NCBI RefSeq assembly: GCF_018612875.1
Contig: NZ_JAGGRI010000023.1
Coordinates: 62,001 to 126,000, forward strand
From: Lysobacter sp. ISL-50
GTDB lineage: Bacteria; Pseudomonadota; Gammaproteobacteria; Xanthomonadales; Xanthomonadaceae
Length of the DNA stretch: 64,000 nt
Direction: 5' to 3'
The translations under genes were made by a program, and so were the position numbers. Positions 1-64,000 of the stretch are shown here, piece after piece; the stretch's first letter is position 1, and each line of letters opens with the position of its first letter. The notes under the pieces are model-generated. The model was not told the origin of the DNA. It searched no databases and saw only the letters and a program-made list of their open reading frames with translations.

Positions 1-48
1 ATTCGAATTTTACCCTGGTCCAGCCGGCATGCTGATTGCGATGCGCCG

Positions 49-303
49 TCAGTCAGTCCGCATCTGATATCCGGAAACAGCGCTGCGACGTGTGCCATCG
101 GACGTGATCGCGTAAGCCACAACGTTCGTGTCGGCACGGCACAGACCCAAGCGGTTAAGCGAGGCGTTGTCTATGACGGGTGGGTTTGTGCCCACCCAGC
201 AATAGGAAACGAACACCGTTCCTCCTTCGATGCGTTCGGTACGGGGGTTGATGACTCCCGCTACGCCATCGATGACGCATTCTGCGAGTTCGCCCAACGG
301 CAA
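49..303 (-). CDS. Possible hypothetical protein or gene remnant
   Basis: An open frame of about 84 residues with protein-like composition (hydrophobic stretches, an SYCWVGTNPP segment) ends in a stop at 49-51. The only start available is TTG at 303. The same frame continues upstream past a stop at about 337-339 to an ATG near 357, which reads MTRQRIALKRF before the stop. The stretch may therefore be the end of an older, disrupted gene. I recognise no family. It lies at the left edge of the decayed accessory island, and 304-618 holds no other gene I can support. Confidence 0.25.
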   Translation of the reverse strand: MPLGELAECVIDGVAGVINPRTERIEGGTVFVSYCWVGTNPPVIDNASLNRLGLCRADTNVVAYAITSDGTRRSAVSGYQMRTD

Positions 304-618
304 GTCGTTGAAACCCGTATGTCAAAAACGCTTAAGCGCTATTCGCTGCCGAGTCATGGCCGTCCTCCCTTTGAGGCGAGGCGGGCCGAAACAAACACGA
401 CCACGACTCTCGCTTATGGGTCAGCGGGTTTACGTTGACAGCGGCACTGTGAATATTCGCTAGACGCGCACAGGCCACGCGACAGGCGGTGTGTGAGGCC
501 GAGATTCATGATGCGGCGAGACCCTTGGCCGGGCTGGCTGCGGCCCGTAGTGCGCCGCACGTTGCGCCGTTTAGCCTGAAATCGCGGGTCCTTCCTCGCG
601 ACTTTGACAAGCGGGGGC

Positions 619-1776
619 ATGGCCGCAAAACCCCGCTAGGGACCTGTTACGCGAAGAGGGCTGGATACCCGAAAGTGAGTCCGTGCGTGACGCGGCTACG
701 CTTTTCAATCGACTGGCGGGCCAACCCGCCGGCGACGCGCGTTGGAGGCCCCTGGTCGTCAATGGCCATGACAGCCAACTGTTGGTCACTTCGGTTCTCG
801 GCGTTAGAGTCAACGTCGCACATGAGCCAACCGATACGAGCATAACTGTTGCCGAGTGGTTCGGTGGCCAGCTAGTATTTTTCCTGGAACGCAGTCGGCG
901 TACAGAGACTTTCAAAGCATGCTGTTGGAGATCGCGGCCACTATATTTTCGGCGACTTGCAATTTTAAGAGTTTCGCAGACGCAGCGACGCGGCTACTCG
1001 AAGCAGATGCTGGCATGGACCGCGTTGCGTTGATCGGGTCACTATGTCTTAGCCGTCAACGTGTTTTTAGCGGTGTTTCCCGTGTTAGCGCGTGGGAAAA
1101 GCATTCGCCAAGGCGATATGAGGCGAGGTCGAGCAGGCCGGCGATTACTCCTGAATTTCCGGCACAAGCGGCATCCGCAGCTGCCGACGTTGAGCAGCGT
1201 GATGAGAAATACTTCCCGAAGGTGACCGACCACCGTGATGTTAAGGTGCATTCGGTTATCGACGCGCACTTGTGGGATCGTGCGGCTTGGGCGGGCACCG
1301 CCTTCGGTACGCTCGATCTTATGGCACCGCCGTTCTTGGCTTTCATGTTCAGAGACAATGAAGCCGCGACGAAAATCTTTGAGAGATGGCGGGATCGGTT
1401 CGGGATGATCGACAAGGGCGAGGAAATTCACATCGGCATCGTTCGACGTTTCACCGTTGAGCACCCGGCGCATTATGGAATGGTCGTGACATCAAATCAC
1501 CCGACGGATCCATCCGCGGCACGGATCTCCATGCTGGCGTCGCGCTCGCTCACTATGGAGCCCGCCGACGATTCCAATCTGACACGATTCCTCGGCGATT
1601 TCGAGAAAGCCGGCGCCTATCTCTTCATGCCAATGTTGCTGACGCCCGGGCAGCCACCAGTGCTTATGAAAGAACATTCTCTGCTAAAGCGGGAACTTCA
1701 TGTAAAGATGGCCGCAGATATCGCTCCAAACGACCTTGAGAATGTGTTTCTTAAGCTTCGCGGCTTGAAGATGTGA
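619..1776 (+). pseudogene. Hypothetical protein gene, apparently frameshifted near its start
   Basis: The best-supported part is the frame ending at 1776, open from an ATG at 856 (306 residues). Its last 170 residues are convincingly protein-like (a MAPPFLAFMF segment, a GEEIHIGIVRRFTVEH segment, a C-terminal LENVFLKLRG). The preceding stretch 641-885 is also protein-like but in the next frame (DLLREEGWIPESE, then LFNRLAGQPAGDARW). The two frames join naturally at a run of five T at about 879-883. An ATG at 619 starts a few codons (MAAKPR) in a third segment before a stop. One gene of about 385 codons with two small indels explains all three pieces. No known domain is recognised. It could instead be an intact 306-residue gene starting at 856, although no good ribosome site is seen there. 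Confidence 0.45.
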
Positions 1777-1778
1777 AT

Positions 1779-1992
1779 TTACTGCCCTGATCCGAGTGAA
1801 AGAGTAGGCCGGGTTCGGGCTTGCGGCGCCACACCGCCGTTAACAGGCTTGCAGTACCAGATCGGTGTGCTGCGTCGGACGCGTGGCTCAGCCCACCTGA
1901 CGGGAGAACAAATCCAACACGACGGCTAAGTACAGAAAGCCTTCGTGGGTGCGGATGTAGGTGATGTCGGTGACCCAAGTAATGGCATTCCA
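1779..1992 (-). mobile_element. IS3-family transposase (OrfB) remnant
   Basis: Read on the minus strand, this encodes [20 protein letters not shown] and then, after a stop and frame change, WRRKPEPGLLFHSDQGSKFT. These are the first and second catalytic-aspartate regions of the integrase core of IS3-family OrfB transposases. Only about 70 codons survive. There is an in-frame stop just after the FSRQVG segment, a frame change, and neither end of the element, so it cannot be functional. It lies between the broken hypothetical gene and the nuclease gene and shows past insertion and decay in this island. Confidence 0.8.
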
Positions 1993-2180
1993 TAAGGACT
2001 GAGCAGCGTTGAATCTGCCGCAATGCAGCATGCGTGCGCGCTAACTATCCAGATTGGCGCCGCATCGAAGACCCGTCCGCTTACGGCCAGAAGCGGACGA
2101 GCCAAGGCACATAAAACTTTCGGGTCGACGGCCGTTTCACAGACAAGACCCGGCTGATTCCTTGATCACGTGGGGTGGCC

Positions 2181-3650
2181 TCAGGCCTCGGCACGCATTC
2201 GCTCCGCCGCCCGCTGCAGGGTGCGCGGAGCGCGCAAATTCACCTGCTGCGCCATCACGTGCTGCTCAACGAGTGCCTTGCGCTGGCCTCGAATGCCATT
2301 TGCCGTGGTGATCTCGCGCAGGATCTGGCCCAAGGAGACGCCACGTGCCACCGCCAAGGACACCAACTGCTCCAGTTCGAAGATGCTCACGAATAGCATG
2401 TGCCCCGGCGCAAGACGCAGCGAATCCCATCGCGCATGACCTGTGCCATCGGCGGTGCCGGCGACCAGTTCGCGCAAGGCCACTCCATCGGTGACCAGCA
2501 GTTGCTTGAAGGTCACGCATACGAAGTATGTCTCATTCCGACGCAGGTCCTCGGGAAGCCGCGAGGCGCTGTTCACCGCCTGGTCGACGGCGCGCAGCAG
2601 AGACAATTTCATCCGTTCGGCCAGCACGGCCGGTAGATTGTGGTAGAGCTCCTCGTAGTGGCCTTCGATTCCCTTAGCGTCGAGCAACACCAAGGCGTCG
2701 TCCGCGGGCATGGCAAAGTCCACCACGTTGCCCTCGCCTTGCAGGCGCTCTTTGAGCTCCGTCTCACGGATCACCGGTGCCGCCAGGTCCTCGAGGACTT
2801 CGGCAATGTAGTTCTCGAATGCAGGCCCGAATTCATTCATGAAGGCGCGCGCTCCAGTGGCGCGTGCCAAATCGAACACCGCAGTGCCCAACGTCTGGAA
2901 CAGAAGCTTGTGGTGGATGCACACCGGCCCTTGCTGGGCGAGCAGGAAGGGAGTAGCGATGAAGGGCGACTGTTCGCACACCTCCACCTCCGGCGGCGTA
3001 TTTCGTTGTTCGGCCTCGAGCGCGATGCGGTGCAGGTCGGGCACCGGTCGGCTGAAGTGCCGCCGGATCACTTCCCAGTGCTGCAGGTCGCGAAGGCCTG
3101 CCGGCCGCTGTTGCGATAGCCCCGGGATTTGCAGAGCATCGCCACTGTCGGCGGCGAGGTACGCGAGTTGGCGCAGAAACTGCGCCGGCGTTAGCCGGTG
3201 GCGTTCCACAAAGCGCGCGGAGGTCGCCGAGTTGGCCAGCATCTCGCCCAACATGCGATGTTGGCGGGCGAGAGACCCCGGGTCGAAGCGACGCTGGAAC
3301 CAAATCTGCTGTAGGAACAATCGCCTCGCAAAGATCGTCTCCCCCGCACCGGGCATGTTAAGGGCGGCCATGGCATCCCAAATTGACTGGCCAACGAAGT
3401 TGATGTCGTCGTCGATCGGCACGGGACGCTCATCGTTCGGCCGCCAGCTGGCAAGGCCCCACTTGGCGATGAGTAACCACACGTGCGGTTTGCGCAGGTA
3501 CCACTCTTCACCGTCGTCAGGTGGGCGCCGCAACATGTCAAAGGCCGCATTGAAAAAAGCCAGGCCATGGCAGGCGCGAAGGCGCGCCTTGGCCTGCGCG
3601 AGCAACTCTCGTCCGTGTTCGATTGTCATTGCATCGTCAGGGGCATTCAT
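2181..3650 (-). CDS. PD-(D/E)XK nuclease-fold protein, candidate defence gene
   Basis: This 489-residue protein starts at ATG 3650 (MNAPDDAMTI). Residues 305-326 carry a nuclease-like active-site pattern: Glu279 in a predicted helix (FENYIAEVL), Asp311 in VVDF, and Asp324-Ala325-Lys326 after a short hydrophobic strand (ALVLLDAK). That is the spacing expected of the PD-(D/E)XK fold used by restriction-type and other DNA-cleaving enzymes. The N-terminal 250 residues are helical and match no family I know. The gene stands alone on the minus strand, about 250 bp after the broken DUF4238 gene, with nothing resembling a modification methylase nearby. A solitary large nuclease in an island with QatABCD suggests an antiphage or abortive-infection role, but that is inference from motif and context. 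The reading frame is intact. Confidence 0.65.
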   Translation of the reverse strand: MNAPDDAMTIEHGRELLAQAKARLRACHGLAFFNAAFDMLRRPPDDGEEWYLRKPHVWLLIAKWGLASWRPNDERPVPIDDDINFVGQSIWDAMAALNMPGAGETIFARRLFLQQIWFQRRFDPGSLARQHRMLGEMLANSATSARFVERHRLTPAQFLRQLAYLAADSGDALQIPGLSQQRPAGLRDLQHWEVIRRHFSRPVPDLHRIALEAEQRNTPPEVEVCEQSPFIATPFLLAQQGPVCIHHKLLFQTLGTAVFDLARATGARAFMNEFGPAFENYIAEVLEDLAAPVIRETELKERLQGEGNVVDFAMPADDALVLLDAKGIEGHYEELYHNLPAVLAERMKLSLLRAVDQAVNSASRLPEDLRRNETYFVCVTFKQLLVTDGVALRELVAGTADGTGHARWDSLRLAPGHMLFVSIFELEQLVSLAVARGVSLGQILREITTANGIRGQRKALVEQHVMAQQVNLRAPRTLQRAAERMRAEA

Positions 3651-3901
3651 CGGCGGAGGTGAGCTTTGTTATGGACTCGGTGCAGGTTGCGATCGAGTTG
3701 ATAGCAAATGCCGGTAGGTGTGGGCCTGTCTGCTGTTGATGATCGGCCGTTATCGGACAGGAGCGGACATATCGAAGTGCGTAGCCCGTCGATAAGAGTC
3801 GAGCAGCTGTGTGTGTGTGGACGCAGACGCGCTGAGCAGCTACTAGGTACCCAAATTTGGTCAAGACTTGAAGGGCATTAGGTCAGCTTCCGCCTGCGCA
3901 A

Positions 3902-4757
3902 TCAAGACGCGGGCCGCGTTGTCCGCTTGACCCGATTCGTTTCAGCCACCTCGGTTGGCGTCGCGAGCCGGCGCGTCCAATCGGGAAGCAGCTCGCCGTC
4001 CGCGGGACTCCACCGAAGGGCCAGTCCGCTCGAGATAGGCAAGGTGAACCCCTGGCCGAGGTTGGGTGGAAACGGAGTGTCTCCCAACACGAAGGCCGTT
4101 CCGACCGGGGCGTCCAGGATCTCTACGCTGTGCCGCGCCAGTTGGAAGAAGACGCGCTCAATCGTTTCTGGATCGAGCGCGATCTGCGAGGGCAAGATTG
4201 CGTCGTTCGGAGGCCGGGTGAGCACATCGTCCATCTCCTCAAGTAACGCTTCCTCATCCCGTTTCCGAATGAGGTCGTAGGCCCACGCAGCTTCCTCAGG
4301 CCCGATCCCAAGCTTGCACAAGCTGACCTGATAGTCACTCAGAGACTGATTGAACGCGTCAACCAGCGCGACAGCGAGCTCTTTCGACCTGCGGTGACCC
4401 ATGTTCAAGGTGTCCGGATGTCGGCATGCGCTGAAGGCCACGAACCATCGAAGGAAGATCTGGTCCTCGACCGAGCCCACTGCACCTAGCGTGTCCAAAT
4501 TCGAGAACGCCTTCGCTGCCTTGGTCTCGAAGTGACCCGCCGCGCGCTCCAACGCATTGGAAGGACGCCCCCCCCGCGTCATAGATCGTGTAGAGCCAAT
4601 CCTGGCTCATTAACTTCTTCGGGCCGACCTTCTTCGTGCGGTTGTCTTGTAGGGTCCAGACTTCTCCATTTCCAGCCTCGAAACGTCGCTGCCAGAACTG
4701 GGGCACGTAGTGTCGGTTCCGGGTTTCGAGCGGATCGTATTCGTTAGCGGAAGCCAT
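3902..4757 (-). pseudogene. DUF4238 family protein, frameshifted at a G8 tract
   Basis: The N-terminal part starts at ATG 4757 and contains NRHYVPQFWQRRF, the opening signature of DUF4238 proteins, which have no established function. The rest of the protein, from RPSNALERAAGHF to the stop at 3902, is in another frame. The switch coincides exactly with eight consecutive C (plus strand) at 4568-4575. With seven, the two parts join as one 284-residue protein, which matches the total length minus one base. As written, the first frame continues as unrelated low-complexity sequence. An ATG at 4582 just before the tract could restart translation of the second part (226 residues). The cause may be phase variation, a real mutation or a sequencing error. 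Confidence 0.7.
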
Positions 4758-4852
4758 GGGCCTATCTTACCGACGACAATGTCTGCTATGGGTCGAAAGC
4801 TGTCATTGGCGGCACATGGAAGCTCGCTCGCTTCGATAGCCACCCGTAAAAA

Positions 4853-5439
4853 CTACATTGACCCACCGGCCAGCGCTTGCCGCACGGCAGTGGCGATATA
4901 GTTAATGTGTTCCGGCGTCCGCAGATCCCCGCTAATTTCCAGCTGCGCTCCCATTCCGCGACTTCCTCGATTACAAATGTTGGCAGGACGTCGTGCCGGG
5001 AACTCATGACCGCTAGCAATTGCAGGGTAGCTTGCTCCTATCAATGCGGTAGTTAACAAAGCTGCCAAGGACTTGTCCAAGCCCCCGACGCATATCCTTG
5101 CGTCGCCCGAACACCCATGAATGGCGACAACCGTATGCGCCAGTGCCAGCATTTCAAGACAGCGAGGCTCAGAAAATCGATGGCTGGTCACATGAAGCAC
5201 GCCATTGCCTTCTGCCTTAAGCCCTTCAAACAGGTAGACAGAGTAGTCCGCACCGGCAATGCCCCTCGCGAGCGGAGAGGTTCCGGGCTCAATACCACCG
5301 CCATGGGGGGGGCGAGCACGAGTACGTCTTGCCTAGCTCCGCGAATATCGGTAATAGAGTAGTCGTGGCCAAGTATCTCAGCAGCGGCTAAGTCTTCAAA
5401 ACTGGAGTAGTGGTCGGGTCTGCCCATAGTAGAAATCAC
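4853..5439 (-). pseudogene. Poly-gamma-glutamate hydrolase family (YjqB/PghP) protein, frameshifted at a C8 tract
   Basis: The two halves are clear. From the GTG at 5439 (or ATG at 5427) the frame runs to DVLVLAP. The next frame then gives HGGGIEPGTSPLARGIAG, SVYLFEGLK, LHVTSHRFSEPR, VVAIHGCSGD and the C-terminal INYIATAVRQAL. The HGGGIEPGTS block with its metal-binding histidine, and the later SHRF and IHG segments, are the hallmarks of the zinc-dependent poly-gamma-glutamate hydrolase/YjqB family found in phages and bacteria. The frames meet at eight G (plus strand) at 5295-5302. Six would give the standard APHGGG reading and a 194-residue protein. The gene begins 4 bp beyond the qatD stop, so it would be transcribed with the Qat operon. 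As written it is broken. Confidence 0.8.
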
Positions 5440-5443
5440 AAGC

Positions 5444-6256
5444 TCAAGTGGTTTTGAACAGTCGTAGCTGTCTGTTGATGCTGGCGCCAGGTGTGGGAGA
5501 GAGCATCGAAGCCAAGTTGCTCGTAATCTGGTCAGCCAAGCGCGTGGAATCGATGCCTCGCAACTTTGCGAGCAAAGCTACTGTGGACGGAATATCTGTC
5601 GGGCGCGCTGGACGCTCATCGAACGTCACGAACGGCCCATCCGTCTCGGTTAATAGACGATCTATAGGTAGGGCTCGAAGCAATGCATGCATCTTCTCGG
5701 ACCTAACCATCTCGACGTTGAGGGAGAAATAGCAGCCCAACTCTATCGCACGGGTCGCCTCAGACTTCGTTCCGGTAAACCAGTGCAGAACCGGCACACA
5801 GGTTTTATTACGTAGATGCAGATCCAGTTCTTTAAGGACCTTGGAAACAGCCCTCACGCTGTGAATGCTTAGGATCTTCCCACCGTGCTCATCGCAGGCC
5901 CTAAGGATCCGCTCGAACACGCGCCGCTGCTCTTGGAAGCTAGAGTAATACCGCGGTCCCGCATCGAGGCCGATTTCGCCCACATACCGCGCCCGGGATA
6001 AGAGCTTCTCAAATATTGGCAGTTCGTCCGCTCGCTCCGCGACCAACTGCGGATGTAGGCCCAGCCCTACGAGGGTGTAGGGATAGCCCATGGCCATCTC
6101 GACGTTACGCGCGAAAGCCTTGGGGGTCGTTGTTACCCCCAAAGTTACGATCTTCTCCGCATCGCACTCGCGTATGAGGTCCTGATGGTCCCGATACAGA
6201 TCCAAGTGACAGTGGAAGTCGACCCATCTTGGTGATGTAGGAACCGCGCTAGTCAA
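5444..6256 (-). CDS. qatD: QatD, TatD-like metal-dependent nuclease of the Qat antiphage system
   Basis: This 270-residue TatD-family protein has the metal-site landmarks in order: HxH in DFHCHLD near residue 15, Glu in VGEIGLD, His in SIHSVRA, His in VLHWFTG and Asp in LTETDGPF. Housekeeping TatD is an exo-DNase. In QatABCD this subunit is one of four needed for defence, but its exact substrate is not known. Its ATG overlaps the qatC stop by 4 bp, so the two are translationally coupled. The length is typical and all metal ligands appear present. The order qatA-B-C-D is what rules out a stand-alone TatD. Confidence 0.9.
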   Translation of the reverse strand: MTSAVPTSPRWVDFHCHLDLYRDHQDLIRECDAEKIVTLGVTTTPKAFARNVEMAMGYPYTLVGLGLHPQLVAERADELPIFEKLLSRARYVGEIGLDAGPRYYSSFQEQRRVFERILRACDEHGGKILSIHSVRAVSKVLKELDLHLRNKTCVPVLHWFTGTKSEATRAIELGCYFSLNVEMVRSEKMHALLRALPIDRLLTETDGPFVTFDERPARPTDIPSTVALLAKLRGIDSTRLADQITSNLASMLSPTPGASINRQLRLFKTT

Positions 6257-7626
6257 TCTGAAGGCCTCGACTCGACATTCTCCAGCAGACGGGCTACTTC
6301 CTCTAAGCCGTTACGATATACGGCTTCATAGTCGCCCCAGTTGTCCGGGAAGTCTATCAAGGGCCCGGGTTTGTGGATGTCGAATTTCGCCCTTTGCGGA
6401 CGCGCCCTCAGTCGGGCGATGGCGAGCTGGAACGAGCGGACGTGCTCTCCCTCAGCACTCTTGCTGTCCAACGCGCTTTCTTCCAGGTCGATTAATTGGT
6501 AGTCGGTGTCGTCCCGTCCGAAACCGCGCTTCAAAGCAGCTCGTCTAATAAGGCAGGGAACGCAATGCCCACAGTTTTTAGGCTGACGCCTATCCTCGTC
6601 CTGAGAGAAGCGAGCCTTGTTCGGCGATGAGCACGAAATAGTGTTGCTAGCGTGCTCTACTAGAAACTTCTGATCCGCACAGTGCTCGACCATCTCTCCC
6701 TTCGTCATGTGACGATACGCATTATGGAGATTTCCGCTCACTCCAATGACGCGTAACAACTCGTTGAAACGAGCCATGTAGTAGGGATGGGTTGTCCGGG
6801 TACTAAGGGATCCCAAGCGGAGCGGATCGAGCGGTACATTGAGGGAGATCAAACCATTCTCGGGCACATGGATGATGACATCACCGCCGATCGCGTCGGC
6901 AGCAAGCGCCGCCAGCGCGAAGAAGAGAAATGACCTCCCTCTCAACGTGTTCTCGCCCTTGGAACCCTCTACCGTACCGGTCGCAAAACCCACTCGCGCC
7001 CTGACCGAATAGAACGAGACATCGGCATAGCTCTCATGGAGCGCGGATAGGCAAATGTCTTGATGTTTACTTGTGATGCCATCCCACCAGTGACTCACAA
7101 GCAAGACACTCTCTTTCTGGGTCAGCAGGTCTACAGCGCCAATGAAACTATCCAAGCCTCCGGAGAACAAGCAAACCGATGCTGGCTTGTCCGCAAGAGT
7201 GTCCGTAATTGGTTCGAGGATAGCCGCGACGGAAAGTGCCCGCGGCCTGAACGCGAGGGTCCACCTATCACCAGTGAGGAAGTTGAGTGTCGACTCAATG
7301 AGTGGCGTCGCCCCCACCCATATCTCGTGGTCGCTCATAGGAAGACATAGCTCCAGTTCTCGCGTCCACCCGTCTTGCCCGTCCACACCCCGTTCTACAC
7401 GAGTATCTGCGGCGGTAACTGCTGCTGCGAGCAGTGCCAGATCAAGCGCTCGCTCAGATGGCTGCAACCCAAGCGCTTCCAGCTTGGTCAACATACCTCC
7501 GAGCTGATGATCGATAGCGTCGAAACCTTCGAAGAAAACCTCGGTGACGTGCGATCCATCAAGCCTCCGATCTACCTGTGCCACATCGTCTGCGCCGATT
7601 CGGAATACGATCGATTGCCTAGTCAT
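6253..7626 (-). CDS. qatC: QatC, QueC-like PP-loop protein of the Qat antiphage system
   Basis: This 457-residue protein carries an adenylating PP-loop, SGGLDS, at residues 155-160, and a cysteine-rich segment near the C-terminus (SCSS, then CGHCVPC at about 370). QueC, the 7-cyano-7-deazaguanine synthase, has both features. The protein is about twice the length of housekeeping QueC because of a 150-residue N-terminal extension, as expected of QatC. It is inferred to act on a nucleobase or a protein tail by ATP-dependent adenylation; the reaction is not established. Its ATG overlaps the qatB stop by 4 bp, and its stop overlaps qatD. Confidence 0.92.
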   Translation of the reverse strand: MTRQSIVFRIGADDVAQVDRRLDGSHVTEVFFEGFDAIDHQLGGMLTKLEALGLQPSERALDLALLAAAVTAADTRVERGVDGQDGWTRELELCLPMSDHEIWVGATPLIESTLNFLTGDRWTLAFRPRALSVAAILEPITDTLADKPASVCLFSGGLDSFIGAVDLLTQKESVLLVSHWWDGITSKHQDICLSALHESYADVSFYSVRARVGFATGTVEGSKGENTLRGRSFLFFALAALAADAIGGDVIIHVPENGLISLNVPLDPLRLGSLSTRTTHPYYMARFNELLRVIGVSGNLHNAYRHMTKGEMVEHCADQKFLVEHASNTISCSSPNKARFSQDEDRRQPKNCGHCVPCLIRRAALKRGFGRDDTDYQLIDLEESALDSKSAEGEHVRSFQLAIARLRARPQRAKFDIHKPGPLIDFPDNWGDYEAVYRNGLEEVARLLENVESRPSD

Positions 7627-8489
7627 TCCATGTCTCCCGCCGTTGCCGACACCAGTTCAAAGGAGGCCTCGTAGATGGATTCGACGACTTGCGCAACCTG
7701 CTGATCCGTCTTCTCCGTCAATCCATCGAAATGCCGGGCCAAATGACCGCGTACACATCCAGCGACAAAGTCGTGCAGTTGGTCCAGGATGCGTTCAACT
7801 TCCCGCACGTTCTCTGGTGAGTCGATCACGTGTTTTCCTATATCGGCGATCACACGTCCCTCAATAGTATGAATAACGAATCCTTGAAAGAACTCGGATA
7901 GCTGGTCCGCCGTCATCTCCTCAAAGGTACCCGCATCCGATTCCGCGAGATCCGCGATCGAATCGAGGAGTGCTTGCCTTGCAATGGCTTCATCTACTCG
8001 GCCGCCTGGCGGACACATTCCTTCTAGCAATTCGACAAAGACTTCAGCGGCAGGTCGACCCGCTAAGTGTCCGAGGTTGAGTCGCTGCAGAACGATGGCA
8101 GCGCCGTCTCGGTCGATGTCGCGAATGACCTGAAGTAGCTGCTTACCAACACCTCGGGACGCCCCCATACGCCGAGCGGCTTTACCAGCGGAGCCAGTGC
8201 CGTTACGCACGTATTGGGACACTGCTCGCCGAAGCGTTTCGGAATCTCCACTACGAACAAATCGAGTGAAGTTGCCCTTCGCTCCGCCAAGCGCACCGGC
8301 AGAGGAAGTGTCAGGCCCGGCAACTGGAACCTTTGGGGAGGTCGGTTGCGGCGCAGGAGATCCATCGTTGCCACTCGCGGGATCACTTGGCGCTGCGGTA
8401 GGCGCCCCCGCCGCCCCGGGGGCGGTGTCGTCAATCCAACTGGGAACCAGCCCCGATGGGGCTCCACCGTATCCCTTCGATGTGCCCAT
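7623..8489 (-). CDS. qatB: QatB, component of the Qat antiphage system
   Basis: This 288-residue protein begins MGTSKGYGGAPSGLVPSW, the conserved start of QatB proteins. About 70 residues of disordered Pro/Ala/Ser/Thr-rich linker follow, then a helical domain. No catalytic motif is visible and the molecular role is unknown. It lies 3 bp after the qatA stop and overlaps qatC by 4 bp, so the whole operon is tightly packed. A conserved extreme N-terminus followed by low-complexity sequence suggests the N-terminal tail could be a substrate or docking element for QatC, which is speculation. Confidence 0.88.
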   Translation of the reverse strand: MGTSKGYGGAPSGLVPSWIDDTAPGAAGAPTAAPSDPASGNDGSPAPQPTSPKVPVAGPDTSSAGALGGAKGNFTRFVRSGDSETLRRAVSQYVRNGTGSAGKAARRMGASRGVGKQLLQVIRDIDRDGAAIVLQRLNLGHLAGRPAAEVFVELLEGMCPPGGRVDEAIARQALLDSIADLAESDAGTFEEMTADQLSEFFQGFVIHTIEGRVIADIGKHVIDSPENVREVERILDQLHDFVAGCVRGHLARHFDGLTEKTDQQVAQVVESIYEASFELVSATAGDME

Positions 8490-8492
8490 ATA

Positions 8493-10436
8493 CTATTTTT
8501 CTCCGATTTTACTGCTGAGATCCGCTGCTCGTTGAAGTTTCTTGTTGTCCGACTGCTCTAACCAACCCTTCAGCACCTCCTGATAGTCGAGGCGGGCAGC
8601 CGCGTCGGTGAACGCATTCCCGAACGCTGCCGGCGGCCAGACCCCCACTTTTTCTATAGGCAACTCTTTGATGAAACCAACTAAGCGTCCTTCCAGCTCG
8701 GGCCGCGCCTTAACAAGCTCCAGCAAACCACGTACGCCTTCGGGCTGCTTGCTGAACGCGTCCTCCTCAAGAATGCGGATCCTCACTGAGTCGAACAGTT
8801 CCTCCGCAAAGGACGCCGTCATGCCCTGAGCAGATTGTGCGGCGGCTTTGGCCTTCAAGGCTCCAGCCATGAGATCGTCAGTGAGTTGGCCGAGCTGAGT
8901 GGTGGCGCCGGTGCCTCCGAGCAGCATTCGCTTATCGCGAGTGACGAAGATGTAGGGCCGCAGATCGGCGTTGGCTAATGGCGGTGACAGCGATGCCCAC
9001 GTCTTTATCCAATCGATTTTGATCCAATCTTCGATATCCTCAGGGGGGACAGGCTTCCCTGGCTTCATCTTCAACAATGCTCCCGGCTTGGCCGCTTCTG
9101 GCGGCGTGACCGAAGCAGGTTCGGCCACGAACTCTTCAAGCACCTTGATGCGAGCCGAGGATCCATCACTGGACCCACTGGCGTCCCGGGCGATCTCCTC
9201 GAAAAAATCGGACTTGAATCGCTCTGCAAGCATGAGTTTGGCAAGCGCAGGAACGGAAATATCGCCGCCAAAACCTCTCGCATCGCCGATTTCCTTTCGA
9301 AGCAGCATGGAGTTCAAGAAGCGTTTTATCTGCCGTGGATTTCCTTTTGTCCCTTCAGCCAACATTGCGGTTAGCTGGCCAGCAACAACGAGGGCCTGAT
9401 CGGCCGCCGGCGGGGCTGGATCCCCCATCGCAGCAATCATTGCTTTGGCGGTTATGCCTTCGCTAAGCCAGGGGCGGCGCATGTCTTCACGCGCTGCTTC
9501 GAGAAGCTTGCCGAACCCGGCGTGGCTAGAACCGAACTCAGCTTCGACCATTAGCAACGTGATGTAGGTGCGTGTCTCCGCACCACCTAAGGAGGGAATA
9601 CGGAACGGAACCTGGATGAGCTTTTCAAGATAATTTCGAGCGTAGCTGACCGGACCTGCCGAAGGAGGGAGGTCAGGAAAATGATCTCTGACCGCATATT
9701 CGATCATCATCTCGTCGGCACCGATGACAAATGCTGTGCGCTCGACGAACAGAAATAGGCGAATTGCTTCCAGAGTACCGATCGCAGTAGACGGCAAGCA
9801 GCGATCCAGATCGTCGACCATCACCACTAATTGCTTAATATCCGCGGCATCCAGCAAGTCGATGAACTCCTTGCGAAAGGCATGGATATGCATCGGGATG
9901 CTATCTTCCTCTGCATCCTTGAAAAGCCCAGTCGTCTCGTCGGCGAAACCCTCAATGTCCTCCCTTGTCAGCTCGCCAGCGGATTTCCCTAATGCCGTTT
10001 TGGCCGCGCCGATGAGGTCCCCTATCTGACTGAAGGTTGGAATACCAGTTGCGACCGTGAACGCGAGTCCCCCCGCCTTCTTCGCCACCTTCAGCCAGTC
10101 CACACGCTTAAGCAGTTTTTTGGCGGCATCTTTGACCTTCTGAGACTGGGGCCTCGCTCGCCTCAGCTCGTCAATAATCGTCTCAAGAACGACGGTCTTC
10201 GCGTCCTCGAACCCCTCGAAGGCCCAGCCGTTAAACCAGACGCAGAGGACGCCATCCTTCTCCTCTAGCACTGCTTGCGCCATCTTCAAGACGCTCGACT
10301 TACCCGCGCCCCAGTCGCCATGTACGCCTATCGTTATAGGTATACCAGGAGTCTTCTCGATCAGTTTGACAACTGTTTTGGCAATAGCGTCGTACTGCAA
10401 CATGTCTGTCGCAGTTTCTTGGTCACTAATGAACAC
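8493..10436 (-). CDS. qatA: QatA, KAP-family P-loop NTPase of the Qat antiphage system
   Basis: I place the start at GTG 10436. A GGAGG sits six bases upstream, and the product then begins FISDQETATDMLQYD, the usual QatA opening. The longer frame back to 10550 adds 38 residues of unlikely sequence. The 647-residue protein has a Walker A motif (GVHGDWGAGKSS, residues 37-48) and a Walker B motif (VVMVDDLDRC, about 204-213), as in KAP NTPases. A GNPRQIKRFLN segment near residue 370 fits the sensor region of that family. KAP NTPases often work in defence or at membranes, but no clear transmembrane pair is seen here. It is the first gene of the operon and probably drives or senses in an ATP-dependent way. 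Confidence 0.93.
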   Translation of the reverse strand: MFISDQETATDMLQYDAIAKTVVKLIEKTPGIPITIGVHGDWGAGKSSVLKMAQAVLEEKDGVLCVWFNGWAFEGFEDAKTVVLETIIDELRRARPQSQKVKDAAKKLLKRVDWLKVAKKAGGLAFTVATGIPTFSQIGDLIGAAKTALGKSAGELTREDIEGFADETTGLFKDAEEDSIPMHIHAFRKEFIDLLDAADIKQLVVMVDDLDRCLPSTAIGTLEAIRLFLFVERTAFVIGADEMMIEYAVRDHFPDLPPSAGPVSYARNYLEKLIQVPFRIPSLGGAETRTYITLLMVEAEFGSSHAGFGKLLEAAREDMRRPWLSEGITAKAMIAAMGDPAPPAADQALVVAGQLTAMLAEGTKGNPRQIKRFLNSMLLRKEIGDARGFGGDISVPALAKLMLAERFKSDFFEEIARDASGSSDGSSARIKVLEEFVAEPASVTPPEAAKPGALLKMKPGKPVPPEDIEDWIKIDWIKTWASLSPPLANADLRPYIFVTRDKRMLLGGTGATTQLGQLTDDLMAGALKAKAAAQSAQGMTASFAEELFDSVRIRILEEDAFSKQPEGVRGLLELVKARPELEGRLVGFIKELPIEKVGVWPPAAFGNAFTDAAARLDYQEVLKGWLEQSDNKKLQRAADLSSKIGEK

Positions 10437-10448
10437 CCTACACCTCCG
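10437..10448 (-). promoter_or_regulatory. Ribosome binding site deciding the qatA start
   Basis: On the minus strand GGAGG (plus-strand 10443-10447) is followed by a six-base spacer and GTG at 10436. This is the only good ribosome site near the start of qatA and fixes the start there. Confidence 0.75.
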
Positions 10449-10695
10449 TGCATAGCAGACGCCCGTTGTCCGGCATGCCATCCACGAGATGGATACCGAC
10501 CACTGCCAACTTGATTCGAACGAAAATGCCGTTCTTCGGCTATGCCGCATCCATGCAGCGTAGGCGGCAAGAAATCAATATACCAACAACCGCTATCGCA
10601 GCTAAACGCAATACGGGCTACATTGCGGCCATCTCTTCACGTCGATCTGTTAGCCACGTCAGACATGAACGGCCAGCTAGCCCTTTTGAACGGCC

Positions 10696-11040
10696 CTAGT
10701 TCCTTACGCCCCCCTTAAGAGGTGGATCTCGATTTCGCACAGGGACTGTTATGTCCGGCGAGGCCTCGCCGGTCGGCTTGACCACACGTACCAGCGCGCG
10801 TAACACCTTCCGCACCGCGGCGTTTCGGGCGCCCGCCTCGATGAAGGGCAGGGCCTAGGTCAGAGTCGGTATGGCGACGGTACCAGCACTGCCCGGAAAT
10901 TCGCCTTGAGCTCGGCCTCGGACGACACTATCCACAGCGTCGGCGACGTGAGCCCAGCTCGAAGACAGGGCCAGCAACATCCGCAGCAGAAATCGCTTCG
11001 ACCTCATGCATCACCTTCCCGGGCGACCAGGCGGCGAACA
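10696..11040 (-). pseudogene. Remnant of an unidentified coding sequence
   Basis: The stretch 10451-11347 has no intact gene. On the minus strand three pieces in different frames look like former coding sequence: VMHEVEAISAADVAGP (about 10960-11020), TLWIVSSEAELKANFRAVLV (about 10880-10950) and ALPFIEAGARNAAVRKVLRA, which runs on to a stop at 10696-10698. Indels separate the pieces and I cannot name the family. Of the remainder, 10451-10690 is probably the qat promoter region with no motif I can fix, and 11041-11347 holds the direct repeat upstream of the AlpA-type gene. Confidence 0.3.
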
Positions 11041-11186
11041 TTGCACCGCAGATCGCGCGTCTCGCGGCTTCGGCGCGACTAGGCGTTTGGCTGCGAGGTG
11101 TTGACGAAACCCTGAGCGATTCAGGGGGGCGCTGCTGGCGTCTCTTAATCAGAAATTTTAATGGCATATGAAAATCTGATTTGCAG

Positions 11187-11234
11187 TCAGGATGACAGGA
11201 TGAAACGTATTGCGGTATCAGGATGACAGGATGA
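11187..11234. repeat. Direct repeat upstream of the AlpA-type regulator gene
   Basis: The 17-mer TCAGGATGACAGGATGA occurs at 11187-11203 and again at 11218-11234, 31 bp apart (about three helical turns). Each copy contains GGATGA twice. It lies 114 bp before the start of the AlpA-type gene, so it could be a protein-binding operator or iteron. It does not match any site I know. Confidence 0.6.
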
Positions 11235-11347
11235 CTTTAAGCATCTGATCCTGAAGAAGAAAGTCGTTGACTTCGAAGGTTCGGTTCCCACATTATCGGA
11301 GCGCGCCAACTGCGGCTTGCGCACTTCGAAACTAAGGGACTCACGAG

Positions 11348-11887
11348 ATGCATACTACATATGCAGTCGCTAAAGCGACTGCCGACGCTACCGTCTTGCC
11401 TGCTGTTTGCGATCTGGATATATCCGATGGCGAAAGATTTTTCGAGTTGTTGCGTTCCAAATCAACCGAGCTGGGATGGTTGCTGCGCCAAGTCGAAACC
11501 CATATCGATGAGCAGCACCAGCGGGCCAAAGCAGCCCGTGACATTGATGAAATGCAAAGATTGGAAGATGCCGATCCCTATCGCTGGTTCGCAGACGCAA
11601 AACACTCGTTGCAGGCCGGCCTCATGTTTCTGGAGCGAGCTGTCACCCAATCGACGGCTTTCCACGGTGGGGGCGTGGAACGGCGTCTGATTAGACTTCC
11701 TCAAGTGGTTGAACGGACTGGCTTATCGCGTTCCACCATTTATCGTCGCGTAGCCGAAGGGGGCTTCCCCAGGCCGGTCAACCCCAGAGGTTCCCTTTCG
11801 GCCTGGGTTGAAGATGAGGTCAATGCCTGGATCAATGCCGAGATCATGAATCGAGACGCGAAGTCCGGCTTCAGCTCCATGGATTGA
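11348..11887 (+). CDS. AlpA-family phage/island transcriptional regulator with an extra N-terminal domain
   Basis: The 179-residue protein starts at ATG 11348. The C-terminal 60 residues (RLIRLPQVVERTGLSRSTIY, then FPRPVNPRGSLSAWVEDEVNAWI) are a MerR-like AlpA DNA-binding domain, used in many prophages and islands to control excision or integrase genes. The first 110 residues form a helical domain with a GWLLRQVETHIDEQ segment, resembling small uncharacterised proteins of proteobacterial islands. It is the last gene before the tRNA-like sequence at about 11990, the usual place for an island control gene, although no integrase is in the window. The upstream direct repeat is a possible binding site. 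Confidence 0.8.
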   Translation: MHTTYAVAKATADATVLPAVCDLDISDGERFFELLRSKSTELGWLLRQVETHIDEQHQRAKAARDIDEMQRLEDADPYRWFADAKHSLQAGLMFLERAVTQSTAFHGGGVERRLIRLPQVVERTGLSRSTIYRRVAEGGFPRPVNPRGSLSAWVEDEVNAWINAEIMNRDAKSGFSSMD

Positions 11888-11989
11888 TGCGCCTGCGAGC
11901 AAGTTGTACACTTGTGACGCGCGACCAAGTTTGTGTGCAAGTACGAGTCAGGCTTTATAGAATTCTTTTGGTGTCAGTGGGTTGGGGCT

Positions 11990-12015
11990 GTGGTTCGAGT
12001 CCTCTCCTGGCACCA
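11990..12015 (+). other. tRNA 3'-end-like sequence, candidate island attachment site
   Basis: The segment holds a T-loop-like GGTTCGAGTCC followed by TCCTGGC, A and CCA, i.e. the last quarter of a tRNA gene. The 5' part is not a normal tRNA: the T-stem partner upstream does not pair well and no anticodon arm is present. TGGTGTCA at 11969-11976 can pair with TGGCACCA at 12008-12015. A strong terminator follows at 12048. The sequence lies exactly where island-like genes give way to core genes, so I read it as the attR copy of a tRNA 3' end. The tRNA species cannot be named from this piece. Confidence 0.45.
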
Positions 12016-12047
12016 CTACATCGATCGTCGTCACGGCGCCGATCCTT

Positions 12048-12075
12048 AAAAAACCCCGCCAGCGCGGGGTTTTTT
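12048..12075 (+). terminator. Rho-independent terminator at the island/core junction
   Basis: A perfect stem of CCCCGC/GCGGGG with a four-base loop is preceded by six A and followed by six T, so it can work in both directions. It lies just after the tRNA-like 3' end, as a tRNA gene's own terminator would. Confidence 0.9.
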
Positions 12076-12351
12076 ATTGCCCGCGATATCGTCCGCGACA
12101 CCGCCGCCGCGCCGGCGATTCACCGTCGCCCGACCCGCATCAGGGCTATCGGCCGCGAGCGCCGAAACTTAACGCCGGCCGCACGATCTCCGACTTCCAG
12201 CTGAAGCGCGCGGCGCGCGAAAGCCTCATTGTCGCGGGCACGGGCAATACTTCACCGCCTCCACGCCCCGGCACCGTCCGCGGTTCATCGCAGCCCCAGG
12301 CGGGTCCGCGATGCCCTCATTGCGTCCGCGTATCTCCGCCACAGCGTTGCC

Positions 12352-13041
12352 ATGACCGACATCCTGCTCATCGAAGACGACGAACGCCTGGGCACGCTGG
12401 TCGCCAATTATCTGGGCAAGCACGGGTATTCGGTCGCGGTCGAAGCCGATGGCGCGCTCGCGGTCGGCGCGATCCTCGAACACGCGCCGGCAGTGGTGCT
12501 GCTGGATCTGTCCCTGCCCGGGCAGGACGGTTTCGAAATCTGTCGCAGCGTGCGCTCGCGCTACGGCGGCGTGATCTGCATGCTGACCGCGCGCACCGAC
12601 GACATCGACCAGGTGCTGGGCCTGGAACTGGGCGCGGACGATTACATCGGCAAGCCGATCGAGCCGCGAGTGTTGCTGGCGCGGCTGCGCGCGCATCTGC
12701 GCCGCGACAGCGTCGCGCGCCAGAGCGGCAACGCCCTGCGCTTCGGTCAGCTGCGCATCGATCGCGACACGCGCGAGGCGACCTTGCGCGAACGCCGCAT
12801 CGAGCTGACCACGGCCGAGTTCGACCTGCTGGTGCTGCTGGCCGATCGCGCCGGCCAGATCCTCAGCCGCGACGATCTGCTGCAAAGCCTGCGCGGCATC
12901 AATTTCGACGGCCTGGATCGCTCGATCGACGCGCGCATCTCGCGGCTGCGGCGCAAGCTCGGCGATCTGGCGGAAGAGCCCGAGCGGATCAAGACCGTGC
13001 GCGGCAAGGGTTATCTGTTCAACCGGGCGGCCTGGGAATGA
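12352..13041 (+). CDS. OmpR/RstA-type response regulator
   Basis: The 229-residue protein starts at ATG 12352 (MTDILLIEDDERLG). The N-terminal receiver domain has the acidic pair Asp9-Asp10, the phosphoacceptor Asp52 (VVLLDLSLPG) and the conserved lysine in YIGKPIEP. The C-terminal winged-helix domain has ELTTAEFDLLVLL and a closing KTVRGKGYLF, standard for the OmpR/PhoB class. Overall it is closest to RstA in my judgement. Its stop overlaps the sensor-kinase ATG (ATGA). Its targets are not visible. It is the first core-like gene after the island. Confidence 0.93.
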   Translation: MTDILLIEDDERLGTLVANYLGKHGYSVAVEADGALAVGAILEHAPAVVLLDLSLPGQDGFEICRSVRSRYGGVICMLTARTDDIDQVLGLELGADDYIGKPIEPRVLLARLRAHLRRDSVARQSGNALRFGQLRIDRDTREATLRERRIELTTAEFDLLVLLADRAGQILSRDDLLQSLRGINFDGLDRSIDARISRLRRKLGDLAEEPERIKTVRGKGYLFNRAAWE

Positions 13042-14396
13042 GTCTGCGCGCGCGTCTGTCGCGCTGGTTCGGCGCCCGCGACAACGGCAAATCGCGGCAC
13101 GGCCATTTCGGCCTGTTCGTGCGTTACTATTTGATCGTGGTGGTGATCTACGCGGTGGTGATCGTCGGCGGCATCTCGGCCTGGATCTACGTCACCGGCC
13201 AGAACGGCCGCGACTACGCCGAAGCGCAGATGCGCGGCACCCACTACCTGCTCGAACAGCGCTACTTGAATACCCCGCGCGAAGACTGGCCGTCGCTGAC
13301 CCGAACCCTGAGCGAACATTTCGCCTATCCGGTGCGGCTGCTGGCGATGGATTCGCTGCGCGAGGGATTCACCCCGCACGAATGGCAACGCCTGCAACGC
13401 GGCGAGCTGGTCATGGAAAGCGAGGATGAGGCCTATACCTACCGGCGTCTGCCGGGCACCTCGCAGGTGGTGGTGCTGGGCGATTTCGACGATGTGATCG
13501 TGCAGGGCGTGCCGTGGCGCGATCTGGACCTGATCGACTCGATCGTGATCCTGGCGATGTACTTCATCGCCATCGCCTTGCCCCTGTATTTCCTGGTCTA
13601 TCGCTTCTGGCGCGATCTGCGCAAGTTGCGCGACACCGCCGACGCGCTCACCGCCGGCGAGCTGGACGCGCGCGCGCCGGAGGTCACCACGCGGCTGGTC
13701 AATCCGCTGGGCCACGCGCTCAACCAGATGGCCGGACAAGTGCAGCAGGTGCTGGAAAGCCAGCGCATCCTGGCCCAGGCGGTCGCGCACGAGATCCGCA
13801 CGCCGCTGGCGCGCATGCGCTTCGGCCTGGAGATGTTCGAGGCGGCGAACGAGGAGGGCGAGCGCGCGCATCTGCGCGAAGGCCTGGAAAGCGACATCCG
13901 CCGGCTGGAGCATCTGGCCGCGCACAGCGTGACCTATGCGCGGATCGGGCGCATGGTCGGCATCGAGCGCAGCCAGATCAAGGTCAGCGCGTTGTTCGCC
14001 GATCTGGCGGACATCTTCGAACCGGCGCCGCCGATGTCGCTGAGCTTCGCCGGCGCCCAGGTCGAGAGCGTCAAGGCCAATCGCGAAGCGCTGGAACTGG
14101 CGCTGCACAATCTGATCACCAACGGCCTGCGCCACGCGCGCTCGCGCGTGGCGGTCAGCATCGTCCAGGAAGGCGACCGCCACCTGCTGCGCGTGGACGA
14201 CGACGGCGACGGCGTGCCCGAGGCCGAGCGCGAGCGCGTGTTCCAGCCCTTCACTCAGTTGCAGAAACATCCGGAAGGCTTCGGCCTGGGCCTGGCGCTG
14301 GTGCGCGTGGTCGCGGAGAAACATGGCGGCTGCGCCGGTGTGTCCGACTCGCCGCTGGGCGGCGCGCGCTTCCAGTTCGAGCTGCCGGCCGGCTGA
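13038..14396 (+). CDS. RstB-like sensor histidine kinase
   Basis: This 452-residue membrane kinase is translationally coupled to the regulator. A first transmembrane helix (about 30-52) is followed by a periplasmic sensor region of about 110 residues and a second helix (about 166-190). A HAMP linker comes next, then the H-box AHEIRTPLARM with the phosphorylated His251. The N-box (LHNLITNGLRHA) and G-boxes (DDDGDGV, GFGLGLALV) of the ATPase domain follow. It should phosphorylate the preceding regulator. The stimulus is not deducible, although the RstB resemblance would suit envelope or ion stress. The frame is open far upstream, but only the ATG at 13038 gives a sensible start. Confidence 0.93.
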   Translation: MSLRARLSRWFGARDNGKSRHGHFGLFVRYYLIVVVIYAVVIVGGISAWIYVTGQNGRDYAEAQMRGTHYLLEQRYLNTPREDWPSLTRTLSEHFAYPVRLLAMDSLREGFTPHEWQRLQRGELVMESEDEAYTYRRLPGTSQVVVLGDFDDVIVQGVPWRDLDLIDSIVILAMYFIAIALPLYFLVYRFWRDLRKLRDTADALTAGELDARAPEVTTRLVNPLGHALNQMAGQVQQVLESQRILAQAVAHEIRTPLARMRFGLEMFEAANEEGERAHLREGLESDIRRLEHLAAHSVTYARIGRMVGIERSQIKVSALFADLADIFEPAPPMSLSFAGAQVESVKANREALELALHNLITNGLRHARSRVAVSIVQEGDRHLLRVDDDGDGVPEAERERVFQPFTQLQKHPEGFGLGLALVRVVAEKHGGCAGVSDSPLGGARFQFELPAG

Positions 14397-14448
14397 GCTC
14401 GCGGCCGCATCGCGGCGGTAAACCTTTTCGATACTCGTGCGTTATCGA

Positions 14449-14470
14449 CCCGGTGCGGATTCGCACCGGG
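14449..14470 (+). terminator. Perfect 9-bp hairpin after the kinase gene
   Basis: CCCGGTGCG and CGCACCGGG flank a four-base loop 52 bp after the kinase stop. No T-run follows, so a terminator role is only possible. The rest of 14397-14987 has no clear gene apart from the short frame at 14692. Confidence 0.4.
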
Positions 14471-14691
14471 CCGTCGCGCGTGAGCGCTCGCCCACACGTA
14501 AACGCTGCTGCGGCAGCGTTGTGGCGCATCGCACCGATGCCGACGCGCCGGTTCGCCGATACCGTTTCGCGCCGCGCGCGTTACATACGGTTACGCAACG
14601 TCCAACACCGTTACATCGACGCCGACAGACTGCAACTGAAGTCTGGTTTTGCTTGCGCGAGCATGGCTGCGTCCTTCATGACGGAATTCCC

Positions 14692-14814
14692 ATGCGGCAT
14701 TCGCGATTCTTCATCGGCTCGCTGCGCCTCGACATCGACGGCTCGACGCGGGCCGAACGCGATGTCCAGCGCGAGACCGGCGAAGACACGTTGAGCCCGG
14801 GCTACCGGTTCTAA
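14692..14814 (+). CDS. Possible 40-residue small protein
   Basis: The frame starts at ATG 14692 with MRHSRFFIGSLRLDIDG and ends SPGYRF. Its third codon positions are almost all G or C, as in real genes here. A weak ACGGA lies seven bases upstream. It precedes the asparagine-synthetase-like gene by 173 bp in the same orientation. I recognise no family and it could be chance. Confidence 0.3.
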   Translation: MRHSRFFIGSLRLDIDGSTRAERDVQRETGEDTLSPGYRF

Positions 14815-14987
14815 ATCCGATCGCGCGCGTCGCGTCGGCCCCGGCCGCGCGGCGCGCCGATCCGCGGACGCCGTCGTCCGGCGGTGTCCGGCGATCTCCC
14901 CATCCGGACACGGCGGCCGCATGCCGCACAGCGCAGGAGCGACGCGATGCATCCCATTCCGAGCCAACCCATGACGCGAGTGCATCC

Positions 14988-16988
14988 GTGAGCGGCCTGG
15001 CCGGCGTGTGGCGCTCGCACGAGGATTGGGACGAGGAACGTCTTCGCTATTGCGCGCGTTCGATGATCCACGCGCTGCGCCATCGCGGCGCGCACGATCA
15101 CGCCGTCTGGAGCGACGCCGCGACCGGATTGGCGCTGAGCCATTGCCGCGCCTTCGAAGGCGACACGGCGCAACCGGCGCATTCGGCCAATGGCCGTTAC
15201 GTGCTGAGCCTGGACGGCGCCTTGTTCAATCGCGAGTCGCTGTATCACGAACTCGCCGCGCTCGACGACGTGGCCGCGGACGCCTGCGATGCGGCCTTGC
15301 TGCTGACCGCGATCACCCGCTGGGGACTGCAGCGCACGCTGAGCCGTTGCAACGGCGCATTCGCGCTGAGCCTGTGGGACCGCCGCGATCGCATCCTGTG
15401 GCTGGCGCGCGACCGGGTCGGCAAACGGCCGCTGTATTACGGCTGGGCCGACGGCGATTTCGTGTTCGCGTCCGAACTAAAGTCGCTGCACCGCCATCCC
15501 GGCTTCGATGCGGTGGTCGATCCCGACGCGATCAGCCTGTTGCTGCGCTACGACTACATTCCCGCGCCGCATTCGATCCATCGCGGCATCTTCAAGCTTT
15601 CGCCGGGCGCGTTCTTGCGATTGAATCCGGCGGCCATGCGCGCCGGCTACGGTGCGCACCAGCCCGCCCACGACACCCAGGTGTACTGGTGCGCGCGCCA
15701 ACGCATGACCGAGGCGGTCGGCTCGCGCACGCAACTGGCGCTGGGCGAAGCGGTCGATCAACTGGAAATCCTGCTGCAGCAGGTGGTCAGCGCGCGCATG
15801 AGCGCGCCGCGGCCGGTCGGCGCGTTCCTGTCCGGCGGCACCGACTCGTCGCTGGTGGCGGCGATGATGCAGGCGCAGACGGCCACGCCGGTGGACACCT
15901 ACGCGATCGGTTTCGCCGACGACCGCCACGACGAAAGCGACTGGGCGCGCAAGGTCGCGCGCGCCCTGGGCACGCGCCACACCGAGCATCGCGTCGATGG
16001 GCGCGAGGCGCTGGGCATGATCGAGCGCCTGCCGCAGGTGTGGTGCGAGCCCTTCGCCGCTTCCTCGCAAGTGCCGACCCTGATCGCCAGTGAGATCGTC
16101 GCCCGGCGCTCGCCGATCGCCATGACCGGCGACGGCGGCGACGAATTGTTCTTCGGTCATTCGTCCTATTGCCGCGCCCTGCGCAACGCGCGCTGGAACG
16201 CGCAGCTGCCCGGCCCGTTGCGGCGCTGGGCGCATCGCAGCGGCGGCGCGCGGGTCGAGCGCGCGCGCCTGGGCGGCTTGCGTGCGCTGTGGGCCGAACT
16301 GGGCGCGCGCGAGGTCGAGGACAATTATCTGCAGCGCGTCTCGCGCTGGCGCGACCCTTCGGCGGCGGTGCTGGGCGCCCGCGAACCGCTCACCGTGTTC
16401 GGCGATCCGCAGCGGCAACTGCAGACCGGCGACGCCGCCGACCGCATCCAGTTCCTGGATTTCCAGATGGATCTGCCCAACGGCATCCTGACCAAGATCG
16501 ACCGCGCCGGCATGGCCTGCGGCCTGGAAACGCGCTCGCCCTTGCTCGATCGCGCGGTGATCGAATTCGCCTGGTCGCTGCCGACCGCGCTCAAGCACCA
16601 CCGCGGCGAGCAGAAGTACATTCTCAAGAAATTGCTTGAGCGCTATCTGCCGGCGCCGCTGGTCTATCGCCCGAAGAACGGTTTCGGCGCGCCGGTCGCG
16701 AGCTGGCTGCGAGGCGCCTTGCGCGAATGGGCCGAAGCCCTGCTGGACGAATTGCGTCTGCGCGCGGAAGGGCATTTCGATGCGCGGGTGGTGCGCGGGC
16801 TGTGGGCCGAATTCCTCGGCGGCCAACGCAAATGGCATACGCATTTGTGGAACGTGCTGATGTTTCAAGCGTGGTGGGAACAGTATCGGCCGCAGACGGC
16901 TTCCACCGCTGTCGCGGTGCTGCCGGAACCGGAGCAGGCGCCGGCGGTCGGGCCTGAGCGCAACGCGCGAGTGCAGTACGGGTGCTGA
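14988..16988 (+). CDS. Asparagine-synthetase-like amidotransferase without the N-terminal cysteine
   Basis: The 666-residue protein starts at GTG 14988. It has an N-terminal class-II glutaminase-like domain (1-210: RHRGAHD, a diverged DGALFNRESL) and a C-terminal ATP-pyrophosphatase domain (PP-loop SGGTDSS at 282-288, then MTGDGGDELFFGH and LETRSPLLDR). Normal asparagine synthetases begin Met-Cys-Gly, and the cysteine, exposed after removal of Met, cleaves glutamine. Here the second residue is serine and no upstream start restores a cysteine. It probably uses free ammonia or another amine, or is an amide-bond former as in peptide or polysaccharide modification. No biosynthetic cluster surrounds it. 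Calling it housekeeping AsnB would therefore be unsafe. Confidence 0.8.
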   Translation: MSGLAGVWRSHEDWDEERLRYCARSMIHALRHRGAHDHAVWSDAATGLALSHCRAFEGDTAQPAHSANGRYVLSLDGALFNRESLYHELAALDDVAADACDAALLLTAITRWGLQRTLSRCNGAFALSLWDRRDRILWLARDRVGKRPLYYGWADGDFVFASELKSLHRHPGFDAVVDPDAISLLLRYDYIPAPHSIHRGIFKLSPGAFLRLNPAAMRAGYGAHQPAHDTQVYWCARQRMTEAVGSRTQLALGEAVDQLEILLQQVVSARMSAPRPVGAFLSGGTDSSLVAAMMQAQTATPVDTYAIGFADDRHDESDWARKVARALGTRHTEHRVDGREALGMIERLPQVWCEPFAASSQVPTLIASEIVARRSPIAMTGDGGDELFFGHSSYCRALRNARWNAQLPGPLRRWAHRSGGARVERARLGGLRALWAELGAREVEDNYLQRVSRWRDPSAAVLGAREPLTVFGDPQRQLQTGDAADRIQFLDFQMDLPNGILTKIDRAGMACGLETRSPLLDRAVIEFAWSLPTALKHHRGEQKYILKKLLERYLPAPLVYRPKNGFGAPVASWLRGALREWAEALLDELRLRAEGHFDARVVRGLWAEFLGGQRKWHTHLWNVLMFQAWWEQYRPQTASTAVAVLPEPEQAPAVGPERNARVQYGC

Positions 16989-17029
16989 CAGATAACGCGG
17001 GCTGGGCTGCATCGCCGAAGGCCATGCAA

Positions 17030-17054
17030 CCCGGGGCCGTTGCTCGGCCCCGGG
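17030..17054. terminator. Hairpin between convergent genes
   Basis: CCCGGGGCCG pairs perfectly with CGGCCCCGGG around a five-base loop, between the ends of the synthetase-like gene and the convergent secreted-protein gene. There is no T-run, so its termination strength is uncertain. Confidence 0.45.
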
Positions 17055-17102
17055 CGCGGTCAATCCCTTAGCTTTGCCGCCGGCGGTGCGCCGGCACAGC
17101 GC

Positions 17103-17579
17103 TTACTGCGGGCACGATTCCTGCAACTCGTACCACTGCAGTTCCGAGCGATCGATCGACCAGCCGCGTCCCTGGATCAGGCCAGCGGCGTCGGCGTAGG
17201 AGACGTTGATGGTGACGGCGGCGAAATCGCCGACGGTGACCGAAGCGTAGATGCTCTTGGCCGTGGTCGTGGCGTCGTAGAAGTCCAGCGCGGTCTTGAA
17301 CCGCGACAGCGACACCGAATTGCTGGTGAAGGTCCGCAGCGACTGCAGGTCGAGCGGGAACACGTACTGGACGTTGGTCGGGCCGTAGGTGTTGACCACG
17401 GTCGGGGTGTGGATCGGCTTGGAACTCCAGTAGTGGTTGATCACCCGTAGTTGACACGCGGCGGCGTTGGGGAAGCCGGTGGGGGCGTTGAGGCGCCCCA
17501 GCGAGGTCCATTGCGACGCGAACGCGCCGTGGCTGGTCAGGGCCAACACGCAGAGCAGGGCAAGACGCTTGAGGTTCAT
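17103..17579 (-). CDS. Small secreted protein of unknown function
   Basis: The 158-residue protein starts at ATG 17579 with a clear Sec signal peptide (MNLKRLALLCVLALTSHGAFA, cleaved after AFA). The mature part is polar and probably beta-rich (SVTVGDFAAVTINVSYAD), with two cysteines (ACQL near residue 42 and ESCPQ at the end) that could form a disulfide. No catalytic motif is seen. The GC-rich gap 17580-18100 separates it from the divergent SpoIID gene. That gap should hold both promoters, but I see no clear element in it. Confidence 0.75.
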   Translation of the reverse strand: MNLKRLALLCVLALTSHGAFASQWTSLGRLNAPTGFPNAAACQLRVINHYWSSKPIHTPTVVNTYGPTNVQYVFPLDLQSLRTFTSNSVSLSRFKTALDFYDATTTAKSIYASVTVGDFAAVTINVSYADAAGLIQGRGWSIDRSELQWYELQESCPQ

Positions 17580-18100
17580 GAGACTCCTTGTCGTGATTCG
17601 ATGTGCGGGTTGCGGCCGCCGCGGCCGTGGTCCGGTGGCTCGGTGCGGCCGGACTATTTACGCAAATTCGCGTCTCTCACATTCGGACTGGCACGCGGTC
17701 GATCGAACGGAGCGCGATCTTCTCGTCTCGGTTCCAACGCCGCATGCACCCGAGCGCGCGCCAGTATCGCCAGCGCACTTGACCGTGATGCGACCGCCGC
17801 GCCGGCTCGCCGGTGCCGCGACCCGGCGCCCAGCGCGCCGCACATCCGCGCAGTGATCGCGGTCGCGATACCGGACACCGATCGCCGCCGCCCCCGGCCG
17901 CGACAGGTGCGCGACAGGCCCCAGCCTTAAAACGGCTTCCACCGGCGCGGTCCGTTCGTCCCCACGCGAAGGCCCGTTCGATTCTCGAACGCGAGCGACC
18001 GATCCCGACGCACACACCCGGGTCGGCACGTTCGGAACAGTGCGTACCGGCCGGCGCACGGAACCCGTCGCATCTCAACCCGCCAACCTGGGGCAGTGGA

Positions 18101-19942
18101 ATGAACAGCAGCATCGCAAGCAAGATCAACGCTTCTAACCGCGATTCCGCCGCTCCGGCGATGCAGCCGCTGGCGGCCACGGGGCTGCCGTGGCTCGCCG
18201 GCGCCTGCGCGCTGGCGATGAGCACGGCCTTCGCCGGGCAAACGCTCAAGGCCGGCGACAACGCCGGTGCGCCGGCGATCGCCGTGCGCAACACCGCCAC
18301 GCAGGCGGCGATCGATGTGCGCGTGCGCGACAGCGTCAGCGGCCGCGCATTGCAGGCCGTACTCAGCATCGCCCCGGTCGGCCGATCGGATGCGCGCCGG
18401 ATGTTGCCGCTGGCCTCGCAGGGCGGCCGCGTCGCCGGCCTGGCCAAGGGCGATTACCAACTCACCGTCAGCGTCCCCGGTTATCAGTCGCTGACCACGC
18501 GGGTGAATTCCGATGGCGCGCTGGGCCTGCCCACCACGTTGTGGCTGTCGCCCGAACGCGAGTCCGATCAGCTCGACCTGCTCGCGCTCAAGGCGGTCGA
18601 ATGCAGCGATTGCGTCGTCTACAGCGGCCACGTCTACGACCAGCGCAGCGGCAAGCCATTGGCCGGTGTGTCGGTGCGTACCGGCGAGGGTGAACGCGCG
18701 GTCACCGACGGCGCGGGTTATTTCGAAGTGCGCAGCAAATTCGCCAAGACCGCGCTCAAAGACGATGCGTTGCCGCCGACCACGACGATCGACATCGAAG
18801 GCGCGGGCTATCGCGCGCATCGCTTGTCCGGGGTGTCGTTGCTCAACGACAGCGCCCACTTCGTCGTCGATCTGCAGGCCGGCAGCGGCCGCAGCAACGA
18901 AAACCTGACGCACGTGCAGGCGCTGGCCAAAGACCGGCCGCTCAAGGAACGCGAGGCGATCCTGCAGCAGCTCGACGCGGCCAATGCCGATCAGGCGATG
19001 CGGCCCGGCCAGACCCTGAGCGCGGCGCAAGTGTCCGCCACCGCGGTGGCAGTGCCGTCGAGCATCCGCGTGGGCACCAGTTGCTCCGGGCGTTCGTGCT
19101 CGGGCGTGTTGGTCTACAGTCTGGAGGACTACGTCGGCAAGGGCCTCGATGAAGAGTGGATTCCGTCGTGGCACGCCAATTCGCTGGCCGCCGGCGCCGT
19201 CGCCTATCGCACCTACGGCGCGTACTTCGTCGCCCATCCGATCAGCAGCCGCTACGACATCTGCAATACCACTTCATGCCAGGTGTTCAATTCCGATTCG
19301 GTGTCGGCTACCGTCGCCGCGGCCAAGACGACCAAGGGCGTGATCCTGAGCCGCGACGGCAGGAGCGCGGCCTTCAGCGAATTCTCCTCCGAGAACAACG
19401 CCTGGGACGATCCGAGCGACGGCCTGTCGTGCAGCAACAACGACCTGAGCTGCGGCAACGGCAAGAACGGCTCGCCGCGCAATAACTGGCCGTGCCTGAG
19501 CGATTCGGTCGGCAAGGGCAAGGGCTGCTTCGGCCATGGCCGCGGCATGAGCCAATGGGGCACGCAGCGCTGGGCCAACAGCAATGGCCGCGACTGGAAG
19601 TGGATCACCGACCACTACTTCAACAACAACAACAGCCCCGGCGGCATGCGCAACGCTTACCGCTCCGGTTCCGGCGGCACGCCCAATCCCGGCAGCATCA
19701 CCGGCACGGTCAACACCAACGGCACGCCGTTGAACGTGCGCTCCGGCCCGGGCACGAGTTACTCGATGGTCGATACGCTCGCCGACAACACCAGCGTGAC
19801 CATCCAGTGCCAGACCAGCGGCACCTCGGTCACCGGCACCTACGGCACCAGCAAGATCTGGAACCGGATCGGCAGCGGCCGTTTCATTCCCGACGCCTAC
19901 ACCTACACCGGTTCCGACACCTCGGTGGCGCCGGCCTGCTGA
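18101..19942 (+). CDS. Secreted SpoIID/LytB-domain protein with C-terminal SH3-like domain
   Basis: I chose ATG 18101 (MNSSIASKINASNRDS), with a GGGGCAGTGG ribosome-like site just upstream, giving 613 residues. A signal segment lies at about 28-46. Two beta-sandwich regions of carboxypeptidase-regulatory type follow (about 60-150 and 180-260, the second with HVYDQRSGKPLAGVSV). The SpoIID/LytB domain (about 310-530) has YSLEDYVGKGLDEEW, LAAGAVAYRTYGAYF and GHGRGMSQWG. The SH3-like domain (about 545-613) begins PLNVRSGPGTSYS. SpoIID proteins cleave glycan strands lacking stem peptides, so this is likely a wall-degrading or remodelling enzyme exported to act on its own wall or on prey. It pairs with the next gene, which carries the same C-terminal domain. 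Confidence 0.85.
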   Translation: MNSSIASKINASNRDSAAPAMQPLAATGLPWLAGACALAMSTAFAGQTLKAGDNAGAPAIAVRNTATQAAIDVRVRDSVSGRALQAVLSIAPVGRSDARRMLPLASQGGRVAGLAKGDYQLTVSVPGYQSLTTRVNSDGALGLPTTLWLSPERESDQLDLLALKAVECSDCVVYSGHVYDQRSGKPLAGVSVRTGEGERAVTDGAGYFEVRSKFAKTALKDDALPPTTTIDIEGAGYRAHRLSGVSLLNDSAHFVVDLQAGSGRSNENLTHVQALAKDRPLKEREAILQQLDAANADQAMRPGQTLSAAQVSATAVAVPSSIRVGTSCSGRSCSGVLVYSLEDYVGKGLDEEWIPSWHANSLAAGAVAYRTYGAYFVAHPISSRYDICNTTSCQVFNSDSVSATVAAAKTTKGVILSRDGRSAAFSEFSSENNAWDDPSDGLSCSNNDLSCGNGKNGSPRNNWPCLSDSVGKGKGCFGHGRGMSQWGTQRWANSNGRDWKWITDHYFNNNNSPGGMRNAYRSGSGGTPNPGSITGTVNTNGTPLNVRSGPGTSYSMVDTLADNTSVTIQCQTSGTSVTGTYGTSKIWNRIGSGRFIPDAYTYTGSDTSVAPAC

Positions 19943-20053
19943 GCATGGCCGAACGCGCTACCGATCTTCCGTGCGGCGAGCGCATGCGGCGGCGAGCCAA
20001 TCCGTTCGCCGTATGCGCAGCCCTTCGATGACCATCCATCACAAGGAACTTCC

Positions 20054-21634
20054 GTGAATCGATCCGTGAACACCTTGCTGTGCACCGCGCTGGTCGCCTT
20101 GTTGTCGCCGATGGCGATGGCCGGCAAACCGGCCGCGGCCGTCGATGTACTGGCCGACCCGGCGCTGAGCCCGCGATTGCACGCCGAACAAGACGCGCTG
20201 CGGGCCGAGCGCGCGCAGTACCCGGCCTATTTCCGCCAGGCCTATGTGCGTTACCCATCGATCCCGGCGGGCACGCTGGAAGCGATGGCCTATGTCGCCA
20301 GCCGTTGGCAGCACCTGCGTCCGGCGGTGTCCGATGCCGGCGTTGGCAAGGAAATGCCGCGCGCGTTCGGCGTGATGGGGCTGTACCACGGCGAAGGTTT
20401 CGCCGATCAGGTCGGCGAAGCCGCGCGTCTGCTCGGCGTGCCCGAGTCGCGCGTGCTCAACGAGGCCTCGACCAACATCCTCGCCGCCGCGGCCTTGCTC
20501 GATCGCGAAATCGCGCGCGACGGCCAAGGCCCCGCGCTCAGCGCCGAAGCGCTGCGTCCGGCGCTGCAGCGTTACGCCGGCTACGCCAAGACCCAGGCCA
20601 AGAGCGCGGTGCAGGATTACGCGCGCCTGAGTTTCGCCTTCGACGTGCTGCTGACCCAGGATCGCGGCGTCAGCGAATCCGGGATCGCCGTGCCCGCGCG
20701 CGCGATCGCCTGGGAACGCGCGTTCGACGTGCCCGATCTGGTGCGCCTGCGCGCGCCGCTGCTGCGCTTGAACGCCGACAGCGACCGCATCGAGACCGAA
20801 CACTACTTCGTCGATCCGGTCACCCAGACCCTGCAGAACAAAGACCCGCGCGTCGGCGCCGCCGCGGCCAGCCCGGACTACGGCCCGGCGTTTTGGGTGG
20901 CATCGCCTTATCACTCCGATCGCACGTCTTACGACTCGGTGACCATCCACACCGTGCAGGGTTCCTACGCCGGCAGCATCTCGTGGTTCCAGAACAATCC
21001 CAAGCACGTCAGCATCCATTACCTGGTGCGCAGCAGCGACGGCCAGATCACCCAGATGGTGCGCGAGAATCGCGCGGCCCATCACGTGCTGTCGCATAAC
21101 CAGACCACGCTCGGCATCGAGCACGAAGGCTATGTGGACAACGCCGCGTGGTACACCAGCGCGATGTACAACGCCTCGGCCGGCATCACCCGCCACTTCT
21201 GCGCCAAGTATCCGGCGATCAAGTGCAGCACCGCGTTCCAGGGCCCGGCGACGCGCACGGTCAGGGTGCTGGCGACCACGGTCAAGGTCAAAGGCCACCA
21301 GCACTACAGCGGCAACGATCACACCGACCCGGGCATCAACTGGGATTGGGCGCGTTACTACAAATTGCTCAATCCCGGCGGCACCGGCGCGAGCGGCACG
21401 GTCGATACCAGCGGCTCGCCGTTGAACGTGCGCTCCGGCCCGGGCACCAGTTATTCGGTGGTCGATAGCCTCGCCGATGGCGCCAGCGTCACCATCCAGT
21501 GCCAGACCAACGGCAGTTCGGTCACCGGCACCTACGGCACCAGCAGCCTGTGGAACCGCATCGGCAGCGGCCGTTTCATTCCCGACGCCTACACCTACAC
21601 CGGATCGGACGGACGCGTCGCGCCCGATTGCTGA
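20054..21634 (+). CDS. Secreted N-acetylmuramoyl-L-alanine amidase with SH3-like domain
   Basis: This 526-residue protein starts at ATG 20054 with a signal peptide ending MAMAG. Residues 35-250 form a helical domain (AGTLEAMAYVASRW, MGLYHGEGF) resembling a lytic-transglycosylase or accessory fold. Residues 295-460 are an Amidase_2 zinc amidase: SVTIHTVQGSY, NNPKHVSIHYLV, TLGIEHEGYV and the closing HQHYSGNDHTDPG. Such enzymes cut the bond between muramic acid and the stem peptide. The last 70 residues (PLNVRSGPGTSYSVVD to the C-terminus) are nearly identical to the end of the preceding protein and probably bind cell wall. The two genes are 111 bp apart and should act on one substrate in sequence: amidase, then glycan cleavage. 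Confidence 0.88.
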   Translation: MNRSVNTLLCTALVALLSPMAMAGKPAAAVDVLADPALSPRLHAEQDALRAERAQYPAYFRQAYVRYPSIPAGTLEAMAYVASRWQHLRPAVSDAGVGKEMPRAFGVMGLYHGEGFADQVGEAARLLGVPESRVLNEASTNILAAAALLDREIARDGQGPALSAEALRPALQRYAGYAKTQAKSAVQDYARLSFAFDVLLTQDRGVSESGIAVPARAIAWERAFDVPDLVRLRAPLLRLNADSDRIETEHYFVDPVTQTLQNKDPRVGAAAASPDYGPAFWVASPYHSDRTSYDSVTIHTVQGSYAGSISWFQNNPKHVSIHYLVRSSDGQITQMVRENRAAHHVLSHNQTTLGIEHEGYVDNAAWYTSAMYNASAGITRHFCAKYPAIKCSTAFQGPATRTVRVLATTVKVKGHQHYSGNDHTDPGINWDWARYYKLLNPGGTGASGTVDTSGSPLNVRSGPGTSYSVVDSLADGASVTIQCQTNGSSVTGTYGTSSLWNRIGSGRFIPDAYTYTGSDGRVAPDC

Positions 21635-21674
21635 TCGCAGCACTTCAAACCAGCCAGACACCGAGTCGAGGTGG

Positions 21675-21719
21675 ACGGGCGCGGCGACGAGCGGTTGGCA
21701 TCGTCGCGCCCGTTTTTTT
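21675..21719 (+). terminator. Strong terminator of the SpoIID-amidase pair
   Basis: ACGGGCGCG plus GACGA on the left pairs with TCGTCGCGCCCGT on the right, with a three-base bulge. Seven T follow at 21713-21719. It lies 41 bp after the amidase stop. Confidence 0.85.
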
Positions 21720-21854
21720 CCGGCGCGCGTTTTGCAACGGCCCGAAGTGCAAGCCGAGGCCGTTCAACCGCCAAAAACCGACAGCGCGACACGCCGGAGC
21801 CGGCGCGCGGCTGATCTACTATCCGTCAACCCGATGTCCAGCGAGTGCAGTGAG

Positions 21855-23492
21855 ATGGAGCGTTTCTTCAACCGGCCGGCCGATGTCGTCACCCAGGTGT
21901 TGAACAGCACGGCCGCCGGCGCGGCGCTGGCGGTGGCCGATCCGGCCTCGGGCATGCGCATCCTCGCGCGCGCCGCGCTCGACCGCGGCCGGGTCGCGTT
22001 GCTGTCGGGCGGCGGCGCCGGCCACGAGCCTTCGCACGCCGGCTTCGTCGGCCGCGGCATGCTCAGCGCGGCGGTGTCCGGGGAGATATTCGCCTCGCCC
22101 GGCGTGGCCGCGGTGCATGCCGCGATCCGCCACTGCAGCGGCAGCGGCGGCGCCTTGCTGATCGTCAAGAACTACACCGGCGATCGCCTCAATTTCGGAC
22201 TGGCCGCCGAGCAGGCGCGGCGCGAAGGCGTGGACGTGCGCATGTGCATCGTCGCCGACGACATCGCCCTGGCCGACGCGCCGCGACCGCGCGGCGTCGC
22301 CGGCACGGTGCTGGTGCACAAGTACGCCGGCTATCTGGCCGAGCTGGGCCTCACGCTCGACGAGCTGACCGAGCGCACGCAGACCTTCGCCAACTCGCTG
22401 ATGTCGCTGGGCCTGTCGCTGTCGAGCTGCACCTTGCCCGGCCACGCGCCGCAGCCGCGCGGAGCCGAATTGGGGCTGGGCATCCACAACGAACCCGGCG
22501 CGCGCCGGATCGATCCGCGCGACGCGGCCGAAGCGGTGCAACTGGTGCTGACGCCGTTGCTGGAACAGGCGGTGCAGCGTTTCGGCATCGGCACGCGCTG
22601 GATCGTGATGCTCAACGATCTGGGCGGATGTTCGACCCAGGAACTGGCGGTACTTGCCGACGAAGTGCTGCGGCGCATCGGCCGCGAACGCATCGCGCTG
22701 ATGGTGCGTCCGTCGGCGTTGATGACCTCGCTGGACATGCACGGATTTTCGTTGACCTTGTTGCCGGCGTTGCCCGATTACGTCGAAGCCTTGTCGGCGC
22801 CGGTCGAGCCGCTGGCCTGGCCCGGCGTATTCGAGCCGCGCGCGCCGGGCATCTTCGCCGTAGTCGCGGATGCGGAGGCCACGGCCGTCGGCGCGCAGGA
22901 TGCCGCGATCGCCGCCGCCATCGACGGCATCGCGCGGGTCTTGCTCGCGGCCGAACAGACCTTGGATGAACTCGACGCGCGCATCGGCGACGGCGACGCC
23001 GGCAGCACCTTCGCCGCCGGCGCGCGCGCGGTCGGCGAGGCGCTCAAGCGGCAATCGTTGAGCACCGGCGAGCCGGCGAAGCTGTGCGACGAACTCGGCC
23101 GCCTGTTGGCGCGTGCGATGGGCGGCTCCAGCGGCGTGCTGCTGTCGATCCTGTTCACCGCCACCGGCACCGCGCTGGCCGCCAGCCGCGGCTGGCAGGA
23201 CGCGCTGGGCGAAGGCATCGCGCGCATGCGCCACTATGGTGGCGCTTCGCCCGGCGACCGGACCATGCTCGATGCCTTGATCCCCGCGGTCGAAGCGCTG
23301 GACCAGGGCTTCGCCGCCGCGGCCCGGGCCGCGCGCGAAGGCGCCGACCGCACCGCGACGATGACGCGCGCCGGAGCAGGGCGGGCTTCGTACGTGCCCG
23401 AGCACGCGCTCATGGGCGCGATCGATCCGGGCGCCGAAGCGGTGGCGCGGGCGTTTGCGAGTCTGGCGGGGCAGGCGATCGGCGTGAAGTAG
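21855..23492 (+). CDS. dhaK: Single-chain ATP-dependent dihydroxyacetone kinase (DhaK-DhaL fusion)
   Basis: The product phosphorylates dihydroxyacetone to dihydroxyacetone phosphate, feeding glycolysis. I chose ATG 21855 because the product then begins MERFFNRPADVV, the normal kinase start; ATG 21834 would add seven residues. Residues 1-330 are the DhaK half (LSGGGAGHEPSHAGF, LGIHNEPGARR, where the histidine forms the substrate hemiaminal). Residues 345-545 are the DhaL half (TLDELDARIGDGDAGSTFAAG, with aspartates that hold Mg-ATP, then AMGGSSGVLLSI). A fused chain of about 545 residues uses ATP, unlike the phosphotransferase-dependent split form. It stands alone in its orientation. Confidence 0.93.
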   Translation: MERFFNRPADVVTQVLNSTAAGAALAVADPASGMRILARAALDRGRVALLSGGGAGHEPSHAGFVGRGMLSAAVSGEIFASPGVAAVHAAIRHCSGSGGALLIVKNYTGDRLNFGLAAEQARREGVDVRMCIVADDIALADAPRPRGVAGTVLVHKYAGYLAELGLTLDELTERTQTFANSLMSLGLSLSSCTLPGHAPQPRGAELGLGIHNEPGARRIDPRDAAEAVQLVLTPLLEQAVQRFGIGTRWIVMLNDLGGCSTQELAVLADEVLRRIGRERIALMVRPSALMTSLDMHGFSLTLLPALPDYVEALSAPVEPLAWPGVFEPRAPGIFAVVADAEATAVGAQDAAIAAAIDGIARVLLAAEQTLDELDARIGDGDAGSTFAAGARAVGEALKRQSLSTGEPAKLCDELGRLLARAMGGSSGVLLSILFTATGTALAASRGWQDALGEGIARMRHYGGASPGDRTMLDALIPAVEALDQGFAAAARAAREGADRTATMTRAGAGRASYVPEHALMGAIDPGAEAVARAFASLAGQAIGVK

Positions 23493-23526
23493 GAAAGTAG
23501 CTGGTCGGGCGAGTCGATCCTCCTCA

Positions 23527-23553
23527 AGCCGTCATTCCCGCGAACGCGGGATC
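23527..23553. repeat. REP-like palindrome
   Basis: GTCATTCCCGCGAACGCGGG has an inner stem (CCCGCG/CGCGGG) and matches the repeats at 28270, 28410 and 28551. It is an intergenic repeat type dispersed in this window. Confidence 0.6.
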
Positions 23554-23608
23554 GAGCGAAAGCGCATGAAGCCGAAGCGCCTCCGCCTTTCACCGAACGC
23601 CCGCGCAA

Positions 23609-23638
23609 CAAAAAAGCCGACGATCGCTCGTCGGCTTT
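23609..23638 (-). terminator. Terminator downstream of tRNA-Ala
   Basis: GCCGACGA/TCGTCGGC forms an 8-bp stem around a four-base loop. The plus-strand A-run at 23609-23615 gives a T-run on the minus strand, right after the tRNA 3' end. It could also stop read-through from the kinase gene. Confidence 0.85.
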
Positions 23639-23647
23639 CTGTGGAAG

Positions 23648-23723
<76 letters not shown>

Positions 23724-23826
23724 ACATTCAGAGGGAACAAGTTTAGCCGGACGAAACCGCTCGCGCTAGTAGCGGGGCGAATTTCCGCGACGCGCCGCCT
23801 GATCGGCCCGCCAAGGCCGCCGTGGT

Positions 23827-24930
23827 TCAGCGTTCGGCGGCCAGCAACGGCGCCAGATCCGGCTCCAGGGCGGCGCGGCGCCAGCCGGACAGGGCGTCGG
23901 GCCAGTCGCCATGATCGAGCAGCGCCTCCAGCCAGCGGCGCGAGGCCAGCACGCCGTCGGGCAGGCCGAGCGCGGCGCTGCGGCTGGCGACGGCGTCCTG
24001 CAGCTGGCGCAGGCGTTGCTTGTCGCGGGTTTCGGCGACGCCGGCATCGGGCGCCTCATCCTCGTCGGCGAGCGGGGTGCTCAACGCCGCCCACAAGGTC
24101 TCGGTGAGCTTGCGCGGGGCCTTGGGGTGGGCGTCGAGCTGGCGCTGCAGCGCGTCGCGATCGGCCGGCGCCTGGCGGGCCAGGGCCACGGCCAGTTCGT
24201 TGTCCAGAATCCAGCTGCGCGGCTTGTCGCTGTCGCGCGCGTACACATCGCGCCAGCGCAGCAGCCGCACCAGCCGGCGCTGGGCCGGCAGGTCGAGGAA
24301 TTGCGCGCTGCGCATCGACAGATGCGGCCAGCGCTCCGGCGCTTCGTTTTCGGCGTTGACGACGGTGCGGCCGGCGTCTTCGGCCAGCCAGTCGCCGCGG
24401 CCGAGCTGATCGAGCATGCCGGCCAACGCGTCGTGCATCGCGAACAGATACAGCACGTCGTCGGCGGCGTATTCCAGCTGCGACGGCGACAACGGCCGGC
24501 GCATCCAGTCCGAGCGGGTCTCGCCCTTGGCCAGGGCCACGCCGGTGAGTTGTTCGACCAGTTTCTGATAGCCCAGCCCGCTGCCGATGCCGGCCAGCGC
24601 CGCGGCCTGCTGGGTGTCGAACAGCGGCTTGGGCACCACGCCGCAGGCGTGCTTGAACGCGACCAGGTCCTCGCTGGGACTGTGCACCACTTTGAGAACC
24701 GCCGTGTCGGCCAGGATCGGCGCCAGCGCCTCGTTGACCCCGGGGCGCAGCGGATCGATCAGCAGGATCGTCGGCTCGGCCTCGCCCTCGCGCTCGATGG
24801 CGATCTGCACCAGGGCCAGTTGCGGCCAGTAGGTGCGCTCGCGGATGAATTCCGTGTCCAGGCCGATACGCGCGGGCTTGACCTCGAAATGCGCTTGCAG
24901 CGCGGCGGCGGTGTTGATCCAGACGGGCAT
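23827..24930 (-). CDS. rnd: Ribonuclease D
   Basis: This 367-residue 3'-5' exoribonuclease trims tRNA precursors and other structured RNAs. The DEDD catalytic domain occupies residues 1-185: Asp25 and Glu27 in GLDTEF, an aspartate in VVHSPSEDL, and the final tyrosine and aspartate in YAADDVLYL. The HRDC domain (about 210-290, WRDVYARDSDKPRSWILDNE) assists RNA binding. The length is normal for the family. It lies on the same strand 104 bp upstream of tRNA-Ala, which could be one of its substrates, although they are probably transcribed separately. Confidence 0.95.
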   Translation of the reverse strand: MPVWINTAAALQAHFEVKPARIGLDTEFIRERTYWPQLALVQIAIEREGEAEPTILLIDPLRPGVNEALAPILADTAVLKVVHSPSEDLVAFKHACGVVPKPLFDTQQAAALAGIGSGLGYQKLVEQLTGVALAKGETRSDWMRRPLSPSQLEYAADDVLYLFAMHDALAGMLDQLGRGDWLAEDAGRTVVNAENEAPERWPHLSMRSAQFLDLPAQRRLVRLLRWRDVYARDSDKPRSWILDNELAVALARQAPADRDALQRQLDAHPKAPRKLTETLWAALSTPLADEDEAPDAGVAETRDKQRLRQLQDAVASRSAALGLPDGVLASRRWLEALLDHGDWPDALSGWRRAALEPDLAPLLAAER

Positions 24931-25139
24931 GTTTTTCGGTGGTTTCGCTTGCGGGTGGAATGAAGGCCGGCGGGCGACAATAGCCTAATGCAGCCGGCAA
25001 GGGGGCGTGGGGCGGCAATCGGGAATCGGGATTCGGCCTGGATCGGGCGATTGCGATGCCTTTGCAGCCATTGCGAGTGGGATCGCTGCGATGGTGGATA
25101 TGGCTGGACTGCCGGCAGGCCGCGCCTCAAGCTTTTGCC

Positions 25140-25203
25140 GATTCCCGATTCCCGATTCCCGATTCCCGATTCCCGATTCCCGATTCCCGATTCCCGATTC
25201 CCG
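25140..25203. repeat. Heptamer tandem array, nine copies of GATTCCC
   Basis: Nine perfect tandem copies of GATTCCC lie between rnd and the lipoprotein gene. A short inverted version (TCGGGAATCGGGAAT-like) lies at 25015-25036. The same heptamer recurs at 33362-33410, 28620-28645 and 53934-54058. The gap 24931-25265 contains little else. Confidence 0.9.
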
Positions 25204-25250
25204 GTATTAACCCTCGAAGCGATATGCTGCGCCGGTCGCTCGCGCCATCC

Positions 25251-25268
25251 GGGAGAGGTCGAAGTTTG
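25251..25268 (+). promoter_or_regulatory. Ribosome binding site and TTG start of the lipoprotein gene
   Basis: GGGAGAGG at 25251-25258 is followed by seven bases and TTG at 25266. No comparable site precedes the ATGs at 25224 or 25278, so TTG is the likely start. Confidence 0.65.
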
Positions 25269-27098
25269 CGCGCACTGATGTGGACCAGCATCGTCGCCGT
25301 GGGGCTGTTGGCCGGTTGTACCGACCGGACCGGCAAGAGCGCCTCGCAGGACGCCGCCGCGCGCACGCCGATCGTGACCGTCAGCGCCGATCAGGCGGTT
25401 TCGCCGGTGCCGCCGTGGCAAGCGCCGGCGATCGCGGTCGGCGAGCACAATGCGCGCGAGTTGCACAAGCGCGCGCAGGCCGCGCTCAAGTCCGGCGATC
25501 TGCACGCCAACGCCGATTCGGCGATCCCGCTGTACCTGGCCTTGCGCGGCTTCGCTCCGAACGACCGCGTCGCCGCCGCCGGCCTGGACCGCGCGATCGC
25601 GCTGCTGCTGGTCGAAGGCGACACCGCGCTGAAGAAGATCGACGAAGACCCGCTGTCGCTGCGCGCCGCGCACGAGGCCGCGGCGGTGGCGCGCGCGGTC
25701 GCGCCGGAGCATCGCAAGGTCGAGGCCTACCTGGAGCGGGTGGATCGCGCCGATCAGGCGCAGGAAGCCGACCGCCTGGGCGAAGTGGACCTCAACGCCG
25801 GCCGCATCGGCGAAGACGGCAAGAGCGGGGCGCTGGCGCGGTTCGGCGAGGCGCTGGAGCTGCGCCCGGGCGACGTGCGCGCCAGGCAAGGCATCGCCGC
25901 GGCCGAGAGCGCGCTGATCCGCCGCGCCGAGATCGCCGCCGACAAGGACGATTACGCCAGCGCGGAGCGTTGGCTGGGCAAGGCCGCGCTGGTGCGGCCG
26001 AAGATGAGCACGGCCTCCGATGCGCAAGGGCGGATCGCCGCGCAACGGCAGGCGCGGATCGGCAGTCTGCGCGATCAGGGCATCGCCGCGCTGCCGAAGT
26101 TCCGCGGCATCGACGAGGCGCGCGGCTATCTGGCCACTTTGTTGCGGATCGCGCCGACCGGCGATCCGGCCGCGGCCGAGCTGCGCGAACGCATCGAACT
26201 GGCTACCCACTACGGCCTGTTCCGTCCGGGCCAGGTGTTCACCGACGCGATGAACCTCGGCGGCCGCGGCCCGGCGATGGTGGTGATTCCGCACGGTGCG
26301 TTCCGCATGGGCGCGGACGTGAGCGAAGCCGACTCCAGCGACGCCGAGCGGCCGCTGCGCAACATCCGTTTCGACCGCGGGCTGGCGATGTCGCGCTACG
26401 AAATCACCGTCGGCGAATTCCGTCGTTTCATGAATTCGACCAAGCATCGCGCGCGCGCCACCCGCCGCGGCTATTCCATCGCCTACGACGAGCGCAGCGG
26501 CAATCTGGTGCGGCGCGGTGGGGTGGACTGGAATTCGGACTACGCCGGCCAGCCGGCCGCGGACAATCTGCCGGTGGTGCACGTCAGCGCCAAGGACGCG
26601 GCGGCGTACGTGGAGTGGCTGTCGGCGATCACCGGTCAGCGTTATCGCCTGCCCAGCGAGGCCGAGTACGAATACGCGCTGCGCGCCGGCAGCCAGGGCC
26701 GCTATCCCTGGGGCGACGGCGCCCCGCCGGCCAAGATCGGCAATCTGACCGGCAGCCTGGACGCATCGCCCAGCGGCCGGCGCTGGCGCAACGCCTTCCA
26801 GGGCTACGGCGACGGCGCCTGGGGGCCGGCGCCGGTCGGCAGTTACGTGCCCAATGCATTCGGTCTTCACGACATGGGCGGCAATGTCAGCGAGTGGGTG
26901 GCCGATTGCTGGCACGACAACTACCGGCGCGCACCGCGCGACGGCGCGGCCTGGTTCAATCCGGGCTGCCGCACGCGGGTGTTTCGTGGCGGTTCGTGGT
27001 CGAGCTCGCCGGCGCAGACGCGCGCGGCGTGGCGCCAGGGCACCAGCGCGGACACCACCAACGGACGCCTGGGTTTCCGGGTCGTGCGGGATATTTGA
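25266..27098 (+). CDS. Lipoprotein with formylglycine-generating-enzyme (SUMF1) fold
   Basis: With the TTG start the 610-residue product begins MRALMWTSIVAVGLLAGC, a lipoprotein signal with lipobox LAGC. Residues 60-310 are helical and repeat-like (LHKRAQAALKSGDLHANAD, ALARFGEALELRPGDVRARQ), resembling TPR repeats. Residues 335-610 form the SUMF1/FGE-sulfatase domain: MVVIPHGAFRMGAD, YEITVGEFRRFMNST, YRLPSEAEYEYALRAG, LHDMGGNVSEWVADCW and the closing RLGFRVVRDI. Many bacterial members are not sulfatase activators, and the active-site cysteine pair of true enzymes is not obvious here. It is more likely a structural or binding protein of the envelope. The M48 peptidase gene follows after 147 bp. 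Confidence 0.82.
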   Translation: MRALMWTSIVAVGLLAGCTDRTGKSASQDAAARTPIVTVSADQAVSPVPPWQAPAIAVGEHNARELHKRAQAALKSGDLHANADSAIPLYLALRGFAPNDRVAAAGLDRAIALLLVEGDTALKKIDEDPLSLRAAHEAAAVARAVAPEHRKVEAYLERVDRADQAQEADRLGEVDLNAGRIGEDGKSGALARFGEALELRPGDVRARQGIAAAESALIRRAEIAADKDDYASAERWLGKAALVRPKMSTASDAQGRIAAQRQARIGSLRDQGIAALPKFRGIDEARGYLATLLRIAPTGDPAAAELRERIELATHYGLFRPGQVFTDAMNLGGRGPAMVVIPHGAFRMGADVSEADSSDAERPLRNIRFDRGLAMSRYEITVGEFRRFMNSTKHRARATRRGYSIAYDERSGNLVRRGGVDWNSDYAGQPAADNLPVVHVSAKDAAAYVEWLSAITGQRYRLPSEAEYEYALRAGSQGRYPWGDGAPPAKIGNLTGSLDASPSGRRWRNAFQGYGDGAWGPAPVGSYVPNAFGLHDMGGNVSEWVADCWHDNYRRAPRDGAAWFNPGCRTRVFRGGSWSSSPAQTRAAWRQGTSADTTNGRLGFRVVRDI

Positions 27099-27245
27099 GT
27101 TCGGCCGATGGCGGTCCATGATGGGGCGCCTGCGGCCGATCGGCGGCAGGAGTCGAGCGGGTCGATGCGGCGTTCGCGAAGGCGGCGCGGCGCGATCGCA
27201 GGGTAGGGCGTTCAGCGCTCGCAGGCAGGTTTCGGGAGTGTGCAG

Positions 27246-28169
27246 ATGAGGATCGATCCCCTCGGCAATCGGGCGCAGGGCGGACGGCGCGGATTCGGCG
27301 GTTTTCGCTGGTGGATCCTGTTGCTGTTCGGCTTGTACGCGGCGTGGTCGTGGTTCGGCAGCGCCAAGACCGATCCCTACACCGGCGAGAAGGCGCATTA
27401 CGGCGCCAGCGCCGACGAGGAAGTGCAGCTCGGCGAACAGGCCTTCGTGCAGGTGCTCAACGACGCCACCGCGCAGCGCGCGCTGTTGCCGTCGGCCTCG
27501 CCGCAGAGCCAGGACGTCAGCGAGATCGCCCAGCGCCTGATCAACAAGGTGCCGCAGGTGACCCAGGCGCTGGCGCAGCAGAACAACCAGGCCGCGCCGG
27601 AGGACTACAAGAACTTCAAGTGGAGCGTGGCGGTGATCAATTCGCAGGAGGCCAACGCCTTCTGCCTGCCCGGCGGCAAGATGGCGGTGTACACCGGCCT
27701 GCTGCCGGTGACCCAGAACGACGATGCGCTGGCGGTGGTGATGGGCCATGAAATCGCCCACGCGCTGTTGCGCCACGGTTCGCAGCGCATGGCTCAGCAG
27801 AAGCTGGTGCAGATGGGCCAGATGGCCGCCGGCATGGCGGTGGGCGGCATGGACCCGCAACAGCAGCAGATGATCATGGGCGCGCTCGGCGCCGGCGCGC
27901 AGTACGGCCTGGTGCTGCCGTACGGCCGCAATCACGAGACCCAGGCCGACAAGGTCGGACTGATGCTGGCGGCGGCGGCCTGTTACGACCCGCGCCAGGC
28001 GATTCCGTTATGGCAGCGCATGTCGCAACTCGGCGGCGGCCAGCGCCCGCCGGAGTTCGCCTCGACCCACCCGGACCCGGCCAACCGCATCCAGACGCTG
28101 GAGGCGCTGATGCCTGCGGCGATGAAGTTCTATGAGGCCAATTGCGCGGGGAAGCCGCTGGCCAAATGA
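27246..28169 (+). CDS. M48-family membrane-associated metallopeptidase
   Basis: The 307-residue protein starts at ATG 27246, with GGGAG seven bases upstream; a GTG at 27240 is less well placed. A hydrophobic helix at about 20-38 (WWILLLFGLYAAWSWF) anchors it. The zinc motif HEIAH is at residues 168-172, and the downstream glutamate lies in NHETQADKVGL. The ending STHPDPANRIQTLEAL is typical of the LoiP/YfgC-like M48 group involved in envelope protein quality control. The sequence ends just before a block of repeats. Confidence 0.88.
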   Translation: MRIDPLGNRAQGGRRGFGGFRWWILLLFGLYAAWSWFGSAKTDPYTGEKAHYGASADEEVQLGEQAFVQVLNDATAQRALLPSASPQSQDVSEIAQRLINKVPQVTQALAQQNNQAAPEDYKNFKWSVAVINSQEANAFCLPGGKMAVYTGLLPVTQNDDALAVVMGHEIAHALLRHGSQRMAQQKLVQMGQMAAGMAVGGMDPQQQQMIMGALGAGAQYGLVLPYGRNHETQADKVGLMLAAAACYDPRQAIPLWQRMSQLGGGQRPPEFASTHPDPANRIQTLEALMPAAMKFYEANCAGKPLAK

Positions 28170-28260
28170 GGCGAGGGGCGGTGGTCGCCGCGCGGTGATT
28201 CGACGCGTATGAGTTCGACAGGATTCCCGGATGACGTACGGGGAGGGCGTGCGCGTTTGC

Positions 28261-28580
28261 TCTTGCTCGTCATTCCCGCGAACGCGGGCTCTGCTTTACT
28301 TCGGCGGAGCCGAACATCCAGAGACTTCAGAGTCATGTCGCGAAAAGCCCTGGATCCCCGCCTTCGCGGGATGACGTGCCGGTAGGGAGCGCGCGTCTGC
28401 TCTTGCTCGTCATTCCCGCGAAGGCGGGCTCTGCTTTACTTCGGCGGAGCCGAACATCCAGAGACTTCAGAGTCATGTCGCGATAGAGCCCTGGATCCCC
28501 GCCTTCGCGGGGATGACGTGCTGGTAGGGTGCACGCGTTTGCTTTTGCTCGTCATTCCCGCGTTCGCGGGAATGACGGTT
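28261..28580. repeat. Tandem 140-bp repeat with REP-like palindromes
   Basis: Two nearly identical units start at 28261 and 28401, each beginning TCTTGCTCGTCATTCCCGCG. Each contains a CGCGAACGCGGG or CGCGAAGGCGGG palindrome, a conserved middle (TTACTTCGGCGGAGCC, CATCCAGAGACTTCAGAGTC) and the closing CCGCCTTCGCGG palindrome. A partial third unit begins near 28541. The gap 28170-28646 contains no gene. Its end also carries a degenerate GATTCCC heptamer pair near 28620-28645. Confidence 0.85.
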
Positions 28581-28646
28581 GTGAGAGGGCGAGGGCAACC
28601 ACAATCCGACTTCGACTTCGAATCCCGACTCCCGATTCCCAGCCCC

Positions 28647-29387
28647 TCAAAAACTCATAAACAACCCACCATTCACCGGAATATTCGCCCCGGTAATGAA
28701 TCCCGCGTCCTCGGCCGTCAGAAACTCCACCGTGCGCGCGATCTCGCTGGGCTTGCCCAGGCGCCCGACCGGGACGCTGTCGATGATCTTGCCGCGGATG
28801 TCGTCGGCGATCGCCATCACCATCGCGGTTTCGCAATACCCCGGCGACACCGAATTCACCGTCACGCCCTTGCGCGCGACCTCGCGCGCCAGCGCCATCG
28901 TGAAGCCGTGCATGCCGGCCTTGGCCGCGGAGTAGTTGGTCTGGCCGAACTGGCCGGTCTGGCCGTTGACCGAACTGATGTTGACGATGCGGCCGAAGCC
29001 GCGTTCGGCCATGCCATCGATCGCGTGCCGGCACAGGTTGAACACGCCGTCGAGATTGACGCTGAGCACGTCGTCCCAGGCGCGCTTTTCCATCTTGCGC
29101 AGGCTGCCGTCGCGGGTGATGCCGGCGGCGTTGACCAGGATGTCGATCGCGCCGTCCTCGCCCACGATGCGTTCGATCGCCGCGCCGCAATCGTCGTAGT
29201 CGGCGACGTTGGCCGCTTCGAAGCGGATGTCGAAGCCGTCGGTGAGCGCGGCGAATTGCGCGATGCGTTCTTCGCGCGCGCTCAGGTCCAGCGCGATCAC
29301 GCGGCGTCCGGCGCGCGCCAGCGACAAACAGATTTCGGTGCCCAGGCCGCCGATGCCGCCGCTGACCACGGCGATGCGTTTGTTCAT
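28647..29387 (-). CDS. PhaB-like acetoacetyl-CoA reductase (SDR family), paralog 2
   Basis: This 246-residue NADPH-dependent short-chain dehydrogenase starts at ATG 29387 with GGGGA upstream. It has the nucleotide motif GGIGGLG near residue 12, NAAG in the middle, the catalytic serine in NISSVNGQTGQFG, and the tyrosine and lysine in YSAAKAG. The block after the serine (NGQTGQFGQTNYSAAKAG) is characteristic of PhaB/PhbB enzymes that make (R)-3-hydroxybutyryl-CoA for polyhydroxyalkanoate. It is similar along its whole length to the reductase at 30383. It lies directly downstream of phaR. Confidence 0.85.
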   Translation of the reverse strand: MNKRIAVVSGGIGGLGTEICLSLARAGRRVIALDLSAREERIAQFAALTDGFDIRFEAANVADYDDCGAAIERIVGEDGAIDILVNAAGITRDGSLRKMEKRAWDDVLSVNLDGVFNLCRHAIDGMAERGFGRIVNISSVNGQTGQFGQTNYSAAKAGMHGFTMALAREVARKGVTVNSVSPGYCETAMVMAIADDIRGKIIDSVPVGRLGKPSEIARTVEFLTAEDAGFITGANIPVNGGLFMSF

Positions 29388-29544
29388 GTCGGTTCCCCAC
29401 AACGAAAGACGCGCCGCATGCCGGCGAGCCTTGAATTCACGAATAGCGGCCGCCGCCAGGCGTGCGGACGCGGAGGATTCACGCGTCCCGGCACCGTCCC
29501 CACGGTCCGCGAACGATCATCCGCGCCGATGCGCGGCGCGCAAG

Positions 29545-29572
29545 AAAAAAGCGCGGCTCAACGCTCGCGCTT
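29545..29572 (-). terminator. Terminator of phaR
   Basis: On the minus strand AAGCGCG, overlapping the last phaR codons, pairs with CGCGCTT. Six T follow (plus-strand A-run 29545-29550). It separates phaR from the downstream reductase. Confidence 0.7.
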
Positions 29573-30046
29573 GGTGTCGGTCTTCTGCTTCGGCGTGACC
29601 GGTTGGCCTACGCTTCCGGAAAGATTCTGCTGGAACTCTTTCCACAAGGTCAGGTTGCGCTCGGTGAGCTGATTCATCATCGCCCACGGCGTCTGCCCGA
29701 GCATGCCGCCCATCTGGTTGCGGAAGGTCTGTTGCTGATCGAGGAACACCTGCATCGACCGCTCCAGGTAGTTGCCCATGAAGCCCTGCAGCGAGTCGCC
29801 GTAGAAACGGATGATCTGGCTCAACAACTGCGTGGAGAGCACCGGTTCGCCGTCTTGTTCGTGCTCGGCGATGATCTGCAGCAGCACTTGCCGGGTGAGG
29901 TCGTCGCCGGAGCGCGCGTCGCGCACTTCGAACTCTTCGCCATCGACGATGAGCTGTCGCACGTCTTCGATGGTGATGTAGCTGGAGATCTCGGTATCGT
30001 AAAGACGACGGTTCGGATACTTCTTGATGATGCGGGTCGAGGCCAT
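29558..30046 (-). CDS. phaR: Polyhydroxyalkanoate synthesis repressor PhaR
   Basis: The 162-residue protein starts at ATG 30046. The first 60 residues (IIKKYPNRRLYDTEISSYIT, EDVRQLIVDGEEFEV) are the conserved PhaR DNA-binding domain. The next 50 (LLSQIIRFYGDSLQGFMG, YLERSMQVFLDQQQTF) are the PHB-accumulation domain. PhaR senses polymer or oligomers and represses phasin and its own gene. The 336-bp gap 30047-30382 after the upstream reductase should contain the promoter and operator, but I see no certain operator there. No PHA synthase gene is in the window. Confidence 0.95.
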   Translation of the reverse strand: MASTRIIKKYPNRRLYDTEISSYITIEDVRQLIVDGEEFEVRDARSGDDLTRQVLLQIIAEHEQDGEPVLSTQLLSQIIRFYGDSLQGFMGNYLERSMQVFLDQQQTFRNQMGGMLGQTPWAMMNQLTERNLTLWKEFQQNLSGSVGQPVTPKQKTDTKRER

Positions 30047-30339
30047 TGAGCTTTGGCTCTAAAAGCGTGGTGCCTTGCAGCATGGCGCAGGGCGCAGGGG
30101 CTTGCAACAGGGGCGTGCGGGAGGCTGCGCAGGGCGGCCTGCGACGGCCGCGCGGGATATTCGCCGCGCCTGCGCCCGATCCGCCGCCGGAGCCGCGGGG
30201 GCGGCAAAAACCCCTTCGAATCAGCCCTTGAGCGCGCGATCGCCAAGACCGCCGGCCAAGCCGGGAGCGTGTCGGGTCGGTGAACGGGAGGGTTCGAGAT
30301 TTTCGTGAAAGCAACGCTTGCGCGCGGCCGGTGCGCGGA

Positions 30340-30365
30340 GCCGGAGACCTGAACAGGCCTCCGGC
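30340..30365 (-). terminator. Hairpin after phbB
   Basis: GCCGGAGACCTG pairs with CAGGCCTCCGGC with one mismatch, 18 bp beyond the reductase stop. It lacks a T-run, so it is a possible terminator or RNA-stabilising hairpin. Confidence 0.4.
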
Positions 30366-30382
30366 CCGAACTCGCGCCGGGC

Positions 30383-31123
<741 letters not shown>

Positions 31124-31165
31124 GCTGAGCTCTCCTTGACCGCGAAGGGCGGTCTCGTCCCGATT

Positions 31166-32158
31166 CTAGACAGCATTCGCGCAAGGATCGTTGTGCATCG
31201 CGGCGAGACCGGCGACGGTCTGCGGAATCTGTGCCGGGCTGAACGAAACCCGTGCCGCGGCGAGCAATTGCGTGACAGTCGCCACCTCATCCAGGGCGTG
31301 CGGATGCTGGCCCAGCGCCTGCCATGCGGCGCGCAGCGCCGGCAGCGGATCGGCGGGATCGAGCGGATGCGCGGCATCGGATTTGGACAGCTTGCGGCCG
31401 CTCGCGTCGAGCAGCAGCGGCAGGTGTGCGTAGTCCGGCGTGGCCAGGCCGAGCGCGCGCTGCAGCAGGATCTGGCGCGCGGTGGAATCGAGCAGGTCGG
31501 CGCCGCGGACCACTTCGGTGATGCCCTGGTCGGCGTCGTCCACGACCACCGCCAGTTGATACGCCCAGTAGCCGTCGGCGCGGCGCAGGACGAAGTCGCC
31601 GACCTCGCGGGCGACATCTTGATGTTGCGGACCCAGGATCGTATCGACGAAATCGACCGCGGCGCCGTCGGCCACGCGCAAACGGATCGCCGGTTGCGGC
31701 GCGCCGTGCCCCGGACGCGCCGCGGCGGCCACGCAGCGCCGGTGGATGCCGCCGCTGGCGGCCAGGTCGCTGCGGCTGCAATGGCAGGCGAAGGCGAGGC
31801 CGGCGTCGAGCAGGCGATCCAGCGCCGTCTGATAGAGCCCATGGCGATCGCTTTGCCGGACCACCGCTTCGTCGCTGTGCAGGCCGAACGCGGCCAGCGC
31901 CTGTAGTTGGCGCTGGGCGGCGCCGGGAACTTCGCGCGGCGGATCGAGGTCTTCGATACGTACCAGCCACGCGCCGCCGTGATGGCGCGCCAGTAGCCAA
32001 CTGCCGAACGCCGCCAGCAGCGAGCCGGCGTGCAGTTCGCCGGTGGGCGAGGGTGCGAAGCGGCCGCGGTAGCGCGCGTGCGCCGCGGCCAGCCGCTCGG
32101 CCGACGAACGGGCCGACGGATCGGTAGGCGGCTGGGCGTCGGCAGGATGTCCGGACAA
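31166..32158 (-). CDS. gluQRS: Glutamyl-Q tRNA(Asp) synthetase
   Basis: This 330-residue paralog of glutamyl-tRNA synthetase lacks the anticodon-binding domain. It attaches glutamate to queuosine-34 of tRNA-Asp. The class-I HIGH-like motif is in [13 protein letters not shown] (34-46) and the KMSKS-like motif in [11 protein letters not shown]. The CHCSRSDL segment and a later cysteine form the expected zinc site. It starts at ATG 32158. The first 30 residues are an unconserved extension, so a start nearer residue 25 is possible. Confidence 0.92.
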
Positions 32159-32321
32159 TGAACGAAGGCTCGCGCGGCGGTGGATTTAAGGCCGATTCTC
32201 GTTGAATTAACCACCTGTTTGCCACATTAGAACTTTCGCGGCGTTGCGCCGCGATCAAAAAACGACAGGGACCGTCGCCCTGAAGCCGCGCATGGTGCGC
32301 GGCACGATACGCCCTACGACC

Positions 32322-33236
32322 ATGTTCAAACGCATAGCGCTTTTCCTCGCCACCAACCTGGCCGTGCTGGTGCTGCTCGGCATCGTGATGTCGGTGCTGC
32401 AGAACGTCTTCGGCATCCGCCTGGGCAATAACGGCGCGATCCTGGTGATGGCGGCGGTGTTCGGTTTCGGCGGTTCGCTGATTTCGCTGCTGATGTCCAA
32501 GTGGATCGCCAAGCGCACCACCGGCGCCTATGTCATCGAGCAGCCGCGCAACGCCGACGAGCAGTGGCTGGTGTCGACCGTGCGCCGCCAGGCCGAAGCG
32601 GCCGGCATCGGCGTGCCCGAGGTCGCGATCTACGACGCGCCGGAAATCAACGCCTTCGCCACCGGCGCCAATCGCAACAACGCGTTGGTCGCGGTGTCGA
32701 CCGGCTTGCTGCGGGCGATGACCCGCGACGAGGCCGAAGCGGTACTCGCGCACGAAGTCAGCCACGTCGCCAACGGCGACATGGTGACGATGGCGCTGAT
32801 CCAGGGCGTGCTCAACACCTTCGTGCTGGTGGCCGCGCGCGTGGTCGGCGGCTGGATCGACGCGATGATGAGCGGCGGGCGCGAGTCGCGCGGCCCGGGC
32901 CTGTTCTATTTTGTGACGGTGTTCGTGCTGGATATCGTGTTCGGCATCCTGGCGAGCATGATCGCGATGGCGTTCTCGCGTTACCGCGAGTTCCGCGCCG
33001 ATGCCGGCGGCGCGCGTCTGGCCGGTCGGCAGAAGATGATCGCGGCGTTGCAGCGTTTGTCGCAGACCTATGGCGAGAGCACGCTGCCCAAGCAGGTGCA
33101 GGCCTTTGGGATCAGCGGCGCGGTCGGTCATGGTTTGTCGAAGCTGATGCGCAGCCATCCGCCGTTGGAGGAGCGCATCGCGGCGTTGCGCAATGCGCCG
33201 CAGGAGCAGGTGGGTGGGGGCGTGGTTGCTCGTTGA
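32322..33236 (+). CDS. htpX: HtpX heat-shock membrane protease
   Basis: The 304-residue zinc protease starts at ATG 32322 ([19 protein letters not shown]). Two N-terminal helices (about 7-25 and 34-54) are followed by the HEVSH zinc motif at residues 144-148, two further helices, and the downstream glutamate ligand in [15 protein letters not shown]. It degrades damaged inner-membrane proteins alongside FtsH. The ending [12 protein letters not shown] is typical. A terminator follows at 33311. Confidence 0.95.
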
Positions 33237-33244
33237 GGCAAGAG

Positions 33245-33287
33245 CAAGAGCGAATCCCCCCAGCCCCCCTTTTTCAAAGGGGGGAAC
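33245..33287. repeat. CCCCCCTTTTTCAAAGGGGGG-type palindromic repeat
   Basis: AGAGCGAATCCCCCCAGCC and the adjoining CCCCTTTTTCAAAGGGG match the repeat at 60745-60823. The inner CCCCCCTTT/AAAGGGGGG stem forms a hairpin. Confidence 0.65.
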
Positions 33288-33306
33288 AGCAAAAGCTCAG
33301 GGCAAC

Positions 33307-33334
33307 AAAAAGCCCGCCATTCGGCGGGCTTTTT
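33307..33334. terminator. Bidirectional terminator between htpX and the fimX-like gene
   Basis: AGCCCGCC/GGCGGGCT forms an 8-bp stem around ATTC, with four A before and five T after. It serves both convergent genes. Confidence 0.9.
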
Positions 33335-33361
33335 GTTGGGTCGGAAGTTTTAGCCTTTCCC

Positions 33362-33410
33362 GATTCCCGATTCCCGATTCCCGATTCCCGATTCCCGATT
33401 CCCGATTCCC
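33362..33410. repeat. Heptamer tandem array, seven copies of GATTCCC
   Basis: Seven perfect tandem copies of GATTCCC end 4 bp before the stop codon of the fimX-like gene. It is the same unit as the array at 25140. Confidence 0.9.
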
Positions 33411-33414
33411 GGCC

Positions 33415-35514
33415 TTACTGGAAGTCGTAATCCATATCCGGCCCGGCCGCGGCCAGGAAGTGACCCTGGGCGTAGTCGATGCCGGCGGCGAACAGCAGGC
33501 TCATGCTGGCGGCATCCTGGACGAACTCGGCGATGGTCTGCCGGCCCAGTTCGCGCGCCTTTTCGGCGATTTCGCGCACGCGCTGCTGGTGGTCGGGGTT
33601 GGAGGTGAGGTCTTCCATGTAGCTGCGGTCGATCTTGAGGAAGGCCGCGTCGAAATGGGTCAGCAACTGGAACGAGTTCAGGCCGGCGCCGAATTGCTCC
33701 AGGCCCACGCGCACGCCGTAGTGGTAGATGCGCGACTGGAACTCCTGCGCCGCGCGCAGGTTGGTGAACACCTTCGACTCGGGCAGTTGCAGCACCAGCA
33801 GCTTGCCGTCGGCGCCGTGCTTGGCCAGCAGTTCGACGATGTGCTGCTGCAGGCTTTCGTCCTGCAGCGAGGCCTGGGTGATCTTGACCAGCAAGGTGGT
33901 GCGGCGGCCCTGGCGCATGCGCTCGCCGATTACCTGGATCGCGCGGCCGACCACCCAGCGGTCGATTTCCCACAGCAGGCCGTGTTCCTCCGCCACCTGC
34001 AGGAACGACAGCGGCTGCACCAGTTCGCCGCCGCCTTCGTCGGTGCCGGTGCCCAGGTTCTGCATGCGCAGATAGGCCTCGTACATCTCGATCGGCTCGC
34101 CGTGCAGATTGATCAGCGGCTGGTAGTTCATCACGAAACGATCGGCGTCGAGCGCGTCGCGGATGCGCGCGACCCAGGCGGCGATGCGTTCTTCCTCGGC
34201 GCGGTCGGCCGCGCCCGGGTCGAACAGCTCGATGCGGTTGCCGCCGATGTCGCTGGCCGATTGCAGGCATTGCGCGGCCTTGCCCAGCACCGCGGTGACG
34301 CTGGCGATCTTCTCGCCGATCTGCACGCCGCCGACGCTGGCGGTGGCGCTGAGCGAGAGGTGGTCGGTTTCCAGCACCTGCGCCGAGAACGCTTCGCGCA
34401 GCTTGTCGCCCAGGCCGGAGGTGTGCGAATGGTCGCTGTGCAGGGTCAGCACCGCGAACTGGTGCTCGCCGAAGCGCGCGGCGATGTCGTCCGGGCCGAT
34501 CGCTTCGCGCAGGCGCTCGCCGCAGGCCTTGATCAGCTGGTCGGCCTGATCCAGGCCGATTTCCTGCAGCAGTTGGTTGTAGTGGTCAGGCTCGATCAGC
34601 AGCAGGCCGTGATGCGCCGAGTTCTGCGCCGCGTCGGCGACCGCGTCTTCCAGAGCGCGCAGGAAGGTCGCGCGGTTGAGCAGGCCGGTGACCTGATCGC
34701 GCTGGCGCAGGGCTTCGACCTCGCGCGCCAGTTCCGGATCGATCTCCTGCCGGCGCAGCACCACCTGCAGGCATTGCTCGCCTTCGTAGGTGGCCGCGGT
34801 GAATTCCATCACCGCCGGGAAGGCGTTGCCGTCGAGCGCGCGGGCCTGGGTCTCGTAGCTCGGCGGCGGCGTTTCGCCCTTGCTGAGCTGCTTGAGCAAT
34901 TGCTTGAAGCCGTCGACCTGGCCGGGCGCGACCAGATCGAGCAGGGACATGCCCTCGATGTCCTCGAAGGACTCGAAGCCGAAAATTTCCAGATACGCGG
35001 CATTGGCACGAATGTGCATGCCTTCGTGGATGTAGGCGATGGGATCGCGCGAGGAATCGATCAGCGCGTCGCAGCGGCGCTCGGTCTCGCGCACCTGCGC
35101 TTCCAGGCGGCGCAGCGAGCGGCGCGCTTCCAGGTCGGACCATTCGGCGCGGACCACGTTCTGCAGGTGGCTGATGTTGGAGCGCAGGACGATGCCGCGC
35201 GCACCGATTTCCATCACCCCGAGCACGGCGGCCTCGTCCACGGCCTCCATCAGCACCAGCACCGGCAGGTCCTTGCCGCTGGCGTCCACGCTCTGCATCA
35301 GCTTGAGCAGGGAGATGTTGCGCGAATTGCGCGCGGCCAGCACCAGATCCGGCGGATGCTGCAGGATCAGCGCCGACAGTTCCTGCTCGTTCTCGGGGCG
35401 GGTGGGCCGCACCGCGATACCGCTGTTGCGCAGCGCGCTGACGATGGCTTCGGCCGCCTCGACGCTGTCGTCGACGATCAGCAAGCGCAACACCATGTCT
35501 TTGCCGAATTGCAT
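33415..35514 (-). CDS. FimX-like REC-PAS-GGDEF-EAL protein with degenerate catalytic motifs
   Basis: I place the start at ATG 35514, preceded by GGAGG with a six-base spacer, for 699 residues. The order is a receiver-like domain (about 8-125), PAS (about 135-250), GGDEF-like (about 285-430) and EAL-like (about 445-695). The GGDEF position reads GEHQF, the EAL position reads EAY, and the DDFGTG loop of active phosphodiesterases is replaced by LEQFGAG. The receiver keeps VDDS but lacks the usual phosphoacceptor pattern. It should therefore bind c-di-GMP rather than make or break it. The architecture and degeneracy match FimX, which controls type IV pilus assembly and twitching in Xanthomonas and Pseudomonas. 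That identity is inferred. Confidence 0.75.
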   Translation of the reverse strand: MQFGKDMVLRLLIVDDSVEAAEAIVSALRNSGIAVRPTRPENEQELSALILQHPPDLVLAARNSRNISLLKLMQSVDASGKDLPVLVLMEAVDEAAVLGVMEIGARGIVLRSNISHLQNVVRAEWSDLEARRSLRRLEAQVRETERRCDALIDSSRDPIAYIHEGMHIRANAAYLEIFGFESFEDIEGMSLLDLVAPGQVDGFKQLLKQLSKGETPPPSYETQARALDGNAFPAVMEFTAATYEGEQCLQVVLRRQEIDPELAREVEALRQRDQVTGLLNRATFLRALEDAVADAAQNSAHHGLLLIEPDHYNQLLQEIGLDQADQLIKACGERLREAIGPDDIAARFGEHQFAVLTLHSDHSHTSGLGDKLREAFSAQVLETDHLSLSATASVGGVQIGEKIASVTAVLGKAAQCLQSASDIGGNRIELFDPGAADRAEEERIAAWVARIRDALDADRFVMNYQPLINLHGEPIEMYEAYLRMQNLGTGTDEGGGELVQPLSFLQVAEEHGLLWEIDRWVVGRAIQVIGERMRQGRRTTLLVKITQASLQDESLQQHIVELLAKHGADGKLLVLQLPESKVFTNLRAAQEFQSRIYHYGVRVGLEQFGAGLNSFQLLTHFDAAFLKIDRSYMEDLTSNPDHQQRVREIAEKARELGRQTIAEFVQDAASMSLLFAAGIDYAQGHFLAAAGPDMDYDFQ

Positions 35515-35691
35515 TGACCACCTCCGTGGGCCGGTTTTATGACACGAAGCACCGGCCTCGTCCACGCAAGGACGAGAATCTGTGACCCGTTATAGGGTTC
35601 GATCACGCAAAGAGTGCATCGCTTACGCTGTTGTGCTTGCGCCGCGTGCTATCGCTGCGTTCCCCGATCAAACCCCATCCAGATTACAACC

Positions 35692-36723
35692 TTACAACGG
35701 ACGCTTGCCCGGGTCGCCTGCCACTTCCCGCACCAGCCTGGGCACCAGGTAGCCGGAGATGCGCGCGGCCAGGGCGCGGTGCAGCGCGCGCGCGGCCTCG
35801 TCGGAGATCTCGAAATGGGCCGAACCCTGGACCCGGTCGAGCTGATGCAGGTAGTAGGGCAGCACGCCGGCGGCGTAGCTGCGCTCGCTCAGCGCGGCCA
35901 GGGCCTCGACGTCGTCGTTGACCCCGCGCAGCAGAACCGCCTGATTGAGCAAGGTGGCGCCGGCTCCGCGCAGGCGCCGCATGGCCGCGTCCACCTCGGC
36001 GTCGAATTCGTTCGCGTGATTGGCGTGCAGCACCACCGCCACCGGCCACGGCAGGCCTTGCAGCCACTGGGTCAGCGCGGTATCGACGCGCTCGGGCAGC
36101 ACCACCGGCAGGCGGGTGTGGATGCGCAGGCGCTTGAGGTGGGCGATCGGCGCCAGCGCGTCGGTGAGCTCGGCCAGCTTGGGCGTGGCCAGCGACCACG
36201 GGTCGCCGCCGGACAGGATCACCTCGTCGATGCCCGGGTCGGCGGCGATCGCCGCGACCGCCTCGCCCCAGCCGGCCGCGGCCGCGGTTTCCTGCGCGTA
36301 GGGAAAGTGGCGGCGGAAGCAGTAGCGGCAGTTGATCGCGCAGCTGCCGGTGGCGATCAGCAGGGCGCGGCCGTTGTACTTGCGGATGACGCCGTGGCCG
36401 GCCTTGGCCGCGCCGTCGCCGACCGCGTCCAGGCTGAAGCCCGGCATCGGCCGCATTTCATCGTCCAGCGGCAGCACCTGACGCAGCAGCGGATCGGTCG
36501 GGTCGGCATGGCGCATGCGGGCGATAAAGCCGCGCGGCACCCGCAGCGGAAACTGCGCCGCGGCCGCGTCGGACACGGCCAGGGCGGCCTGCGACAGGCC
36601 GAGCAGGGCCAGCAGCTCGCGCGGATCGCGCACCGCATCGCGCCACAGGGCCTGCCAGCGCGGCGGCGCGGCGGCGCCCTGGGGAGCGGCTGGATGCGGG
36701 ACGGGTTGCGCAGCAGGTATCAT
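35692..36723 (-). CDS. epmB: EF-P beta-lysylation protein EpmB (lysine 2,3-aminomutase family)
   Basis: This 343-residue radical-SAM enzyme converts (S)-alpha-lysine to (R)-beta-lysine for attachment to elongation factor P. The cluster cysteines are Cys128, Cys132 and Cys135 in [16 protein letters not shown] and the C-terminal [11 protein letters not shown] complete the family pattern. It is divergent from efp across 270 bp, which is the classic arrangement and confirms the function. epmA is not in the window. The first 20 residues are Pro/Ala-rich and variable. The gap 35515-35691 holds nothing notable. Confidence 0.95.
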
Positions 36724-36992
36724 GTGGGGCTAGCCTTCAGGGTTCCGATCACGGCGCCCGGGTTCCGACCACGCGGAAAACCGCTGCGGACGGAGCCGGC
36801 GCAGCCCGACATTCTAGCCTTGCATCGCCGGCATGGCGGTCCGTACGCGCCTTCCGCGCCCCCTGGACCCCGCCCGCGACCCGGGCCGGCCCGGGACGGC
36901 GCCGTCACGACGGCAGACGACGGCCCCGGTGCAAGGCGGGGGCGGCCGGACCCCAATCACCGCCACATTATTCATTTGTTAGGAGTTCCAGC

Positions 36993-37559
36993 ATGGCCAG
37001 CCTAGGCATGAACGACGTCAAGACCGGACAGAAGATCCTGGTCAATAACGACCCGTGCATCATCACCGAGACCGAGTACGTCAAGCCGGGCAAGGGCCAG
37101 GCCTTCACCCGCATCAAGTACCGCAGCATCAAGTCGGGCCGCGTGGTGGAAATGACCATGAAGGCCACCGACAACGTCGAGCAGGCCGACGTGGTCGATA
37201 CCGACATGCAGTACCTGTACTCCGACGGCGAGTACTGGCACTTCATGAACCAGGAATCCTTCGAGCAGGTGCAGTCCGACAAGGCCGGCATGGGCGGCGC
37301 GGAGAAGTGGCTCAAGGGCGAGGAAGAGTGCGTGGTGACGCTGTGGAACGGCGTGCCGATCGCGGTCCAGCCGCCGAACTTCGTCGAGCTCAAGATCACC
37401 GAGACCGATCCGGGCGTGCGCGGCGATACCTCCGGCGGCGGCGGCAAGCCGGCGACCCTGGAAACCGGCGCGGTGGTGCGCGTGCCGCTGTTCGTCGGCC
37501 AGGAAGAAACCATCAAGGTCGATACCCGTTCGGGCGAGTACGTCAGCCGGGTGAAGTGA
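36993..37559 (+). CDS. efp: Translation elongation factor P
   Basis: This 188-residue factor rescues ribosomes stalled at polyproline stretches. The N-terminal KOW-like domain carries the modified lysine Lys34 in VKPGKGQAF, the target of EpmA/EpmB. Two OB-type domains follow ([14 protein letters not shown] and [14 protein letters not shown]). A good ribosome site (TTAGGAGTTCC) precedes the ATG at 36993. The divergent epmB supports beta-lysylation of Lys34. Confidence 0.98.
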
Positions 37560-37566
37560 CGCATCG

Positions 37567-37594
37567 GCCGTGGCCGCCTCGCGGTCACGGCTTT
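37567..37594 (+). terminator. Terminator of efp
   Basis: GCCGTGGCCGC pairs with GCGGTCACGGC (one G-T) around CTC and is followed by TTT. It begins 8 bp after the efp stop. Confidence 0.6.
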
Positions 37595-37839
37595 GCTGGT
37601 GCGCGATTCCCGCGAAGGCGGTTCGACGCTTTCGCAAGCTGACGCGGATTCCGGTCTCGTCAGCGCATCCACCAAGCGATCCTCCGGCGACGATTCGGCC
37701 GATCCGGACGCAAGATCCACTGCGAGCCGCGGGCCGCACCGGCCCAGGCGTCGCACCGCGGTAGCCGGCGAATGCCATAGTCCCCGCCGGCGCTGCCGCA
37801 CGACAGCGACACGCACTTCAACCCGCACGTGAGACGCGA

Positions 37840-39180
37840 ATGACGACCGAGACTTCCGCCATCCCCTGCGACCTGTTGATCGAAGCGGGCTGGGTGGTGC
37901 CGGTCGAGCCGCATGCCGTGGTGCTGGACGACCACGCCGTCGCCATCAAGGGCGGGGTGATCGTCGATATCCTGCCGATCGCCGACGCTCGCGCGCGCTA
38001 CGCCGCGGCCGAAACCGTCAGCCGGCCCGAGTCGGCGCTGATCCCGGGTCTGGTCAACGCCCACACCCACAACCCGATGACCCTGCTGCGCGGCATCGCC
38101 GACGATCTGCCGCTGATGGAATGGCTGCAAGGCCACATCTGGCCGGTCGAGGGCGCGGTGATCGGGCCGCAGTTCGTCGAGGACGGCATCGCCCTGGCGA
38201 TCGCCGAGATGCTGCGCGGCGGCACCACCTGCGCCAACGAAAACTATTTCTTCCCCGACGTGCAGGCCGCGGTCTACAAGCGCTACGGCTTCCGCGCCCG
38301 GGTCGGCCTGCCGGTCATCGATTTCCCCACCGCCTGGGCCAAGAGTTCGGACGAATACTTCGACCGCGCCGGCGAAGTCCACGACCTGTGGCGCGACGAT
38401 GCGCTGGTCGCGACCGCGTTCGCGCCGCACGCGCCGTACACGGTCAGCGACGCCAACTTCGAACGCATCCGCATGCTGGCCGACCAGCTGGATCTGCCGA
38501 TCCATCTGCACACGCACGAAACCGCGCAGGAAGTCGCCGATTCGATCAAGCTGCACGGCCAGCGCCCGCTGGCGCGGCTGGACCGGCTGGGCCTGGTCAC
38601 CGACCGCCTGATCGCGGTGCACATGACCCAGCTCACCGACGCCGAGATCGCCCTGTGCGCGCAGCGCGGCGTCAGCGTGGTGCATTGCCCCGAATCCAAT
38701 CTCAAGCTGGCCTCGGGCTTCTGCCCGGTGTGCCAGCTGCAGCAGGCCGGAGTCAATCTGGCCATCGGCACCGACGGCTGCGCCAGCAACAACGATCTGG
38801 ACATGTTCGGCGAAACCCGCACCGCGGCGCTGCTGGCCAAGGGCAGCGCCAACGACGCCAAGGCCCTGGACGCGTTCAGCGCGCTGCGCGCGGCGACCCT
38901 GGGCGGCGCCAAGGCGATGGGCTTCGAGGACAAGATCGGTTCGATCCAGGTCGGCAAGCAGGCCGATCTGGTCTGCGTCGATCTGGGCCAGCTGGAAACC
39001 CAGCCGGTGCATCACGTGGTCTCGCAGCTGATCTACGCCACCGGCCGCCATCAGGTCGGCGACGTGTGGATCGCCGGCCGCGCCAAGCTGCGCGAACGTG
39101 CGCTGGTCGATATGGATACTGCGGCGCTGGTCGCGAATGCGCGGCAGTGGCGCGCGCGCATCGCGACGATCAAACGCTGA
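37840..39180 (+). CDS. mtaD: TRZ/ATZ-family amidohydrolase, probable MTA/SAH deaminase
   Basis: This 446-residue metal-dependent deaminase probably converts 5'-methylthioadenosine or S-adenosylhomocysteine to the inosine forms. It has the metal motif [37 protein letters not shown], the histidine in [11 protein letters not shown], and the aspartate in [15 protein letters not shown]. The length is typical. It lies directly upstream of the SAM-dependent methyltransferase gene ubiG, a conserved pairing in this family that suits recycling of the methyltransferase by-product. Substrate choice within the family cannot be fixed from sequence alone. Confidence 0.85.
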
Positions 39181-39316
39181 CGCCGGGCGCCGCGCACGCG
39201 CGCGGCGGCCGCGTCGTCGCGTCGCGTTCACACCCGTAGCCTCGGGCTTGATTCAAACTAGCCACGCGCGCCGCCCGGCGGCCGCGCGAGGCACCGACCG
39301 CAGTGAGCAGGCAGGC

Positions 39317-40099
39317 ATGAGCGCAGCAAGCAACGCATCCGATCCTCAGGGCAGCGATTCGCAACCCGCCGCCGCCAGCGGCCACGACAACTTCAGTCAG
39401 GCCGAACTGGACAAGTTCGGCGCCCTGGCCAATCGCTGGTGGGACCCGCTGGGTCCGCAGAAGCCGCTGCACGCGCTGAATCCGGTGCGCCTGGACTACG
39501 TCGCCCAACGCGCGCCCCTGTCGCAGGCGCAGGCGCTCGACGTCGGCTGCGGCGGCGGCCTGCTCAGCGAGGCCCTGGCCGCCGCGGGCGCGCAGGTCAC
39601 CGCGATCGATCTGGCGCCGGAACTGATCAAGGTCGCCAAGCTGCATCGGCTGGAAACCGGCGTCGCCGTCGATTACCGGCTGCAGTCGGTCGAATCGCTG
39701 GCGCAGGAGCGGCCGGAGAGTTTCGACACCATCACCTGCATGGAAATGCTCGAACACGTGCCCGACCCGGGCGCGATCGTGCGCGCCTGCGCCAGCCTGC
39801 TCAAGCCCGGCGGACGCCTGTTCCTGTCCACGCTCAACCGCACCCCGGCCGCGTTCGCGCTGGCCATCGTCGGCGCCGAGTACCTGGCCCGGCTGCTGCC
39901 CAAGGGCACCCATCAGTACCGCGACTTCATCAAGCCCTCCGAGCTGGCGCGCTGGCTGCGCGAAGCCGGCCTGGAGCTGGAAGACGTCAGCGGCCTGATG
40001 TACGAGCCCTGGCGCAACGGCGCGCGGATCACCTCGCGCACCGACATCAACTACCTGGCCTGCGCGTACAAGCCCGCCGCGCAGGTCTCGGCCGCATGA
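39317..40099 (+). CDS. ubiG: Ubiquinone biosynthesis O-methyltransferase UbiG
   Basis: The 260-residue SAM-dependent enzyme performs both O-methylations of ubiquinone synthesis. I chose ATG 39317. The SAM motif is [16 protein letters not shown], followed by [11 protein letters not shown] and [34 protein letters not shown] at the start is the UbiG signature. Its stop overlaps the gph ATG (ATGA), so expression is coupled. Confidence 0.96.
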
Positions 40100-40794
40100 G
40101 CGCGGCCGCTCCCGCGCTGAGCGGCGCGGCTTATCCCCGGGCGGTGTTGTTCGACCTGGACGGCACCTTGCTCGACAGTGCGCCGGACATGCTCGCCGTC
40201 GCCAATCGCATGCGCGCCGACCGCGGCCTGCCGGCGATGCCGATGGCGCCGCTGCGCGCGCAGGTGTCGAAAGGCTCGCGGGCGATGCTCGGCGCGGCCT
40301 TTCCCGATGTCGATCCGGCCCAGCGCGACGGCTGGGTGCAGGAGTTCCTGGACCTGTACGAGGCCGAGCTCGGCCTGCACGGAGCGCCGTTCGACGGCGT
40401 GGAGGCGATGCTGGCCGCGCTGGAAGCCGCCGGTTCGCCCTGGGGCATCGTCACGAACAAACCCGAATACCTGGCGCGCAAGCTGATGCCGTTGCTGGGT
40501 TGGCAGACCCGCTGCGCGGTGCTGATCGGCGGCGACACGCTGAGCGCGCGCAAGCCCGATCCGCTGCCGCTGACCACCGCCGCGCACCGGATCGGCGTCG
40601 AGCCGGCGCATTGCATCTATGTCGGCGACGACGAGCGCGACATCATCGCCGCGCGCGCCGCCGGCATGCCCTCGGTGGTGGCGCTGTGGGGCTACCGCCT
40701 GGATCACGACGATCCGCTCGCCTGGCAGGGCGATGTATTGATCGAATCGCCCGCGCAATTGATCGGGGCGGGCGCATGGCCGGCGACGCGATGA
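40096..40794 (+). CDS. gph: Phosphoglycolate phosphatase (HAD family)
   Basis: The 232-residue HAD hydrolase removes phosphate from 2-phosphoglycolate, a DNA-repair by-product. The nucleophile aspartate is in [15 protein letters not shown], the second motif is IVTNKPE, the lysine is in [10 protein letters not shown], and the last acidic pair is in YVGDDERDI. It overlaps ubiG by 4 bp and the next gene by 4 bp, forming the tight ubiG-gph unit common in gammaproteobacteria. Confidence 0.93.
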
Positions 40795-41561
40795 AGCCGC
40801 AGGTCGCCGCCGAAGTCGAGGCCGCCTCGCAGGAGCAATCCTCGCAAGAGCAGGCGCTGCAGGACTTCGCCGGCAAATGGCGGGCGCGCTGGCCGGAATG
40901 GTCGGTGGCCGAGGTGTTCGTGCCGCGCGCACAGCGCGGCGTCGCGGTGGCCTGGGCGGCGCTGCAGCAGGAACTCACCGACGCGGCTTGGGGCGGCAGC
41001 GACGCGCTGCCCGGCGAGGCCAAGCTGGGCTGGTGGATGGAAGAACTGCAGGGCTGGCGCATGAACCGCCGGCGCCACCCGCTGGGGCTGGCGCTGCAGC
41101 GGCAGGCCGCGCCCTGGGGCGATCTGGCCCTGGCCCTGCCGGCGCTGCGCGACAGCCGCGAGCGCCCCGGCGACCGCAACGAGGCTTTCGACAGCCTGAT
41201 TCCGGTCGCCACCGCCATCGGCGCCATCGACATGGCCCTGTTCGAACCCGTACCCGGCCAGCTCGCCGAGGCCGCGGTGCCGGCGATCCAGTCGAGCCTG
41301 CTGGAATCGCGGCTGGTGCTGCAGGGCGACGCGTCGGTGCCGCTGAGCGTGGTCGCGCGGGCGATGGCGCGTCCGGGCGAGGGCGCGGCGGTGGAATGGA
41401 GCCGCGACCTGCTGGCGCAATGGCCGGCGCGCTTCGGCGCGACCGTGCCGCGGCGGCTGTGGACCGCGCTGGCGCATACCCGGCTGCAGCGCGGCGACGC
41501 GGCGCGGCCGTTGTCGCCGTGGACGGCCCTGCTGGCGGCCTGGCGCGGCGCCCGCAACTGA
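40791..41561 (+). CDS. Squalene/phytoene-synthase-like protein
   Basis: I chose ATG 40791, which overlaps the gph stop (ATGA), for 256 residues; ATG 40776 is the alternative. Near residue 75 it has EAKLGWWMEELQGWRMNRRRHPLGLAL, which resembles the first helix pair of trans-isoprenyl diphosphate synthases of the squalene/phytoene family. However, no clear DXXXD pair appears, so it may be a non-catalytic member like the respiratory-assembly factor group. Its coupling with ubiG and gph hints at a link to quinone or membrane metabolism. That is inference. Confidence 0.55.
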   Translation: MKPQVAAEVEAASQEQSSQEQALQDFAGKWRARWPEWSVAEVFVPRAQRGVAVAWAALQQELTDAAWGGSDALPGEAKLGWWMEELQGWRMNRRRHPLGLALQRQAAPWGDLALALPALRDSRERPGDRNEAFDSLIPVATAIGAIDMALFEPVPGQLAEAAVPAIQSSLLESRLVLQGDASVPLSVVARAMARPGEGAAVEWSRDLLAQWPARFGATVPRRLWTALAHTRLQRGDAARPLSPWTALLAAWRGARN

Positions 41562-41649
41562 CCGTTGCAGGCCCGGGCCGGGGCGGCCGGGCCGGGCCCG
41601 GTAGAATGGCGCCGTTGCGTTTCCCCCACGCGCCCCCACTGATTTCGTC

Positions 41650-42585
41650 GTGACCAATCCCCAGACCCCCTCGCGTTCCGCCTTGCCCGATGTCGCCTTC
41701 GATGCCGCCGCCGCGGCGCGCGCGCTGGACTGGGTCGGCATGTCCAACATCGCCCTGCCGCTGCGCATCGCCGGCGGCGACGGCACCCCGATCCAGGTCG
41801 CCGCCTCGGTCGATGTCTCGGTCAACCTGCGCGACCCCAACGCGCGCGGCATCCACATGTCGCGCATGTACCTGCATCTGCAGAACGCCTTCGCCAGCGA
41901 GACGGTGACCCCGGCCGGCCTGCGCCGCGCACTGCAGAGCCTGATCGACGGGCAGGGCGGCATCTCCAACGCCGCGCGGCTGGTGCTGCGCTACGAGCAA
42001 CTGCTGCTGCGTCCGGCGCTGGCCAGCCACAACGCCGGCTGGAAGCGCTATCCGGTCGAGATCGACGCGCGCCTGATCGACGGCCACCTGCACCTGGGCC
42101 TGCGTTTCGCGGTCGAATACTCCAGCACCTGTCCGGCCTCGGCGGCGCTGTCGCGCCAGCTCAACGCCGAACGCTTCGCCGCCGATTTCGCCGCCGCCCA
42201 TCCGCTGTCCACGGCCGTGGTCAGCGACTGGCTCGCCTCCGAACGCGGCATGGCCGCGACCCCGCACGCGCAGCGCAGCCGCGCCGACGTGCGCGTGGAG
42301 CTGCGTCCGGCCTTCGACGAACTGCCCCTGGTGGCGTTGATCGACGCGCTCGAACGCGCGCTCGCAACGCCGGTGCAGACCGCGGTCAAGCGCGAGGACG
42401 AGCAAGCCTTCGCCCGCCTCAACGCCGAGAACCTGATGTTCTGCGAAGACGCCGCGCGCCGGGTCGCCGCGGCGCTGTCGGCCGATGCGCGCATCGAGCG
42501 CTTCGACGCCGAAGTCGCGCACTTCGAAAGCCTGCACGCGCACGACGCGGTCGCCCGCGTGACCGGGCAGGGCGCGCGCGAGTAA
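41650..42585 (+). CDS. folE2: GTP cyclohydrolase FolE2
   Basis: This 311-residue type-IB GTP cyclohydrolase makes dihydroneopterin triphosphate, the first step of folate synthesis, and can use metals other than zinc. It starts at GTG 41650. Family marks are WVGMSNIALPL, RGIHMSRMYL, the cysteine in YSSTCPASAALSRQL, ATPHAQRSRADV and AENLMFCEDAARR. The length is typical. The 377-bp gap 42586-42962 that follows holds nothing I can name beyond the promoter region for the next gene. Confidence 0.95.
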   Translation: MTNPQTPSRSALPDVAFDAAAAARALDWVGMSNIALPLRIAGGDGTPIQVAASVDVSVNLRDPNARGIHMSRMYLHLQNAFASETVTPAGLRRALQSLIDGQGGISNAARLVLRYEQLLLRPALASHNAGWKRYPVEIDARLIDGHLHLGLRFAVEYSSTCPASAALSRQLNAERFAADFAAAHPLSTAVVSDWLASERGMAATPHAQRSRADVRVELRPAFDELPLVALIDALERALATPVQTAVKREDEQAFARLNAENLMFCEDAARRVAAALSADARIERFDAEVAHFESLHAHDAVARVTGQGARE

Positions 42586-42962
42586 ATCGCGCCGCTTCGG
42601 CGCCGCCGCGGTGTGCGGAGTCTGGCGCCTTGAACCTCGCGATTCGCGCATCGAACACGGGCGCGCCCGGCATCGATCGGCGCATCGCTCGCCGATCGGC
42701 GCACGCCGCCGATATCGGCTCGCGAACCTCCGCCGCGCGGTCGCCCTCATCCTCGGAAAACGCCGCGAACGGCCGGTTTTACCGGCAGCTGCGCATGCGT
42801 TCCCGGGTGTAGGATCACCGGCCGATAGACCCGAGCGGTGCGGCAATGCATGGAGGCGTGTGCGCGGGCACACTACAAGTCGCAAACCGTGATGGTCCCC
42901 ACCCCCGGAATACAGGGGCCTTGGGCTATGCTCAGGTCACCAGACTAGTGACCGGAAGGGGC

Positions 42963-44735
42963 ATGGGGAAACCCTGGTGTCGTGGCTGGCAGGCCCTGTT
43001 GGTTCTGCTGGGGATGTGGGCGGTGGCGGCGATCGCGTCGGCGCAGGACGTAAGCCTGCCCCAGCCCGGCCCCTCCGCGCCTTCGGCGGTGGCCCCGCGT
43101 TCGGATCGCGAACCCTACGACCCCGCACACTACCGCGCGCCGTCCCTGAGCCTGTCCCGGCTCGAACAAGACCCGGTGCCGGCGCGGGTGCTGGCCGGCG
43201 AGTTCGAGCGCCGCTTCGAAGCGGTCTCCGGCGACATGCTGTGGGCGCACAAAGGCCAGCCGACGTGGTGGCGCATCGTCGTCAATCAGGACGTCGCCGA
43301 AGCCGACGCGCCGCAGCTCACCATCGACCGCCCATCGCGGCGTGAAATCGAACTGTGGCGTCCCGGCGACGATCTGCCGCTGCGCCGCTCGATCTACGGC
43401 CCCGACACCGACTTGAACCACTCCACGCGGATGATCGTGTTTCCGCTGCCGCGCGGCCTGCGCAAGGGCGATCGCCTGTACCTGCGCATGCTCGCCGCCG
43501 ACATGATGAGCTCGCGCGCCGAGATCCAGCCGCTGGCGCGGGTGCAGCGCGAGGACATGATGCACGTCGGGCTGCGCAGCGTGGTGCTGACCGCGATGGG
43601 CGTGATCGCCGTGCTCGCGTTCGGTTTCTGGATCGGCCTGCGCGAACGCGGCTACGCCTATCTGGGCCTGACCCTGGTGCTGCAGATCCTCACCCTGACC
43701 TCGGACGGCGGCGAGATGCGGGTGGTGCCGTGGCTCAACGAGATCGCGCCCGACAGCCGCACCAACATCGTGCTCAATACCGCCGCGGTATTGGCCAGCA
43801 TCCGCTTTTTGATCTTCTTCCTCGGCCTGCGCACCACCCAGCCGAAGGCCGCGCGCCTGCTGGACTGGTGCAGCATCTCGCTCGGCGGCCTGCTGCTGGT
43901 GTCCTTGTTCCGGACCTGGAAGTACAGCGCGCTGTTCGGCAACCTCAACCTGCTGATGGTGGTCGCGCTGGTGCTGTACTGCACCGTGGTCGCGGTCTGG
44001 CGGCGCCAGCGCGAAGCCTATTTCCTGCTGCTGGCGTGGCTGCCCCTGATGCTGTTGCTGGTCGCCCTGGTCGGCGCCAACCACCAGTGGTGGCCGGAAT
44101 TCAGCTGGCTCGAATACACCTTCCCGGTCGGCCTGGCGTTCGGTGGCCTGGGCCTGCTGCTGGGTCTGACCTCCAAGCTGCAGCAACTGCGCCGCGACCG
44201 CGACACCGCCAATCGTCTGGCGACCTACGACAGCCTGACCGGCGCGATGACCCGCGCGGCGATCTCGCAAAGCCTGCGCAACGCGGTGGACAGCGCGCAC
44301 CGTTCGCGCCGGCCGCTGTCGGTGGTGTTCTTCGACATCGACCACTTCAAGCGCATCAACGACGAGCACGGCCATCGCGTCGGCGACGAAACCCTGCGCA
44401 TCGTCTCGCTGCGCACCCGCAACCGCTTGCGCGCCTACGACCTGTTCGGCCGTTACGGCGGCGACGAGGTGCTGGTGGTGCTGGCCGATACCCATCTGCG
44501 CGACGCGGTCCGCGTCGCCGAGCATCTGCGCGAGTCGGTCAGCGGCAGCCCGCTGTCGATCGACGGCCGCCTGCTGCCGGTCAGCCTGAGCCTGGGCGTG
44601 GCCGAACTGATGCCGGATGAAACCCCGGAGCAGTTGCTCGAACGCGCCGACGCGGCGCTGTACGCAAGCAAATCCGCCGGCCGCGACCGCGTCACCGGCC
44701 ACAGCGTCGAGCCCGAGCGCGAGGTGGTGTCGTGA
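42963..44735 (+). CDS. Membrane diguanylate cyclase with 7TMR-DISM sensor
   Basis: The 590-residue protein starts at ATG 42963 with a signal peptide ending ASAQ. A periplasmic DISM-type beta domain (about 65-195) is followed by seven transmembrane helices (about 200-420, e.g. GVIAVLAFGFWIGL). A GGDEF domain (about 440-580) follows. The active site reads GGDEV at 499-503, a mild variant, with the substrate-binding FDIDHFKRINDEHGH. An RxxD product-inhibition site (RAYD) lies five residues before it. It should make c-di-GMP in response to an extracytoplasmic signal. Its stop overlaps the next gene's GTG. Confidence 0.9.
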   Translation: MGKPWCRGWQALLVLLGMWAVAAIASAQDVSLPQPGPSAPSAVAPRSDREPYDPAHYRAPSLSLSRLEQDPVPARVLAGEFERRFEAVSGDMLWAHKGQPTWWRIVVNQDVAEADAPQLTIDRPSRREIELWRPGDDLPLRRSIYGPDTDLNHSTRMIVFPLPRGLRKGDRLYLRMLAADMMSSRAEIQPLARVQREDMMHVGLRSVVLTAMGVIAVLAFGFWIGLRERGYAYLGLTLVLQILTLTSDGGEMRVVPWLNEIAPDSRTNIVLNTAAVLASIRFLIFFLGLRTTQPKAARLLDWCSISLGGLLLVSLFRTWKYSALFGNLNLLMVVALVLYCTVVAVWRRQREAYFLLLAWLPLMLLLVALVGANHQWWPEFSWLEYTFPVGLAFGGLGLLLGLTSKLQQLRRDRDTANRLATYDSLTGAMTRAAISQSLRNAVDSAHRSRRPLSVVFFDIDHFKRINDEHGHRVGDETLRIVSLRTRNRLRAYDLFGRYGGDEVLVVLADTHLRDAVRVAEHLRESVSGSPLSIDGRLLPVSLSLGVAELMPDETPEQLLERADAALYASKSAGRDRVTGHSVEPEREVVS

Positions 44736-45595
44736 CTCCGGACGGCGGCGGCCCCGGCGCGATCCAGGCCGCGCAACTGCGTACCGGCGACGTGCTGCTG
44801 ATGCGCGCGCGCGGCTCGTTGGCCGCGCTGATCGCCTGGTTCAACGAAAGCAGCTACAGCCACGTGGCCTTGCTGGGCCGCGCCGGCTATCTGATCGAAG
44901 TCGGCGTCGGCGGCGTGATCGAACTGTCGCTGTCGCAGCGCCTGACCGATCCGGCGCTGGTCGCGGTGGACGCGCGCCGTCCGCTCGGCGCCAGCGCCGA
45001 CCCGCAGGACAACGATCGCATCGCCGTGCTCGCGCATGCCTTGTCGCTGCGCCGGCCGGCCTTCTCCGGCGATGCGCTGGCCGCGCTCGGCCGCGCCGCG
45101 GCCCTGCGCGATCGCAGCCTGCCGCCGTCGCCGCAGTTGCGCGCGGTGCTGCGCGAAGCGCTGCATCACGCCGCGTTCGACCACGCCGGGGCGATGAGTT
45201 CGAGCGAATTCGTCTATCGCTGCTTCGCGGAAAACACCGCGCAGCCGCGCGGCCGTCTCGCCCCGAGCCTGCCGGTCGCCGCGCCCTCGGCGCTGGCGTT
45301 TCCGTCGCTGGACTGGGAAGCCTTGTGGCGCGACATCGCGCCGTGCCTGCGCCCGGCGCGCCGCGATGCCCTGCGCCTGGACGAACACGGCCAGCCCGGT
45401 TCGGCGCAGGAAGTCGGCGAGGACGAATTCGCCGCTGTGGTCGCCGACACACGTCAGCGCCTGGGCCTGATGGAGCGCGGCAACGCCTTGCTGGCGATGG
45501 CCGGGCCGCGTCTGCCGAATCCCAAATGCGTGCGCCTGCGCGAGTTGGAGCAGTCGCCTTCGTTCGAAGTATTGGGATCGCTGCTGAAGCCTTGA
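44732..45595 (+). CDS. YiiX-like permuted NlpC/P60 protein lacking the catalytic cysteine
   Basis: The 287-residue protein starts at GTG 44732, overlapping the cyclase stop. The fold is suggested by LRTGDVLLMRARGSLAALI, SYSHVALLGR with the expected histidine (His44) and SSSEFVYRCF near 156-165. In YiiX-type papain-like enzymes this last block has a cysteine just before Ser-Glu. Here that position is Ser157, and the only nearby cysteine (Cys164) is elsewhere. It may be inactive or use serine. No signal peptide is seen. Its coupling to a c-di-GMP enzyme may be only transcriptional. Confidence 0.6.
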   Translation: MTPDGGGPGAIQAAQLRTGDVLLMRARGSLAALIAWFNESSYSHVALLGRAGYLIEVGVGGVIELSLSQRLTDPALVAVDARRPLGASADPQDNDRIAVLAHALSLRRPAFSGDALAALGRAAALRDRSLPPSPQLRAVLREALHHAAFDHAGAMSSSEFVYRCFAENTAQPRGRLAPSLPVAAPSALAFPSLDWEALWRDIAPCLRPARRDALRLDEHGQPGSAQEVGEDEFAAVVADTRQRLGLMERGNALLAMAGPRLPNPKCVRLRELEQSPSFEVLGSLLKP

Positions 45596-45608
45596 GCGGC
45601 GCGCCGGC

Positions 45609-46484
45609 TCAGGGCGCGCTCTTGCCCGCCTGCATCGCCTGCGCGCGTTCGAGCACCAGCAGCGGATCGATGCGCACGTCGAACCAGTTCATGCCCCAGT
45701 GCAGATGCGGGCCGGTCGCGCGTCCGGTCGCGCCGACCGCGCCGATGATCTGGCCCTGACTCACCCGGTCGCCGACCTTCACGTCGATGCGCGACATGTG
45801 CAGGAAGTTCGAACTCACACCGTGGCCGTGATCGAGCAGCACGGTGCCGCCGGTGAGGTACAGATCCGGCCCGGCGAAAGTGATCACGCCCGCGGCCGGC
45901 GCCTTGATCGCGGTGCCGCTGGGCGCGGCGATGTCCATGCCCGAATGGCCCGAGCCTTTCTGGCCGTTGTAAACGCGCTGATTGCCGAAGCGGCCGCTGA
46001 TGCGGCCCTGCACCGGCCAGACGAAGGCCTGGGCGAAATCGGCGCGGTCGTCGTCGCGCGCGCGCGCGGCCACCACCTGCGCCTGTTCGCGCTCGATGCG
46101 CGCGGCGATCTCCGGCGGCGGATTGACCGTCTTGGGCGGAACGCCCTGGATGTATTCGGTCGGGAATTCGCGCGCGGCGACCGCGATGCTGGCGGTCTCG
46201 ATCCGGCCCGGCGCGACTTCGATCTGCACCGTCAGCGGCCCGGTCGCGTCGCGGCCGACGCCGAACACCACCGTGCCGTAGGCGGTGGTGCGCAACTGGC
46301 GTTCGCCGTAGCGCACTTTGCTGCCGGGCGGGACCTTGCCGATGACCAACCCGCCCTGCGAAACCTGCGAGGGGAAAACGATGCGCGCATCGGCCGGAGC
46401 GGTTGCGGGCGTTTGCGGTTGCGCCATCAGCGTGGAGCAGGGCGCCAGCCAGGCCAGCGCCAGAGCGATGACGCCAAACCTCAT
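45609..46484 (-). CDS. Periplasmic M23-family peptidase
   Basis: The 291-residue protein starts at ATG 46484, overlapping the pyrC stop (ATGA). A signal peptide ends near TLMAQ. The N-terminal 140 residues form a beta-rich region (GLVIGKVPPGSKVRYG). The LytM/M23 domain (165-280) has the zinc residues in GHSGMDIAAPSGT and TGPHLHWGMNWF, plus LLDHGHGVSSNFLHMS. It should be a peptidoglycan endopeptidase or an activator of amidases. All zinc ligands are present, which favours catalysis. Confidence 0.9.
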   Translation of the reverse strand: MRFGVIALALAWLAPCSTLMAQPQTPATAPADARIVFPSQVSQGGLVIGKVPPGSKVRYGERQLRTTAYGTVVFGVGRDATGPLTVQIEVAPGRIETASIAVAAREFPTEYIQGVPPKTVNPPPEIAARIEREQAQVVAARARDDDRADFAQAFVWPVQGRISGRFGNQRVYNGQKGSGHSGMDIAAPSGTAIKAPAAGVITFAGPDLYLTGGTVLLDHGHGVSSNFLHMSRIDVKVGDRVSQGQIIGAVGATGRATGPHLHWGMNWFDVRIDPLLVLERAQAMQAGKSAP

Positions 46485-47812
46485 CGAGCGAACGCCAGGC
46501 GCTGCCCGTTCGGCGAGCCGACCAGCGAGGTGCCGTCCCAGGCCAGCACGCCGTTGACCCAGGTCGAGGCGATGCGCGAGTGGAAGGTGCGGCCTTCGAA
46601 CGGCGACCAGCCGCATTTGGACAGCACGTCCTCGCGCTGCACGGTGTAGGGCAGGTCGTCGATCAGCACCAGATCGGCGAAATAACCCTCGCGCAGGAAG
46701 CCGCGCTGCTCGACATCGAACAGCTTGGCCGGCGCGTGCGCGAACTTGTCCACCACCTGGGCGGTGCTCAGGCGGCCTTCGTGCACCAGTTCCAGCGCGG
46801 CGTTGAGGGCGAACTGCACCAGCGGCAGGCCGCTCGGCGCGGAGGTGTAGGGGCGGGCCTTTTCTTCCAGCGTATGCGGCGCGTGGTCGGTGGCGAGCAC
46901 GTCGATCACGTCCTCGGCGACCGCGCGGATCAGCGCCTCGCGATCGGCCGGGTCCTTGATCGCCGGATTGCACTTGATCAGATGGCCGAGCTTGGCGTAG
47001 TCGTCGCGATCGAAGCGCAGGAAGTGGATGCAGGTCTCGGCGGTGATGCGCTTGCCCTCGATCGGGCCGGCCTGGAACAGCGCCAGCTCGTCGGCGGTGC
47101 TGATGTGCAGCACGTGCAGGCGGGTGTTGTGCTTGCGCGCCAGCGAGATCGCCAGTTCGGTGGATTTCTTGCAGGCCTGGCGCGAGCGGATGTCGGGATG
47201 GAACTGCGCCGGAATGTCGTCGCCGTACTTCGCCTTGTAGACGGCGAGCTCGGCGTCGATCATCGGCGTGTCTTCGCAGTGGGTGATGATCGGCGTGGGC
47301 ACGTCGCGGAAGATCGCGTCGAGGGTGACCGGATCGTCCACCAGCATGTTGCCGGTCGATGCGCCCATGAACACCTTCACTCCCGGCGCGGTGCGCGGGT
47401 CCAGCGACTGGATCGCGGCGAGGTTGTCGTTGCTGGCGCCCAGGTAGAACCCGTAGTTGGCCCGGGCCCGTCCGGCCGCGCGCCGGTACTTGTCCTCCAG
47501 CGCGGCGGCGTCGAGGGTGGGCGGGCTGGTGTTGGGCATGTCCATGAAGGTGGTCAGCCCGCCGGCCACCGCGGCGGCCGATTCGGTCGCCATGTCGGCT
47601 TTGTATTCCAGTCCGGGTTCACGGAAATGAACCTGGTCGTCGATCATGCCCGGCAGCAGGCGCCGGCCGCGCGCGTCGATCACGCTCTCGCCGTCGCGGC
47701 CGGACAGGCCGGTGCCGATCTGGGCGATGCGGCCGTCCTCGATGCGCAGGTCGCCGTCGTACTCGCGTCCTTCGTTGACCAGGCGGGCGTTGACGATCAG
47801 GGTCGATGGCAT
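46481..47812 (-). CDS. pyrC: Dihydroorotase
   Basis: This 443-residue amidohydrolase cyclises carbamoyl-aspartate to dihydroorotate in pyrimidine synthesis. Family marks are [41 protein letters not shown] with the lysine to be carbamylated, and [15 protein letters not shown]. The metal motif reads DQVH rather than the usual HVH, a variant seen in this long dihydroorotase type. It overlaps yidD by 16 bp upstream and the M23 gene by 4 bp downstream. Allantoinase is the alternative reading, but the DHAPH block favours dihydroorotase. Confidence 0.9.
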
Positions 47813-48102
47813 GAGCAGTTTCCGGAAGAGGGCGCGGTGGAGGCGGATTCGCGGTGATGCGGACCCGGCGGGGCGGAGTCGTCCCCGGTGCCGGGCACCG
47901 GGTCGTAGCCGCCGGGATTGAGAGGATGGCAGCGCGCCAGTCGCTTGACCGTGAGCCAGCTGCCCTTAAGTGCGCCGTAGTGCCCGATCGCCGTCATCGA
48001 ATACGACGAACAGCTGGGATGAAAGCGGCAACGTTGGCCGAGCAAGGGGCTGATCCAACGTTTATAGCCACGTAGCAGGGCGATGAGCAGGCGGTCGATC
48101 AC
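47797..48102 (-). CDS. yidD: Membrane protein insertion efficiency factor YidD
   Basis: This 101-residue protein starts at ATG 48102. It has the full family pattern: an amphipathic start ([21 protein letters not shown]), the [15 protein letters not shown] block, [24 protein letters not shown]. It helps the YidC insertase. It usually sits in the rpmH-rnpA-yidD-yidC cluster; here it heads a pyrC operon and its last 16 bp overlap pyrC. The C-terminal 25 residues are unconserved. The gap 48103-48459 between this gene and the divergent DksA-like gene should hold both promoters; I see no other gene in it. Confidence 0.93.
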
Positions 48103-48459
48103 GTTTCCTTAATGCCGGCAACGGTAGTGACGGGGGGCGGGGAAGCGTGTCGCAAAGCCCCGCGCAGGACGCTATTTTACGCCGCGATCGGCCTCGCACA
48201 GCGCGGTTGCCGCGGGTGCCGCAGCAGGGTATAACAGCGCGCTTTCCCCAAACAAGGCAAGTGCAAGACGAAGGTCCGCCGCAGCGTGGAATCGCTGTTG
48301 CCGTGCTGGTCGGACTAGGCGAAAACCGGCTTGTCGCCGGATTTCACTTGCGGTCATCGAGCGCATGTGCATTTGATGGCCGGGTGGGTCATGCTTGGCC
48401 CGCGATGTCTCCGGACCGCGTTCGGAGGCGCCCTCAGGGAATAGAAGGACAAGCCGCTC

Positions 48460-49554
48460 GTGGCAGTGAAAAAACCTGCGAAGAAGGCCGCCAAGGCGGT
48501 CAAGAAGACCGTCAAGCCGGCTGCGAAGAAGGCGGCCAAACCTGCGGCCAAGCCCGCGCCGAAGAAAGCGGTCGCCAAGAAGGCGGTCGTCAAGAAGGCC
48601 CCGGCCAAGGCGGCGGCGAAAAAGCCCACGGCGAGTAAACCGGCGGCCAAGCAGGCCGTTGTGACCAAGAAAGCGGCGCCGGCCAAGCCGGCACCGGCGA
48701 AGAAGACCGTCGCCCCACCGGCCGCCAAGCCGGCGGCAGCGGTGAAGAAAGCGGCGCCCGCGCCGGCCAAAGCCGCGACCGCGCCCTCCGCGGCAGGCAA
48801 GAACGTAGCAACAAAGACGCCGGAGCTTAAAAAAGTTGAAGCTAAAAAGCCCGAAGCTGTGAAGCACAAACCTGCGCCTGCCGCCAAACCGCCCGCATCG
48901 CAGCCCCCCGCCCCGGAGGCGGCCGCTGCGGCACAGGCCGACCGTATCTCCGACCAAAACAAGAACACAGTGACCCAGACAGCATCCAGCAAGACACCCG
49001 CGGGTAAGCCCGCGACGACCGCCGCCGCGGCCCCGCGTCCGGCCGGCAAGGTGGCCGTGGCCGTCACGGCCAAGCAACCCACCGCGCCGGCCCCCAAGAC
49101 CAAGGTCAAGGTCGTGGCTTACAAGAACGATCCCGCCACCGGCCGCCCGATCGTCCCGGAGGGCTACAAGCCCGGCTCGGACGAGGAATACATGAGCCCG
49201 TTGCAACTCGAGTACTTCCGTCAGCGCCTGCTGCAGTGGCGCACGGATCTGGTCGAGGAGTCCAAGCAGACCATCGAGAACCTCAAGGACGAAGTGCGCG
49301 ACGTCGGCGACGAAGCCGAACGCGCGACGCGTGAGACGGAGAACTCGCTCGAACTGCGCACCCGCGACCGTTATCGCAAGCTGATCAGCAAGATCGACAG
49401 CACGCTCAAGCGGGTGGATTCGGGCGACTACGGCTTCTGCGTCGATACCGGCGAAGAAATCGGCCTGGAGCGCCTGGAGGCGCGCCTGACCGCCGAGCGC
49501 ACCATCGACGCGCAGGAACGCTGGGAACATATGCAGAAGCAGATGGGCGACTGA
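48460..49554 (+). CDS. DksA/TraR-family protein with a long histone-H1-like Lys/Ala/Pro N-terminal tail
   Basis: The 364-residue protein starts at GTG 48460, with GAAGGA upstream. Residues 1-220 are Ala/Lys/Pro repeats (KKPAKKAAKAVKK, KKAVAKKAVV), like eukaryote-type H1 tails in bacterial chromatin proteins. Residues 230-364 are a DksA domain: MSPLQLEYFRQRLLQW, a coiled coil with DEVRDVGDEAERATRE at the tip (the Asp-x-x-Asp-x-Ala motif is kept), and YGFCVDTGEEIGLERLEAR. Of the four zinc-finger cysteines only the first remains; the others are Thr, Thr and Ala. It probably binds RNA polymerase and DNA together. The tail would tether it to the nucleoid. Confidence 0.88.
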   Translation: MAVKKPAKKAAKAVKKTVKPAAKKAAKPAAKPAPKKAVAKKAVVKKAPAKAAAKKPTASKPAAKQAVVTKKAAPAKPAPAKKTVAPPAAKPAAAVKKAAPAPAKAATAPSAAGKNVATKTPELKKVEAKKPEAVKHKPAPAAKPPASQPPAPEAAAAAQADRISDQNKNTVTQTASSKTPAGKPATTAAAAPRPAGKVAVAVTAKQPTAPAPKTKVKVVAYKNDPATGRPIVPEGYKPGSDEEYMSPLQLEYFRQRLLQWRTDLVEESKQTIENLKDEVRDVGDEAERATRETENSLELRTRDRYRKLISKIDSTLKRVDSGDYGFCVDTGEEIGLERLEARLTAERTIDAQERWEHMQKQMGD

Positions 49555-49586
49555 CCGGCGTTTGCTCTCCGGTCGATCCAGAAAGA

Positions 49587-49612
49587 AGCCCCGCGCAAGC
49601 GGGGTTTTTTTT
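49587..49612 (+). terminator. Terminator of the DksA-like gene
   Basis: CCCCGC/GCGGGG with a GCAA loop is followed by eight T, 33 bp after the stop codon. Confidence 0.92.
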
Positions 49613-49667
49613 GTGGCTGTGGGGCCGACCACGTGCTTGGAACTGTCAACGAAACCGCATCCTCTCC

Positions 49668-49771
49668 CTCTCCCGCTTGCGGGAGAGGGCTGGGGTGAGG
49701 GGGAGCGCCGCAGGCGCGAACACCCCTGCAGTTCCCTCACCCCAACCCCTCTCCCGCGAGCGGGAGAGGGG
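49668..49771. repeat. Pair of CTCTCCCGC...GCGGGAGAG palindromes
   Basis: CCCTCTCCCGCTTGCGGGAG and the inverted CTCTCCCGCGAGCGGGAGAG each form a hairpin and face each other about 60 bp apart. The same palindrome occurs at 55081, 55166, 56432 and 56542. The minus-strand MFS operon ends here, so it may also act as its terminator. Confidence 0.8.
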
Positions 49772-49799
49772 CTATAGCGGCGTCCTCGTTGTTGGCGGC

Positions 49800-51089
49800 C
49801 TACTGCAACTCGCGCAAATCCAGCCGCCGCAATTTCGGCGCCAGTTTCGCCGTCGCCCCGACCACGGCCAGGGTCATGCAGCCGCCGAAGATCACCGACG
49901 GCACCAGGCCCATCAGCTTGGCCGCCAGGCCCGATTCGAACGCGCCCAGCTCGTTGGACGAGCCGATGAAGATGCCGTTGATCGACGACACCCGCCCGCG
50001 CATCTCGTCCGGAGTGGACAACTGCAGGATGGTCGAACGCAGCACCACCGACACCCCGTCGCACATGCCCGACAGCATCAGCATCGCCGCCGACAGCCAG
50101 AAACTGCGCGACAAGGCGAAGCCGATGATGCACAGGCCGAACCCGGCCACGGCGTACAGCAGCAGGCGCCCGGTGTTCTTCTGCGGCGGGTGCCGGGCCA
50201 GCCACAGCCCTATCAGCACCGCGCCGGCGGCCGGCGCCGCGCGCAGCACGCCGAGGGCTTCCGGGCCGTAGTGCAGGACGTCGTGGATGAACGCCGGCAG
50301 CAGCGCCACCGCGCCGCCGAACAGCACCGAGAACATGTCCAGCGCCTGCGCGCCGAGCACGACCTGATTGTTGAAGACGAAACGCAGGCCTTCGCCGATG
50401 CTCTTGAACACCGGCGCGCGCTCGGCCTGCGGCGGCGGCTCGGTCACGCGCAGGGTGATGATCGCGATCGCGGCGGCCAGGGCGAAACCGGCGGCGACCA
50501 GATAGGCCGAAGTCTTGCCGCCCCAGGCCACCAGCGCGCCGCCCAGCGCCGGGCCCAGCACCAGCCCGGTCTGCATGACCACGCTGCTGATGCCCGAGCC
50601 GCGCGCGAAGTGCTCGCGCTTGAGCACGCGCGCGAACAGCGACATGTACACCGGCGACAGGAACGCGCGGACCACGCCGTTGATCGCGATCGCCGTGTAG
50701 ATGGTCAGGGTGGAGAAGCCGAAACCGCCGGCGGGCAGCACGACGCCGGCGACGCCGGCCAGCATCAGCGTGGTCAGCAGCAGGCCCAGGCAGGCGAACA
50801 TGCCCAGCTTGCGCCGCGGCAGATGATCGACCGCGTAGCCGGCGAACAGGGCGAAGCAGAAGTAGGGAATGACTTCGGTGAGCCCGATCAGGCCCAGCGC
50901 GAACGGATCGCGGGTGATCTCGTAGACGTGCCAGCCGACCGTGACCGCGACGATCTGGTACGACAGCATCGCCAGCAGGCGATAGACCAGCAGCCCCGCG
51001 AACCCGGGATTGCGCAGCAGGTGCGAGGCGCTGATCGGGGTGGGGCCGCTCGCGGCGCCGGGTTCGGCGCGGACGGCGTTCTCGTTCAC
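49800..51089 (-). CDS. MFS transporter (EntS-like DHA group)
   Basis: The 429-residue protein starts at GTG 51089, overlapping the sufE stop (GTGA). About twelve transmembrane helices are visible (e.g. FAGLLVYRLLAMLSYQIVAV, LGMFACLGLLLTTLMLAG, GVVRAFLSPVYMSLFARV). The short motif between helices 2 and 3 (YAVDHLPRRKLG) and the later EMRGRVSSINGIFIG are typical of exporters of the enterobactin-type/MFS_3 group. The substrate is unknown. It is third in the cysS-sufE operon, with no visible link in function. Confidence 0.88.
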   Translation of the reverse strand: MNENAVRAEPGAASGPTPISASHLLRNPGFAGLLVYRLLAMLSYQIVAVTVGWHVYEITRDPFALGLIGLTEVIPYFCFALFAGYAVDHLPRRKLGMFACLGLLLTTLMLAGVAGVVLPAGGFGFSTLTIYTAIAINGVVRAFLSPVYMSLFARVLKREHFARGSGISSVVMQTGLVLGPALGGALVAWGGKTSAYLVAAGFALAAAIAIITLRVTEPPPQAERAPVFKSIGEGLRFVFNNQVVLGAQALDMFSVLFGGAVALLPAFIHDVLHYGPEALGVLRAAPAAGAVLIGLWLARHPPQKNTGRLLLYAVAGFGLCIIGFALSRSFWLSAAMLMLSGMCDGVSVVLRSTILQLSTPDEMRGRVSSINGIFIGSSNELGAFESGLAAKLMGLVPSVIFGGCMTLAVVGATAKLAPKLRRLDLRELQ

Positions 51090-51535
51090 AGCCGGCGCTG
51101 CGCCTGTTCGCGAATGAAGGCCAGCAACGAGGCCAGACCGTTGTTGCGGGTCGGCGAGAGGTGCTTGGCCAGGCCGATGTCGGCGATGTAGTCGGCCTGG
51201 GTGGCGACGATTTCGACCGCGCTGCGGCCCGAATACACGCGCAGGGCCAGATAGATCAGGCCCGAGACGATGGCCGAATCGCTGATGGCGTGGAAGGTGA
51301 GGTGGCTGGCGTCGCCTTCGACCACGATCCACACCATCGACTGGCAGCCCAGCAGGCGGTGTTCTTCCGTTTTCCATTCCGCCGGCAGGTCCGGCAGCTT
51401 GCGGCCGAGGTCGATCAGGTACTGATAGCGCTCGGACCAGTCGCCGAAGAACGCGAACTCGTCACGGATCGCCGCCTGCGCCTGCGCGGCGCTGGCTTCG
51501 ATCGGGAACGGCGAGGCGAGGGCGGTGGCGTTCAT
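51086..51535 (-). CDS. sufE: SufE/CsdE sulfur acceptor protein
   Basis: This 149-residue protein takes persulfide sulfur from a SufS-type cysteine desulfurase for Fe-S cluster assembly. The accepting residue is Cys64 in [24 protein letters not shown] and [12 protein letters not shown] are further family marks. It overlaps cysS upstream and the MFS gene downstream by 4 bp each. The linkage to cysS gives a loose cysteine/sulfur theme. Confidence 0.94.
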
Positions 51536-52905
51536 CGCGAACGCTTCCAGCGCACGCCGGCCGGCGTGTCTTCCAGCAGGATGCCTTCATCGGCGAGTTG
51601 CTGGCGGATGGCGTCGGCGCGGGCGAAATCGCGCGCCTTCTTGGCCGCGTTGCGTTCATCGACCAGAGCCTGGATGCGCGCGTCGTCGCCTTCCGCCGTC
51701 GCGCCGGAGAACCACGCGGCCGGGTCTTGCTGCAGCAGGCCCAGGGCCAGGCCGGCGCCGAGCAGATCGCGCTTGAGCCGCGATTGTTCGGCCGGATCGG
51801 TGGCCTTGCGGGCGTCGCCGGCGATGCGCGCCAGCTCGGCCAGCGCGCGCGGGGTGTTGAGATCGTCTTCGAGCGCGGTTTCCACGCTGTCGGGAATGGC
51901 GACAGCGCCGGCGTCGACGCCGGCCAGATCGCGCAACGTGCCGTACAGGCGTTCGAGCGTGCGCGTGCACTGCTCGATCAAACCGTCCGACCACTCCAGC
52001 GGCTGCCGGTAATGCGCCGACAGCAGGGCGTAGCGCAGGACTTCCGGAGGATATTGCGCGATCAGATCGTGGATCTTCTGAATGTTGCCGACCGACTTCG
52101 ACATCTTGCCGCCGTCGAAATTGAGCATGCCATTGTGCAGCCACCAGCGCGCGAACACCTTGCCGCCATGCGCGCACTCGCTTTGCGCGATCTCGTTCTC
52201 GTGGTGCGGGAACTGCAGATCGACGCCGCCGGCGTGGATGTCGATGGTCTCGCCCAGGTGCGCGGCGGCCATAGCCGAGCATTCGATGTGCCAGCCCGGA
52301 CGGCCGCGGCCCCAGGGCGACGGCCAGCCGGGAAGCTCCTCGCTGGAGGGCTTCCACAACACGAAATCGCCCGCATCGCGCTTGTAGGGCGCGACTTCGA
52401 CCCGCGCGCCGGCGCGCATGTCTTCGATGTCGCGGCGCGAAAGCTTGCCGTAGCCGTCGAAACTGGCGATCGAGAACAGCACGTGCTGCTCGGCCTCGTA
52501 GGCGTGGCCGCTTTCGATCAGGCGCCCGATCATCGCCACGATTTCGCCGATATGCGCGGTCGCGGCCGGCTCCAGGTCCGGCGGCCGCACGCCGAGCGCG
52601 GCCATGTCCTCGCGGTAGGCGGCGGCGAAGCGGTCGGTGATGGCCGAGATCGGCACGCCTTGCTCGGCCGCGGCGGCGTTGATCTTGTCGTCTACGTCGG
52701 TGATGTTGCGCGCATAGGCCAGCGCGCCGTAGCGCCGGCGCAGCAGGTCGGCGAGCACGCCGAACACCACCGGGCCACGCGCGTTGCCGATATGGACGTA
52801 GTTGTAGACCGTGGGGCCGCAGACATACATCGTCGGGCGCGAGGGGTCCAGCGGCTGGAACGGTTCGACCTGTCGCGACAGGCTGTTGTAGAGATGCAGG
52901 CTCAT
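51532..52905 (-). CDS. cysS: Cysteinyl-tRNA synthetase
   Basis: This 457-residue class-I synthetase starts at ATG 52905 ([16 protein letters not shown]). It has the zinc cysteine in [11 protein letters not shown], the HIGH motif as HIGNARG, the zinc pair in WHIECSAMA and [15 protein letters not shown], and KMSKSVGN. The length is normal. The stop overlaps the sufE start. The upstream frame extends to 53115 but without conserved sequence, so the later ATG is right. Confidence 0.97.
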
Positions 52906-53196
52906 GGATAGAAGGCTTGGGGTCGGGTTCATTCTAGCGGCCGTAAGTGTTCGCGGACGCGGCGGCGGACGAATATTCCGCCCGGACGCGGCAATTCGAC
53001 GAAACCCGGCGGCCCTCGCCGCGTTATCGCCGCCGGCCCGGGCACGAAGCGGCCGCGCAGACCGGCGCCGACCGGGCCTGATATCCGGGGCGCGCGGCGA
53101 GCCCATCGCCAGCAAGGACGGGGCCTAAAGGCGGGATTCAGGCCGTGAGCGGACACTGCTCTTACACTTTATTCACAGTTCCCACTCGCGAGCCCG

Positions 53197-53667
53197 ATGA
53201 ACCGAATCGCCCTGCAGGTCTCGATCCTGGTGCTGACCGGCGCTGCGGCGGTCCTGTGGACGAAGCCGGCGGCGGCGCAGCAGCACACGGTGATCCAGGC
53301 CGAAAACGTGCGTTTCGACTACGCCCAGGTGCTGCGAGTGACCCCGGTCTACCAGACGTTGCGCGCCACCACGGTGGAACAACAATGTGATCCCGAGCCC
53401 ACCGGCAAGGCCGATTCGCGCCTGTCGCGCGTGGTCGGCGCGGTGCGCGAAGCCCTGGGCCGCGAGCGCGACCCCAAGCCCAGCACCGGCGAGAACTGCC
53501 GCCCGGTGCCGGTGGAGCGCGAATTCCGCCGCCCGATCGCCTATGACGTGGACTACGTCTACAAGGGCAGCCGGTTCCGCTCGCGCCTGCCCGAAGACCC
53601 GGGCAACAAGCTCAAGGTCCGGGTCGCGGTGACCCCGGTCATCGCCCCGATCAGCACCTCGCGCTGA
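53197..53667 (+). CDS. Small exported protein of unknown function
   Basis: This 156-residue protein starts at ATG 53197 with a signal peptide (LQVSILVLTGAAAVLW, cleaved near AAAQ). The mature part contains VRFDYAQVLRVTPVYQTLRA, two cysteines (QQCDPEP, ENCRPVP) and YDVDYVYKGSRFRSRLPEDPG. The last block resembles the beta-strand end of YcfJ/UmoD-type envelope proteins, but the glycine-zipper region of those proteins is absent. It is probably periplasmic. It is alone, between divergent cysS and the arginine cluster. Confidence 0.8.
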   Translation: MNRIALQVSILVLTGAAAVLWTKPAAAQQHTVIQAENVRFDYAQVLRVTPVYQTLRATTVEQQCDPEPTGKADSRLSRVVGAVREALGRERDPKPSTGENCRPVPVEREFRRPIAYDVDYVYKGSRFRSRLPEDPGNKLKVRVAVTPVIAPISTSR

Positions 53668-53893
53668 GCGCCGCCTGCCGCGGGGTTCGCGTTTCCGCCC
53701 TTCGCGGCTTGCGCCCCGGCCCCGTGCATGCGAGCATTCGCGGCCTCATGAACCCGAACTACGCCGACGCCGATATCCTGACCTCCGCCTACATGGCGGC
53801 GGGCATGACCTCGCGCGCGCGCCGACCGTTGCCCTGCCAATCCGCTGGGTGACGGCGCTCGCCGTCGTTCGTGTAACAAGCTGCACACACGAG

Positions 53894-53920
53894 AAGCCCA
53901 GCCTAGCGCTGGGCTTTTTT
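53894..53920 (+). terminator. Terminator upstream of the arginine cluster
   Basis: AAGCCCAGC pairs with GCTGGGCTT around CTAGC and is followed by six T. It lies 227 bp after the exported-protein gene and 143 bp before argF', so it ends the former transcript or attenuates the latter. The gap 53668-54062 also holds a 34-codon frame at 53748-53852 and inverted heptamer repeats. Confidence 0.9.
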
Positions 53921-53933
53921 GTTTTTCGGCTCG

Positions 53934-54058
53934 GGAATCGGGAATGGGGAATCGGGAATCGTCAAAACAGGATCGACGTCCCCCAGTTCTCCTCGCGATT
54001 TCCACGCCAACGCCGTTGCCCGCTGTTCCCATTCCCGATTCCCTATTCCCGACTCCCG
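53934..54058. repeat. Inverted heptamer arrays before argF'
   Basis: Degenerate copies of GGGAATC (about 53936-53960) face copies of GATTCCC (about 54033-54058) 70 bp apart, so the two arms can pair. The right arm ends 4 bp before the argF' start codon and would cover its ribosome-binding region. Confidence 0.75.
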
Positions 54059-54062
54059 AAAA

Positions 54063-55070
54063 ATGACCAAGCACTTCCTCAACACCCAGGACTGGTCGCG
54101 CGCCGACCTCGACGCGCTGCTCGCGCAGGCCGCTGTGTTCAAGCGCAGCAAGCTCGGCGATCAGCTCAAGGGCAAATCGATCGCGCTGGTGTTCTTCAAC
54201 CCGTCGATGCGCACCCGCACCAGCTTCGAGCTGGGCGCGTTCCAGCTCGGCGGCCATGCGGTGGTGTTGCAGCCGGGCAAGGACGCGTGGCCGATCGAGT
54301 TCGATCTGGGCACGGTGATGGACGGCGATACCGAAGAGCACATCGCCGAAGTGGCCAAGGTGCTGGGCCGTTACGTCGATCTGATCGGCGTGCGCGCGTT
54401 CCCGAAGTTCGTCGACTGGGCCACTGACCGCCAGGACAAAGTGCTGGCCAGCTTCGCCAGGTATTCGCCGGTGCCGGTCATCAACATGGAGACCATCACC
54501 CATCCCTGCCAGGAGCTGGCGCACGCGCTGGCGCTGCAGGAGCATTTCGGCACCAGCGATCTGCGCGGCAAGAAGTACGTGCTGACCTGGACCTATCACC
54601 CCAAGCCGCTCAACACCGCGGTGGCCAACTCGGCGCTGACCATCGCCACGCGCCTGGGGATGGACGTGACCTTGCTGTGCCCGACGCCGGAGTACGTGCT
54701 CGACGAGCGCTACATGGGCTGGGCCGAGCAGAACGTCGCGCAGAGCGGCGGCTCGCTCAAGATCAGCCACGACATCGAAAGCGCCTACACCGGCGCCGAC
54801 GTGGTTTACGCCAAGAGCTGGGGCGCGTTGCCGTATTTCGGCAACTGGGGCCCGGAAAAGCCGATCCGCGACCGGTACAAGCACTTCATCGTCGACGAAG
54901 CCAAGATGGCGCTGACCAACAACGGCGTCTTCAGCCACTGCCTGCCGCTGCGCCGCAACGTCAAGGCCACCGACGGCGTGATGGATTCGCCGCAGTGCAT
55001 CGCCATCGACGAAGCCGAGAACCGTCTGCATGTGCAGAAGGCGATCATGGCCGCTTTGATGAAGCAGTAA
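54063..55070 (+). CDS. argF': N-acetylornithine carbamoyltransferase (ArgF')
   Basis: This 335-residue enzyme transfers carbamoyl phosphate to N-acetylornithine, giving N-acetylcitrulline. The carbamoyl-phosphate motif is SMRTRTSFELG, followed by the HPCQELAHALALQEHFGT block and HCLPLRRNVKATD. VFFNPSMRTRTSFELGAFQL and the WTYHPKPLNTAVANS loop match the acetylornithine-specific enzyme of Xanthomonas rather than normal ornithine transcarbamoylase, which has STRTR and a different substrate loop. It opens the arginine cluster. No clear Shine-Dalgarno is seen, because repeats abut the ATG. Confidence 0.93.
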   Translation: MTKHFLNTQDWSRADLDALLAQAAVFKRSKLGDQLKGKSIALVFFNPSMRTRTSFELGAFQLGGHAVVLQPGKDAWPIEFDLGTVMDGDTEEHIAEVAKVLGRYVDLIGVRAFPKFVDWATDRQDKVLASFARYSPVPVINMETITHPCQELAHALALQEHFGTSDLRGKKYVLTWTYHPKPLNTAVANSALTIATRLGMDVTLLCPTPEYVLDERYMGWAEQNVAQSGGSLKISHDIESAYTGADVVYAKSWGALPYFGNWGPEKPIRDRYKHFIVDEAKMALTNNGVFSHCLPLRRNVKATDGVMDSPQCIAIDEAENRLHVQKAIMAALMKQ

Positions 55071-55078
55071 TTCCTTTA

Positions 55079-55195
55079 CTCCCTCTCCCGCTTGCGGGAG
55101 AGGGCAGGGGTGAGGGCACGCGACCTCGCCTCGAACCCACACCACTTCCGCTTGCCCCCACCCCAACCCTCCCCCGCAAGCGGGGGAGGGAGCCA
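55079..55195. repeat. Facing REP-like palindromes between argF' and argG
   Basis: CCCTCTCCCGCTTGCGGGAG (about 55081) and CCCTCCCCCGCAAGCGGGGG (about 55168) with flanking GGGGTGAGGG/CCCCACCCC-type arms form two hairpins that can also pair with each other. They are the same family as at 49668. Confidence 0.8.
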
Positions 55196-55218
55196 AACAG
55201 AACAGAGACTTTCCGAAC

Positions 55219-56415
55219 ATGAGCAAAGACATAGTCCTCGCCTTCTCCGGCGGCCTCGACACCAGCTTCTGCGTGCCCTACCTGCAAGAGCGCGGCTGGG
55301 CCGTGCACACCGTGTTCGCCGACACCGGCGGCGTGGACGCGGAAGAGCGCGCTTTCATCGAGCAGCGCGCGGCCGAGCTGGGCGTCGCCAGCCACGTCAC
55401 CATCGACGGCGGCCCGGCGATCTGGTCGGGCTTCGTCAAACCCTTCGTCTGGGCCGGCGAGGGCTATCAGGGCCAGTATCCGTTGCTGGTGTCGGACCGT
55501 TACCTGATCGTCGAAGCCGCGCTCAAGCGCGCCGACGAACTGGGCTGCAAGGTCATCGCCCACGGCTGCACCGGCATGGGCAACGACCAGGTGCGTTTCG
55601 ACCTGGCGGTGAAGGCGCTGGGCGATTACGAAATCGTCGCGCCGATCCGCGAAATCCAGAAAGAACACACCGAAGTGCGCGCCTACGAGCAGAAGTATCT
55701 CGAAGACCGCGGCTTCGGCGTGCGCGCCAAGCAGAAGGCCTACACCATCAACGAAAACCTGCTCGGCCTGACCATGTCCGGCGGCGAGATCGATCGCTGG
55801 CAGGCGCCGGGCGAGGGCGCGGTGGGCTGGTGCAAGCCGCGTGCGCAGTGGCCGAGCGAAGCGCTCAAGGTCACGATCACGTTCGAGAACGGCGAAGCGG
55901 TCGCCTTGAACGGAGAGGCCATCGCAGGCCATGTGTTGCTCGCTAAGCTCAACGGGCTTTTTGCTCAGTACGGCGTTGGCCGCGGCCTGTACACCGGCGA
56001 CACCACCATCGGCCTGAAGGGCCGCATCATCTTCGAAGCGCCGGGCCTGATCGCGCTGCTGACCGCGCATCGCGCGCTGGAAGAAGCGGTGCTGACCAAG
56101 CAGCAGAACCGCTTCAAGCCCGAAGTGGCGCGCAAGTGGGTCGAGCTGGTGTACGAAGGTTTCTTCCACGACCCGCTCAAGACCGACCTGGAAGCGTTCC
56201 TGGCCAGCTCGCAGTCCACCGTCAACGGCGAAGTGGTGCTGGAAACCAGCGGCGGCGTGGTCAACGCGGTCGCGGTGAATTCGCCGCACATCCTCAACGC
56301 CAAGGGCGCGACCTACGCCCAGGCGGCCGACTGGGGCGTGGCCGAGGCCGAGGGCTTCATCAAATTGTTCGGAATGAGCAGCACGCTGTGGGCCGAGATC
56401 AATCGCAAGAATTGA
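55219..56415 (+). CDS. argG: Argininosuccinate synthase
   Basis: This 398-residue enzyme condenses citrulline with aspartate using ATP. It has the N-type PP-loop in [39 protein letters not shown] and [17 protein letters not shown]. It starts at ATG 55219. It acts on the citrulline produced by the next gene's product. The C-terminal region is of the shorter Xanthomonas kind but complete. Confidence 0.96.
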
Positions 56416-56431
56416 TTGATCGCGTAAAGCC

Positions 56432-56573
56432 CCTCTCTCGCGCAGCGGGAGAGGGGTTGGGGTGAGGGCGCGGAGCGCCGAAGGCGCAAGCTGCTTTTGC
56501 TGTTGTTTCCAGTTAAAGCAACGGCAAGAGCGCCCTCAACCTAACCCTCTCCCGCGCAGCGGGAGAGGGGACT
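56432..56573. repeat. Facing REP-like palindromes between argG and argE'
   Basis: CCCCTCTCTCGCGCAGCGGG (about 56431) and CCCTCTCCCGCGCAGCGGGA (about 56543), with GGGGTTGGGGTGAGGG and CCCTCAACCTAACCC flanks, form two hairpins in one pair. The 219-bp gap contains nothing else. Confidence 0.8.
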
Positions 56574-56634
56574 GAAAGCAAGCTGATTCATACCGCAGCC
56601 GAACCATCGCCAAGACCTGACGAGCCCCCACTCC

Positions 56635-57726
56635 ATGCTCCCCGACGTCCTCAAGCACCTGCAGGCCCTGGTGTCCTACGACACCCGCAATCCGCCGCGC
56701 GATATCGGCACCGACGGCATTTTCGATTACCTGCGCAGCCAGCTGAGCGGCTTCAATGTCGATGTGATCGATCACGGCGCCGGCGCGGTGTCGCTGTTCG
56801 CCGTGCGCGGCACGCCGCGCCGCTTGTTCAACGTCCATCTGGACACCGTGCCGTCCTCGGAAGCCTGGAGCGCCGATCCGCACACGCTGCGGGTCACCGA
56901 TGACCGCGCGATCGGCCTGGGTTCGTGCGATATCAAGGGTGCCGCCGCCGGCCTGCTGGCCGCGGCCGCGGTCACCACGGGCGATGCCGCGTTCTTGTTC
57001 AGCACCGACGAAGAAGCCAACGACGCGCGCTGCATCGCCGGTTTTCTCGGCACCGATCACGGCTTCCTGGAAGCCATCGTGGCCGAGCCGACGATGTGCG
57101 AGGCGGTGCTGGCCCATCGCGGCATCAGCTCGGTGCAACTGCGCTTCCGCGGCGTCGCCGGCCACGCCTCCGGCGCCAATGCCATGCAGGCCAGCGCGCT
57201 GCATCAGGCGATCCGCTGGGGCGGCAAGGCGCTCGATCACGTCGAAGCGCAGTCGCACCAGCGCTTCGGCGGGCTCACCGGCCTGCGCTTCAATATCGGC
57301 CGCATCGAAGGCGGCATCAAGGCGAACATGATCGCCTCCAGCGCCGATCTGCGCTTCGGTTTCCGCCCGCTGCCCTCGCAGTCCATCGACAGCCTGCACG
57401 AAGTGTTCGGCACGCTGATCGACGCCGGCGCGATCGAACGCTACGAAGAAACCTTTCGCGGCCCGCCGCTGCCGGCCGGCGATGTCGCCGCCGCCGAGGA
57501 CCGCCGCCTGGAAGCGCGCGATCTGGCCGACGCGCTGAACCTGCCGATCGGCAACGCGGTGGATTTCTGGACCGAAGCCTCGCTGTTCTCGGCCTCCGGC
57601 CTGACCTCGATTGTCTACGGCCCGGGCGACATCGCCCAGGCGCACACCGCCGACGAATGGGTCGCGCTGGAACAACTGCAACGTTACGCCGACGCCGTCG
57701 CGCGGATCATGGGGAGCAACGCGTAA
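56635..57726 (+). CDS. argE': N-acetylcitrulline deacetylase (ArgE')
   Basis: This 363-residue M20-family metallopeptidase removes the acetyl group from N-acetylcitrulline. Metal-site residues are in [22 protein letters not shown] and [11 protein letters not shown], and the dimerisation domain is about 165-270. It is clearly the ArgE type. In a cluster that makes N-acetylcitrulline, this gene is the acetylcitrulline deacetylase of Xanthomonas rather than an acetylornithine deacetylase. That assignment relies on the neighbouring argF'. Its stop overlaps the next ATG by one base. Confidence 0.9.
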
Positions 57727-59054
57727 TGAGCGTATCGATGGACAATCATCTGCAAACGCGCCAGACCATCGTGCGGTTGCTGTCGAGCATGGCCAGCGCG
57801 AAGGAAATCTCGCAGTACCTCAAGCGGTTTTCGCAACTCGATTCCAAGCGCTTCGCCGTGGTCAAGGTCGGCGGCGCGGTGCTGCGCGACGATCTGGCCG
57901 CGCTGACGTCATCGCTGGCGTTCCTGCAGGACGTGGGCCTGACCCCGATCGTGATTCACGGCGCCGGCCCGCAGCTCGATGAAGAATTGTCGGCCGCCGG
58001 CATCGTCAAGCAGACCGTCAACGGCCTGCGCGTGACTTCGCCCGAGGCGCTGGCGATCGTGCGCCGCGTGTTCCAGGCGCAGAACCTCAAGCTGGTGGAA
58101 GCGCTGCAGTCCGGCGACGGCCGCGCCACCTCGATCATCTCCGGCGTGTTCGAAGCCGATTACCTCGACCGCGACACCTACGGCCTGGTCGGCGAGGTGA
58201 AGAAGGTCAATCTGGCGCCGATCGAAGCCAGCCTGCAGGCCGGTTCGATCCCGGTGATCGCCAGCCTCGGCGAAACCGCTGGCGGCCAGATCCTCAACGT
58301 CAACGCCGACTTCGCCGCGAACGAACTGGTGCAGGTGCTGCAGCCGTACAAGATCGTGTTCCTGACCGGCACCGGCGGCCTGCTCGACGACAGCGGCAAA
58401 GTCATCGATTCGATCAACCTGTCCACCGAGTACGAGCACTTGATCCAGCAGCCGTGGATCAACGGCGGCATGCGGGTCAAGATCGAGCAGATCAAGGATC
58501 TGCTGGATAAGTTGCCGCTGACCTCGTCGGTGTCGATCACCAAGCCGGCCGAGCTGGCGAAGGAATTGTTCACCCACAAAGGCTCGGGCACGCTGGTGCG
58601 GCGCGGCGAGCGCGTGCAGCAGGCGAAGGGTTGGGATCAACTCGATCGGGTGCGCCTGCGCTCGCTGATCGAGTCCGCGTTCGGGCGCAGGCTGGTCGAT
58701 GACTATTTCGAGCGCACCACGCTCAAGCAGGCCTACGTCAGCGAGAACTATCGCGCCGCGGTGATTTTGATCGAAGCCGAAGGCCGCACCTATCTGGACA
58801 AGTTCGCGGTGCTCGACGACGCCCAGGGCGAAGGCCTCGGCCGCGCGGTGTGGCAGGTCATGCGCGAGCAGAATCCGAGCATTTTCTGGCGTTCGCGCCA
58901 CGGCAACGCGGTCAATCCGTTCTATTACTCCGAGTCCGACGGCTGCCTCAAGCAGGAGAAGTGGAAGGTGTTCTGGTACGGCATGAACGGCTTCGACGAA
59001 ATCGCCGCCTGCGTCGATTACTCCAGCCGCCGCGCGCCCACCCTGGAGGACTGA
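57726..59054 (+). CDS. argB: Bifunctional N-acetylglutamate kinase/synthase
   Basis: The 442-residue protein has an amino-acid-kinase domain (about 30-290: [45 protein letters not shown]) and a C-terminal GNAT acetyltransferase domain (about 300-440: [36 protein letters not shown]). It makes acetylglutamate from acetyl-CoA and glutamate and then phosphorylates it. Such fusions are known in Xanthomonas and related bacteria and may be inhibited by arginine. GGGGAG lies upstream of the ATG. No separate argA is needed. Confidence 0.94.
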
Positions 59055-59057
59055 GCG

Positions 59058-59687
59058 ATGAGCGAACAGGCCCATGCCGCGTGGAGCGCGCAGCCGCGCC
59101 TGAGCGGCGAACACGTGACCTTGGAGCCGTTGAGCCGCGCCCACGCCGATGGTCTGCGCGCGGCGTTGGCCGGCGGCGAACTGGCGCAGGCCTGGTACAC
59201 CAACGTGCCCGCGCCGGACGGCGTGGACGCCTACATCGACAGCGCGCTGGCGATGCAGGCCAAGGGCGCGGCCTGGGCCTTCGTCGTGCTCGACGCGGCC
59301 GGCGAGGTGGTCGGCAGCACGCGTTACTACGATTTGGACCCGGCGGTGCCGCGCGTGCAGATCGGCTATACCTTCTATGCGCCGCGCGTTCAGCGCACCG
59401 GTTTGAACACTCAGGCCAAGTGGTTGCTGCTCGGCCACGCCTTCGAGAAGATGGGCTGCATCGCGGTCGGTTTCGAGACCAGTTGGTTCAACCTGGCCTC
59501 GCGCACCGCGATCGCGCGCCTGGGCGCCAAGCAGGACGGCGTGCTGCGCAACCATCGCCGTCACGCCGACGGCAGCGCGCGCGATACGGTCGCGTTTTCG
59601 ATCATCGACAACGAATGGCCGGCGGTGAAGCGTAATCTGCAGTACAAACTGGACCGGCACGGCAATGGAGCGAGCACGCATGGCTAA
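59058..59687 (+). CDS. GNAT-family N-acetyltransferase of unknown substrate
   Basis: The 209-residue protein starts at ATG 59058, four bases after argB. RimJ/RimL-type features are [52 protein letters not shown] with an acetyl-CoA loop, and [14 protein letters not shown]. It is in the same position as a GNAT gene in Xanthomonas arginine clusters, but the substrate is not known. Its stop is inside argC's start region, so the two overlap by 8 bp. Confidence 0.85.
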
Positions 59688-60645
59688 GACCGTTGGCATC
59701 GTAGGCGCGCGCGGCCATGTCGGCGCCGACCTGATCCGGCTGATCGCGGCGCATCCGCGCTTCGAGCTGGCCTTCGTGTCCTCGCGCGAACTGGCCGGGC
59801 AGCGTCTGGCCGAACACATTCCCGAATACGCGGCGAAGAATTCCGATCTGCGCTACAGCTCGCCGAGCCACGAAGAACTGCCCGGCCTGGGCGCCGACGC
59901 GGTGGTGCTGGCGCTGCCCAACGGCAAGGCCGCCGATTGCGTGGCCGCGTTCGATGCGGTCGGCGCCGAGCCGGTGATCATCGACCTGTCGGCCGATTAC
60001 CGCTTCGACGATCACTGGTATTACGGCCTGCCCGAACTCACCCGCGCCGGTTATCACGGCCAGCGCCGTATCAGCAATCCGGGCTGCTACGCCAGCGCCA
60101 TGCAGTTGGCGATCGCGCCGCTGCTCAACGTGCTGGAAGGCCCGGTGCAGTGTTTCGGCGTCTCGGGTTATTCCGGCGCCGGCACCACGCCGTCGGATAA
60201 GAACGATCCCGACAAGCTGCGCGACAACCTGATGCCGTATGCGCTGACCGGGCACCTGCACGAACGCGAAGTGACCCGGCACCTGGGCCATCCGGTCGAA
60301 TTCATGCCGCACGTGGCCGCGCATTTCCGCGGCCTCACCATCACCTCGAACCTGCATCTGTCGCGGCGCTTCGATCGCGAGGAGCTGGTCGAGCACTATC
60401 ACCGCCATTACGACGGCGAACCGATGGTGCGGGTGCAGGAAGAGGCGCCGTGGGTCAGCAAGATCGCCGGCAAGCATCATGTCGATATCGGCGGCTTCAC
60501 CATGGCCGAAGACGGGCGCCGGGTGGTGGTGGTTTCGACCTTGGACAATCTGCTCAAGGGCGCGGCGACGCAGGCCTTGCAGAATTTGAATGTGGCGTTC
60601 GGGTTCGAGGAGTTGCTTGGGATTGAGGTGGAGCCAGTCGCCTGA
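59680..60645 (+). CDS. argC: N-acetyl-gamma-glutamyl-phosphate reductase
   Basis: This 321-residue enzyme makes N-acetylglutamate semialdehyde with NADPH. It has the dinucleotide motif [16 protein letters not shown], the catalytic Cys136 in [15 protein letters not shown], and [11 protein letters not shown] chose ATG 59680, with GGAG nine bases upstream; ATG 59665 adds five residues with no ribosome site. It overlaps the GNAT gene. The length is normal for the short ArgC type. Confidence 0.95.
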
Positions 60646-60690
60646 TCGGCCGCCCGTGCGGGTGCCCTTTAAAAAAGGACGCCCCATGCC

Positions 60691-60823
60691 GTTGCCCCCT
60701 TTGAAAAAGGGGGCGGACGACCGCGAAGCGGACGCGGGGGATTCGCTTTTGCTTTGGCTGTTGCGTGTAAGGCAAAAGCAAAAGCGAATCCCCCCTATCC
60801 CCCCTTTTTCAAAGGGGGGAACT
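60691..60823. repeat. Long palindromic element (MITE-like) between argC and proS
   Basis: The left end GTTGCCCCCTTTGAAAAAGG faces the right end CCCCCTTTTTCAAAGGGGGG, and inside them GGGGGATTCGCTTTTGCTTT faces GCAAAAGCGAATCCCCCC. The element is about 130 bp, with nested inverted repeats and no coding potential. Half of it occurs at 33245-33287. The arms would fold into a long hairpin. Confidence 0.8.
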
Positions 60824-60875
60824 GCGGTGCGGTTGGCGGGGTAGTGCATCGCCGGTTCAAGAATCTGGAGTCGTT

Positions 60876-62204
60876 ATGCGTTTGTCGCGTTACCTGTTGC
60901 CGACCTTGAAGGAAAACCCCGCCGACGCGCAGATCGCCTCGCACCGGCTCATGCTGCGCGCCGGATTGATCCGCCAGGAAGCGGCCGGCATCTATTCGTG
61001 GCTGCCGGCGGGGCTGCGCGTGCTGCGCAAGATCGAAGCCATCGTCCGTGATGAGATGAACCGCGCCGGCGCGCTGGAACTGCTGATGCCGACCCTACAA
61101 CTGGCCGACCTGTGGCGCGAAAGCGGCCGCTACGACGCCTACGGCCCGGAGATGCTGCGCATCAAGGACCGCCACGAGCGCGAGCTGCTGTACGGCCCCA
61201 CCAACGAAGACATGATCACGGCGATCTTCCGCGCCAACGTCAAGTCGTATCGCGCGCTGCCGATGAACCTGTACCACGTGCAATGGAAATTCCGCGACGA
61301 ACAACGCCCGCGCTTCGGCGTGATGCGCGGCCGCGAGTTCCTGATGAAGGACGCGTACTCCTTCGACATCGACGAAGCCGCCGCGCGCCGTTCCTACCAG
61401 CGCATGTTCGTCGCCTACCTGCGCACGTTCGCGCGCATGGGCATCCGCGCCATTCCGATGCGCGCCGAGACCGGCCCGATCGGCGGCGATCTGTCGCACG
61501 AATTCCTGGTGCTGGCGCAGACCGGCGAATCGGCCGTGTACTGCGACCGCGCCGTGCTCGATCTGCCGATTCCCGCCGACGACACCGATTACGACGGCGA
61601 CCTGAGCGGCATCGTCCAGCAATGGACCAGCCGCTACGCCGCCACCGAGGACGTGCACGACATCGAGCGCTTCGAACGCGAAGTCCCGGCCGACCAGCGC
61701 ATACAGACGCGAGGTATCGAAGTCGGGCAGGTGTTCTACTTCGGCACCAAATACTCCGCGCCGATGAAAGCATTGGTGACCACGCCCGAAGGCGAGGAGC
61801 GCCCGATCCACGGCGGCTCCTACGGCATCGGCGTGTCGCGCCTGTTGGGCGCGATCATCGAAGCCAGCCACGACGAAGCCGGCATCGTCTGGCCCGACGC
61901 GGTGGCGCCGTTCAACGTCGGCCTGGTCAACCTGGACCCCGGCGACGCGCAAATCGACGAGGTCTGCGCCAACCTGCAGACCGGGCTGGAACTGCTCGGC
62001 GTCGATGCCCTGCACGACGACACCGACGATCGCGCCGGGGTGAAATTCGCGCGCATGGACCTGCTGGGCCTGCCGTGGCAGATCGTGATCGGCCGGCGCG
62101 GGCTGGCTCGCGGCGTGGTCGAACTCAAGCGTCGCGCCGGCGGCGAGCGCGTCGAACTGTCGCCCGCCGAAGCGATTGCTCGCATTACCGCGCCGTTAGT
62201 ATAA
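60876..62204 (+). CDS. proS: Prolyl-tRNA synthetase, short alphaproteobacterial type
   Basis: This 442-residue class-II synthetase starts at ATG 60876 ([15 protein letters not shown]). Motif 1 is in [20 protein letters not shown], motif 2 in [19 protein letters not shown], and motif 3 in [18 protein letters not shown]; an anticodon-binding domain follows. The usual bacterial enzyme (about 570 residues) has a 180-residue editing insert between motifs 2 and 3. Here only about 70 residues lie there, as in alphaproteobacteria, so alanyl-tRNA(Pro) editing would need a separate protein. It sits between argC and argH in the same direction. All catalytic motifs are intact. Confidence 0.94.
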
Positions 62205-62213
62205 AAAACGAGT

Positions 62214-62285
62214 AGAGAGGAGTGAGGAGTGAGTAACAGCCCACGTGCCGGAGCGATTGCTTTTACTCACTCCTCGCTTCTCTCC
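62214..62285. repeat. Inverted repeat between proS and argH
   Basis: AGAGAGGAGTGAGGAGTGAG (about 62214-62233) faces CTCACTCCTCGCTTCTCTCC (about 62266-62285). The arms pair almost fully, leaving a loop of about 30 bases. No T-run follows. Confidence 0.75.
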
Positions 62286-62333
62286 AATCGTTCTTCCCCA
62301 ATCTGAACCTGACGACCCGTGAGCCCCGCCCCC

Positions 62334-63623
62334 ATGTCCGATCTGCTTTGGCAAAAACCCGGCGTCAAGGTCGACGCGCGCATCCAGAACTTCCTCGCCG
62401 GCGAGGACGTGATTCTCGATCGCGAATTTTTCCTGTTCGATATCCAGGCCAGTGCCGCGCACGCGCAGGGCCTGCAGCAGATCGGCATCCTCAGCGCGGA
62501 TGAACTCGACTGCCTGTCGCGCGAACTCGACGTGCTGGCGGAGGATTTCAAGGCCGGCCGCTTCGTCCTCGACGATCGTTTCGAGGACGGCCATTCGGCG
62601 ATCGAAGGCCGCCTGATCGAACGGCTCGGCGACGCCGGCCGCAAGATCCACACCGGCCGCAGCCGCAACGACCAGATTCTGGTCGCCACGCGCCTGTGGT
62701 TGAAAGACCGCCTCGGCCGCCTGTACGCGCTGTGCCGCGAAACCGCCGAGGTCGCGCTCGCCCGCGCGCAAGCCGAAAGCGCGCTGCCGCTGCCGGGCTA
62801 CACCCACCTGCAACGCGCGGTGGTGTCCAGCGCCGGCATGTGGTGGGGCGCCTGGGCCGAAGGCTTCATCGACAACGCCCTGCGCGCGAAGCAGACGCTG
62901 GAGTGGGTCGATGCCAATCCGCTCGGCAGCGCCGCCGGTTACGGCGTCAACTTGCCGCTGGCGCGCGATCACACCACCGCCGCGCTCGGCTTCGGACGCC
63001 TGCAGGTGTCGGCCGCCTACGCGCAGCTCTCGCGCGGCAAGTTCGAACTCGGCGCCATCGATGCGCTTTCCACCGCCGTGCTCGACCTGCGCCGCCTGGC
63101 CTGGGATCTGAGCCTGTTCACCAGCGCCGAATTCGGTTTCGTCGCGTTGCCGGCCGAATACACCACCGGCAGTTCGATCATGCCGAACAAGCGCAACCCG
63201 GACGTGATCGAACTCATGCGCGCCAGCTACGCCAGCATTGCCGCCGGCCGCGCCGAGATCGAACACCTGCTGTCGCTGCCGTCGGGTTATCACCGCGATC
63301 TGCAGTTCTCCAAGGGCGCGATCTTCCACGCCTTCGGCCGCGGCCTGGGCGCGCTGGAACTGCTGCCCGACCTGCTGCGCAATCTGGAATGGAAGCCGGA
63401 GAAGATCCGCGCCGCGCTCGATCCGTCGATGTATTCGACCGATCTCGCCGTCGATCTGGCGCGCCAGGGCCTGCCGTTCCGCGACGCCTACAAACAGGCC
63501 GCCGATCCGGCGCGCTGGGCGCAAGGCGATCCCGAGGCCAGTCTGGCCGCGCGCGTGTCGCCCGGCGCCGCCGCCGACTTGCGCCTGGACACGCTCAGGC
63601 AACGTTTGCAGGCGCTGACATGA
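62334..63623 (+). CDS. argH: Argininosuccinate lyase
   Basis: This 429-residue enzyme splits argininosuccinate into arginine and fumarate, the last step. It has [30 protein letters not shown] and the catalytic [19 protein letters not shown] loop. I chose ATG 62334 ([10 protein letters not shown]), the conserved start; GTG 62319 would add five residues. Ribosome signals are weak at both. Its stop overlaps proB by 4 bp. The length is at the short end of the family, as usual in xanthomonads. Confidence 0.95.
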
Positions 63624-64000
63624 CCGCGCCGGCAAAGGATTTCGCTGCGCAGCCTTTGCCGCCCTGGCGCCGCGCCGTGCTCAAGGTCGGCAGCAGCCTG
63701 CTCGCCGGCTTCGCCGATCAAAGCGGCGGCGGACTCGATCCGCGCTACGCCGCGGGCCTGGCACGTTTCATCGAACAAGCGCGCGCGCAGCAGCGCGAAG
63801 TGGTGCTGGTGTCGTCCGGCGCGGTCGCCGCCGGCCGCAGCCGCATCGACGCGGGCGGCAACGGCTTGGTGTTGCGTCAGGCGCTCGCGGCCTTGGGTCA
63901 GGCCTCGCTGATCGCGTTCTGGCAACAACTGTCGAGCGTGCCGGTGGCGCAAGTGCTGCTGACCCACGACGATCTGCGCAACCGCCGTCGCTATCTCAAT
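63620..64000 (+). CDS. proB: Glutamate 5-kinase, partial (runs off the window)
   Basis: The first 127 residues start at ATG 63620. [17 protein letters not shown] is the ATP-binding start of amino-acid kinases, and [14 protein letters not shown] is the characteristic proB block. [21 protein letters not shown] and [15 protein letters not shown] follow in the normal order. The enzyme phosphorylates glutamate to start proline synthesis. The argH-proB linkage is typical of xanthomonads, and proA would be expected just beyond 64000. Confidence 0.95.

What the first reader, a model, noticed from the sequence alone, without database searches (positions are those of the whole stretch)
4853..10436. QatABCD operon with a fifth, linked poly-gamma-glutamate hydrolase gene
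qatA, qatB, qatC and qatD are intact and translationally coupled (gaps of 3, -4 and -4 bp). A YjqB/PghP-family gene begins only 4 bp after qatD in the same direction. I know of no described role for this family in Qat. A hydrolase of gamma-glutamyl chains could undo or complete a tail modification made by the QueC-like QatC, or act against phage-associated polymers. The coupling is seen; the function is inferred.
Basis: partly seen in the sequence, partly recalled or inferred. Interest (0 to 1): 0.72.

Follow-up and report, generated by a model that had tools for sequence, protein, structure and literature searches.

The report
Qat phage-defence operon with optional hydrolase
A known four-gene bacterial anti-phage system here carries a fifth, tightly linked gene for a zinc hydrolase, and the same pairing turns up with the fifth gene at the other end of the operon in other bacteria, although the copy in this sequence is split by a frame break.

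Summary
A complete qatABCD operon lies on the minus strand (10436-5444; junctions 3, -4 and -4 bp). A PF05908 (PghP/YjqB-type) gene starts 4 bp after qatD. As read, that gene is two open frames that meet at a run of eight G (5305-5312); together they cover the domain.

The linkage is recurrent but uncommon. Of 80 Qat loci from genome contigs, 1 carries the gene; the window's four closest Qat relatives do not. PF05908 is rare in this phylum (7 of 398 genomes, own included), yet 3 of the 19 genomes found to hold it (own included) have it joined to Qat. The QatC tree separates window-type from Delftia-type Qat, so the gene was probably gained at least twice, at opposite ends.

Zinc-ligand and substrate-recognition residues are conserved. 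Best reading: an optional zinc amide hydrolase of Qat, probably acting on a gamma-glutamyl-type bond. Its substrate and its role in defence are inferred. The defence-island passenger reading stays open. Novelty: a new variant of a known system.

The parts
8493..10436 (-). qatA, KAP-family P-loop ATPase (647 aa)
   Evidence: PADLOC QatA 873.6 bits; NF041923 843.2 bits, cut-off 600; PF07693
7623..8489 (-). qatB (288 aa); begins MGTS with P16 and W18, in the tail region required in the published system
   Evidence: PADLOC QatB 311.4 bits; NF041924 211.3 bits, cut-off 100; N-terminus; motif from PMC13279940
6253..7626 (-). qatC, QueC-like protein (457 aa), with SGGLDS and STRTTHP motifs
   Evidence: PADLOC QatC 610.4 bits; NF041925 522.5 bits, cut-off 280; motifs
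5444..6256 (-). qatD, TatD-family nuclease (270 aa)
   Evidence: PADLOC QatD 362.4 bits; NF041926 333.6 bits, cut-off 230
5188..5439 (-). N-terminal frame of the PF05908 hydrolase gene (83 aa; leaves the family frame at the G8 run)
   Evidence: family HMM positions 5-40, E 6e-4; no Pfam hit on its own
4853..5332 (-). C-terminal frame of the PF05908 hydrolase gene, holding the zinc-ligand and catalytic residues
   Evidence: PF05908 82.2 bits for its part 4853-5200, 140.8 bits in the genome search; invariant H10, E15, H47, T49, S50, H72, E132
5305..5312 (.). run of eight G (C on the coding strand) where the two hydrolase frames meet

Best explanation
This is a Qat anti-phage operon with an optional fifth gene for a zinc amide hydrolase of the PghP family. 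The gene is placed to be translated together with Qat, at either end of the operon, and its product probably cuts a gamma-glutamyl-type amide inside the cell. Shown here: the joint operon layout, its recurrence, purifying selection on the Delftia-type copies, and conservation of the catalytic and substrate-recognition residues. Inferred: that it works with Qat, where, and on what. I think it most likely acts on a small gamma-glutamyl substrate or conjugate, as a regulator or range-extender of QatBC like QatA and QatD. It is not a required part. In the window as read it would be off, because the frame is broken.
For: Window spacing of 4 bp after qatD with no promoter or terminator listed between. 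Hydrolase stop overlapping qatA start by 4 bp in L011, L071, L127 and L163. PF05908 is rare: 7 of 398 phylum genomes, 10 of 369 class genomes over cut-off, 2 of 385 in a second class, 2 of 328 in the window's order, both Qat-joined; own genome included. Of 19 distinct genomes with PF05908 over cut-off, 3 are Qat-joined (own, G679, G1349). Chance expectation for the 18 others is about 0.0014; crude P for 2 or more is 9e-7, or 0.002 if defence islands raise the odds 50-fold. Upstream neighbours of the hydrolase differ (OLD/UvrD pair, SIR2-like/HerA, Mrr-like) while qatA stays next to it. dN 0.19-0.24 against saturated dS among L011, L071 and L127. The zinc ligands and residues needed in PghP that the seen passages of PMC6506827 name are invariant in the 9-row alignment A2, window included (numbers mapped by eye through the phage PghP row). 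Solved homologues of the Delftia protein include 5onj and 3a9l.
Against: Only 1 of 80 Qat loci from genome contigs has it (68 of the 80 have at least 700 bp on both sides), and the window's closest Qat relatives L015-L018 lack it. In the phylum sample none of the six other PF05908 genomes is among the QatC matches, whose sample may not hold all six. Published work finds QatBC alone enough against lambda (PMC13279940). PF05908 also sits beside other defence-type genes (Ssp-type sets, SIR2/caspase genes), as a passenger would. L163 matches L011 at 100% over 17.4 kb and is not an independent case. The window's copy is broken as read.
Confidence: 0.45

Rival explanations
1. Passenger: the hydrolase is a mobile defence-island or nutrient gene (for example for feeding on gamma-glutamyl oligomers) that landed next to Qat and has no role in it.
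For: Rare among Qat loci (1 of 80). PF05908 lies near other defence-type genes on rhizobial plasmids, and 16 of 18 other genome copies have no Qat gene in the fetched stretch. PMC4497714 proposes horizontal spread and a nutritional benefit (passages).
Against: Start/stop coupling to Qat in each of the five Qat cases read, at both ends; the same qatA neighbour beside three different upstream gene sets; purifying selection; adjacency far above the crude chance figure.
Confidence: 0.3
2. [quoted passage not shown]
For: QatC is proposed to modify the QatB N-terminal glycine, its reaction is unresolved and its nucleobase-recognition residues are replaced (PMC13279940). The hydrolase fold includes amidases: N-formylglutamate amidohydrolase is a listed structural neighbour of PghL (PMC6506827). 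One PF05908 gene lies divergently beside a distant QatC-like gene in Ensifer canadensis.
Against: The gamma-glutamyl-recognition H-x-T-S residues are kept, which does not suggest a new substrate. Most sampled Qat loci manage without it. The Ensifer hydrolase's sister in S. medicae has no Qat neighbour in the 11-kb stretch read.
Confidence: 0.12
3. The hydrolase attacks a phage-borne or phage-needed gamma-glutamyl polymer, such as folyl polyglutamate of T4-like baseplates (recalled; my paper search found nothing held).
For: Active site of the gamma-PGA hydrolase type. The Delftia N-terminus shown has no obvious signal peptide (by eye, no program run).
Against: No direct evidence; it would not explain the link to Qat in particular.
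Confidence: 0.08
4. On the frame break, a separate question from the readings above: the G8 run is a length-variable (phase-variable) tract, or a read or assembly error, rather than plain decay.
For: The only two G/C runs of 7 or more in the window (C8 4568-4575, G8 5305-5312) start 737 bp apart and each splits a gene, the other being a DUF4238 gene. 17 distinct runs of 8 or more were found in 5.9 Mb, so about 0.03 such close pairs are expected. No other stop interrupts the two hydrolase frames between the start at 5439 and the stop at 4853.
Against: The tract is not shared: in 19 PF05908 genes of relatives the longest G/C run near the first zinc His is 2 to 5 (a twentieth gene, L124, was not readable by the motif). 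A codon-bias test of the other runs was inconclusive. No reads are held.
Confidence: 0.5

Closest known systems
QatABCD anti-phage system (NF041923-NF041926; structures in PMC13279940)
   Same: All four genes, order, coupling, QatB MGTS tail, QatC SGGxDS and Thr motifs
   Different: A fifth coupled gene; the word 'hydrolase' occurs 0 times in the main text of PMC13279940 and of PMC13329287
PghP / PghL (YndL) poly-gamma-glutamate hydrolases, PF05908, PDB 3a9l and 5onj
   Same: Sequence family, zinc ligands, catalytic Glu, H-x-T-S motif
   Different: Joined to a defence operon; the window frame and the Delftia protein are 37% and 34% identical to a phage PghP; the window copy is split
Type IV CBASS Cap9/Cap10 deazaguanylation
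   Same: QueC-like enzyme with an N-terminal glycine partner protein (as described in PMC13279940)
   Different: I know of no PF05908 gene there (recalled, not searched); the QatC reaction is unresolved

Membership tests
QatABCD system | QatA, QatB, QatC, QatD each above the NCBIfam equivalog cut-off, adjacent and co-directional | tested here: met
   (843/600, 211/100, 522/280, 334/230 bits)
QatABCD system | QatB N-terminal MGTS with P16/W18, and QatC SGGxDS with the Thr-x-Thr motif | tested here: met
   (Thr motif matched by pattern, not by numbered alignment); requirements from PMC13279940
QatABCD system | Defence against phages | not testable with these tools
   needs plaque assays
PF05908 Gamma_PGA_hydro | Score above the Pfam gathering cut-off (22 bits) | tested here: met
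   82.2 bits for window 4853-5200 alone; 140.8 bits in the genome search
PF05908 Gamma_PGA_hydro | Zinc ligands and catalytic residues (PghP H40, E45, H78, T80, H103, E165) | tested here: met
   invariant in alignment A2 of 9 rows including the window frame (residues from passages, numbers mapped by eye)
PF05908 Gamma_PGA_hydro | One uninterrupted reading frame in the window | tested here: not met
   two frames meeting at G8; intact copies exist in L011, L071, L127 and L163
PF05908 Gamma_PGA_hydro | Hydrolysis of gamma-glutamyl chains | not testable with these tools
   needs an enzyme assay

The most novel reading that the evidence does not exclude
The hydrolase reveals QatC chemistry: QatC joins a gamma-glutamyl-type carboxylate, not 7-carboxy-7-deazaguanine, to the glycine of QatB, and the PghP-like enzyme trims or removes that conjugate, so some Qat systems run a write-and-erase cycle of a new protein modification. 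In the window this eraser may be switched by a variable C8/G8 tract.
Probability: 0.07. Interest if true: 0.9.

Novelty: new variant of a known kind. Interest (0 to 1): 0.5.

Why it matters
The reaction of QatC is an open question in print (PMC13279940). A hydrolase with a known bond preference, joined to Qat in two separate lineages, is a concrete lead on what that reaction makes or needs, and intact natural five-gene sets exist in which it can be tested by removing one gene.

Tried and rejected
Dropped readings: (1) 'Unique to this strain': rejected by L011, L071, L127 and L163. (2) 'A general part of Qat': rejected, 1 of 80. (3) 'The four Qat-joined hydrolase rows (window, L011, L071, L127) are one clade': not shown and not rejected (p-AU 0.446). 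A first tree held a misread 51-residue row (L122) and is superseded, where that row was re-cut and the L163 row, a copy of L011, was left out; the identities quoted do not involve L122. The family HMM was built from the alignment, misread row included. (4) Relatives in viral contigs: 8 stretches matched a pattern, 0 confirmed. (5) E. coli: blastn with the Delftia gene found no match in 20,395 records. (6) Deciding whether the other long G/C runs break genes by codon bias: inconclusive. (7) T4 folyl-polyglutamate literature: none held. Rows dropped before counts: two weak PF05908 matches under cut-off (G469, G620). G240, whose PF05908 gene holds a stop, was counted among the 19 but left out of the trees.
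Full report
Observation. The finding's coordinates and junctions are exact. qatABCD is complete on the minus strand and each protein passes the NCBIfam equivalog cut-off and matches a PADLOC model. qatA has a GTG start after GGAGG. QatB begins MGTS with P16/W18, and QatC has SGGLDS and STRTTHP; the MGTS motif, a tail segment with P16 and W18, the SGG motif serines and the two Thr are needed for defence in PMC13279940 (parts 1-3 of 6 of the text read; word search of the main text). In the same script a QatB MGTS-type start was found in 82 of 86 loci, two of the misses being L011 and L163, which do begin MGTS; a strict QatC Thr pattern matched in 59 of 86. The PF05908 gene starts 4 bp (GTG) or 16 bp (ATG) after the qatD stop, and a consensus scan listed no promoter or terminator between them.

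The hydrolase gene is split. Its N-terminal frame matches family HMM positions 5-40 and its C-terminal frame positions 39-192; they meet at a G8 run. Next door, a DUF4238 gene is split the same way at C8 4568-4575: its two frames match Pfam positions 1-52 and 57-203, both under the curated cut-off (20.1 and 26.0 bits against 27). These are the only G/C runs of 7 or more in the window. The genome has 17 distinct runs of 8 or more (24 overlapping matches, 17 after removal of overlaps), so about 0.03 pairs this close are expected by chance. The hydrolase tract is not shared by relatives: 2 to 5 in 19 genes. Length variation, read error and decay are all open.

Recurrence. A plasmid search with the C-terminal part (4853-5200) gave 23 records; the best, Delftia acidovorans and D. 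lacustris, carry the hydrolase directly before qatA. The Delftia protein found 46 plasmid records (40 listed). Of 107 plasmid records with a QatD match at 1e-25 (60 listed), the two Delftia ones are the only listed records that are also among the listed hydrolase hits. A genome-contig scan with QatC found 147 relatives and kept 80. One of the 80, Paracidovorax valerianellae L071, has the gene, again directly before qatA. A more sensitive HMM over 102 loci brought in by Qat searches (the 80, L014, L002-L010, L170-L181) gave only L071 and the window's own locus; L002-L010 and L170-L181 reach only 1.5 kb from QatC and would miss a gene before qatA. Of the 80, 68 have at least 700 bp on both sides. 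PF05908 searches of overlapping genome samples gave 19 distinct genomes over cut-off. I searched the stretches fetched around all 18 others (12 to 20 kb, some cut by contig ends) for Qat proteins: G679 and G1349 have hydrolase-qatABCD, 16 have none. G1349 shares 17.4 kb at 100% with the Delftia plasmid, so it shows either transfer or contamination and not an independent event.

Layout. In L011, L071, L127 and L163 the hydrolase stop overlaps the qatA start by 4 bp. The genes before it differ: an Mrr-type gene (L011), an OLD-type nuclease with a UvrD helicase (L071), and a SIR2-like gene with HerA (L127). In L011 an ATP-dependent endonuclease and a UvrD-helicase gene, by annotation, follow qatD instead. 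dN is 0.19-0.24 with saturated dS (2.55 or beyond estimate) among L011, L071 and L127, so the protein is under purifying selection.

Origins. In a FastTree QatC tree rooted at its midpoint, the window's system groups with L015 and L017 (support 0.81), which lack the hydrolase, and the ancestor shared with the four Delftia-type systems spans 86 of 89 tips. The four Delftia-type systems fall in a clade of 12 tips, 8 of them without the gene (7 of the 8 have over 7 kb before the qatA frame, L066 has 671 bp). Hydrolase trees do not settle whether the window's and the Delftia-type hydrolases are sisters. At least two gains by Qat, at opposite ends of the operon, is the simplest account.

Chance. 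QatC at 90 bits or more is in 13 of 368 non-own phylum genomes (my count). Expected PF05908-to-QatC adjacency within 5 kb over 18 loci is 0.0014; two were seen. The model is crude, because defence genes cluster and one of the two is the Delftia island. With 50-fold clustering P is still 0.002. Against this, none of the six other PF05908 genomes is among the QatC matches (its sample may not hold all six).

Chemistry. PMC6506827 (passages only) names the zinc ligands, residues whose loss harms PghP, and residues that contact the gamma-linked substrate. The equivalents of PghP H40, E45, H78, T80, S81, H103 and E165 are invariant in all nine aligned proteins, the window frame included (numbers mapped by eye, offset 2 in the phage PghP row L159). 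So the enzyme should be a zinc amide hydrolase, most plausibly for a gamma-glutamyl-type bond. No signal peptide is obvious by eye in the Delftia protein. PMC4497714 (start of abstract and passages) proposes a nutritional role and spread by horizontal transfer for such genes.

What it may do. PMC13279940 finds QatBC enough against lambda, with QatA and QatD affecting range, and leaves the QatC reaction open. PMC13329287 (section 7 and passages) treats it as proposed carboxydeazaguanylation. A fifth optional enzyme fits the same class of range- or state-modifiers. Whether it trims a QatB conjugate, supplies or removes a small molecule, or attacks a phage component is not decided by anything here.

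Wider setting of PF05908. Apart from Qat, PF05908 genes lie divergently beside an SspB-type set in Agrobacterium sp. T29 and, by annotation only, a like set in Sinorhizobium terangae; beside a distant QatC-like gene in Ensifer canadensis; as a C-terminal domain behind a RelA/SpoT domain in Rhizobium rhizogenes; and 5' of a TPR-GreAB-C-PIN gene in G254. The neighbours of the other genome copies were listed as open frames but not scanned against a family library. This supports both a defence role and the passenger reading.

Literature. I found no paper that links PF05908 to Qat: 'poly-gamma-glutamate hydrolase' with 'anti-phage' gave 1 paper, with 'defense system' 2 (listing only), family names 9, Qat terms 44, of which 25 were listed (two relevant ones read in part), 'Qat' with 'TatD', 'anti-phage' and 'accessory' 0. 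Gao et al. 2020 itself (recalled) was not looked up or read. PMC11996544 was seen only in a search listing. No preprint library is held.

Noticed in passing
window 3902-4757 (-): DUF4238-type gene split into two frames at a C8 run (4568-4575), 737 bp from the hydrolase's G8 run.
   Followed up: partly
window 2181-3650 (-): GapS1-like protein (NF047931, 287 bits against a cut-off of 320), a second likely defence gene beside Qat.
   Followed up: no
window 11348-11887 (+): AlpA-type regulator (PF05930) just outside the low-GC Qat block (54.6% GC), suggesting a mobile element edge.
   Followed up: no
L158 3544-7372: Ensifer canadensis plasmid: distant QatC-like gene (PADLOC QatC 111 bits), a small partner gene and an XRE/M78 protease, divergent from a PF05908 gene; possibly an undescribed QueC-type system.
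   Followed up: partly
L156 4178-7369; L167 1108-8582: PF05908 gene divergent from an Ssp-type set in two rhizobial plasmids (SspB by PADLOC in L156; annotation only in L167).
   Followed up: partly
L013 4452-8384: RelA/SpoT domain and PF05908 domain in one 1310-aa protein, near SIR2 and caspase-family genes.
   Followed up: no
   Followed up: partly
L043 11290-12948: Open frame over qatD is about twice the usual length (Phenylobacterium aquaticum); possible fusion.
   Followed up: no
L052: Pseudomonas putida locus with qatBCD found but no qatA match.
   Followed up: no
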